Shown here piece after piece: positions 1 through 37,771 of a DNA stretch of 37,771 nt. The notes beneath the pieces were generated by a model. That model worked only from the letters and a program-made list of their open reading frames with translations. It was not told the origin of the DNA and ran no database searches. Both the position numbers and the translations under genes were made by a program. The DNA is from Desulfobulbaceae bacterium (GTDB taxonomy: Bacteria; Desulfobacterota; Desulfobulbia; Desulfobulbales; VMSU01). The DNA is taken from positions 1 to 37,771 of the forward strand of contig VMSU01000162.1 in the NCBI GenBank assembly GCA_013792005.1, written 5' to 3'. The stretch's first letter is position 1. Each line of letters begins with the position of its first letter.

Positions 1-168
1 CTCCTCCGGGAGACATGGGAAAGCAGGGTCTTGAATACCTAAGAGGAGTCGACGGATACCGAGCACCTGTAACGCCTCCTGGATGGCAGTGGGCGGAGCT
101 GATAAAGATTCATCCACTGCAGCCCTCTCATTCGTTGCATCGACATGCGATTCTTCGGATTCAGACAT
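1..168 (-). CDS. N-terminus of a probable 4-alpha-glucanotransferase (partial, runs off the window)
   Basis: Only the first 56 codons lie in the window. The ATG at 168 sits 2 bases after a GGAGAAAAAG ribosome binding site and overlaps the end of glgB by 8 bases, which is strong evidence for a translationally coupled real gene. An acidic, low-complexity start ([10 protein letters not shown]) is followed by a stretch reading [20 protein letters not shown]. From memory, this resembles the start of some GH77 4-alpha-glucanotransferases that begin with a 'LGIHDxxFPS' type motif. A glucanotransferase would fit the last position of an alpha-glucan operon, trimming or rearranging glucan produced by GlgE and GlgB. 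That the gene exists is well supported; the function rests on a short motif and on context. Confidence 0.55.
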
Positions 169-2065
169 CTCTTTTTCTCCGAAAGACAACCATCGCCAAC
201 GGAGGCAGGGTCACCATGAGCGAATGATAATGACCAAAAGCCGTCACTGGGCAAGCTTCAATTCCGCCAAAATTCCCTTGTCCAGAGCCTCCGTAGAGGT
301 GGGCGTCACTATTTAAGATCTCCTCCCAGAATCCATCCGCAGGCACACCGAGCCGATGGTTGTGCCGAGGAGCTGGGGTAAAATTACAGGCACAAACTAC
401 GACATCATCCTCGTTTCGGCCCCGACGAAGGAACGAGATCACACTCTGTTCAGAATCGTGGGCATCGATCCAGGAAAACCCCGAGGGTTCAAAATCCAAT
501 TCATAAAGCGCTGGCTCCCCCCGCATGGTGGTGTTCAAATCCCTCACCCAGCGCTGCAGGCCACGATGATCATCATCGACAAGCAGATGCCAATCCAGAC
601 TGGTATCGTGATTCCACTCCGACCATTGCCCAAACTCCCCCCCCATGAAAATAAGTTTCTTGCCGGGATGGGTAAACATCAAGCCAAAAAGCAGACGGAG
701 GTTAGCAAAACGCTGCCAACGATCACCAGGCATCTTGCCAAGAAGCGATCCCTTGCCGTGCACCACCTCATCATGAGAAAGGGGAAGAAGGAAATTCTCC
801 TGAAAAGCGTAGATCAAGCTGAAGGTGAGTTGGTTGTGGTGATATTTGCGGTGAATCGGGTCCTTGGAAGCATACAGGAGGATATCGTGCATCCAGCCCA
901 TATTCCATTTAAGCCCAAACCCCAACCCCCCGACATAAGTCGGGCGTGAGACCATAGGCCAGGCAGTAGACTCCTCTGCGATCATGACCACATCGGGATG
1001 CTCCTGATAAACGAGTTCGTTGCAACGCCTGATAAAATTAATGGCCTCCAAATTTTCACGGCCGCCATAGATATTGGGAATCCACTCGCCTTCAGCCCTG
1101 GAGTAGTCAAGGTAAAGCATACTTGCCACAGCGTCCATACGAAGACCGTCGGCATGATAGACCTCCATCCAAAAAAGAGCGTTGGCCAGAAGAAAATTAA
1201 CTACCTGCGGCCGACCAAAATTAAAGATAGAGGTATCCCAATCCTGGTGAAGTCCCTGCCGTGGATCGGCATGCTCGTAGAGATGAGTACCATCGAAATA
1301 ACCAAGACCATGTTCATCCCGAGGGAAATGAGCCGGCACCCAATCCAGGATAACTCCGATGCCATTACGATGGAGGGTATCCACCAGGAACATAAAATCA
1401 TAGGGAGTCCCAAAGCGGCTGGTAGGGGCAAAGTACCCGACTGGCTGATACCCCCAAGAACCATCAAAAGGATGTTCGGTAATGGGCAGAAACTCCACAT
1501 GAGTGAACCCCATCTCCACGACATAGGTAACCAGTTTTTCCGCTAGTTCCCGGTAGGTGAGCCAGCGATTACCCTCCCCTCTCATCCATGACCCAAGATG
1601 GACCTCGTAGATGGACATAGGGCTGGTGAGTTTATTCCTTTCCTTTCGCTCCGTCATCCACAGATCATCACCCCAGGCATAACCGTCGAGATGCCAGATT
1701 CGGGATGCTGTCTGTGGCGTGATTTCAGCGGCAAAGCCAACCGGATCGGCCTTCTGGACCCTATACCCGCCGAAACTCGAAGTAATAGCGTACTTGTAGA
1801 GTTCCCCATGGCCAACGCCAGGGATAAATCCTACCCAGAAACCACTTCCGGAATGATTTTCCAGCGTCGCCACCCCTTCTTGCCAGCCATTAAATTCTCC
1901 GACCACAGAAACGACAGCGGCTCCTGGGGCCCAAACCGCAAACCAGGTTCCAGATTGCCCCTGAACCTCACCAGGATGAGCGCCAAGTTTTTCCCACGCA
2001 CGATAGTGCCGTCCCTCATCCAGCAGGTGGATGTCATAGTTGGAAAGAAAAGAATTCTTACTCAT
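161..2065 (-). CDS. glgB: 1,4-alpha-glucan branching enzyme GlgB (GH13)
   Basis: This enzyme cuts alpha-1,4 glucan chains and re-attaches the piece through an alpha-1,6 bond, making the branches of glycogen-like polymer. The 634-residue protein has an N-terminal CBM48 (residues about 20-110, with [20 protein letters not shown]) and a GH13 barrel. Visible barrel motifs are [11 protein letters not shown] (about 242), [17 protein letters not shown] with the nucleophile Asp (about 312), [10 protein letters not shown] with the acid/base Glu (about 363) and [14 protein letters not shown] (about 432). The length matches short-form bacterial GlgB. Its ATG overlaps the TreS-maltokinase stop in an ATGA, and its own stop overlaps the next gene. 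Placed after glgE, it probably branches the glucan made by GlgE. No glgA or glgC is present in the window. Confidence 0.96.
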
Positions 2066-5000
2066 ATTGAGATCCCCTTACCGCCCGACATAAAAGTCAG
2101 GATCCCTTCCAAGGGGATGCGCAACCAATCAGGGCGGTTGTTCAGTTCATACTCAGTTTCGTAAAATGCCTTATCGAGAATGAAAGAGTGCAGCAGCAAT
2201 TCCAGGTGTTTTTCTTTGGTTGGAAGAAATGATGCGCCAACTGCGCGATCAAGATAACCGTGCAAGAAGGCCGCCCGGACCCACTCCTCCCAGGCCTGCA
2301 ACCTCCCACTTAAAAATGCTACTTCCTCAGGCGGCGCGTTTTCCCTGGAAAACAGAATGTTCATGGCAGCGTAGGCAAAGGAACGGAGCATGCCTGCCAC
2401 GTCTTTCATGGGAGAGTGCTTCTCTTGCCGTTCACCAAGCGTTCGCAGAGGTTCACCTTCGAAATCGAGGAGGATCCAGTCCGTTCCCCGCCGGAGAACC
2501 TGGCCTAAGTGGTAGTCGCCATGACAACGGATACGAGTAGCGCGACTCTTTATCGTCGATAATTGATGGAATTGACTTATAAGCCGATCACCTTCGGCCA
2601 GTGCCAGATCCCCCTTAATCTGGATATCTTCGGGAAGTTCCCGAATGCGTGAATTCAAGAGAACCAAGGTCTGCCTAGCGTGGCGTGAGAAAACATCAGC
2701 AAGACTCTGAAGATAAACCTCATCCAGCGCTTCAGGCTTGAAAGCAGACTGGCGTGTCGTAGAGGCCAAGGCCACATGGAATTCGGCTGTGCGTCTTCCG
2801 AGGTTCTCGAAGGCAGTGAGTCCTTCCCCAAAACCATCACAGCCGCCACTCTTGCCATAGGCTGCGGCTGCTGCAAGGAGCGACATACCGGCAAAGGGCC
2901 TCAGATCTTCCTCCTTGATCTCCTGGGTTTTGCCCAAAAAGTCCTTGGCTGAATGAAGGGCATAGGTCCAACCCTCGCCATCGCTCTCTAAATATGGTTG
3001 AAGCATAGCAACAGCGGCCGTCGTACCGTTTCGGTTAAGCAGGATGCCCCCGGCAACAGGAGCCAGGGCCTCAAAATTGGTGTGTTCCGTAAGATGTAGA
3101 CTGATGGCAAAATCCGGATTAGCACCTTCTTCCAATCGTCGATAGAGCTTAAAGATAGACTGCTCATCCATAACTACCGAGCTGTTACTCTGCTCAAGAC
3201 CCAGCAGACGTACAGTGCCGCAGGGAATTTCAGTAGAAATCACTTTTTCAAAGGCACGGGTAGCAAATGCCTGAAGCTTCCCACCACGGACAGTGGAAAA
3301 ACTGCGACTGTCGGCCATGGCCTCGAAAAGTTCGCAACAGGCAACCCGATCTACCAGCCCGTCCAGAAAAACCCCCTTTCCCCGCGGCGTCTTGAAAACA
3401 GCGAGGACACTTTCCGAGTCTTCACTGACAAGCCTTTCCGCCGCCGCACCAGTCACTACCTTTAACGGCAGGCAGTAGTCATCCTTCTCTCCTTCGCTGT
3501 AACTTACCGTAATAAAGGCGACAAAAAAACTACCTCCCATCTTGGCCCAATCAGATAAGGCAACTCCTGTAATAATCCGAGACTTACCCCTGAACCAGCG
3601 CTGGGTTGGAAGCCAGACTGGGAGAATCTCATTCTCCAGAACATGCTGAAAAGCCCCTTCCAACATTCCACTCCAGTTCTCAGCAATAGAGAGGATGGGA
3701 AGATAAAAAGATGCGATTTCACGCGCTCCGTCGAAACGAATAAGTTCTGCCGGCGGCTCCAGTCTGAACCAATAGAAAGAGTGGGGACCAATGGTAACAA
3801 AATAAGGTAGTTCACCGATAGAAGGAAACTCAGTCCTGCCGATCATCTCCACAGGCACATACCCTTTATATTCAGACAAGTCGAGTTCCACTGGCTGGAC
3901 AAATCGGGAGAGATTGGCAACGACCAAAATCACCTCCCTTTTGTAGCGCCGTAGATAGACCAGGACCTTCCGATTCTCCGGTCTAAGGAATTCAAGAGTC
4001 CCTCGGCCAAAGGCCTTGTGCTGACGTCGAAGCGCGAGCATCCGTTTCATAAAATGGAGAAGTGACGAAGGGTCCCGTTCCTGGGCCTCAATGTTAATCG
4101 CCGTGTAACCATAAACAGGATCCATAATCACCGGAAGATACAGACGCGCAGGGTCAGCTTTGGAAAAACCTGCATTTCTGTCGGCTGACCACTGCATGGG
4201 AGTGCGTACCCCATTGCGATCTCCCAAAAAGAAGTTGTCGCCCATACCGATTTCATCGCCGTAATACATAATCGGGGTACCAGGAAGTGAGAAGAGCAAA
4301 CTATTCAATAACTCCATCCGGCGGCGGGAGTTGTCGAGCAATGGCGCAAGCCTTCGGCGAATACCGACATTTACCCGCATCCGAGGATCCTTGGCATATT
4401 CGCGGTACATATAATCCCGCTCCTCGTCGGTAACCATCTCCAAGGTGAGTTCGTCGTGGTTACGCAGAAAAATCCCCCATTGGCAGTTAGCCGGGATTTC
4501 AGGGGTACGCTCCAGAATTTCGGTGATGGGTCGGCGATCTTCCTGACGGAGCGCCATGTAGATCCGGGGCATAAGCGGGAAGTGAAAGGCCATCTGGCAT
4601 TCATCCCCTTCCCCGAAATAAGCCGCCGTATCTTCCGGCCACTGATTGGCCTCAGCCAGAAGTACCCGGTCATTATAGTGAAGATCCATCTCCCGCCGAA
4701 TCTCCTTGATCACGGCATGGGTTTCAGGGAGATTCTCGTTAGTGGTGCCTTCACGGACGCAGAGATAGGGCACAGCATCAAGCCTGAGTCCATCCACTCC
4801 CATATCGAGCCAGAAGTTAAGCACCCTGGTAACCGCCTTTATCACCTGAGGATTATTAAGATTCAGATCTGGCTGATGAGTAAAGAATCGATGCCAGTAA
4901 TAGGCCTTGGCCACCGGATCCCAGGCCCAGTTGGAGGTCTCGGAATCCGTGAAAATGATTCGTGTATCAGGAAATTTGGTATTAGTGTCGCTCCAAACAT

Positions 5001-5397
5001 AATAACGATGGTGAGCCGATCCAGGCTTAGCCCGGCGCGCTGTCTGAAACCAGGGATGTTGATCTGAAGTGTGATTAATTACCAGTTCGGTAATGACCCG
5101 CAATCCTCGACGATGGGCCTCTCGCACAAATTGCCGAAAATCACGAAGTGTGCCGTAATCGGGATGAACTCCCCGGTAATCGGAGATATCGTAACCATCG
5201 TCCTTAAAAGGCGAAGGATAAAAGGGAAGCAGCCAGATAGTGTTGACTCCGAGATCTTGAATATAGTCAAGCTTGCTGATGAGTCCCGGAAAATCGCCAA
5301 TGCCGTCACCGCTGCTATCGCAAAAGGCCTTGACGTGAAGTTCATATATGATGGCATCTTTATACCACAGGGGGTCACCCTGACTTTTCGCGTGCAT
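2062..5397 (-). CDS. treS: Trehalose synthase-maltokinase fusion (TreS-Mak)
   Basis: This is a two-domain enzyme of 1111 residues. The N-terminal GH13 part (about 1-560) is trehalose synthase, which interconverts trehalose and maltose. Motifs are [16 protein letters not shown] (about 100), [10 protein letters not shown] with the nucleophile (about 202), [11 protein letters not shown] (about 247) and [13 protein letters not shown] (about 314). The C-terminal part (about 600-1111) is a maltokinase/aminoglycoside-phosphotransferase fold with [12 protein letters not shown] (about 959) and ILLDFEGEP (about 977), which would phosphorylate maltose to maltose-1-phosphate with ATP. In mycobacteria these are two proteins that form a complex; here they are fused. 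The product feeds GlgE, whose gene lies 13 bases upstream. The ATG start follows closely on glgE, and the stop overlaps glgB by 4 bases. Confidence 0.96.
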
Positions 5398-5410
5398 AAG
5401 TTAAGTGTCC

Positions 5411-7423
5411 TTACATAAAGTAATCGAAATCCCGCTCTGTCCGTACTCGTCGACGAAGCAAGAAAATTTGAGCCGGCGATAAGGCCGGATCGAGACGGAG
5501 ATAGTTACGGGTGCCTTGCCAGAGATAACGGCCTGCTCCCAGCAGGTCATGAACCTGGTAAGACTCGGTCTCACCGATGCCAAATTCTCCCACCGGGAAC
5601 TGTAACCACCCTTCATGGGCATGATGAGGATCGAGGTTAACCGCCACCAGGATGATATTATCGTTATCCGACGTCGTTTTGCTGTAGCAGAGGATCTGTT
5701 CGTTGTCCACGGGATAGAAGCGCAGCCGAAAATTATGGGCAAGGGCCGGATTATCACGACGGATCCGGTTGATCCGCTTGATGAAATCCGAGAGCCCACC
5801 CTGCCGATTCCACTCTCTTTGGCGGATCTGAAATTTTTCCGAATCCAGATATTCCTCGGTACCGGGCAAGGCCTCAGCCTCGCAGTGTTCGAACCCGCTA
5901 TACACCCCGTAACTGGAACTTAAGGTGGCAGCAAGAACCAGTCGGGCAAGAAAAGCGGGGCGTCCGCCAAACTGGAGATACTCAGGCAGAATATCCGGGG
6001 TATTGACAAAAAAATTCGGTCGAAAGAACTCCCGCACCCCGCTCTGAGTAAGTTCGGAGAGGTATTGAGTGATTTCATGACCGGTGTTGCGCCAGGTAAA
6101 ATAGGTATATGATTGATTAAAACCGGCTTTAGCCAAGGCATACATAACTGCAGGTCTGGTAAAGGCCTCTGCAAGGAAGATAACATCGGGCCGTGCGGTT
6201 CGAACCTCCCGGATAAGCCACTGCCAAAAACGAAGCGACTTGGTATGAGGGTTATCAATACGAAAAACAGTAACACCCTGGTCCATCCAGAAAAGAACGA
6301 CTTCTGCCAGCGCTTGCCAGAGTGTGCGCCACTCCTGGCACTCGAAATCCAAGGGATAGATGTCCTGATATTTCTTAGGCGGGTTCTCAGCATATTTGAT
6401 ACTACCGTCCGGTCGATGCCGAAACCACTCGGGATGCTCATGTACCCAGGGATGATCGGGCGAACATTGAAAGGCGATATCAAGAGCAACCATAAGATTG
6501 TGCCTATGGGCTGCTTCCACAAAATGCCTAAAGTCATCCAGTGTTCCAAGATCCGGATGAACAGCGCAATGTCCACCCTCTTCCGCGCCAATAGCCCAAG
6601 GACTACCGGGATCATCCGGCCCTGCAGTCAAGGTGTTATTTGGCCCCTTACGGTACGTTCGGCCAATAGGATGAATTGGTGGCAGATAAAGGATGTCGAA
6701 ACCCATGTTAGCGACATAGGGTAAAAGGGCCTCTGCCTCACGAAAAGTACCGGACCTGCCGGGAACAGACGTCGCTGAACGAGGAAAAAGTTCATACCAG
6801 GCGCTAAATCGAGCGTGGACCGGATCTACATCTACAGTGAAAGCAGGATGCTCAGTGGACTTAGCACGATCAGGATACCGAAGCATAAGGGCGTTCAAAT
6901 CAGGGGCAAGACCTGCTTCAATTCTGACTTCCGCAGACCGATTCAAATCGGCCAGAAAAGAAGCGTGATCGACAAGCTGAGATCGATCAACAAGGGAGGC
7001 GCGACCAACTGCTTGTTCCACCATAACCGCCCCTTCGAGAAGTTCACTTGCCACGTCCTGGCTAGCCGCAACCTTCTTCCTTATTTCCTCTCGCCAGGTG
7101 GCGAAGTGATCTGCCATGCCGATAACGGAATACACATAAGGCTCAAGAGACGTAATCAGAAAAGAAGCCCTCCAGCGATCATTTCCAATACAATGCATGG
7201 GGATCTCCTGCCATTCACTTTTCGCACTCGACCGGTAACGGAGGATAACGATGAGATGATCGTGACCGTCAGCAAAGACATCCGCCGTAACGGTTACCGC
7301 CTCTCCCGGAGTCCGTTTGATCGGGTAGCGGCCATCGTCAACCGAGGGCCGGACATTTTCAATCCACACACGACGGGCCAGATTCTCATCCGGGAGAGAG
7401 ACTTTGTGAGCGCTGTCCTTCAT
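5411..7423 (-). CDS. glgE: Alpha-1,4-glucan:maltose-1-phosphate maltosyltransferase GlgE
   Basis: GlgE (GH13_3) transfers maltosyl units from maltose-1-phosphate to the non-reducing end of alpha-1,4-glucan. The N-terminal beta-sandwich (VWIENVRPSVDDGRYPIKRTPG) precedes the barrel. Motifs are VALDIAFQCSPDHPW, FRIDNPHTKSLRFWQW (nucleophile Asp about 390), FLAEAFTRPAVMY (acid/base Glu about 417) and FFVNTPDI. I chose the ATG at 7423 (MKDSAHK, 670 residues) because a strong AGGAGG lies 7 bases upstream. A GTG seven codons earlier reads through that ribosome binding site. Neighbours are otsA (35-base gap) upstream and treS-mak (13-base gap) downstream, exactly the TreS-Mak-GlgE-GlgB route from trehalose to glucan. 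Confidence 0.96.
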   Translation of the reverse strand: MKDSAHKVSLPDENLARRVWIENVRPSVDDGRYPIKRTPGEAVTVTADVFADGHDHLIVILRYRSSAKSEWQEIPMHCIGNDRWRASFLITSLEPYVYSVIGMADHFATWREEIRKKVAASQDVASELLEGAVMVEQAVGRASLVDRSQLVDHASFLADLNRSAEVRIEAGLAPDLNALMLRYPDRAKSTEHPAFTVDVDPVHARFSAWYELFPRSATSVPGRSGTFREAEALLPYVANMGFDILYLPPIHPIGRTYRKGPNNTLTAGPDDPGSPWAIGAEEGGHCAVHPDLGTLDDFRHFVEAAHRHNLMVALDIAFQCSPDHPWVHEHPEWFRHRPDGSIKYAENPPKKYQDIYPLDFECQEWRTLWQALAEVVLFWMDQGVTVFRIDNPHTKSLRFWQWLIREVRTARPDVIFLAEAFTRPAVMYALAKAGFNQSYTYFTWRNTGHEITQYLSELTQSGVREFFRPNFFVNTPDILPEYLQFGGRPAFLARLVLAATLSSSYGVYSGFEHCEAEALPGTEEYLDSEKFQIRQREWNRQGGLSDFIKRINRIRRDNPALAHNFRLRFYPVDNEQILCYSKTTSDNDNIILVAVNLDPHHAHEGWLQFPVGEFGIGETESYQVHDLLGAGRYLWQGTRNYLRLDPALSPAQIFLLRRRVRTERDFDYFM

Positions 7424-7458
7424 GCTGCAACCTCCTAATTTCACAAAAAAACATGACC

Positions 7459-8952
7459 TTAACCATTGATATTGGGTTTGGGCACAAAAAATTCAGCAAC
7501 AGGAAACTGACTGAGATCCTTATCAAGTCCCACACGGAAATAGGTATTGACCCAGTGAAAAATATCATTTTTCTTTATTGAACGTCTCATCTTTCTCATT
7601 CTGGCCTGCCGTGTTTCCTTATCCATGATAAACGCTTCGTAAATCACATCAGCAACCCCCTCGATATCGTAAGGATTGACCAACAGCGCTCCACTATGCA
7701 GCTGCGCTGCCGCGCCGGCAAATTCACTCAAGATCAAAATTCCGTTATCATCAATGCTGCATGCACAGAACTCCTTGGCGACCAGATTCATCCCATCTTT
7801 TAGCGGAGTCACCAAAGCAATTTCACAGGTGCGATAGTAGGAGAGTAACTCCACCCGACTGAGAGAACGATAGATATAATGGATCGGGGTCCAGCCTACT
7901 TCCGTGAAACGGCCATTGATCTCTCCCACCAACCTTTCAATTTCTTGTTTGAGCGCTTCGTATTCAGGCACCCCCTGACGACTGGGCACGACTACCTGTA
8001 CCAAACTGACCTTCCTTCTCATCTCGGGATACCGCTCCAAGGAGTTGGCAAAAGCAAGCAAACGTTGCGGAATTCCCTTGGTGTAATCAAGTCGATCCAC
8101 GCCGAGAATCAACTTCCGCTCGGGAAGATTGGCATGAATAATCCAAGCCTGATCTTGCACCTCTTTCATTTCTGCAAGTTCTGCGAACTGATTATAATCA
8201 ATGCTGATAGGAAACGTCCCCACCAGCACTTCCCTAGTCGGAGTCAAACACCTTGCCACCTGGCCGTGACCAATGACTTTGGAGCCTGGGATCAACATCT
8301 TGACACAATCCATGAAATTTCGCCGATCACGCACTGTTTGAAAGCCAACTAAATCATACTGCAGCAAGGCATTCAGGATCTGGAATCGCCAAGGCATCCT
8401 AATAAATCCATCCAAATGAGGGAAAGGAATGTGAAGAAAAAACCCGGTATGACGATTGACACCCATTTTCTTCAACTGGTCGGCTACCAGGATAAGCTGA
8501 TAGTCGTGAATCCAGACATAGTCCTCGTCTTCTTCAGTGTTTTCGGCAATAGATTTGGCAAACTTAGCGTTAACCCTTTCGTAAACTTTCCAATAGGCCG
8601 GGTCAAAATTACATTTTGAAGGCAGATCATGAAACAAGGGCCAAAGCACCTCATTGGAGAAACCAAAATAGTACTTCTGGATCTCATCTTCCGTTAAATC
8701 GACTGGTTCCAGAGTATAACCAGTTTCCTGAGCGCCTTTCGATAGCAGATCATCCAGCGCCCCTTCACTCATAGACTCACGGATATTCGAGCCAAGCCAG
8801 CCGATCCACAGCCCTCCACGATCGCGCAGTACCGGCCCTAAAGCCGTCACCAAACCCCCTTCTCCCGATTTTATCAACCACTGTCCATCATCTCCTTTGG
8901 TTACAACTATCGCCAAACGGTTCGACACGACGGCAAGTCTGGTGTTTTCCAT
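7459..8952 (-). CDS. otsA: Alpha,alpha-trehalose-phosphate synthase OtsA (GT20)
   Basis: OtsA joins a nucleotide-activated glucose to glucose-6-phosphate, giving trehalose-6-phosphate in the cytoplasm. The 497-residue protein shows the full GT20 motif set: RLAIVV...GGLVTAL at the N-terminus, WIHDYQLI (about 147), FFLHIPFPH (about 168), [12 protein letters not shown] (about 285), [16 protein letters not shown] and [10 protein letters not shown] near the C-terminus. Length and motif order match the family. It starts 6 bases after the otsB stop, so the phosphatase gene is translated first, and ends 35 bases before glgE. There is no fused phosphatase domain. Confidence 0.96.
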
Positions 8953-8958
8953 TCTTCT

Positions 8959-9768
8959 TTAACTCCCAGGCGTAGATGTTACGGAAACCCAGGTTTCCAA
9001 AAATTTCTTAACCGCCTCACAATCTGGTAAAAATCCCTTGGCAGCGGTTGTTGAGGAAGCCGAGCCAACTTTAATGCCAACTCCCATTTCATGAATTGTC
9101 CTGAAAGCGTCTTCATCGGTATCGTCGTCGCCCACGTATACCGGGAAGGTCCCTAGCGGCTGAAGATGCAGAAGCTCCGACAAGGCATCTCCTTTGTGAC
9201 GACCGGCACAACGGATCTCGACCCCTCCGTTAAACCGCCGACACTCCAGGGCATGTTGAATGGCAATCGCAGTCCAGGCGGAGAATATGCTCTCCTCCAT
9301 CAAAGAGGCTACTTGGCCAGGAAATCCTCGAGTGTGCATCGCAATCGAGGCAACCTTATACTCGAGTTTTTCACCATACCCCTGCTGCAACGCCACACCC
9401 TTTGCCTTTTCAAGTCCCATTTTCTGTTCAGCTGACGGATTGATCACCACTGGGCTGTCGTTTGCCGGATGCCACATCTCAAAGCCATGACTGCCAACGA
9501 TGGTCACGGGAAGATTATTGAGCAGCGTCGAAACCTCAAAGGCAGGGCGGCCAGAAACAATGGCAACGGTAGTCGTATTCTGTTTCAATAGCGCATCTAA
9601 GATATCAAGCACGCCGGGCAGAGGTTTCGCCTGCATCGGATCAACATGAAATGGAGCGAGTGTCCCATCATAATCCAATCCCAGAAATCTTAATTGCTCA
9701 GAACAGACTCTGTCCCAAAAGTCGGGCACATTCCCTATTTCTATTTTTCTTTTATTATTACAATTCAT
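8959..9768 (-). CDS. otsB: Trehalose-6-phosphate phosphatase OtsB (HAD family)
   Basis: OtsB removes phosphate from trehalose-6-phosphate to release trehalose. The 269-residue protein has HAD motif I LGLDYDGTLAPF (nucleophile Asp about 31), motif II IVSGRP, and the motif IV region YVGDDDTDEDAF (about 212), which binds Mg. A segment GSHGFEMW matches the 'GxHGxE' substrate region of the family. It is followed by otsA 6 bases later and preceded by treY with a 49-base gap, so OtsB and OtsA are probably made from one transcript. The start chosen is the first ATG (MNCNNKRKIEIG); the Lys-rich first residues have no motif that fixes the start. Confidence 0.95.
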   Translation of the reverse strand: MNCNNKRKIEIGNVPDFWDRVCSEQLRFLGLDYDGTLAPFHVDPMQAKPLPGVLDILDALLKQNTTTVAIVSGRPAFEVSTLLNNLPVTIVGSHGFEMWHPANDSPVVINPSAEQKMGLEKAKGVALQQGYGEKLEYKVASIAMHTRGFPGQVASLMEESIFSAWTAIAIQHALECRRFNGGVEIRCAGRHKGDALSELLHLQPLGTFPVYVGDDDTDEDAFRTIHEMGVGIKVGSASSTTAAKGFLPDCEAVKKFLETWVSVTSTPGS

Positions 9769-9817
9769 TATGCCCTTTTTTGCATCTTGGAATTATTATT
9801 AATCTTGGCACCAATCA

Positions 9818-12811
9818 TTATAGGGATTTCACATTACCAGCAGGTATCTGTTCAAGAAGCGCCACCGGAAATTGTCGCAATATCGATGCGAGAGGAAGAA
9901 TTGCGCCCTCCACGTCTCTTCCGACAAGAATTTCACCAGTAAAGAGATTTCGATAACTCCCACCTAGCTCCTGCGGAGACTGAGCAGAGAACTCCGGCAC
10001 CGCAAGAGTAGTATCGCCCCAAACTTCTTGACCATGTGGATAGGAAATTGTGTCAGGCATGACTGAGGCGATAAGTCGAGGAACAACCACAATCACCCTT
10101 TTTCCATTGGCCTCACGCATAAAGGCGACCACCGACTCCGCCCCCTCACCTCGTACATGAAGAAGAGTATATGAACCCTGCTCAAAAACATCCCGATTAT
10201 CACGTCGAAAAATGAGGCTCTTCCAGGTCACAAAGAGCTTGATACCGCCATCTTCCATCTGCGCAAGGAGCTTCCCGCACAAAAAGGTTAGACCCATCCG
10301 CTGTTCATCAAGCTGTAATTCCTGCAACATCTCCGTTCGTCTGAGAAAATCCACAGGCCTGCGGTTATCCGGATCTACAAGGCTCAGGTCCCAAAGCTCT
10401 GTACCCTGATAGAGATCGGGTATACCAGGGGATGTTATTTTGAGCAGGGTTTGAGAGAGTGAGTTGAACATGCCCATTCTGGCAACATATCCGGCAAGGC
10501 CCAGGAAAGAGCGAACAAATGCCGTATTACCATTACCGATAATGGTATCGACAAAGCCATCTACCGCCTCCTCATAAGCGATGTTAGGGTTTATCCAACT
10601 GCTGTTCTGTTTCGCCTCACGGATAGCCTTACGCATATAAGCCTTGATGCGTTGTCGAAATTCGACAAACTCCTCTTGTTCTGATAACTGATGAGGCCAG
10701 ACCCCAAGCAGAGTCTGATAAAGAAGATACTCCTCATTGCGGGAAGGCGCCTTTCGACCTTCAACGTCCTTCAAACGCTTACGGTTGAACTGACCCCAGG
10801 TAATAAGCGCCTTACGCCAGGCATCTGGAATTTCTGACAGCACATTAATTCGTGCACGGGCATCCTCACTCCGCTTAGTATCATGAGTGGAGGTGGCATT
10901 CATGGCATGAGGGTAGGTTTTAAAACGTTCCACATTCTGCCGATGGAAAGAGGCCGCCAGAGACCCAAACTGCTCTGGAGAACTGCCGACTTCATTTAAG
11001 GAAACGAGGCGGTTATAGACATAACAGGCAGTATCCTCCACCCCTTTAGCCATCACCGGGCCGCTAAATTGCTGAAAGCGCATGACAAAATCAAGGCGCA
11101 ATCGCAAATCCTCTTCGTCCGCACCTGCCGGACAACGCAACAGTAAAACATCCTTGATAAAGTCAAAAATGAACGATCCCATGGCCAAGTTATGCCTTCG
11201 CGCCTTGGAGATAGTCTGCTCGATGCTCTGGCGATCACGCTCAGCGATTTCCGTGCTCCGAATATAGGTCCGGTAGACTGGGAAGAAGGCTATTACCTCA
11301 ACCAGCGCCTTGGTCAGACTGTTCAAGGTAAAGTCCCTGGTATGCCGATTCCTCTCTGAGATAGTATTGAGATAGTGACTGAGTGTATTGATCTCACTCG
11401 ACATTGAGACCTGCATGACAAGCCTCTTGGTCTCGGTTGCTATCTCAAGAAAATCCTGACGAATCCGGATGAAACGGCCATAAATGGCATCAAATTTTCG
11501 TGTATTCCTGCTATCAACAAAAAGATTATTAACGCTGTTAAGAAAGGCATACCCTGTTTCACCATGCACAGGCCAGTCATGAGGGAGCCGTTCACCATGC
11601 ATAAGGATTTTTTCCCCTACAATATAATATGACCGTGGAGTGTCTTCAGAAGACAAAAGATCTCCGCCACCAGATTGCCTTTCATTCTCATCTTCAATGA
11701 TTTGGTTGGTCTGACAACGATCCTGGAGTCGACAAAGATAGGCTGCTGGATCGTAAAGGCCATCGACATGATCAACCCGAAGCCCGGTCACCACCCCCTG
11801 GTCCATAAGCTGGAAGATAAAATCATGTGTTGCAGCGAACACCTGATCATCCTCGACCCGGATAGCACCCAGCGCATTGACATCAAAGAACCGCCGATAG
11901 TTAATCTCTTCAGTTGCTACCCGCCAGTGGGAGATGCGGTACACCTGCTCAGAGAGCAGTTGGTCGAGGAGATCAAAACTTTCCGGACTCCCTGGTTGAC
12001 CATTGAAGATCCGAACGTTTTCATCAATAAATGCCGCGACGGCAGTGCTGTCAGTGTACAGCGCTTGAAGACGGCGCTTTACCACCTCTTTTTCCCGGTA
12101 ACGCTCAGCCACCCGTTCCATATCGGTTTCGGTATACAAAGGCAGATGTTCAAGCGCGGTCATGATGCTCAGCAATTCCTGAAAGGGGAAACTGTCGATC
12201 CCCAACTCACGCTCAAGAAAATCCAGACGGTATCTGAGGATATGAGTGTAGCTTTTAGGAATTATCGGAAATAGATGCTCATAATAGTTAATGGTAAAAG
12301 CGCCGTCTCCAAATGAAAGGATGATCTCACCATTATCCAAAACGTTCCCATACTGATCGCCTAAGACCGGAATAAGGATCTTACTCTTCAACTCCTTCTT
12401 CACCGGATCCCAGTCGACATCAAAAGTGCGAGCATGCACCGAGCTGGGTCCGTTTTCAAGAAGATCCTGCCACCATAGGTTTTCCCCACCCTCCACGCAC
12501 ATATGATTCGGCACAATATCAAGAATCTGCCCTAATCCGAGAGCAAGAAGCTGTTGGGTAAAAATCGTGTACTCCTCTTCTGAGCCGACTTCCGGATTCA
12601 AACCATCGTGGCCAATGATATCATAGCCGTGAGTACTGCCTTTTCGGGCCTTGAGATACGGAGATGCATAAATATCCGTTACGCCGAGGTTTTTCAGATA
12701 AGAGAGAATAACTGTGGCATCCTTGAAGCCAAAATCAGCATTAAACTGCAATCGATAGGTGGCGGACGGGATAAAGAGAGATGGCCGAAGATTATTGGCA
12801 ATAAGTTCCAT
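9818..12811 (-). CDS. treY: Maltooligosyltrehalose synthase TreY (GH13_26)
   Basis: TreY rearranges the reducing-end alpha-1,4 bond of a malto-oligosaccharide into a trehalose alpha,alpha-1,1 bond; TreZ then releases trehalose. Motifs are PSATYRLQFNADFGF at the N-terminus, QILDIVPNHM (about 100), GLRVDHVDGLYDP with the nucleophile Asp (about 343), YYIVGEKIL with the Glu (about 400) and STHDTKRSED (about 643). At 997 residues it is on the long side for the family, which is often 700-950. I prefer the ATG at 12811, 2 bases after the SH3-gene stop and behind GGGGGTGG. A GTG at 12820 would add three residues and overlap that gene by 7 bases. Its partner treZ is not adjacent but about 4.5 kb upstream in the same direction. 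Confidence 0.95.
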   Translation of the reverse strand: MELIANNLRPSLFIPSATYRLQFNADFGFKDATVILSYLKNLGVTDIYASPYLKARKGSTHGYDIIGHDGLNPEVGSEEEYTIFTQQLLALGLGQILDIVPNHMCVEGGENLWWQDLLENGPSSVHARTFDVDWDPVKKELKSKILIPVLGDQYGNVLDNGEIILSFGDGAFTINYYEHLFPIIPKSYTHILRYRLDFLERELGIDSFPFQELLSIMTALEHLPLYTETDMERVAERYREKEVVKRRLQALYTDSTAVAAFIDENVRIFNGQPGSPESFDLLDQLLSEQVYRISHWRVATEEINYRRFFDVNALGAIRVEDDQVFAATHDFIFQLMDQGVVTGLRVDHVDGLYDPAAYLCRLQDRCQTNQIIEDENERQSGGGDLLSSEDTPRSYYIVGEKILMHGERLPHDWPVHGETGYAFLNSVNNLFVDSRNTRKFDAIYGRFIRIRQDFLEIATETKRLVMQVSMSSEINTLSHYLNTISERNRHTRDFTLNSLTKALVEVIAFFPVYRTYIRSTEIAERDRQSIEQTISKARRHNLAMGSFIFDFIKDVLLLRCPAGADEEDLRLRLDFVMRFQQFSGPVMAKGVEDTACYVYNRLVSLNEVGSSPEQFGSLAASFHRQNVERFKTYPHAMNATSTHDTKRSEDARARINVLSEIPDAWRKALITWGQFNRKRLKDVEGRKAPSRNEEYLLYQTLLGVWPHQLSEQEEFVEFRQRIKAYMRKAIREAKQNSSWINPNIAYEEAVDGFVDTIIGNGNTAFVRSFLGLAGYVARMGMFNSLSQTLLKITSPGIPDLYQGTELWDLSLVDPDNRRPVDFLRRTEMLQELQLDEQRMGLTFLCGKLLAQMEDGGIKLFVTWKSLIFRRDNRDVFEQGSYTLLHVRGEGAESVVAFMREANGKRVIVVVPRLIASVMPDTISYPHGQEVWGDTTLAVPEFSAQSPQELGGSYRNLFTGEILVGRDVEGAILPLASILRQFPVALLEQIPAGNVKSL

Positions 12812-12813
12812 AC

Positions 12814-13251
12814 TTACCACCCCCAGACAAGGGAGCCCTTAATCCAGCCGATAATCTTGCTCGAGTGTTTCACATTAACCCACCCCTTACCTTTCTTGAT
12901 GAGTTTGAGAACGGTTCCGTATTCGGCCTTCCCAACAATCTGATATTTCTTACCAGGGCCACTGCGGATATTGACGATCTTCCTGGAGACAACAACAAAT
13001 GGAGTCTTGTCTGTCAACTTCCGGTACACCCAGCCGGTATCACCCTCAAAGTCCTTCACTCGTAGCCAGTTCCCCTTGCGTTCAAGTGTCTTCAAGGGAA
13101 AACCCCGACCCAACTCCCACATCACTGGGTGTCGAGTTCCTGGTCCGGAGCGCATATTGACCTCTTCCCTGGCAATGCTCACCATTTGTGCCTGAACAGT
13201 AGTTACTAAAGTAACAAAAATAATCAAAAAGGCGGTTAGTAATCGTTTCAT
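12814..13251 (-). CDS. Secreted bacterial SH3-domain protein (two SH3_3 repeats)
   Basis: This is a 145-residue protein with an N-terminal signal peptide (MKRLLTAFLIIFVTLVTTVQA, cleavage likely after VQA). Two SH3b repeats follow, recognisable by REEVNMRSGPGTRHPV...GFPLKTLERKGNWLRVKD and SRKIVNIRSGPGKKYQI...GTVLKLIKKGKGWVNVK. Such domains usually bind cell-wall peptides or act as targeting modules in the periplasm; there is no catalytic domain here. The start has an AGGAGG ribosome binding site 7 bases upstream. The gene heads the treY-otsB-otsA-glgE-treS-glgB run and ends 2 bases before the treY start, so it is co-transcribed with cytoplasmic sugar enzymes although its product is exported. 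Role in the pathway: unknown. Confidence 0.85.
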   Translation of the reverse strand: MKRLLTAFLIIFVTLVTTVQAQMVSIAREEVNMRSGPGTRHPVMWELGRGFPLKTLERKGNWLRVKDFEGDTGWVYRKLTDKTPFVVVSRKIVNIRSGPGKKYQIVGKAEYGTVLKLIKKGKGWVNVKHSSKIIGWIKGSLVWGW

Positions 13252-13274
13252 GGATATTCCTCCTGGATTGAGTA

Positions 13275-13378
13275 TTGGGTTACGCTTCGCTAACCCAACC
13301 TACAACATACGGACCACTGTATATTTGATGGTCCTAGGCGTAGGTTGGGTTAGGCCGTTGTCTGGCCGTAACCCAACA
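13275..13378. repeat. Paired inverted palindromic repeats (REP-like doublet)
   Basis: The 127-base gap between the cation ATPase and the SH3 gene is almost wholly palindromic. Copy 1 (13275-13304) is TTGGGTTA-loop-TAACCCAACCTAC. Copy 2 (13340-13378) is GTAGGTTGGGTTA-GGCC-loop-GGCC-G-TAACCCAAC and lies in inverted orientation to copy 1. Between them is a third hairpin, GGACCA...TGGTCC (13311-13334). The whole region can fold into a cruciform or a long stem. Similar TTGGGTTA/TAACCCAA palindromes are, from memory, dispersed in many proteobacterial genomes. It could act as a terminator, an mRNA processing site or an insulator inside the island. Confidence 0.75.
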
Positions 13379-16114
13379 TTAATGTCTTCGGCGCACCTTC
13401 CATGACCATTTATGAATTTCCAGTGCCGCCAAAATGGTGAGCGCAAGTCCCAACAAGGATATAAATGTGGTCAAGTCCACAGGTTCAATACGTAGGATTC
13501 TCTGCATAAAAGGGATCTGCATGGAGATCATGTGGACGAGGAAGGCTAAGGTGGTGCCACCAAGGAGAATAGGACTGCTGAACAACGACAACCGAAAGGC
13601 CGACGTTGTCTCTGAGCGACAGTTAGCGATATGGATGTTCTCGAACAGTACCATCAGAAGCAGCAGACCATTACGCGCCTGCCCTTCCGACCATCCGGCC
13701 ACTTCAATCATCCAACAGAACGAACCAAAGCCAACCACTGCGATAACAATGGCAGCAATAAGGGTGCGCTCTACCATCAGTCTATTAAAGATGCGCTCTT
13801 TCGGAGGTCGTGGTTTACGTTGCAAGGCCCCTTTTTCACCAGGCTCAAAGGCCAAGGCAACATCCTGGATGCCGTTCGTCACCAGGTTTAGCCATAGCAA
13901 CTGCGCAGGAAGAAGGGGAAGTATCGCTAGCCCAGCGCTGGTATTGGGCCAGCCGGTCACAATAGCAAGGCCCAAAAGAACTACTTCTGCTGCACCGGTG
14001 GAAATAAGCAGGTAGATCACCTTACGAATGTTGTCATAGGCGACCCGTCCTTCTTCAACTCCGGCCACGATTGAGGCGAAATTATCATCAGTAAGGACAA
14101 GCTCTGCTGCCTCACGCGCAACATCCGTACCTGCCTTGCCCATGGCAACACCGATGTTTGCCTGCCTGAGCGCCGGGGCATCGTTAACCCCATCACCCGT
14201 TACCGCCACGTAATGCCCTAATTGCCGAGCCGCTTCGACCAGTTCCAGCTTTTGCCTTGGAGTCGCTCGGGCAAAGACGCGAGTATATTTAACCACATCA
14301 CTCACTTGCACAGACGACATGGCTTCCAGTTCTCTGCCTGAAATCACCTGATCCGGAACATGAGCAAGTCCCAAGTCACGTGCAATAGCCAGGGCAGTTA
14401 CCGGGTGGTCACCTGTAATCATACACACAGTGATTCCCGCCGAATGACATGCCGCCACTGCCTCGCGAACACCATGCCGTAACGGATCAATCATCCCAAC
14501 AAATCCCAGGAATGTAACATTATTCGGCTCCGGAGGTGTCTGTGCGGGATCCAAGTTATCTAAAACAACGCCTTCCGCTAAGGCCAGAATCCTGAACCCT
14601 CGTTCCGCCATAGACTCAGCAAGAAGCATTAACTGCTGAGATTTCTCCACACGGTCAGGAAAACTGCACATCGCAAGCACTCGCTCCGGCGCCCCCTTCA
14701 CAGCTACAAAAACACTGCCATCGTATCTGTGAAATGTCGCTGCATATTGATGCTCAGGCTCAAAGGGTATCTCATTTATCTGAGGATATTGGCTCAACAC
14801 CGCTTCGCGAACCAGCCCAAGTTTATGCCCCATGGAGAGCAGAGCCAAGTCCGTCGGATCGCCCCGCCAAACCCAGGCATCATCTCGCTGATGCAGATCC
14901 CCCTCGTTACAGAGTACGGAGACCCGAGCCAAATCTATCAGCGCTGGATGATCCGCACTCATTACCGGTAGACCATTGACAAGAATATCACCGTTCGGAG
15001 CAAACCCTTCGCCAGTTACCTCAAACATCTGCTGATCAGGCAGACATATCGCTCGCACCGTCAACTCGTTGCAGGTGAGGGTCCCTGTCTTGTCGCAACC
15101 GATAAAGGTGCAACTGCCCAACCCTTCAACCGCCGCCAATCTCCGAACAATGACGCCACGGCGGGCCATCCGCGTAGCAGCAATAGCCAAAGCTACCGTC
15201 AGCGCCACTGGCAGTCCTTCCGGAATAGCAGAAACAGCCAAGGCCACCCCAAACATAAACATGTCACTTACTTCATACCCCCGAAACAGTACCCCAATAA
15301 CGGCAATCGAAGCCGCGGCAATCAGGACTGAATAGGCAACGACCTGAGTAAACCTTTCCATTCGCTCAAGCAGAGGAGGCCTGCCTCCTGTGGAACTTAG
15401 AACGTCGAGAGCCAACTGGCCAACTACGGTCTCTTCCCCGGTCGCGACTACTACCCCCTTGCCACGCCCCCGAACAATGATCGAACCGGCATATGCCATA
15501 TTATACCTATCAACCATCGGTTCGGACCCATCGCCAATCCAAGCGGAATCCTTGAGGACAGAAAACGACTCGCCGGTCAGCAGCGACTCATCCACTTCCA
15601 AACCGTGTGCCAAGAGAAGCCGCATATCCGCCGGCACTCGATTCCCTGACTCCAGCCAGATAATATCTCCCGGCACAACTTCCTCGGCATCCAATTCGGA
15701 GATCTCGCCATCACGGAAGACCGAAGCCCGAATCTTGAGCAGATTCTGCAAAGCCCGGCTGCTTTGATCAGCCTTCCACTCCTGGTATCCTCCGATAACA
15801 GCATTCAAGACCAGCACGGATGCAATGAAAATGGCGTCCACTGGGTCATCGGGGTGCAGGAAAAGAGAAACAACGGCAGCAATGGTCAGGATATAAATAA
15901 GTGGACTTTTAAATTGACGGAAAGCAATTTTCCACCAGGTTACCGCCGCCTTCTGAGGAAGTTGATTCCGTCCATAACGAGCGAGTCTCTCTGTGGCTTG
16001 GGCTCGTGACAGCCCTGTTTCAGTCACTGCCAATCGAGCCAGCAGATCAACACTAGAGAGTTCATGCCAGGTCACGGATTTCTGCTCACTCTGGGGAGTC
16101 AATGATGTCATCAT
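13379..16114 (-). CDS. P2-type cation-transporting ATPase
   Basis: This is an integral membrane ATPase of 911 residues. It has a cation_ATPase_N domain (residues about 15-80), TM1-2, the actuator domain with LTGES (dephosphorylation loop), TM3-4 with PEGLPVALTVALA, the phosphorylation site CDKTGTLT (about 343), the nucleotide-binding KGAPERVL, MITGDHPVTA, TGDGVNDAPALRQANIG (about 640) and six C-terminal TM helices. The layout is that of Ca2+ or Na+/K+-type pumps. TM6 reads LWLNLVTNGIQDVALAFEP, where SERCA-type pumps have LVTDG, so the canonical Asp ligand is Asn and the ion is uncertain. It follows the AI-2E-type permease gene after 4 bases, so the two are probably one unit lying inside the trehalose island. 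Confidence 0.93.
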   Translation of the reverse strand: MMTSLTPQSEQKSVTWHELSSVDLLARLAVTETGLSRAQATERLARYGRNQLPQKAAVTWWKIAFRQFKSPLIYILTIAAVVSLFLHPDDPVDAIFIASVLVLNAVIGGYQEWKADQSSRALQNLLKIRASVFRDGEISELDAEEVVPGDIIWLESGNRVPADMRLLLAHGLEVDESLLTGESFSVLKDSAWIGDGSEPMVDRYNMAYAGSIIVRGRGKGVVVATGEETVVGQLALDVLSSTGGRPPLLERMERFTQVVAYSVLIAAASIAVIGVLFRGYEVSDMFMFGVALAVSAIPEGLPVALTVALAIAATRMARRGVIVRRLAAVEGLGSCTFIGCDKTGTLTCNELTVRAICLPDQQMFEVTGEGFAPNGDILVNGLPVMSADHPALIDLARVSVLCNEGDLHQRDDAWVWRGDPTDLALLSMGHKLGLVREAVLSQYPQINEIPFEPEHQYAATFHRYDGSVFVAVKGAPERVLAMCSFPDRVEKSQQLMLLAESMAERGFRILALAEGVVLDNLDPAQTPPEPNNVTFLGFVGMIDPLRHGVREAVAACHSAGITVCMITGDHPVTALAIARDLGLAHVPDQVISGRELEAMSSVQVSDVVKYTRVFARATPRQKLELVEAARQLGHYVAVTGDGVNDAPALRQANIGVAMGKAGTDVAREAAELVLTDDNFASIVAGVEEGRVAYDNIRKVIYLLISTGAAEVVLLGLAIVTGWPNTSAGLAILPLLPAQLLWLNLVTNGIQDVALAFEPGEKGALQRKPRPPKERIFNRLMVERTLIAAIVIAVVGFGSFCWMIEVAGWSEGQARNGLLLLMVLFENIHIANCRSETTSAFRLSLFSSPILLGGTTLAFLVHMISMQIPFMQRILRIEPVDLTTFISLLGLALTILAALEIHKWSWKVRRRH

Positions 16115-16118
16115 CGGG

Positions 16119-17198
16119 TTACACCTTTTTCTCGCTATTCATATAACGATCATACTGAGTGGAATACAATTCACTTAAGGTGAGAAAAGCGGTGATAATC
16201 AACGGCCCATAGATAATGCCGAGAAATCCGAAAACACTCAGCCCACCCATAATGCCGAGAAAAACCAGCAGGGTATGCATATTAACTTGTTTGCCAACCA
16301 TTTTTGGTTTCAAAAAGTATTCAACCGAAAAAGAGAGCGTCATGTAAAAAATGATCAGAAAGATTCCGGCTCCCATCTCCCCCTTGAGCAGGAGAAAAAA
16401 CGAGGCCGGGATCAATACCAATCCAATCCCGAATATCGGCAGAAAGGCGAGAATCCCCATGATAGCTCCCCAGAAAATCGGCGGCCCGATCTCGAATAGA
16501 GCAAAGATCATACAACCAAAGACCCCCTGGATAATTCCGCAAACCCCGTTACCGATAAGTACAGCCTTGGCAATTTCATGAAATTTATTAACCAATAAAA
16601 TCCCCTGCTCAGCAGGCAATGGGGAGAGGCGGTTGATGTAATTGATCAAATGTTCTTGATCACGTAACAGGAAAAAAATAATCACAATCATCATCAAGAA
16701 ATTAAGCAAAAAACTCATAATGTTGGTAGCCCAGGAGCTTGCCTGGTTATAGATAAACCCCCCTACCAGTTTGGCAAAGTCGGAGAGTGTATTAGTAAAG
16801 CCTTCCGGCTCGAACTTAATGCCGAACCCCTCCAGAAATTCACGCCCCCTGACAATATGCTCGTTCTGGATAATCTCCCAAAATTTCACAACAAAATTAG
16901 CGCTCTTAGCGAGTTGATAGAGTGCAAAGGCCTCTCTCGACAGCGCCCCGATAAAAAGTGTCAGGGGGATAAAGACAATTATGACTATCAATAAACAACT
17001 CAGCAGAGAGGAGAAGCCAGGTGAAACATGCCTCCGGATAAGAAAAGAATAAAATGGGCGAAAGATCCCCGTCAACACGAATGACAACACGAGAATAGAA
17101 AGAAAAGGCCACAAGAGACGACCTAACAGAAGTATAGAGATTACGAAAAGACCCAGTAAATACCTAAGGGCCATCTGGCTACTGGATGGTTGCTGCAT
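16119..17198 (-). CDS. AI-2E family transporter (PerM/UPF0118)
   Basis: This is a 359-residue membrane protein with the AI-2E/PerM layout. Two N-terminal hydrophobic segments (YLLGLFVISILLLGRLLWPF and a following one) are followed by a helix pair at about 60-85, a soluble middle part (about 90-150), and a C-terminal half with four or five TM segments including GVCGIIQGVFGCMIFAL and GIMGGLSVFGFLGIIYGPLI, a family hallmark. Family members export small molecules or ions (AI-2, Na+/Li+ exchange and others), so the substrate cannot be named. No good ribosome binding site precedes the ATG; the region upstream is AT-rich, with a TAAATA...TATTTA inverted repeat. It is closely linked to the downstream cation ATPase. 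Confidence 0.85.
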   Translation of the reverse strand: MQQPSSSQMALRYLLGLFVISILLLGRLLWPFLSILVLSFVLTGIFRPFYSFLIRRHVSPGFSSLLSCLLIVIIVFIPLTLFIGALSREAFALYQLAKSANFVVKFWEIIQNEHIVRGREFLEGFGIKFEPEGFTNTLSDFAKLVGGFIYNQASSWATNIMSFLLNFLMMIVIIFFLLRDQEHLINYINRLSPLPAEQGILLVNKFHEIAKAVLIGNGVCGIIQGVFGCMIFALFEIGPPIFWGAIMGILAFLPIFGIGLVLIPASFFLLLKGEMGAGIFLIIFYMTLSFSVEYFLKPKMVGKQVNMHTLLVFLGIMGGLSVFGFLGIIYGPLIITAFLTLSELYSTQYDRYMNSEKKV

Positions 17199-17293
17199 AT
17201 AAATATTAACCGTAAGTATTTATTAATGATTTCGTTCTATTAAGGTGGAACACTCCAATCTGCTAAACAATGGCGACTTAAGAGCCGAGTCCC

Positions 17294-19210
17294 TTAACTC
17301 CCAAGCAGCACATCTCTCAAGCTTTCATCTAAAAGCGCTGCAACACTCATCGGATTGACTTGATATGAACTACCCCCCGATCCACAATCTTTTCTCTGCG
17401 GAAGAACCCCTGGCCCGCCCCATTCACTGCCGGACGAGTCAAGGAGCACCTGCCATTCCCCCTGGTCAGGCAACCTCACCTGCACTGGTTTATCCCCAAA
17501 GTTAAGGATACAGAGCGAACTCGATGCCTCAACACGCCGCGACAACAGCAGCGCCGAGACATCATTGATTCTGGTTACAGTACAAGCATTCCTACTGACG
17601 CTACCAAGTGACGGATTGCCCTTGCGGAGAGTTATGAGTCTTCGATAATAGCTGTAGAGCAACGCATGGTGGTCCTGATGGCGGAGTCCGATATCAATAC
17701 GACTGCGCAGAAAGGTAGCCTCATCCTGAGGATCAGGCACCTCTCCGGCCCAATCAAAAGCGGAAAACTCTTTCTTGCGACCGCTTCGCACCGCATCGAT
17801 AAGCTCCGTGTCACCATGACTGACAAAATATTGAAACGGAGCTATCTCGCCGTACTCCTCTCCCATGAACAGCAACGGCATACATGGCGAGAGCAATACA
17901 GCTCCAGCCACGAGCTTAAGCCGCTCTAAGTCAAGATGCCGGGTCAGACGATCACCGTCTTTACGATTACCAACCTGATCATGATTCTGAGAAAAAACCA
18001 CAAATCGCAAGGGATCAAGATCACTGGCATCATTACCATGCCTCCGCTTACGATGACCTGAGTACTGCCCGGCATAGACATACCCTTCACCATAGGCCGT
18101 GACAAGTTGCTCGAACTTGCCAAAGTCTTCATAGTACCCCTGCAACTCGGCGGTAAGCCAAGTATGAAGGGCATGGTGAAAATCATCGCTCCACTGGGCG
18201 TCAAAGGCATAACCGCCCTCATCAAGAGGCCGGATGAGCCGGGAGTCGTTCAGATCGCTTTCGGCAATGACGTAGACCTTCCGTCCGAGATTTGATCCAA
18301 GCTGATGCACCGCGCACGCCAACTCATCCAGAATATGCCAGGCGCTGTTGTCGAAGATGCCATGGACCGCGTCCAGACGAAGAGCATCAATATGGAACTC
18401 TTCAATCCAAAAAAGGGCATTACCTATAATGAAGTCCCTCACTCCATCACTGCCAGGGCCGTCGAAGTTGACCGCCTCACCCCATGGCGTCCGGTACCGG
18501 TCGGTGAAATACGGGCCAAAGGCATGAAGATAGTTCCCCTCAGGACCCAAATGATTATAGACCACATCAAGTACGACCGAGAGTCCCCGCCGGTGACAGG
18601 CATCAACCAAACGTTTAAGTCCATCAACGCCACCATAGCTCAACTGAACAGAGTAGAGAAAGACCCCGTCATACCCCCAGTTACGCTCACCAGGAAACTG
18701 GGCCACGGGCATAAGTTCTATCGCAGTAATCCCAAGCTCGCAGAGGTAGTCAAGATGTTGCTCCACACCAGCAAAGGTCCCATCCAGCGAAAATGTGCCG
18801 ACATGCAATTCATATATGATGTAGTCGGCAAGGGCCATCCCCTGCCAATTGCGATCCTGCCAGGAATACGAAGAGGGATCAACAACTTGGGAAGGGCCGT
18901 GAACACCCTGAGGTTGACAGCGCGAAGCAGGATCCGGACGATCCACCGTCCCATCCAGACAATAGGTGTAGAGCGCTCCAGCCTCCATTCCAGGGACAAT
19001 ACCACTGAAATATCCATTACCTTCGGGCAAAAGCGCGTATGTCCTGGCGGAATCCGAAAGATTTCGCACAGCAACATCCTTTTGCTGCGGCGCCCATATC
19101 CGAAAGAAGATGCCGTCCTTGACCGGCACAGGGCCGATCACAGGGGCAGGAGTTAAACTGCCGGCTCCTGCCCAGGGAGAATTAAGTTGAGTACATCGTC
19201 GAGTTATCAT
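17294..19210 (-). CDS. treZ: Malto-oligosyltrehalose trehalohydrolase TreZ (GH13_10)
   Basis: TreZ hydrolyses the bond next to the trehalosyl end of maltooligosyltrehalose, releasing trehalose; it completes the TreY/TreZ route. The 638-residue protein has a CBM48-like N-terminus (GIFFRIWAPQQKDVAV, about 35), VVLDVVYNHLGPEGNYL (about 220), LRLDAVHGIFD with the nucleophile Asp (about 275), YVIAESDLND with the Glu (about 313) and FSQNHDQVGNR (about 413). The signature PEGNYL and the NHDQVGNR box separate it from GlgB and GlgX. The first ATG lacks a clear ribosome binding site, and the first 30 residues are not typical of the family, so the start could lie elsewhere. It is separated from treY by the permease, ATPase and SH3 genes. 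Confidence 0.94.
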   Translation of the reverse strand: MITRRCTQLNSPWAGAGSLTPAPVIGPVPVKDGIFFRIWAPQQKDVAVRNLSDSARTYALLPEGNGYFSGIVPGMEAGALYTYCLDGTVDRPDPASRCQPQGVHGPSQVVDPSSYSWQDRNWQGMALADYIIYELHVGTFSLDGTFAGVEQHLDYLCELGITAIELMPVAQFPGERNWGYDGVFLYSVQLSYGGVDGLKRLVDACHRRGLSVVLDVVYNHLGPEGNYLHAFGPYFTDRYRTPWGEAVNFDGPGSDGVRDFIIGNALFWIEEFHIDALRLDAVHGIFDNSAWHILDELACAVHQLGSNLGRKVYVIAESDLNDSRLIRPLDEGGYAFDAQWSDDFHHALHTWLTAELQGYYEDFGKFEQLVTAYGEGYVYAGQYSGHRKRRHGNDASDLDPLRFVVFSQNHDQVGNRKDGDRLTRHLDLERLKLVAGAVLLSPCMPLLFMGEEYGEIAPFQYFVSHGDTELIDAVRSGRKKEFSAFDWAGEVPDPQDEATFLRSRIDIGLRHQDHHALLYSYYRRLITLRKGNPSLGSVSRNACTVTRINDVSALLLSRRVEASSSLCILNFGDKPVQVRLPDQGEWQVLLDSSGSEWGGPGVLPQRKDCGSGGSSYQVNPMSVAALLDESLRDVLLGS

Positions 19211-19230
19211 AATTTATTGTAACTACTTTA

Positions 19231-19350
19231 GGTTGACGGTTATCAGTGATCGGTTAACGGTTAAAAAATTAAAGTCGATCCTTCGAATCATCGCTTGATG
19301 CATGAGAGACTAGCCGTTAAGTTAACTGTCAACCGTAACCCGATAACCCG
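19231..19350. repeat. Degenerate GGTTAACGG-type repeats in the treZ upstream gap
   Basis: The 151-base gap between the exported-protein gene and treZ contains GGTTGACGGTTATC and CGGTTAACGGTTA (19231-19263) and, 50 bases on, their imperfect inverted counterpart TAGCCGTTAAGTTAACTGTCAACCGTAACCCGATAACC, split here as 19311-19328 and 19329-19348. The arms could pair as an irregular stem around a CGATCCTTCGAATC core. It looks like a dispersed intergenic repeat or small palindromic element, not a gene. It could separate transcription of treZ from the upstream treT unit, because no T-run terminator is seen. Confidence 0.5.
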
Positions 19351-19361
19351 ACTTTATATTT

Positions 19362-20753
19362 TCATTGTGAGTTCGGTAACAAGGGGCCTTCCAGAGGTAA
19401 CGAAGGAAGATCTCGGCATCCGGCTCGCTCTCCCTCCTCTTGCAGCCACCTAAGGTCTTTCCAATGGAGCCTCCGCCCGTTATCGGCGAAATGCGGGTCT
19501 GTGGATCGATACCTCTGCTCTACAAAATTCAGCGCCTGGAGAGAGTGATACATTTGAGAGCGAACTCTTTCACATCTATCCAAACCCCATCGAGCCGCAA
19601 TAGAATCCCTTGGATCGTAAGAGAGCCATAGAGAATTTTTCACGACATAATCCAGGGAGATTTCCTGCTTGAGACCAATTGCAATGAGCACTCCCTCCAT
19701 CGTCTTTTTGAAAGACTCTTCATCAAGATCATTATCCTTGATAATCTTCAACAGCTGCTCAATCTCAAAAACGATCATCCCATCGCGACTGGGCGTGCTG
19801 TACACCTCCCAGAGATACGAGCCCTCGGCACATCGCCCCTTCTGCTGACAATGGCGAAATCCTTCATCAACCAGGGCCACCCTCTCTTGCAGATAGCGAT
19901 GTATTGATTCCATGATCTTGCCGACCTTCTCCGCCGGATCGTAAGGTGTAGGGTCAATTCTCCGCGCCACCGCCTGATCAAAGAGTTCTCCTGGAAAACA
20001 AAACCCGGGACTGTACTGCTCTACCGAGTAATAAGGATGTTCAGTCTCCGGCAGATAGCTCCATCGTCCCCCGGTGTTAATCGGCCAACAGAACCGAACC
20101 ACCCCGGAACCGGCATCGGCATCAGGCCATGGTGAAAAATAACTCCTCTGCCGTAATTTTCTTACCTTCCTGGGGACTGTTGCCTCCCAGGTCTGGACCG
20201 GTGAATACATCCTGCCATCGAGTACGATACTCCCCACCATTCCGGCGTGCCCCTCAGGCACAATGGAAACCGTGCCGGCAAGGAGTGAGCTAGGGCTGAT
20301 ACGAATGGGATACGTATCCGTTGGCAGGGTCTTGGTGGTCGTTCCGGAGAGCACATACTCAAGGCCCGCCCGGAATCGCCGATCCCGCTGCCAGTCCCGA
20401 TGAGTCGGCAGATGTGCCAAGGTCGTTGACCAGTGGCCGTACATACTGCCATCACCCATCGTTGCAGCGGCAGGAAGATGAGCAATCCGAGCATAAATCC
20501 AGCGGATAGCATAGGGGACATCAGCACAGTCGACAGGGATGCCGTACCGGATAAAGAAGTCTTCGGAGATCGTCTCCTCCACCCAGGCAGCAAAGCGCTG
20601 TTCTTCAGCAACATCCCAGCGCCGCGACCCGACCTGCCAGACCTGATCAGAAGATTCCGCAACAGCGCTGGCCGGGGAATCACCAACCCAACAGAACACG
20701 ACCCAAGTCATGAAGATAAGGGTGCGACACACCATACCCAGCATATTTCCCAT
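19362..20753 (-). CDS. Exported protein of unknown function with a Cys/His (transglutaminase- or NlpC-like) pattern
   Basis: I do not recognise this 463-residue protein. It has a signal peptide (MVCRTLIFMTWVVFCWVG..., cleavage probably after ASA), so it acts outside the cytoplasmic membrane. Two motifs suggest a papain-like or transglutaminase-like fold: DCADVPYAIRWIYARIA, a Cys at the start of a helix (about residue 75), and VPEGHAGMVGSI, a His leading into a strand (about 175). The remainder contains aromatic-rich segments and no further motif. ATG codons at 20753 and 20744 are both possible; GGGAG sits better for the second. It lies between treT (23-base gap) and treZ, so it belongs to the trehalose island by position and may act on an envelope or extracellular substrate. 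The catalytic role is an inference. Confidence 0.7.
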   Translation of the reverse strand: MGNMLGMVCRTLIFMTWVVFCWVGDSPASAVAESSDQVWQVGSRRWDVAEEQRFAAWVEETISEDFFIRYGIPVDCADVPYAIRWIYARIAHLPAAATMGDGSMYGHWSTTLAHLPTHRDWQRDRRFRAGLEYVLSGTTTKTLPTDTYPIRISPSSLLAGTVSIVPEGHAGMVGSIVLDGRMYSPVQTWEATVPRKVRKLRQRSYFSPWPDADAGSGVVRFCWPINTGGRWSYLPETEHPYYSVEQYSPGFCFPGELFDQAVARRIDPTPYDPAEKVGKIMESIHRYLQERVALVDEGFRHCQQKGRCAEGSYLWEVYSTPSRDGMIVFEIEQLLKIIKDNDLDEESFKKTMEGVLIAIGLKQEISLDYVVKNSLWLSYDPRDSIAARWGLDRCERVRSQMYHSLQALNFVEQRYRSTDPHFADNGRRLHWKDLRWLQEEGERAGCRDLPSLPLEGPLLPNSQ

Positions 20754-20776
20754 CTCCCGCCTTAATGTAAGGAAAC

Positions 20777-22015
20777 TCAGATATATATAGTTGAAGAGTC
20801 CTCCCGTGAACTCAAGATATGAAACATCGTCAGATATTCCCTGAGTTGCCGGGTAAGCAAAAAATACTCCCGTACGAATTCACGTGCTTCATCCCCCATA
20901 CTATTTCGCAAGGAATCATGATGGAGCAAGAAGCGAATACGGTGTGCCGCACCTTCGGGCGTGTTGACTAAAAAACCAGTGTGGTAGTTCACCACTTGCA
21001 GACGAATACCACCAACATCTCCACCGATGACCGGCTTCCCTTTCCACAGACCTTCGGTAACCGTAAGGCCGAACCCTTCCCTGGTCGATTTCTGGATCAC
21101 GATATCAGCAAGCCGTTGCAGGGCGTTGATAGTTCGGTGGGCATCGGCTGGCAGCAGGAGGACATGGATATCGGGATCACCTGCCGCGGCCTCCATCACC
21201 TCATCAAGCACCTCCTTTCCTTCAGGATCATCACTGGCGCCACCCCCGGCAAGGACCAACTGCACTGGTTGGATCGCCCGAACAAGTCGATACGCGGCAA
21301 TAACACCAAGAGGATCCTTAAAACGATCGAAACGAGATATCTGTACCAGAAGCGGTTTGTCAGGATCAAGATTGTAGCGATGCCTCACAGTAGCCAGTTC
21401 TTCGGCATCAAGATCCATATTTTTCGGACTTAACGGATCAATACTCGGCGAGATGAGAAACTGGGGATGCGGCAGCGGCTGGGCAAATTGCGGCATGGAA
21501 AAAATACTCGCATCATAACCGGAGACAAAAGGCAACAACCCCCGCCAGACCGACCGCGCAGGACGGCTGACATCGATATGCCCCCGCCAGATCCATTTCC
21601 CTCGTCGATTCGGGCACAACCCGAGCAGACCGGCGGGTTGGGGATCGTGAATCACCACCAGATCGGCATCCTCGAGAATTGGGCGCAAGCGGATGGCGTT
21701 ATCTTCATTCACCTCTCGATATATCTGCCACTCCTGGTCACTGATAGTCACTGGAAAACCCTGAAGACCATTATGGAATTTCTTGGTAACGGGGAAAAAA
21801 TCTCCATTGCCCGAGATCACCTCCCACTGGGCGTCAAGCCCTATATCTCTCATCAGCGGGACCATCCAATCAAGGATCTCTGCCACTCCGCCACCTTCTT
21901 TGGTCGAGTTGACATGCACCACCTTTTTACCGGACAGACGATCGCCCAATTGTCTGAGCTGACTGATAACCGATGCGCTTACCACACCTTCATAGGAAGA
22001 GAGAAGTTTAGTCAT
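20777..22015 (-). CDS. treT: Trehalose glycosyltransferring synthase TreT (GT4)
   Basis: TreT makes trehalose in one reversible step from a nucleotide-diphosphate glucose and free glucose. The 412-residue protein begins with the TreT hallmark KVVHVNSTKEGGGVAEIL (about 30-47) and has WQVISGN-like and HDPQPAGL segments, ISRFDRFKDPLGVI, and the GT4 EX7E motif in TREGFGLTVTEGLWKGKPVIGG (shown split: TREGFGLTVTE, about 310, then GLWKGKPVIGG). The size matches TreT from archaea and thermophiles. Its ATG overlaps the stop of the upstream DUF5752 gene (ATGA), indicating translational coupling. This is the fourth trehalose-forming route in the island, alongside OtsAB, TreYZ and TreS. Confidence 0.9.
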   Translation of the reverse strand: MTKLLSSYEGVVSASVISQLRQLGDRLSGKKVVHVNSTKEGGGVAEILDWMVPLMRDIGLDAQWEVISGNGDFFPVTKKFHNGLQGFPVTISDQEWQIYREVNEDNAIRLRPILEDADLVVIHDPQPAGLLGLCPNRRGKWIWRGHIDVSRPARSVWRGLLPFVSGYDASIFSMPQFAQPLPHPQFLISPSIDPLSPKNMDLDAEELATVRHRYNLDPDKPLLVQISRFDRFKDPLGVIAAYRLVRAIQPVQLVLAGGGASDDPEGKEVLDEVMEAAAGDPDIHVLLLPADAHRTINALQRLADIVIQKSTREGFGLTVTEGLWKGKPVIGGDVGGIRLQVVNYHTGFLVNTPEGAAHRIRFLLHHDSLRNSMGDEAREFVREYFLLTRQLREYLTMFHILSSREDSSTIYI

Positions 22016-22665
22016 GACGCACCGCCTTTATCACGATCAAGAATGGTCACCAACGCGTTCCGAAGTTCACTTAAGGTAAAAAAAGCAAAATCGATTTTCT
22101 GTAATTTCCGACACCAATCCTCCTGATCGGGAAAACTGGCAAGCCACGCCGAAAAATCGTCACATCCGATAGGATCGCGTCGCCGAGCCTCCATGAAATG
22201 GTAGTAAATGCTGCCATTGGTCATTTTCTCGATAGCAGCAGGCAACTCTTCCGGTGAAGAAATCCTCCCCCCGGTATCGAATACGATAGTGACCGCCTCA
22301 GTAAAGAACAATTCCCCTCCATTCTGGCACGAAGGAACAAAAGGAACCTCGCTCAACCGCTCATCAAGGATATCAAGAACAAGTTCACGCAACTCCTCAA
22401 GGTCTGTATAAATATAAGGATTGATAATACCAAGCCGTTCCGCAAGCACACGGTCTCCCAACTGCAGCAGCGCCCACACGGCAAAATCGTTGCGAGAATC
22501 CGGGTTATCAAAGGAAGGGACAAGCGGGGTTTCACAAAAATGATGATAAAGCACGTCCTGCTTGCAATTCGCCAGACGTTGCCGCAACTCCCGGAGATTA
22601 ATAGCGGGAGGAACCCCGCTCGTTCTGCTGAGAAGCGTGCAGTCCTGAATAATGAACTCTTTCAC
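22012..22665 (-). CDS. DUF5752 family protein
   Basis: This is a 217-residue cytoplasmic protein that appears to be an internal duplication. Each half contains a block of the type 'LYHHF/IYYHF..E......NDFA/DDFSAWL...L....LAE+L..I.P(Y).YT.L.ELR..L+..I' (about residues 35-105 and 145-210). I recall this pattern as DUF5752, of unknown function. The start is the GTG at 22665, with CAGGAGG 7 bases upstream; a TTG 13 codons earlier would include that ribosome binding site in the coding sequence. It is the first gene after the candidate operon promoter and its stop overlaps the treT start. A helper or regulator of TreT is a reasonable guess, but nothing in the sequence shows catalysis. Confidence 0.8.
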   Translation of the reverse strand: MKEFIIQDCTLLSRTSGVPPAINLRELRQRLANCKQDVLYHHFCETPLVPSFDNPDSRNDFAVWALLQLGDRVLAERLGIINPYIYTDLEELRELVLDILDERLSEVPFVPSCQNGGELFFTEAVTIVFDTGGRISSPEELPAAIEKMTNGSIYYHFMEARRRDPIGCDDFSAWLASFPDQEDWCRKLQKIDFAFFTLSELRNALVTILDRDKGGAS

Positions 22666-22906
22666 AATGGCGCCTCCTGTTAGCAAAAAATCGCTGTCGT
22701 TCAAAGTGCACGAAAGGGGTGCAGGAATGATATATCTAAAACGAAAACAGCGAATGAATGATAGGGCCGTCTGTTCTCCCTGAAAAGGGGGCGGTAACCT
22801 TGATTGATGCTGCCTGTAAAAACAAAGGCCGTTAGACTGGAATGGCTGCAGAAGTAAAGGTCAGCGTGAGACACTTAACTCTCTCTGCCCCATGTAACCC
22901 TCTTAA

Positions 22907-22936
22907 TTTATAGCAGGAGTGACCAGATCTGGTCAA
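22907..22936 (-). promoter_or_regulatory. Sigma-70-like promoter of the DUF5752-treT unit
   Basis: Read on the minus strand, TTGACC (22936-22931) is followed after 18 bases by TATAAA (22912-22907). Both boxes are close to consensus and the spacing is within range. Transcription would start near 22900, about 235 bases before the DUF5752 GTG. This is the best promoter seen for the rightward end of the trehalose island. Boxes were located by eye. Confidence 0.6.
22920..22935. promoter_or_regulatory. Perfect 16-bp palindrome, candidate operator
   Basis: TGACCAGATCTGGTCA is perfectly self-complementary. It overlaps five of the six bases of the -35 box and the start of the spacer of the treT-unit promoter. 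This position is typical for a dimeric repressor, or for an activator that contacts RNA polymerase. The regulator is not identifiable from the sequence, and no regulator gene is encoded nearby. Confidence 0.6.
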
Positions 22937-23176
22937 CCATTTTCGAGATTTTGAAGATTAAAACCAGCAAAATTATAGGCAATTAACGCTTATTAAAAAG
23001 CATTATTTCAGCTATCCCTAATCACTGAACCCATTTTTTTTATTTGCCAATCAAAAATATTTCTTGCCTATTGACCAGATATCAAACTAGGATTATAGAC
23101 ACACATTGTTCAAAATAGATTAAAGATCTCTTCATTACTGGTGACAACTCCACTGGAAATTTCAGACATCCATTGC

Positions 23177-23205
23177 TTGACATAAGAATTGTTACCAACT
23201 AGTTT
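23177..23205 (+). promoter_or_regulatory. Possible promoter of the OmpA-family lipoprotein gene
   Basis: A perfect TTGACA (23177-23182) is followed after 17 bases by TAGTTT (23200-23205), a weak -10 box. The gene starts 77 bases further on with a strong AAGGAGGAAAAA ribosome binding site. The -35 box is convincing, the -10 box is not. Confidence 0.4.
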
Positions 23206-23281
23206 GAATACTACATTTGCTTTACAGGATTAGGATGGTATCTCACCGTCCTCGTTATAGAATTTAACTAAGGAGGAAAAA

Positions 23282-24397
23282 ATGAAAAAAATTACGTCCC
23301 TGATGTTCACACTTTTTATGGCCATGCTGGTGACAGCCTGTGGCAATAAAAACATTCCAGCCCCATTCTCTCCAACCGACTTGAATGCCAAAGTCGCAAG
23401 CGGTGAGTACGTTCAAAAAGTGGACAATTTCGTTGTCCTCTTTGATGCGTCATCATCCATGTATATGGACAGAACTTGGGAGAGCAAGCTCGAAAAGGCC
23501 AAATTGGTGGCCAACAATATGAACAACACCATTCCGGCCGGCCTTACCCTTCAGTCCGCACTCCGGGTATTTGGACCAAACAATTGCGACAAGCAAGAAT
23601 GCACTCTTAATCAATCCATGTCCGCCTATAGCAAAGACAGTTATGGTCAGACGATCTCGGCAATCACCAAAGCTGCTGGCTTGACCCCCATGTCCCCTGC
23701 TATTTCCACTTCATCCTCAGATCTGAGCCCAGCCAAGGGAGACATTGCTGTAATCGTAATCAGCGATGGCCTTGCAAACGTTGATGGTCCTGCCGCCGTA
23801 GCTGCTCAAGCCTTGAAAGACACCTATAAAGATCGAGTGTGCGTCTACACTATCCTGATTGGCGACGACGCTGAAGGCAAGGCTGTAATGGATGCCGTTG
23901 CCAAGGCCAGTGGTTGTGGTTTCGCAACCGATGAAAACGCAGTATCCACTCCCGAAGGAATGGCCACATTTGTTGAAAAAGTCTTCTTGAAACCAGCTGA
24001 GAGAAAGGCATGTCCTCCTCCGCCTCCTGCCCCGGAGAAGCAGACCTTCACCGTTGAGCTGAAGGTTGAGTTTGATTTTGACAAATCCTTCATCAGACCT
24101 CAATACTACAAGGAACTGCTTGCCTTTGGTGACTTTATCCGTCAACACCCCAAGCACACAGTTAACCTTGAAGGCCATACCGATAACTACGGCACTGAGA
24201 AGTATAATGCAAAACTCTCTCAGCGTCGTGCTGATGCCGTGCGGGCCTTCCTCCTTAAGAACTTCAGTGGCACCATCGACGCGGCAAGGCTGACCACCAC
24301 CGCCCATGCCTTCAATAAGCCGATTGCCACCAATGACACTAAAGAAGGACGTCAGAAGAATCGTCGTGTATTCGCGACCTTTACCTACCAGGAATAG
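23282..24397 (+). CDS. Lipoprotein with VWA-like domain and C-terminal OmpA domain
   Basis: This is a 371-residue envelope protein. A lipoprotein signal (MKKITSLMFTLFMAMLVTAC) puts the lipid-modified Cys at residue 20. Residues about 45-235 form a von Willebrand A-like domain: NFVVLFDASSSMYMD carries the DxSxS metal site, and VIVISDGLANVDGP follows the usual fold. A proline-rich linker (CPPPPPAPEKQ, about 243) leads to an OmpA/MotB-type peptidoglycan-binding domain (VEFDFDKSFIRPQY and GHTDNYGTEKYNAKLSQRRA, about 298). It would be anchored in the outer membrane by lipid and hold the cell wall with its C-terminus, displaying the VWA domain in the periplasm. It is monocistronic, with its own promoter candidate, a strong ribosome binding site and a terminator. 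The partner of the VWA domain is unknown. Confidence 0.9.
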   Translation: MKKITSLMFTLFMAMLVTACGNKNIPAPFSPTDLNAKVASGEYVQKVDNFVVLFDASSSMYMDRTWESKLEKAKLVANNMNNTIPAGLTLQSALRVFGPNNCDKQECTLNQSMSAYSKDSYGQTISAITKAAGLTPMSPAISTSSSDLSPAKGDIAVIVISDGLANVDGPAAVAAQALKDTYKDRVCVYTILIGDDAEGKAVMDAVAKASGCGFATDENAVSTPEGMATFVEKVFLKPAERKACPPPPPAPEKQTFTVELKVEFDFDKSFIRPQYYKELLAFGDFIRQHPKHTVNLEGHTDNYGTEKYNAKLSQRRADAVRAFLLKNFSGTIDAARLTTTAHAFNKPIATNDTKEGRQKNRRVFATFTYQE

Positions 24398-24411
24398 TAG
24401 GTTCATTACCA

Positions 24412-24450
24412 AGTAAGCTACCAGAGGCCAGTTGATCCTGGCAGCTTACT
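24412..24450 (+). terminator. Hairpin after the OmpA-family gene
   Basis: AGTAAGCT-A-CCAG pairs with CTGG-C-AGCTTACT around a 12-base loop, starting 15 bases after the stop codon. It has no T-run of its own on the plus strand (an A-run follows) and may serve to stabilise the mRNA end. It lies directly before the main terminator. Confidence 0.5.
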
Positions 24451-24496
24451 AAAAAAAAAGGCCTCACGGAGAAGTCACCGTGGGGCCTTTTTTTTT
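24451..24496. terminator. Bidirectional rho-independent terminator
   Basis: AAAAAAAAAGGCC-T-CACGG pairs with CCGTG-G-GGCCTTTTTTTTT, a GC-rich stem flanked by A9 and T9. It can terminate the plus-strand OmpA-family gene and the convergent minus-strand DciA-like gene, which ends at 24549. Confidence 0.9.
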
Positions 24497-24548
24497 ATGT
24501 TTTTTATGGGTGTATTATCATCACCAAGCAAACGGAAATCAGCGTGAC

Positions 24549-25061
24549 TCACCTTTTTTGATGCATGATCAGCCACACCCGGATCATACTCTGCTTGAGT
24601 TCCTGATCGGCAATAGAACTCAGCATCCTGGTAAATTCGGTCAACTTTTCCTGATCAACTACCAATGGCTGGAGAGAAGCCGAGCGGTTCTGATGTTGTT
24701 TATTGACCAATGAAGGATCGAGCGCAAGCCTCAACTCGGTCAGGCGCAAGCTGCCCTGCTGTCCAAAACCGGACAGAACATCCCTTTCAGAATCAGCTTC
24801 GCCTAAGCGAAGATTAATGGCCTCAAGCAGATACTGACGTTCGTACTGGAGTTGCTGCATCCATATCGAATCGCAGACCCCAACCCACAACACTGTCCCC
24901 CTGATCACCTGTGGCTGGGCACGCCGGGCAATATCCACTCCAACAACATCATCCCAAAAGGTAAAAACCTGATGCAACCGCATCCGAGATTGCCATGACT
25001 TACTGACCACAAGGTTTGAGATCAGATTATCAAGCTTGATAGGCCCCTCAGCCTTTGCCAT
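24549..25061 (-). CDS. DUF721/DciA family protein
   Basis: This is a 170-residue protein whose N-terminal half (residues about 10-100) has the DUF721 pattern: LDNLISNLV..., then FTFWDDVVGVDIARRAQPQVIRGTVLWV (shown as FTFWDDVVGVDIA and RAQPQVIRGTVLWV), WMQQLQYERQYLLEAIN. In many bacteria this domain is DciA, the ancestral loader or operator of the replicative helicase DnaB. Here the C-terminal half is an unrelated, charged tail. The start ATG follows GGATGGAGAT. It stands alone, between a hairpin repeat upstream and the shared terminator downstream. The family call is good; the replication role is inferred from family knowledge. Confidence 0.82.
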   Translation of the reverse strand: MAKAEGPIKLDNLISNLVVSKSWQSRMRLHQVFTFWDDVVGVDIARRAQPQVIRGTVLWVGVCDSIWMQQLQYERQYLLEAINLRLGEADSERDVLSGFGQQGSLRLTELRLALDPSLVNKQHQNRSASLQPLVVDQEKLTEFTRMLSSIADQELKQSMIRVWLIMHQKR

Positions 25062-25138
25062 ATCTCCATCCCATTTCTGAATAAGGCAAGGACCGGTGTG
25101 ACGTCCAGTTAGTTGCCATCGCTTTCAAAGGCCAAAAC

Positions 25139-25179
25139 GTACTGTGGGCACCGCCCACAAAAAGGGGTGCCCACAGTAC
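25139..25179. repeat. 14-bp perfect inverted repeat (hairpin)
   Basis: GTACTGTGGGCACC (25139-25152) and GGTGCCCACAGTAC (25166-25179) are exact inverse complements around a 13-base loop that itself contains GCCCAC. It lies in the 194-base gap between the AICAR transformylase stop and the DciA-like start. There is no T-run, so it is more like a REP element or mRNA-stabilising stem than a classical terminator. The rest of the gap shows nothing. Confidence 0.7.
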
Positions 25180-25255
25180 ACAAGGTATTAGACTAAATGA
25201 CATTAATGCCCTGCCATCGGGCACCACCATCACCCATAATCCGGCAACAAATTTA

Positions 25256-26545
25256 TCAATGCTTAAATGACCGCTGCCCGGTAAACTTCATGGCCACCTG
25301 TGGTGTCGCCTCATTACAGGCCTCAATGGTTTCAAAATCCCGCATTGAACCACCTGCTTGAAGGATAGCGGTCACACCCTGACGAATACCGACATCGGCT
25401 CCATCACGGAAGGGAAAGAAGGCATCGGAAATCATTACCGAACCCGGCAAATCGGCACGATCTGCTTTGGTACGTTCATCAATTGCAACCTGGTCGGATT
25501 TTGGTCGTTTGCCCTTTTCAATCTCCAGAGTCAAGTCGCCATAAGGAATGCCATAGGCATCAAAACAGAGGATATCGGCGTATTTGATATAGGCCTTGTG
25601 CACGGCGATCTCAGCCACACCCACCCGATCTTGTTCTCCGGTGCCAATACCGACCGTGCAACCGTCCTTCACATAGATCACTGAATTCGAGGTCACGCCA
25701 TGCTCAACTGCCCAACCGAAGAGCATATCGTCAATCTCCCGCTGGGTTGGCTCACGCTTAACCGCATAATCGACTCCCTTAAACGTGTTGACCGCCGGTT
25801 TCAGGTCGGCAACTGTACGGATGGAATTAACCGCCGACTGCTGAACGATAATACCACCATCGATCAAACGCTTGAAATCGACAAAACGGAACTTCTCAAA
25901 TTCAGCCAATTTATCGATACGGCTGATCTTAATCACCCGGAGATTCTTACGGGTCTGAAGAATGGCCAAGGCTCCGTCGTCAAACTCAGGCGCCACAACT
26001 ACTTCCAGATAATTCCGGCTGATGGCCTCAGCCGTTGCCTTGTCGCAAGCGCGATTCAAGACAACACAGCCACCGAAAGCGGCGATGCGGTCGGAACGAT
26101 TAGCCCGGTCATATGCCTGACTCAATGAGTCGCCAAGAGATACGCCACAAGGATTATTATGCTTGAGTATTGCGGCTGCCGGTCTATCCATCATGTACTT
26201 AATGATATTCAGGCCGTTATCAATATCGGTAAGATTGATCTTACCAGGATGCTTGCCAACCTGAAGCATATCCTCAACAGCAATCCCGCTGACTAATCCA
26301 TGGCCAGGTTCGATGAAGCGACACTCCCCCAAGGCCAGATTACCATTCACCAGCTCAAAGAGGGCCGCCTCCTGATCGGGGTTCTCACCATACCGCACAC
26401 CCCGCTCGTCAATGGTGCCGTCTTCCATAGGGATCTTCCAGGTCTTCTTGCGATAGACCAAGGTCTGATCACCGAAGGAAATTTTCATCTCCATAGGGAA
26501 ATGGTCACCAAGGATGGTTGAATACATCTTTTTTAAATCAGCCAT
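25256..26545 (-). CDS. Stand-alone AICAR transformylase (PurH C-terminal-type, no IMP cyclohydrolase domain)
   Basis: This enzyme transfers a formyl group from 10-formyl-THF to AICAR, the penultimate step of purine synthesis. The 429-residue protein matches only the AICARFT part of bifunctional PurH. YGENPDQEAALFEL is at about residue 46, and KHNNPCGVSLGDSLSQAYDR (about 128) carries the catalytic Lys-His and the KxxNPCG loop. DRIAAFGGCVVLN and SDAFFPFRDG follow. The N-terminal MGS-like IMP cyclohydrolase domain of about 200 residues is missing, so IMP cyclohydrolase must be encoded elsewhere. The start is the ATG at 26545 (MADLKKMYST) behind CAGGAGC; upstream in-frame TTG and GTG codons have no ribosome binding site. 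It follows thiH with a gap of about 115 bases. Confidence 0.9.
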   Translation of the reverse strand: MADLKKMYSTILGDHFPMEMKISFGDQTLVYRKKTWKIPMEDGTIDERGVRYGENPDQEAALFELVNGNLALGECRFIEPGHGLVSGIAVEDMLQVGKHPGKINLTDIDNGLNIIKYMMDRPAAAILKHNNPCGVSLGDSLSQAYDRANRSDRIAAFGGCVVLNRACDKATAEAISRNYLEVVVAPEFDDGALAILQTRKNLRVIKISRIDKLAEFEKFRFVDFKRLIDGGIIVQQSAVNSIRTVADLKPAVNTFKGVDYAVKREPTQREIDDMLFGWAVEHGVTSNSVIYVKDGCTVGIGTGEQDRVGVAEIAVHKAYIKYADILCFDAYGIPYGDLTLEIEKGKRPKSDQVAIDERTKADRADLPGSVMISDAFFPFRDGADVGIRQGVTAILQAGGSMRDFETIEACNEATPQVAMKFTGQRSFKH

Positions 26546-26660
26546 TACATTGCTCCTGTCTATTAATAAAGTGATAGTGGCGCCCACTCCAAAGAAGTGC
26601 TCGCTTACGATCACAACCCAAAGAGGACACAATCAAAAAAAATTTCGTTACTGAATCAGC

Positions 26661-27770
26661 TCACAATGCTTGAAAACAAGCATCCCAATCCTTGCGCACC
26701 GGGTCATACCCCTGACCCTGAATCGCAGCACATACTTCAGCTACCGAACGAATATCATCGACAGTAAACTGCTCATCAGAGTCTTCCCCTTCGGCATACC
26801 CGCCAGGTGAGGTGCAGGAACCGGCAGAATATCGAGTCGGCCCTAAACCAACCATCCCATTACGGTACCTGGCCTCCTCCCTGGTGGAAAGAAGCAGCCC
26901 AACATCATGATCAAAGATTCGCAAGGCAAAGATAAGCTGGCTTAGATCGCGCTCCGACACCGGCGCCAAGGCCCGAAACCCACCTTCCGCCGGACGAATC
27001 CTGGGAAATGAGACGGTAAATCCCGTGCGCCAGAATCGTTTCCTCAACCACGACAGGTGAAGACCCAAGACCAATCCTTCAGTCCGCCAATCCCCCAAGC
27101 CGAGCAAGGTCCCGATACCGACTTCACGCATACCGGCAGCAGCCGCCCGTTCCGGGGTCGCTAAGCGATAGGTGTAATCTGCTTTATTCCCTGAAAGATG
27201 TAATTGTTGATACAATTCAGGGTTGTACGTCTCCTGATACACCGCCACGCTGGTAATCCCTGCGGCAAATACTCGCGCGTATTCAGCCTCTGTCAATGGC
27301 TGAATCTCAATAGAGAGAGAGGCAAATCGATCTTTTAAGCGCTCAGCCACCTGTTCAATATATTCAACACCCATCATCTTCGGGGCCTCGCCTGAGACCA
27401 GAAGCAGATGGTTGACGCCACGATTTTTAAGGGTATCGGCCTCTTTTTCCACTTCTTCGAGGGTCAACCGGCGGCGACGGATCGGATGTTCCGCTGAAAA
27501 ACCACAATAGAGACAGCGATTGGTGCAATAGTTGGAGACGTAAAGCGGGGCATAGATCTGAACCACCCGACCAAAGCGCTGCCTGGTGATGGTTTGGGAT
27601 TTGGCAGCCATCACAGCAAGATGCTCATCCGCTCTTGGCGAGACAAGCGCTGCCAAATCGTTTAGCGAAAGCACCTCGGCGCGAAGTGCGCGCTGTACAT
27701 CTTCGTTGGTACGCGTGGCGATAAGACGCGCCAAGTCGCGGTAATCAGGGAGAGAAAATGTGGTAGCCAT
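26661..27770 (-). CDS. thiH: 2-iminoacetate synthase ThiH (radical SAM)
   Basis: ThiH splits tyrosine to dehydroglycine (2-iminoacetate) and p-cresol, supplying the C2-N3 unit of the thiamine thiazole ring under anaerobic conditions. The 369-residue protein has the radical-SAM cluster motif [10 protein letters not shown] (about residues 82-91), SAM-fold segments [13 protein letters not shown] and [13 protein letters not shown], and the C-terminal BATS region ending [14 protein letters not shown]. Its start overlaps the thiG stop by one base (TGATG), so translation is coupled. Use of ThiH in place of glycine oxidase (ThiO) fits an anaerobic or microaerobic lifestyle. Confidence 0.95.
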
Positions 27771-28537
27771 CAGCGGATAAAATCAAGACCCGTCTGCGGG
27801 GATGATGCCTCCGCCTCATCCGAGACTGCGCCGAGTCCAGATTCAAACGCCACTCGCCCGGCAATAACAGCCAAGCGGAAGGCATCCGCCATCCGCACTG
27901 GATCACCGGCCACAGCAATCGCGGTGTTAACCAACACCGCATCGGCGCCCATCTCCATAGCATCAGCCGCATGGGAAGGAGCGCCAAGCCCTGCATCCAC
28001 CACCACCGGCACCCTGGCCTGAGAGATGATAATCTCGATCTGATACCGAGTAACCAAACCCCGATTAGTACCGATAGGCGCAGCAAGCGGCATGACCGCA
28101 GCCGCCCCGACATCCTGCAACCGTAACGCCAGAATCGGATCGGCATTAATATAAGGAAGCACAACAAAGCCATCTTTAACCAGCTCCTCGGTGGCAAACA
28201 AGGTATCCACCGGATCGGGCAGCAAGGTACGGGGGTCGGGCGTTACTTCGAGTTTGACCCAATCTCCACCGCCGGAAGCCCTGGACAATCGAGCCAGGCG
28301 AACGGCCTCACTCGCATTGCGCGCCCCGGCAGTATTGGGAAGGAAGAAGAATTTGTTGCGATCAAGAACCTGCATGATGTCATCGGTCGGATCATTTAAA
28401 TCGATGCGCCGAAGGGCCACGGTCACCATCTCACACCCCGAGGCATCAAGGGCTTGACGCATGACATCCGCCGATGAAAATTTTCCTGTTCCAGTAAATA
28501 AGCGCGAGGCAAAGGTTTTGCCAGCTATGGTTAGCAT
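27770..28537 (-). CDS. thiG: Thiazole synthase ThiG
   Basis: ThiG condenses 1-deoxyxylulose-5-phosphate, 2-iminoacetate and the ThiS thiocarboxylate into the thiazole phosphate. The 255-residue TIM barrel shows [18 protein letters not shown] at the start, [34 protein letters not shown] with the Schiff-base Lys (about 96), [19 protein letters not shown] and [15 protein letters not shown]. Length and motifs are standard. It follows thiS with one base between and overlaps thiH by one base. Confidence 0.96.
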
Positions 28538-28538
28538 T

Positions 28539-28760
28539 TCAACCGCCCCCGATAAAACGAATTAATTCCAGCTCACACCCTTCGGTCAACTGTTTGGAAG
28601 GGTAATCGGCTCGGGTCAGGATCTGACCGTCAAGTTCGACCACGACAGTTTCAGGGTCAAAGCCCAAGGCCTTGACATATTCCGAGACCGACACACCAAC
28701 CGGCGCCTCCTTCTCTTCTCCATTCACAAGTATTTTCATAAGTAATGTTTTATGACTCAT
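28539..28760 (-). CDS. thiS: Sulfur carrier protein ThiS
   Basis: ThiS is a small ubiquitin-like protein that carries sulfur as a C-terminal thiocarboxylate. The core reads [13 protein letters not shown]...[18 protein letters not shown] and ends in GGG, giving the required Gly-Gly tail. The first ATG (28760) gives 73 residues, while the ATG at 28739 (MKILVNG) gives the usual 66. Neither has a good ribosome binding site, so the start is open and the shorter form is favoured by the family. It lies 30 bases after thiF and one base before thiG. Confidence 0.92.
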
Positions 28761-28790
28761 TTAAAGTAGTAATCACGTTGTAGCTTACCG

Positions 28791-29588
28791 TTACCCCAAG
28801 CCCAACAAAATCCTAAGCACCTGATTCGCCTGATGATGAGCGGCAATACCAACCCGAGGGGCCATCAATCCCTGCCCCGGTTTGGCTTCTGCTGCGCCGT
28901 CGCCAACAACATAGACATTCGGGCGGATCTTTCTGGTAACAATCAGATTGTTATCATCAAATCCTGCCAATCCCGAAGCGCCGACATACCCGACCCCAGG
29001 AAGTTCCTTTAATACCGTCCGCAAGGCAGTCGCCTTCATCCTAGCCCCGTCAAAGCACTCAACCAGGACATCAACCTGCTGAAACACGTAAGGAATATTA
29101 GTTTCCGTCAACTCGTCGTCAAAGATTTCCACTTTGACATAGGGATTGATTCTGGCCAGATTCTGCCGCATGGCCTCAGTCTTTTTCATCCCTACCTGAT
29201 CGACAAAGAACTGCTGCCGATTCAGATTACTGGGTTCGACCACATCATAATCAGCAAGAAGTATCGATCCCACACCGATCCGGGCCAAGGCAATAGACAC
29301 CACCGACCCCAAACCACCAAGCCCCATAATGCCGATGGCGCGATCCTTAATTTTTTCCTGCACCCCAGGGGTATGCCGGGCATAGAGCAGGTGCTCCATC
29401 TCCGTATGACCAATCTGCTCTCCACGCTTGATGAGCCAGCACTGATCACCATCCTTCACCTCTATCGAAGCAGACACAGGAAAACCATTGACAATAAAAA
29501 CATCTGCCTCGGGTTTAATCTGCCTGGCCAGATCCTCAAGGTGAATTCCAGGCTGGAACTCATAGGGTCTTTCATTGACCTTCAGCAT
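28791..29588 (-). CDS. thiF: ThiF-type adenylyltransferase with N-terminal ThiS-like domain
   Basis: ThiF adenylates the C-terminus of ThiS with ATP, preparing it for sulfur transfer. The 265-residue protein has an N-terminal ubiquitin-like segment (residues 1-60: MLKVNERPYEF, FIVNGFPVSASIEVKDGDQCW) that lacks a Gly-Gly end. The E1-like domain follows, with GIMGLGGLGSVVSIALARIG (nucleotide loop, about 92), DYDVVEPSNLNRQ and VDVLVECFDGARMK. I recall this architecture as 'ThiF family 2' in anaerobes. The start is the ATG at 29588 with GGAGGAG upstream; an in-frame extension from 29621 covers that ribosome binding site. It is the first gene of the thiF-thiS-thiG-thiH operon. No TPP riboswitch was recognised upstream. 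Confidence 0.9.
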   Translation of the reverse strand: MLKVNERPYEFQPGIHLEDLARQIKPEADVFIVNGFPVSASIEVKDGDQCWLIKRGEQIGHTEMEHLLYARHTPGVQEKIKDRAIGIMGLGGLGSVVSIALARIGVGSILLADYDVVEPSNLNRQQFFVDQVGMKKTEAMRQNLARINPYVKVEIFDDELTETNIPYVFQQVDVLVECFDGARMKATALRTVLKELPGVGYVGASGLAGFDDNNLIVTRKIRPNVYVVGDGAAEAKPGQGLMAPRVGIAAHHQANQVLRILLGLG

Positions 29589-29786
29589 TGTCCGCTCCTC
29601 CAGCCGGGGCGAAATCCACAAAATGAGAGGTTCTATAAAATCATCAAAGACAGAAGATAATACTCAACTCATGGCGGGGAGGGTAGAATTTTTTTGCTTC
29701 CATGTGCAAATATCCGGGCAGCAACACCCCACAGACCACAAAAGCCACGGCATCACACCTAACGAAAATGGTATTTTTTAGTGACA

Positions 29787-29820
29787 GCGGAGGAGAAATT
29801 GGTAATATTCTCCGCTCCGC
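29787..29820. repeat. Hairpin in the thiF / ykgJ divergent gap
   Basis: GCGGAG-GAGAA pairs with TTCTC-CG-CTCCGC around the loop ATTGGTAATA, an 11-bp stem with a 2-base bulge. It lies in the 291-base gap between thiF (minus) and the YkgJ-type gene (plus). No T-run follows on either strand, so it is not a plain terminator. Nothing else was recognised in the gap. Confidence 0.45.
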
Positions 29821-29879
29821 AAACTGATTGACGCACCACGTAACTAATCCATGAATTCCCAATCTTCTCAATCATTACG

Positions 29880-30274
29880 ATGAAAAGCAGAAACTACCAG
29901 GGTGTTGATATCAACGAACCCGCCACCTGGATTCAATTCAAAAAACACCTCTGCCAGGACTGCCAGGCCGGATGCTGCACCCTGCCGGTGGAGGTGCGAA
30001 CCAAAGACTTGGTTCGCATGGAGATCATAGATCCCTTTGAAGCCGATGAACCGCCAAAAAAATCGCCCAGAGGTTGATGAAGGCTGGCGTTATTGACCAC
30101 TTTAACTTCAAGAACACCATCTTCTCTCTGGCGCGCAAGGCTAACGATGACTGCATTTATATCGACAGCGCATCTCGCCGGTGCACGATTTACGAGAAAC
30201 GCCCGGACACCTGCCGCAACCATCCGGCCATCGGCCCCCGTTCCGGCTTCTGCGCCTACAGCAAGCAAGGCTAG
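29880..30274 (+). pseudogene. YkgJ-family cysteine-cluster protein, split by a -1 frameshift at an A7 run
   Basis: Two overlapping open frames together read as one YkgJ-type (Zn/Fe-chelating, CxxCxxxCC) protein of about 131 residues. Frame 1 (29880-30077) gives MKSRNYQGVDINEP...HLCQDCQAGCCTLPVEV and runs into a stop after PPKKSPRG. Frame 3 (continuing to 30274) gives MKAGVIDHFNFKNTIFSLAR...DDCIYI...RRCTIYEKRPDTCRNHP...GFC. Adding one A to the run at 30056-30062, or slipping back one base there, restores the reading PPKKIAQRLMKAGVI, which is what I expect for the family. The in-frame heptamer is A_AAA_AAA, a classic slippery site. Alternatives are a sequencing or assembly error in the homopolymer, a true mutation, phase variation or programmed frameshifting. 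Both halves keep their cysteines and conserved residues, which argues against long decay. Confidence 0.75.
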
Positions 30275-30291
30275 CTAAGGTGATCAGGGAA

Positions 30292-30642
30292 TTAACAGCC
30301 TTCAACCTTCTTTGGCGTCTTCTTTTTTGCCGGCTTGGCAACCAAAGATTTCATATAGGCGATCAAATCCTGCATCTCCTCACCATCAACGGCAATCGCT
30401 TTTCCACCCAAGGGCCGTTCAATGCACATATTAACAAACTCAGCCAAGTTCCCTTTTTCAGCCAGATCAGGGCTTAAGTTCTTTCCGCCCGGATGACAGG
30501 TAACACAACTTTTTCCGGTGGTTCCGCCCCCAAGTGTTGGACTCTCAAAAAGGGCCTTGCCCTTATCGACGTTAGCGGCATAGGCCACAGTCAGACTCCC
30601 TGCCATCAAAACGGCTGTCATCAGAACCAATGTCTTGTTCAT
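30292..30642 (-). CDS. Small class I c-type cytochrome
   Basis: This is a 116-residue periplasmic electron carrier. It has a signal peptide (MNKTLVLMTAVLMAGSLTVAYA), then a single haem-binding motif CVTCH at residues 46-50 and the C-terminal pattern CIERPLGGKAI...GEEMQDLIAYMKSL, in which a Met (EEM or AYM) is the likely second axial ligand. The tail KPAKKKTPKKVEGC is strongly basic and ends with a Cys. The mature protein is about 94 residues. The ribosome binding site is AGAGGGG. It converges on the YkgJ-type gene and lies about 180 bases downstream of the oxidoreductase gene, with no obvious shared promoter. Confidence 0.88.
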   Translation of the reverse strand: MNKTLVLMTAVLMAGSLTVAYAANVDKGKALFESPTLGGGTTGKSCVTCHPGGKNLSPDLAEKGNLAEFVNMCIERPLGGKAIAVDGEEMQDLIAYMKSLVAKPAKKKTPKKVEGC

Positions 30643-30825
30643 AGAATCCCCTCTACGGTAAAGATTAATGCCCCTTCAACGATTTATCTCACTGGTCCAT
30701 GGCCACCATGAATTTCAAGTAATAAACCACTGAAACATTCACAGATATCGATAATACAACCGTGACCCAACCAGCGACTTCTCTTTTTCCGATACCATGC
30801 CGAAAAAATCATCACAAGTCGATTA

Positions 30826-32310
30826 TTACTCCTCATCCTCGCACACAATATCCTGCCCACAAGTACACGCCCTGCCCTTGAAGCTGAAAAAGAATGTAAG
30901 CCCCTTGCGTACGGTATCTGAAAATATCTTCTTGGCATACACTGAGCCAACCACCTTCTTGTTGATCTCTCCCAAGGTCGGATAAGGATGAATGGCGGAA
31001 GCAATGCGAGACAGCCCTACCCCACCATTCATAATAGCCACCCATTCGCTTAATAGATCCCCGGCATGAGGCCCCAGAATCTGCACACCAAGCGGCTTCT
31101 CCCGATGATCAAGCAGCAGTTTGATTCGACCGACACCATCACCTTCGGCCAGACCCCGATCATTACTGCTAAACTCTTCACTCCATACCGAATAGTCAAT
31201 ACCGGCAGCCTGTGCCCTCTTCTCATTCATGCCAATACTGGCAAGCTCCGGATGAGTATAGGTGCACCAGGGCACATAGGTATAATCAGTCTTTTTGGGC
31301 AGATGAAATATGGCATTGCTCAAGACCACACCTCCTTCATACCCTGCCACATGGGTGAATTGATACCCACCAATAACATCGCCTGCGGCATAGATGTGCT
31401 TGTGACTGGTCTTGAGATACCTGTTGACCGTGATCCCCTGACGATCATATAGAACCCCGATCTTTTCAAGCCCAAGGCCTGAGACATTGGGACTGCGGCC
31501 AAGGGCCACCAGAATCGTTTCAACCCTGATCGTGCCAACCTCCCCACCCTCCTGCTGAACTACAACCTCACGTTCGCGGCCCAAATCTCCCACCCGGAGC
31601 ACAGAGGTATTCATCAAAAACCTCACTCCTTCCTGCTCCAAAACCTGCTGCACCACATCGGCCAGATCCTGATCTTCCTTGCTCAATATCTGACCGCTCC
31701 GTTGAATCACCGTCACCTTTGTACCAAGCCGGCAAAAGGCTTGTGCCATTTCTATGGCGATTGGGCCAGCGCCAAGAATAACCATCGAACCGGGAAGGGA
31801 ATCCAAATAGAAGATGTCGCGATTAGTCAAATATGGAGTGCTGTCAAGCCCTTCAATCGGCGGCACCGCAGAGGATGAACCGGTGGCGATCACCCAGGTT
31901 TTGGCGGAAATGGTCTTGCCGCCCAAGGTAATCGCGTGCTCGTCGCGGAACTCAGGATTGCCGAATTCCACCTTCGCGCCCAGCTTGCAGAACCTCTCCA
32001 CCGAATCGTGCTTCTGGATAACACTGATCACCGACCTGATCCGGGCTGAAACATCCTTAAAATCAACAGGTGGCGGCGTGATGGCAGGAAGGCCGAATTT
32101 CGGCCCATTTTTCATCAGATGATAGACATGGGCCGTCTTGATCAGAGTTTTACTGGGCACGCAGCCATAATGGAGGCAATCCCCGCCCAAGGCCTCTTCT
32201 TTTTCAATGAGCAAGGTCTTGGCGCCAAGTTGAGACGCCCCGGAAGCTACAGTGAGTCCGGCAGCGCCGCCACCAATTATCCCGATGTCGTAATCAAAGT
32301 TAGCCACCAT
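30826..32310 (-). CDS. Pyridine nucleotide-disulfide oxidoreductase (dihydrolipoamide dehydrogenase / MerA-like)
   Basis: This is a 494-residue FAD flavoprotein. GIIGGGAAGLTVASGASQLG binds FAD. LGGDCLHYGCVPSKTL holds the redox-active Cys45-Cys50 pair, MVILGAGPIAIEMAQAF binds NAD(P)H, YAAGDVIGGYQFTHVAGYEG is the second FAD motif, and AIHPYPTLGE gives the C-terminal His-Glu dyad. There is no N-terminal HMA domain and no MerA C-terminal Cys pair, so it is not classical mercuric reductase; it may act on lipoyl or another disulfide. An unusual tail ends GRACTCGQDIVCEDEE, adding three Cys. The start is the ATG at 32310 behind GGGAG; a TTG at 32355 is less likely. Confidence 0.9.
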   Translation of the reverse strand: MVANFDYDIGIIGGGAAGLTVASGASQLGAKTLLIEKEEALGGDCLHYGCVPSKTLIKTAHVYHLMKNGPKFGLPAITPPPVDFKDVSARIRSVISVIQKHDSVERFCKLGAKVEFGNPEFRDEHAITLGGKTISAKTWVIATGSSSAVPPIEGLDSTPYLTNRDIFYLDSLPGSMVILGAGPIAIEMAQAFCRLGTKVTVIQRSGQILSKEDQDLADVVQQVLEQEGVRFLMNTSVLRVGDLGREREVVVQQEGGEVGTIRVETILVALGRSPNVSGLGLEKIGVLYDRQGITVNRYLKTSHKHIYAAGDVIGGYQFTHVAGYEGGVVLSNAIFHLPKKTDYTYVPWCTYTHPELASIGMNEKRAQAAGIDYSVWSEEFSSNDRGLAEGDGVGRIKLLLDHREKPLGVQILGPHAGDLLSEWVAIMNGGVGLSRIASAIHPYPTLGEINKKVVGSVYAKKIFSDTVRKGLTFFFSFKGRACTCGQDIVCEDEE

Positions 32311-32379
32311 CAACACTCCCGGATTATTTTGGTTCAATGAGAAAACATTTGACAAACAACCCCTAATACACCATAGAAC

Positions 32380-33373
32380 TTACAGTCGATCAAGAGGACT
32401 TTGTAAGTTGCGGATATCTCTAGCCATCACGTGGGTATAAATTTCAGTGGTTTTCACATCCGCATGGCCCAGCAGTTCCTGAAGTACCCGAATATTCACC
32501 CCGTTCTCCAACATATGAGTGGCAAAACTGTGCCGCAGGGTGTGGCAACCTATCTTCTTGTCAATCCCGGCCACCTGCGAGGCATTTTTCACCGCTTTCT
32601 GTAAGCCGCTCTCAATAACATGATGGCGCATCACCTTGCCAGACCTGGGGTCGACAGAGCGATCGCGTGAAGGGAATACCCACTGCCATCCAGTCTCCTT
32701 CGAAGCGCTTTTATATTTGCGAGCCAACGCCTCTGGCATTGTTACTTCACCGAAGCCTTCTTCAAGATCACGGTGATGCAGCTTTTTAACCGCTTCGATA
32801 TGGGAGTGAAACTCATCACGAATGTTCCGGGGTAGAACAGTGGTCCGATCCTTGCCTCCTTTGCCGCCCCGTACAAAGATAAGGTTCTGACCGAAATCAA
32901 CATCCTGCACGCGGAGACGGAAACACTCCATCAACCTCAGTCCAGCGCCGTAAAGCAGTCGGGCCATGAGCAGGTGCTTACCTTCCATAGCCGCAAAAAG
33001 GCGTTGAACTTCGGACTGAATAAGCACAGTGGGCGGGCCTGGCGATTCGTTTACTACGAATAGGTGAGATTTGGCCGTCAAGGGGCTTGTCGAGCACATC
33101 TCTGTATAGAAAAACCAGCGCGTTTAGGGCTTGACGCTGGGTCGCTGCCGAGACCTTACCTTCTGTGACGAGAGAGGACAGAAAAATTTCTACCTCCTTA
33201 GCCCCCAAAGTATTGGGGTGGGTCTTGCCGCCAAAGTGATGTATGTAGCGTAAAATCCACTGGCAGTAAGTTTTTTCAGTGCTATATGCGTAGTGATGAT
33301 AGCGAAGTACCTCACGAGTTTGATCCATCAGCTTGAGCTTGGGATTAGGACGGAACTTTGGTTTATTTTCCAT
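32380..33373 (-). pseudogene. intI: Integron integrase IntI (tyrosine recombinase), frameshifted
   Basis: Two overlapping frames encode one IntI-type integrase of about 330 residues. The N-terminal SAM-like core-binding domain (from the ATG at 33373, MENKPKFRPNPKLKL, with AGAGGG upstream, through YHHYAYSTEKTYCQWI and LDKPLDGQISPIRSKR) ends in the wrong frame near 33045. The catalytic domain resumes one base on (PGPPTVLIQSEVQRLF) and reads to 32380. All catalytic residues are kept: Arg in LYGAGLRLMECFRL, the KGGKDR loop, HTLRHSFATHML, LLGHADVKTTEIYTHV with the Tyr. The IntI-specific extra patch (HHRDLEEGFGEV...LARKY...WQWVFPS) is present. Losing one base around 33044-33058 would repair it. It points away from the cassette array, as usual. 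A real inactivating mutation or a sequence error are both possible. Confidence 0.85.
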
Positions 33374-33380
33374 ATTTGCC

Positions 33381-33540
33381 CTCTTAATATCGTAATAAGT
33401 GGAAAAATAGATCGTAATGGTAATAAGTGGACTGACAATGCCCACTTATTCCATATTATACTCTTTAATATCACAATAAGTGGAAAATTTGTCCGTATAT
33501 AGTATGTGATATGCTGGACTACTTTCCACTTATTCAACTG
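33381..33540. other. attI-like region with repeated AATAAGTGG motif
   Basis: The 170 bases between the integrase start and the first cassette contain AATAAGTGG three times in direct orientation (33394-33402, 33422-33430, 33475-33483) and twice inverted as CCACTTATT (33442-33450, 33526-33534). Two of the direct copies belong to a longer imperfect repeat, CTCTTaATATC..AATAAGTGGAAAA...CGTA, with a period of about 81 bases. The last inverted copy lies 5 bases before the first cassette junction at GTTAGCG (33540). This is where attI, the integrase promoter and the cassette promoter are expected. Confidence 0.65.
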
Positions 33541-33561
33541 TTAGCGCCAAAATGAGTGATC

Positions 33562-33742
33562 ATGGAAAAAACAGTAAGAGATAAATTGGTCGAAAAATTA
33601 AGATCAATAAAAAATCAGGGCCTTATGTTTTTTGAGAGAGCCTCTTTAGATCTCGATGGATGCACATTTGGAACTGACCAGTTTGGAAAAGTTGCAAAAG
33701 ACGAATTTTGGAATCAACTAGAACCGTCTAACCAAGAACTTG
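33562..33742 (+). pseudogene. 5' fragment of cassette-1 gene, cut by the IS3-family element
   Basis: An ATG at 33562 opens a frame of 60 codons (MEKTVRDKLVEKLRSIKNQG...NQLEPSNQEL) up to the left end of the insertion sequence. Read on, the frame enters the element and stops at 33906. Joined to position 35159, leaving out the element and one CTTG copy, it continues in frame through the downstream fragment (35179-35937) as a single 319-residue protein. It lies directly inside the first cassette, 22 bases after the cassette junction. Confidence 0.75.
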
Positions 33743-33811
33743 TGTTTTGGCTCAGCGTGAATTGGACTTTTGGTTCGTTTGTGATAAACCATCACGAACG
33801 GAGGAAAGTCC

Positions 33812-34120
33812 ATGCGAAAGAAGCGTCACAATTACACCCCAGAAGAAAAAGTTTCCATTTTGAGACGTCACCTGATCGAGCGTATCCCAGTATCCGACCT
33901 GTGTGACGAGCAACAACTTCAGCCCACGACTTTTTACCTTTGGCAGAAGCAGTTTTTCGAGAACGGAGCCGCAGCATTTGCCTGTAACGACCGCCCTCAA
34001 AAGCGTGCTGAAGAAGTCAAAATCCAGCAGCTTGAGGCCAAACTAAGCAGAAAGCACGAAGTTCTCTCCGAACTGATGGAGGAACACATCAAGCTAAAAA
34101 AAGAACTTGGGGAGCTCTAA
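33812..34120 (+). CDS. IS3-family transposase OrfA
   Basis: This is a 102-residue protein with an N-terminal helix-turn-helix (RHNYTPEEKVSILRRHLIE...ISDLCDE-like, LQPTTFYLWQKQFFENG) and a C-terminal leucine-zipper-like coiled coil (VKIQQLEAKLSRKHEVLSELMEEHIKLKKELGEL shown as VKIQQLEAKLSRKHEVLSEL and MEEHIKLKKELGEL). OrfA binds the inverted repeats and, alone, usually limits transposition. A GGAGG ribosome binding site lies upstream (CGGAGGAAAGTCC). Its last codons overlap OrfB through a slippery A7 (34096-34102), as expected for making the OrfAB fusion transposase. Confidence 0.92.
   Translation: MRKKRHNYTPEEKVSILRRHLIERIPVSDLCDEQQLQPTTFYLWQKQFFENGAAAFACNDRPQKRAEEVKIQQLEAKLSRKHEVLSELMEEHIKLKKELGEL
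34096..34102 (+). promoter_or_regulatory. Programmed -1 frameshift site A_AAA_AAA_G between OrfA and OrfB
   Basis: In the OrfA frame the codons are CTA AAA AAA GAA, so the heptamer A_AAA_AAA is correctly phased for -1 slippage. After slipping, the frame continues open through ALTGGWVPHDIRDAIVDYT into OrfB. This is the standard IS3-family way to make the OrfAB fusion. Confidence 0.8.
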
Positions 34121-35127
34121 CCGGCGGCTGGGTTCCTCATGACATTCGCGACGCCATTGTTGATTATACCAAGGAGTGGAGCGACAAGGCGGATATCCAC
34201 CTAAAGTGCTTCATCTCCTGGCTGTCGGTCTCAAAGAGCAAGTTTTACACCTGGGTCGAGCGGTACGGCAAAGCGAACGAACACAATGCCCCTATTCCTC
34301 GCGATTTCTGGCTTGAATCCTGGGAACAGGAAGCCATTGTCAGGTTTGCCCTCGACAACCCGCTTGAGGGATATCGGCGCCTGACTTTTATGATGCTGGA
34401 TCAGAATATCGTGGCCGTCAGCCCCTCAAGCACCTGGCGTGTTTTAACAAAGGCAGGCCTGCTGAAAAAGTGGAACCAAAAACCATCTCTCAGGGGAACC
34501 GGGTTCGTTCAGCCTCTGCTGCCTTTTGAACATTGGCATGTTGATGTCTCTCACCTCAACATCCGTGGCACCTTCTACTACCTGTGCAGCTTTCTGGATG
34601 GGTGCAGTCGTTCAATCATCCATTGGGAAATCAGAGAGCAGATGACTGAGAGAGACGTAGAAATCATACTCGAAAGAGCAAAGGAGAAATACCCGGCAGC
34701 CAGACCTCGGATCATTTCCGACAACGGGCCTCAGTTCATTGCCAAAGATTTCAAGGAGTTCATCAGAATTTCAGGAATGACCCATGTGCGAACTTCACCC
34801 TTTTATCCGCAGTCAAACGGCAAACTGGAGCGGTTCCACAAAACCATCAAAAGTGAATGCATTCGTCCCGGAGTTCCGCTTTCCCTTGACGATGGCCGCA
34901 GAATTGTCGAGAAGTACATTGAGCACTACAACACCGTCAGGCTTCACAGCGCCATTGGCTACGTTACCCCGGCCGACAAGCTGAATGGCCGGGAAAAAGA
35001 AATATTCAAAGAGCGAGACAGAAAACTTGAAGAGGCCAGAGAACTGAGAAAGCAAAAACGGCAAAAAGCTTTCTCTGAAATCATGAGCCCAGGGCAAGCT
35101 GATTTACCATTAAGTCAGACGGGCTAA
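34102..35127 (+). CDS. IS3-family transposase OrfB (DDE integrase domain)
   Basis: Expressed by -1 frameshifting from OrfA, this frame is open from about 34102. It first encodes a segment with FISWLSVSKSKFYTWVERYG and WEQEAIVRFALDNPLEGYRRL (an HTH_21-like part), then the rve/DDE domain: HWHVDVSHLNIRGTFYYL (first Asp), ISDNGPQFIAKDF (second Asp), SPFYPQSNGKLERFHKTIK (catalytic Glu) and EHYNTVRLHSAIGYVTPADK. The first in-frame ATG is at 34390, which would cut off the N-terminal part, so the fusion is the likely active form. All three catalytic residues are present, so the element may be functional. Confidence 0.9.
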   Translation, partial: RTWGALTGGWVPHDIRDAIVDYTKEWSDKADIHLKCFISWLSVSKSKFYTWVERYGKANEHNAPIPRDFWLESWEQEAIVRFALDNPLEGYRRLTFMMLDQNIVAVSPSSTWRVLTKAGLLKKWNQKPSLRGTGFVQPLLPFEHWHVDVSHLNIRGTFYYLCSFLDGCSRSIIHWEIREQMTERDVEIILERAKEKYPAARPRIISDNGPQFIAKDFKEFIRISGMTHVRTSPFYPQSNGKLERFHKTIKSECIRPGVPLSLDDGRRIVEKYIEHYNTVRLHSAIGYVTPADKLNGREKEIFKERDRKLEEARELRKQKRQKAFSEIMSPGQADLPLSQTG

Positions 35128-35178
35128 AAGTCCATTTCCGACTGAGGCGGAACACTTGCCCAGGAGCTAATCACAAAA

Positions 35179-35937
35179 GTGGTGAATGAAACACCTTTGA
35201 TAGCTGAGTGTGCAAGACTAACTCCTTACCTTTCTCAAACTGATCAAATTGAAATAGGACATGCGATTAAGGGTATTAGGTCAGCGCTACGCCTACGTCA
35301 GTATCGCTATTGGGGGCCGAACGTTCTTCATGACGAAGGATATGTTCTTGGTGTTGAACCCGCTGGGCAGTCAGATGATGACGGCATCAGTGATGAAGAT
35401 TCAAAGAACATTTTTTTAGAGTGTTATGATCGAATTTTGGGAATTGTTGAGTTGTTAAACCCAATTACTATAGAAACAGCCAAAGACAATATAATAGCTA
35501 CAAACCAATCCAAGACCACATTCAGGCCAGACACTGCATTTGTAATGATGTGGATGGATGAAAAAAAATATGAACTAGAAGATGTGCACAATACAGTAAA
35601 AAAATGCTTTGAAAAAATTGGCGTTGAAGCGGAACGAGCTGACGACATAGAACACGATGGGAAAATCACAGAAAAAATAATTGAGAAAATCAAATCCGCT
35701 GAGTTTTTATTTGCCGATTTAACAGGAGCGAGGCCTAATGTCTACTATGAGGTGGGTTTTGCTCATGCCTTAAGTAAAAGGGTAATTCTTTTCAGGAAAA
35801 AAGGCGAATCTCTTCATTTCGATTTGGCTGGTTATAATTGCCCTGAGTATAAAAATATGTCTGATCTAGAAAATAAGCTCTCAGCTAGGCTGGAAAGCAT
35901 GACAGGAAAAACCGTAAAAAATAGAAAAATGCGCTAA
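35179..35937 (+). CDS. 3' part of cassette-1 protein, with nucleoside-deoxyribosyltransferase/TIR-like signature
   Basis: The open frame after the IS runs from a GTG at 35179 (252 residues). It is in frame with the 5' fragment once the IS is removed, so the original protein had 319 residues. The C-terminal domain (about 125-235 of this fragment) contains TAFVMMWMDEKKYELEDVHNTVKKCFEKIGVEAERADDIEHDG (read as TAFVMMWMD...CFEKIGVEAERADDIEHDG), EFLFADLTGARPNVYYEVGF and AHALSKRVILFRKKGE. The 'ADLTGxxPNVYYEvGxAHAL' box is typical of nucleoside 2-deoxyribosyltransferase-like and TIR-like proteins, several of which serve in phage defence or NAD+ cleavage. The N-terminal part (ECARLTPYLSQTDQIEIGHA) is unrecognised. 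The sequence is more AT-rich than the chromosome to the left. Its stop overlaps the R'' box of the first attC. Confidence 0.75.
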   Translation: MVNETPLIAECARLTPYLSQTDQIEIGHAIKGIRSALRLRQYRYWGPNVLHDEGYVLGVEPAGQSDDDGISDEDSKNIFLECYDRILGIVELLNPITIETAKDNIIATNQSKTTFRPDTAFVMMWMDEKKYELEDVHNTVKKCFEKIGVEAERADDIEHDGKITEKIIEKIKSAEFLFADLTGARPNVYYEVGFAHALSKRVILFRKKGESLHFDLAGYNCPEYKNMSDLENKLSARLESMTGKTVKNRKMR

Positions 35938-36059
35938 CCAATCATTGCAGTGGAAAATCAGGGGTTTGGTTTATCGAGATACCATTGTTAATTCCAACGT
36001 TCGTAGTTTTAAACAAACTCATCGTATCCCCTGTTTTCCACTGAATTCAAACGATAAGA
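35931..36059 (+). other. attC site 1 (end of cassette 1)
   Basis: R'' is GCGCTAAC (35931-35938), the exact inverse complement of GTTAGCGC at the start of the cassette (33540-33547). That is what a circularised cassette requires. The long arms are CAGTGGAAAA-T-CAGGGG and CCCCT-G-TTTTCCACTG. The R' box aligns with GATAAGA (36053-36059), an unusual variant of GTTRRRY. The loop of about 70 bases between the arms holds no gene. Confidence 0.65.
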
Positions 36060-36097
36060 GAGACCGCTCGCAAAGCTCGCAAGCGGTCTCTCTTATC
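36053..36097. repeat. 16-bp perfect inverted repeat in a cassette without a gene
   Basis: GATAAGAGAGACCGCT (36053-36068) and AGCGGTCTCTCTTATC (36082-36097) are exact inverse complements with a 13-base spacer. The left arm starts at the R' of attC 1 and the right arm ends at the R'' of attC 2, so the two arms span the whole non-attC part of cassette 2. Confidence 0.7.
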
Positions 36098-36207
36098 GTC
36101 GCCGGATGCTTCGCTATTGTGGCCTGATTGGTTCCGCGCTTCGCGCTCCACCTATCAGGCCAATAGAGCCGACTGCGATTCTCGCGGCTCATCCGGCGAC
36201 GTTAGGC
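36090..36207 (+). other. attC site 2 (end of cassette 2)
   Basis: GTCGCCGGATG (36098-36108) pairs with CATCCGGCGAC (36190-36200), immediately followed by a canonical R' GTTAGGC (36201-36207). An inner stem GGCCTGAT/ATCAGGCC and a GCGCTTCGCGC loop stem are also present. R'' is CTCTTATC, matching the inverse complement of the cassette-2 start GATAAGAG. Confidence 0.7.
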
Positions 36208-36221
36208 CTTCAAGGGAAACT

Positions 36222-36812
36222 ATGAACTACGGCGAAGAACTCACTTACTGGTATCTACGACTTAATGGTTTTTTTCCAATCTCGAACTTTGTTGTCCATA
36301 AATCGCAAAGCGTTCTTTATTCATCTGACGTCGATTTATTGGCAGTGCGGCCGCCATACGTTTTCGAGGAAATAGGTGGTCGGCCTGAAGATTGGGACGA
36401 ATATCTAACTGAAAATCTTGATTTTGGACGTCAGGTTGGTCTTATCTGTGAAGTTAAGACTGGCAGGTTTAAAGAAGCACGAATCTTTCGCGCTGAGCAG
36501 TTGCATTACACGCTACCGAGGCTTGGACTGGTCGCCCAGAAAGAAGTTGAGCAAATCCTTGAAACACTGAAAATGTCACCATCCATAAATATTGGAGGTG
36601 CCACTATCGCGAAGTTATTTATCTCCGAAGCGGAGCACACTAACGGCCCATACCTAAACCGAACATTGCAGCAAATTGAGGATTTTTTAGCCGATAGAGT
36701 TCGTCGATATCCTCTTGAAAAATATGCAGATAGGATGTTTTTCCCTTCGCACACATTTCAATTCATCATTGCTCAGGTATATCGCTCAATTGAAAAACGA
36801 AAAACGGGCTAA
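36222..36812 (+). CDS. Cassette-3 protein with PD-(D/E)xK-like motif
   Basis: This is a 196-residue protein starting at the ATG at 36222, with AAGGGAAAC upstream and 15 bases after the attC-2 R' box; an upstream in-frame extension only reads through attC. The N-terminal half has an alpha-beta pattern: MNYGEELTYWYLRLNGFFPI, YSSDVDLLAVRPP (acidic DVD, about 34) and VGLICEVKTGRF (ExK, about 75). Together these form the D...ExK motif of the restriction-endonuclease-like fold. The C-terminal half (TLPRLGLVAQKEVEQIL and onward) has no known motif. A DNA-cleaving or DNA-processing role, for example in defence, is possible but not shown. It is the only gene in its cassette and should be read from the array promoter or a local one. 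Confidence 0.8.
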   Translation: MNYGEELTYWYLRLNGFFPISNFVVHKSQSVLYSSDVDLLAVRPPYVFEEIGGRPEDWDEYLTENLDFGRQVGLICEVKTGRFKEARIFRAEQLHYTLPRLGLVAQKEVEQILETLKMSPSINIGGATIAKLFISEAEHTNGPYLNRTLQQIEDFLADRVRRYPLEKYADRMFFPSHTFQFIIAQVYRSIEKRKTG

Positions 36813-36894
36813 CACGGCAATAAACCTGACTGGAAATAGCCGCGTTCTTAAAATCTGGTAAATCTCGGCCAGCAGGTTATTACAAACGTTGGGC
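36807..36894 (+). other. attC site 3 (end of cassette 3)
   Basis: R'' GGCTAAC (36807-36813) and R' GTTGGGC (36888-36894) flank the arms AATAAACCTG and CAGGTTATTA, which pair with one internal difference. The total length is 88 bases. R'' overlaps the stop region of the cassette-3 gene. The R'' box differs by one base from the perfect complement of the cassette's own start GTTAGGC. Confidence 0.8.
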
Positions 36895-36914
36895 ACAAGG
36901 GGAGACCATATTAA

Positions 36915-37625
36915 ATGGCAGAGAATGACAACGAGCATGACGTTACCGCAAACCAAAAGACGACGCTTCAAAATGCATCTAGTTTGGCCGCAGTCAAAGT
37001 AATTCTTGAGTTTGTAAGCAAGTGTTTTTATCCCGCAATCACGGCTGCGGTTCTTGTAATGCTCTGGACGCCATTGAGTTCGATCGATATTAGCGGACTC
37101 ATACTACGTCTTCAATCTGTAAAAGCCGGAAACTACGAGTTAGCATTTAGTCAAGCTCAGGATGTCGGAGCAGAAATTGCTCCGTTGAACGGCCGTATTG
37201 CGGAGCTAGAGCGAATTGTAGCGTCTTTGCAGACTGACTTGAAGAGAACACAAGAGGTGACGAAGGTCACGCTACCTCAGCAGGAAGTCCAGGCACGCAA
37301 GAATCAAGATGAAAAGTTCAAAGCAAATTCACAGTACACAATTCTCGTCTTTCACAGACGAGAAAGTCGGGACCCTGCAAATTTGATAACTCAGGCCCTC
37401 TTGAAGGGCGGGTATGTGTCTTCCGACACAGAAACTGACTTCTCTGAGTTGAAGAAGGTAACGCCAAGTCCAAATTTGATATTCATCACATATACTGTTG
37501 CTGGACAGCAAGTGCTTGAAGAAGTTGAAGCACTTGTTCGTTCTGTGGCACCTAATGCTGAAGTTAGGTACAATCCGCAACCGATATCACTTCGGCGCGG
37601 AGATATTCAAGTAATGGCATTCTAG
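36915..37625 (+). CDS. Cassette-4 membrane protein with coiled coil, unknown function
   Basis: I do not recognise this 236-residue protein. A polar N-terminus (about 1-30) leads to one strongly hydrophobic segment (FYPAITAAVLVMLWTPL, about 37-53). A helical stretch with heptad-like spacing follows (IAPLNGRIAELERIVASLQT and on to about 115), then a C-terminal alpha-beta domain (YTILVFHRRESRDPANLITQ, GGYVSSDTETDFSELKKV, NLIFITYTVAGQQVLEEVEALV). The layout suggests a membrane-anchored sensor or effector with the C-terminal domain in the cytoplasm. The gene begins 20 bases after the attC-3 R' box, with GGGGAG upstream, and ends just before attC 4. Confidence 0.75.
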   Translation: MAENDNEHDVTANQKTTLQNASSLAAVKVILEFVSKCFYPAITAAVLVMLWTPLSSIDISGLILRLQSVKAGNYELAFSQAQDVGAEIAPLNGRIAELERIVASLQTDLKRTQEVTKVTLPQQEVQARKNQDEKFKANSQYTILVFHRRESRDPANLITQALLKGGYVSSDTETDFSELKKVTPSPNLIFITYTVAGQQVLEEVEALVRSVAPNAEVRYNPQPISLRRGDIQVMAF

Positions 37626-37632
37626 GAATGTG

Positions 37633-37695
37633 GCCCAACGAATAAGGTTAGATTGTGAGAGCGCAGCGAACCACAATCTGAACCGTTTGTTGGAC
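37633..37695 (+). other. attC site 4 (end of cassette 4)
   Basis: This is the most canonical attC of the array at 63 bases. R'' GCCCAAC (37633-37639) is the exact complement of the cassette start GTTGGGC. The arms AGGTTAGATTGTG and CACAATCTGAACC pair with a small bulge, and R' is GTTGGAC (37689-37695). A fifth cassette starts after it; no start codon is seen in the remaining 76 bases. Confidence 0.88.
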
Positions 37696-37771
37696 AAGCC
37701 CGGCTACTATATATAGAAAAGAGCTTTTGAGAGGGAGTCTGCCAGATCAGGCAAAAGAAAGGACGGGATAC

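What the first reader, a model, noticed from the sequence alone, without database searches (positions are those of the whole stretch)
33562..35937. IS3 element splits a cassette gene; removal restores a 319-codon frame
Taking out 33,743-35,154 and one CTTG copy joins codon 60 of the upstream frame to the downstream frame without any stop: the reading continues ...NQEL-AQELITKVV...VNETPLIAECARL. This establishes the IS ends, its 4-bp duplication and the original gene. The protein has the ADLTGxxPNVYYEVGxAHAL box seen in deoxyribosyltransferase-like and TIR-like proteins, some of which act in defence. Disruption inside an integron suggests a costly or toxic product.
Basis: seen in the sequence. 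Interest (0 to 1): 0.75.

Follow-up and report, generated by a model that had tools for sequence, protein, structure and literature searches.

The report
IS3-interrupted TIR-like integron cassette gene
In a Desulfobulbales-type bacterium a jumping gene (an IS3-family element) has landed inside the first gene of an integron, splitting a gene whose intact relatives encode a probable NAD- or nucleotide-cleaving enzyme of the kind bacteria use against phages; the split is real, but it does not show that the gene was harmful.

Summary
33,743-35,154 is a complete 1,412-bp IS3-family element with 29-bp imperfect ends and a CTTG duplication. Three other copies (81-85% identical) in class-mates have exactly the same ends, and two of the three are flanked by 4-bp duplications. 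It interrupts codon 60 of a 319-codon gene. Intact natural homologues contain both halves: the closest (316 aa) matches the upstream 59 residues at 53% and the downstream 255 at 76%, contiguously and without a gap. Three more full-length homologues also carry an N-terminal region of this size. The gene is the first cassette of an integron: intI (frameshifted), GTTAGCG upstream, and CGCTAAC over the stop codon. The C-terminal ~125 residues are a deoxyribosyltransferase/TIR-like domain with an invariant glutamate, and the modelled fold matches SfSTING-TIR, AbTir, SARM1 and DNPH1. The N-terminal ~180 residues match no family library. Most likely the intact protein is a single-gene anti-phage effector (NADase); this is inferred, not shown. 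The claim that disruption implies a costly or toxic product is not supported: IS3 insertions in cassette genes are documented elsewhere, and the homologues found are intact.

The parts
32380..33445 (-). integron integrase intI in two frames (32978-33445 and 32380-33099); frame broken near 33031-33047
   Evidence: TIGR02249 positions 2-94 in one frame and 97-315 in the other
33446..33540 (.). presumed attI region between intI and first cassette, with repeats of AATAAGTGGAAA
   Evidence: position and sequence; inference
33540..33546 (+). GTTAGCG, integration point of the first cassette
   Evidence: exact complement of CGCTAAC over the stop codon
33562..33738 (+). first 59 codons of the interrupted cassette gene
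   Evidence: 53% identity to residues 1-59 of intact homologue L010
33739..33742 (.). CTTG, left copy of the target-site duplication
33743..35154 (+). IS3-family element, 1412 bp
33743..33771 (+). left terminal inverted repeat (29 bp, 22 matches to the right one)
33812..34120 (+). OrfA, HTH_Tnp_1, 102 aa
   Evidence: PF01527 E 1.2e-9
34097..34103 (+). AAAAAAG, candidate -1 frameshift site near the end of OrfA
   Evidence: function inferred
34105..35127 (+). OrfB, integrase-core transposase, DDE with 35 residues between D and E
   Evidence: PF00665 E 5.3e-19, NF033516 159.2 bits against cutoff 160, DDE spacing
35126..35154 (-). right terminal inverted repeat
35155..35158 (.). CTTG, right copy of the target-site duplication
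35155..35937 (+). rest of the interrupted gene, 260 codons plus stop
   Evidence: 76% identity to residues 60-314 of L010
35524..35904 (+). C-terminal deoxyribosyltransferase/TIR-like domain; the invariant Glu codon is GAG 35749-35751
35932..35938 (+). CGCTAAC, start box of the cassette's attC; contains the stop codon
35932..36207 (+). unusual 276-bp attC region up to GTTAGGC, with several hairpins
36222..36812 (+). second cassette gene (196 aa, no confident family match)
36807..36894 (+). attC-like site of the second cassette (GGCTAAC...GTTGGGC)
   Evidence: count alone is not above shuffles
36915..37625 (+). third cassette gene (236 aa)
37633..37695 (+). attC-like site of the third cassette (GCCCAAC...GTTGGAC)
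   Evidence: fold z-score -3.8

Best explanation
The first cassette of an integron carried a single-gene cassette for a 319-residue protein: about 180 mostly helical N-terminal residues (sensor or oligomerisation part; fold uncertain) and a C-terminal deoxyribosyltransferase/TIR-like enzyme domain. A complete IS3-family element transposed into codon 60 in the sense direction, duplicated CTTG and split the gene, so that this copy is inactive or at most yields an N-truncated product. Shown: the element, its ends, the duplication, the split gene, intact homologues, the domain and its invariant glutamate. Inferred: when intact, the N-terminal part senses infection or oligomerises, the C-terminal domain cleaves NAD+ (or another nucleotide) through that glutamate, and the cell stops growing before the phage matures.
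For: Split gene. IS ends. Cassette: intI next door; GTTAGCG/CGCTAAC exact pair with the stop inside, same signature in L011 and L022; 3 of the 5 full-length members (the window gene, L010, L011, L013, L022) against 9 of 369 listed control ORFs, three of which are themselves family members or a likely cassette. Enzyme domain; 54 of 54 aligned relatives match PADLOC TIR effector PDLC00733; Glu, Pro, Val, Tyr, Gly and Asp (E258, P253, V255, Y257, G260, D282 of L010) invariant in 54; model C-domain pLDDT about 94; fold matches SfSTING (7un8), DNPH1, AbTir, TIR-APAZ/Ago, SARM1. The Glu aligns with DNPH1 Glu104, but the DNPH1 Asp80 position is Ile here and Ile/Val in all 54, which argues against a DNPH1-type nucleotide hydrolase. 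A related TIR-like family with a conserved Glu is a reported NADase and anti-phage system (preprint PMC13174449). Integrons carry many anti-phage cassettes (PMC12409362).
Against: No activity or phage data exist. Foldseek E-values are modest (best 9e-4) and cannot separate NADase, nucleoside deoxyribosyltransferase and nucleotide glycosidase. The N-terminal part has no recognised family and a lower-confidence model. L013 shows no cassette signature, and its neighbours as read from the ORF list are not obvious defence genes.
Confidence: 0.6

Rival explanations
1. The cassette protein is a housekeeping-like nucleotide-salvage enzyme (nucleoside deoxyribosyltransferase or dNMP N-glycosidase) with no defence role.
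For: PF05014 is the only Pfam family above its cutoff; DNPH1 and deoxyribosyltransferases are among the best fold and profile matches.
Against: The DNPH1 Asp80 position is Ile/Val throughout; an extra 180-residue N-terminal region; all 54 relatives also match a TIR effector model; the domain sits at either end of otherwise different proteins on prophages and plasmids.
Confidence: 0.2
2. The insertion was selected because the gene product was costly.
For: First position in the array, usually the best expressed (PMC12409362); effector-like domain; the integrase is also broken.
Against: One event; the other homologues found are intact; IS3/IS911 insertions in integron cassettes are documented in V. 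cholerae (PMC11023631); the element has many relatives in the class (56 of 253 genomes).
Confidence: 0.2
3. The IS is not simply destructive: the downstream 252-codon frame (GTG 35179, AGGAG just upstream) is expressed as an N-truncated protein.
For: The downstream frame is fully open, with a possible ribosome-binding site.
Against: No promoter-like site found at the IS right end; the full-length homologues all have the N-terminal part.
Confidence: 0.1
4. Chimeric assembly: the IS was placed here by the assembler of a draft genome.
For: Draft genome of 252 contigs.
Against: Perfect 4-bp duplication, exact IS ends as in other genomes, and a single copy in this genome; an assembler would not be expected to create a duplication.
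Confidence: 0.03

Closest known systems
IS3 family insertion sequences
   Same: 1.4 kb, TG...CA ends, 3-4 bp duplication, OrfA/OrfB with A6G before the overlap, DDE with 35 residues between D and E
   Different: nothing essential; not found in plasmid records at DNA level
PF10137 CAP12/Pycsar-effector TIR domain (SfSTING/Cap12, PycTIR)
   Same: same fold, conserved Glu, C-terminal effector position; top Foldseek hit 7un8
   Different: below the Pfam cutoff; no cyclase partner; N-terminal part has no family match
DUF4062 TIR-like NADases (Swarozyc; human TEP1), preprint PMC13174449
   Same: TIR-like domain linked to the deoxyribosyltransferase clan, conserved Glu, auxiliary domains
   Different: DUF4062 not matched here; domain arrangements not compared
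PF05014 nucleoside 2-deoxyribosyltransferase / DNPH1
   Same: PF05014 above cutoff; catalytic Glu position kept
   Different: DNPH1 Asp80 position not acidic; long extra N-terminal part
Integron anti-phage cassettes (Darracq 2025, Kieffer 2025, cited in PMC12409362)
   Same: single small defence-like gene in an integron
   Different: activity not tested; those two papers were not read here

Membership tests
IS3 family | terminal inverted repeats starting TG, with 3-4 bp target duplication | tested here: met
   29-bp ends 22/29, CTTG twice; ATTA and TTCT in other copies
IS3 family | two ORFs in frames 0 and -1 with a frameshift signal | tested here: met
   OrfA frame 0, OrfB frame -1, AAAAAAG 34097-34103; frameshifting itself not tested
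IS3 family | DDE transposase of the IS3 type | tested here: met
   DDE with 35 residues between D and E; NF033516 159.2 bits for OrfB alone against cutoff 160, PF00665
Integron gene cassette | next to intI, with matching recombination boxes and attC | tested here: met
   intI 32380-33445, GTTAGCG/CGCTAAC exact; its attC is unusually long
PF05014 nucleoside 2-deoxyribosyltransferase | profile score above gathering cutoff | tested here: met
   29.2 against 28.8 bits; the L010 homologue is below (25.7)
DNPH1-type dNMP N-hydrolase | catalytic Glu104 and Asp80 | tested here: not met
   Glu kept, Asp80 position is Ile
PF10137 CAP12/Pycsar TIR | profile score above gathering cutoff | tested here: not met
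   20.4 against 24.7 bits
CBASS/Pycsar system | adjacent nucleotide cyclase or CD-NTase | tested here: not met
   neighbours are intI and two cassettes with no PADLOC match and no Pfam match above cutoff
TIR NADase | conserved catalytic Glu in a TIR-like fold | tested here: met
   Glu in 54 of 54; AbTir and SARM1 among fold matches; superposition of the Glu on a TIR active site was not inspected
TIR NADase | NAD+ cleavage | not testable with these tools
   needs an enzyme assay

The most novel reading that the evidence does not exclude
A small, largely cassette-borne family (five full-length members found) joins an N-terminal domain matching no family library, with the conserved motif LHDEGxxLGVxxxGQSxD, to a TIR/deoxyribosyltransferase-like effector, forming an undescribed single-gene anti-phage system that travels between phyla by integrons.
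Probability: 0.35. Interest if true: 0.6.

Novelty: new variant of a known kind. Interest (0 to 1): 0.38.

Why it matters
It adds a probable single-gene defence cassette, with an N-terminal domain matched by no library searched, to what integrons carry outside Vibrio and mobile resistance integrons, and gives intact natural homologues to test. The insertion itself is ordinary.

Tried and rejected
A first structure prediction from three sequences was poor (pLDDT 52) and was replaced by one with 54 rows. The viral-contig scan with the full-length alignment found nothing; the domain-only scan found 98 relatives. Plain attC scans were not above shuffles, so the cassette claim rests on intI, the matched boxes and the stop-in-box signature. 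An IS left-end search in viral contigs and an IS search in plasmid DNA found none. dN/dS was saturated at synonymous sites (C-domain dN 0.12, dS 3.2; no dS value for the other parts), so it says only that the protein is constrained. Assembly artefact was considered and rejected.

Full report
Observation. The element at 33,743-35,154 is 1,412 bp, flanked by CTTG at 33,739-33,742 and 35,155-35,158, with 29-bp ends matching at 22 positions. OrfA carries HTH_Tnp_1 and OrfB an integrase core; OrfB has a DDE motif with 35 residues between D and E and scores 159.2 bits alone against a cutoff of 160 for the IS3 model. A slippery AAAAAAG lies at 34,097-34,103 near the end of OrfA. The genome has one copy. 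Three copies in two other genomes of the class align over exactly positions 1-1412 at 81-85% identity; two have their own 4-bp duplications, ATTA and TTCT, and one has none. The ends are therefore settled independently of the reading frame.

The gene. 33,562-33,738 is 59 codons in phase; 35,155-35,934 is 260 open codons; together 319. I compared the halves apart and did not build the rejoined sequence. The intact homologue L010 (316 aa) matches residues 1-59 at 53% and 60-314 at 76%, contiguous and without a gap. L011 (a Desulfocapsaceae genome), L013 and L022 are also full length. Members are rare: in N-terminal-part searches, 2 of 395 genomes of the phylum, 2 of 258 of the class and 2 of 296 around L010, each count including the query's own genome or that of the window. 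The L011 record was found again as G593, marked 'same order', so the window is probably from the order Desulfobulbales; this is inference.

The setting. The gene lies beside an integron integrase on the other strand; the integrase is split between two frames, TIGR02249 2-94 and 97-315. GTTAGCG at 33,540 is the exact complement of CGCTAAC at 35,932, which contains the stop codon, as in integron cassettes. L011 has the same exact pairing and L022 6 of 7; 9 of 369 control ORFs pass, of which three are L011, L022 and the gene upstream of the L010 homologue. Two further cassettes follow, with attC-like sites at 36,807-36,894 and 37,633-37,695; attC scans alone were not above shuffles. The first cassette's own attC region is odd, 276 bp with several hairpins.

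The protein. Only the C-terminal part has relatives in the libraries: PF05014 above cutoff and PF10137 below, PADLOC TIR effector E 7.6e-13. The 54 aligned proteins from viral contigs and genomes all match that effector model and share an invariant Glu. With these 54 rows the modelled C-domain reaches pLDDT about 94. Its fold matches SfSTING, deoxyribosyltransferases, DNPH1, AbTir, a TIR-APAZ/Ago complex and SARM1. The Glu falls on DNPH1 Glu104; the DNPH1 Asp80 position is Ile or Val in all 54. The DNPH1 residue numbers are my knowledge, checked by offset from the D80A entry in the alignment. The N-terminal 180 residues, mainly helical with low-confidence stretches, match no Pfam, PADLOC or PHROG family; NCBIfam was run on the window halves only.

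Function. A related TIR-like family with the same kind of conserved Glu, DUF4062, is reported as an NADase acting in phage defence (preprint PMC13174449), and DrHyd/TIR domains are described as NADase effectors or signal makers (PMC9503650). At least 16 of 179 V. cholerae integron cassettes were reported to act against phage, and cassettes of mobile integrons likewise (PMC12409362). So the most likely role of the intact protein is a single-gene defence effector that cleaves NAD+. This is inference from domain and setting.

The 'costly product' reading is not supported: one insertion, intact homologues elsewhere, and documented IS3/IS911 insertions in cassettes of the V. cholerae integron (PMC11023631). 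The same paper reports integrase inactivation favoured by homopolymers; here the intI break lies by GGGCGGG (33,031-33,037), which may be a real mutation or a draft-genome error.

Noticed in passing
32380-33445: intI reads in two frames; the break lies near GGGCGGG at 33031-33037. Real inactivation or sequencing error cannot be told apart.
   Followed up: partly
35932-36207: attC region of the first cassette is 276 bp with three or more hairpins, one of them a 21-bp near-perfect inverted repeat (36051-36071/36079-36099); looks like two attC halves joined after loss of a cassette.
   Followed up: partly
36222-36812: second cassette gene with DVDL...CEVKTG motif suggestive of a PD-(D/E)XK nuclease; no Pfam match above cutoff and no PADLOC match.
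   Followed up: no
36915-37625: third cassette gene: one likely membrane segment and a probable coiled coil; no confident family match.
   Followed up: no
L010:2078-2806: the gene before the closest homologue is a second protein with a membrane segment and the same deoxyribosyltransferase/TIR-like domain, with an attC-like site (2801-2882) between them.
   Followed up: partly
L010: contig labelled Prolixibacteraceae (12 kb, metagenome-assembled) also has a phage-type integrase 0.3 kb downstream; the organism label may be wrong.
   Followed up: no
L117:2389-3273: a genome of the same genus has a protein with this domain at the N-terminal end, near a phage-type repressor gene.
   Followed up: no
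H10-H30: enterobacterial and related plasmids carry a TRAFs-binding (DUF4071) protein with this domain.
   Followed up: no
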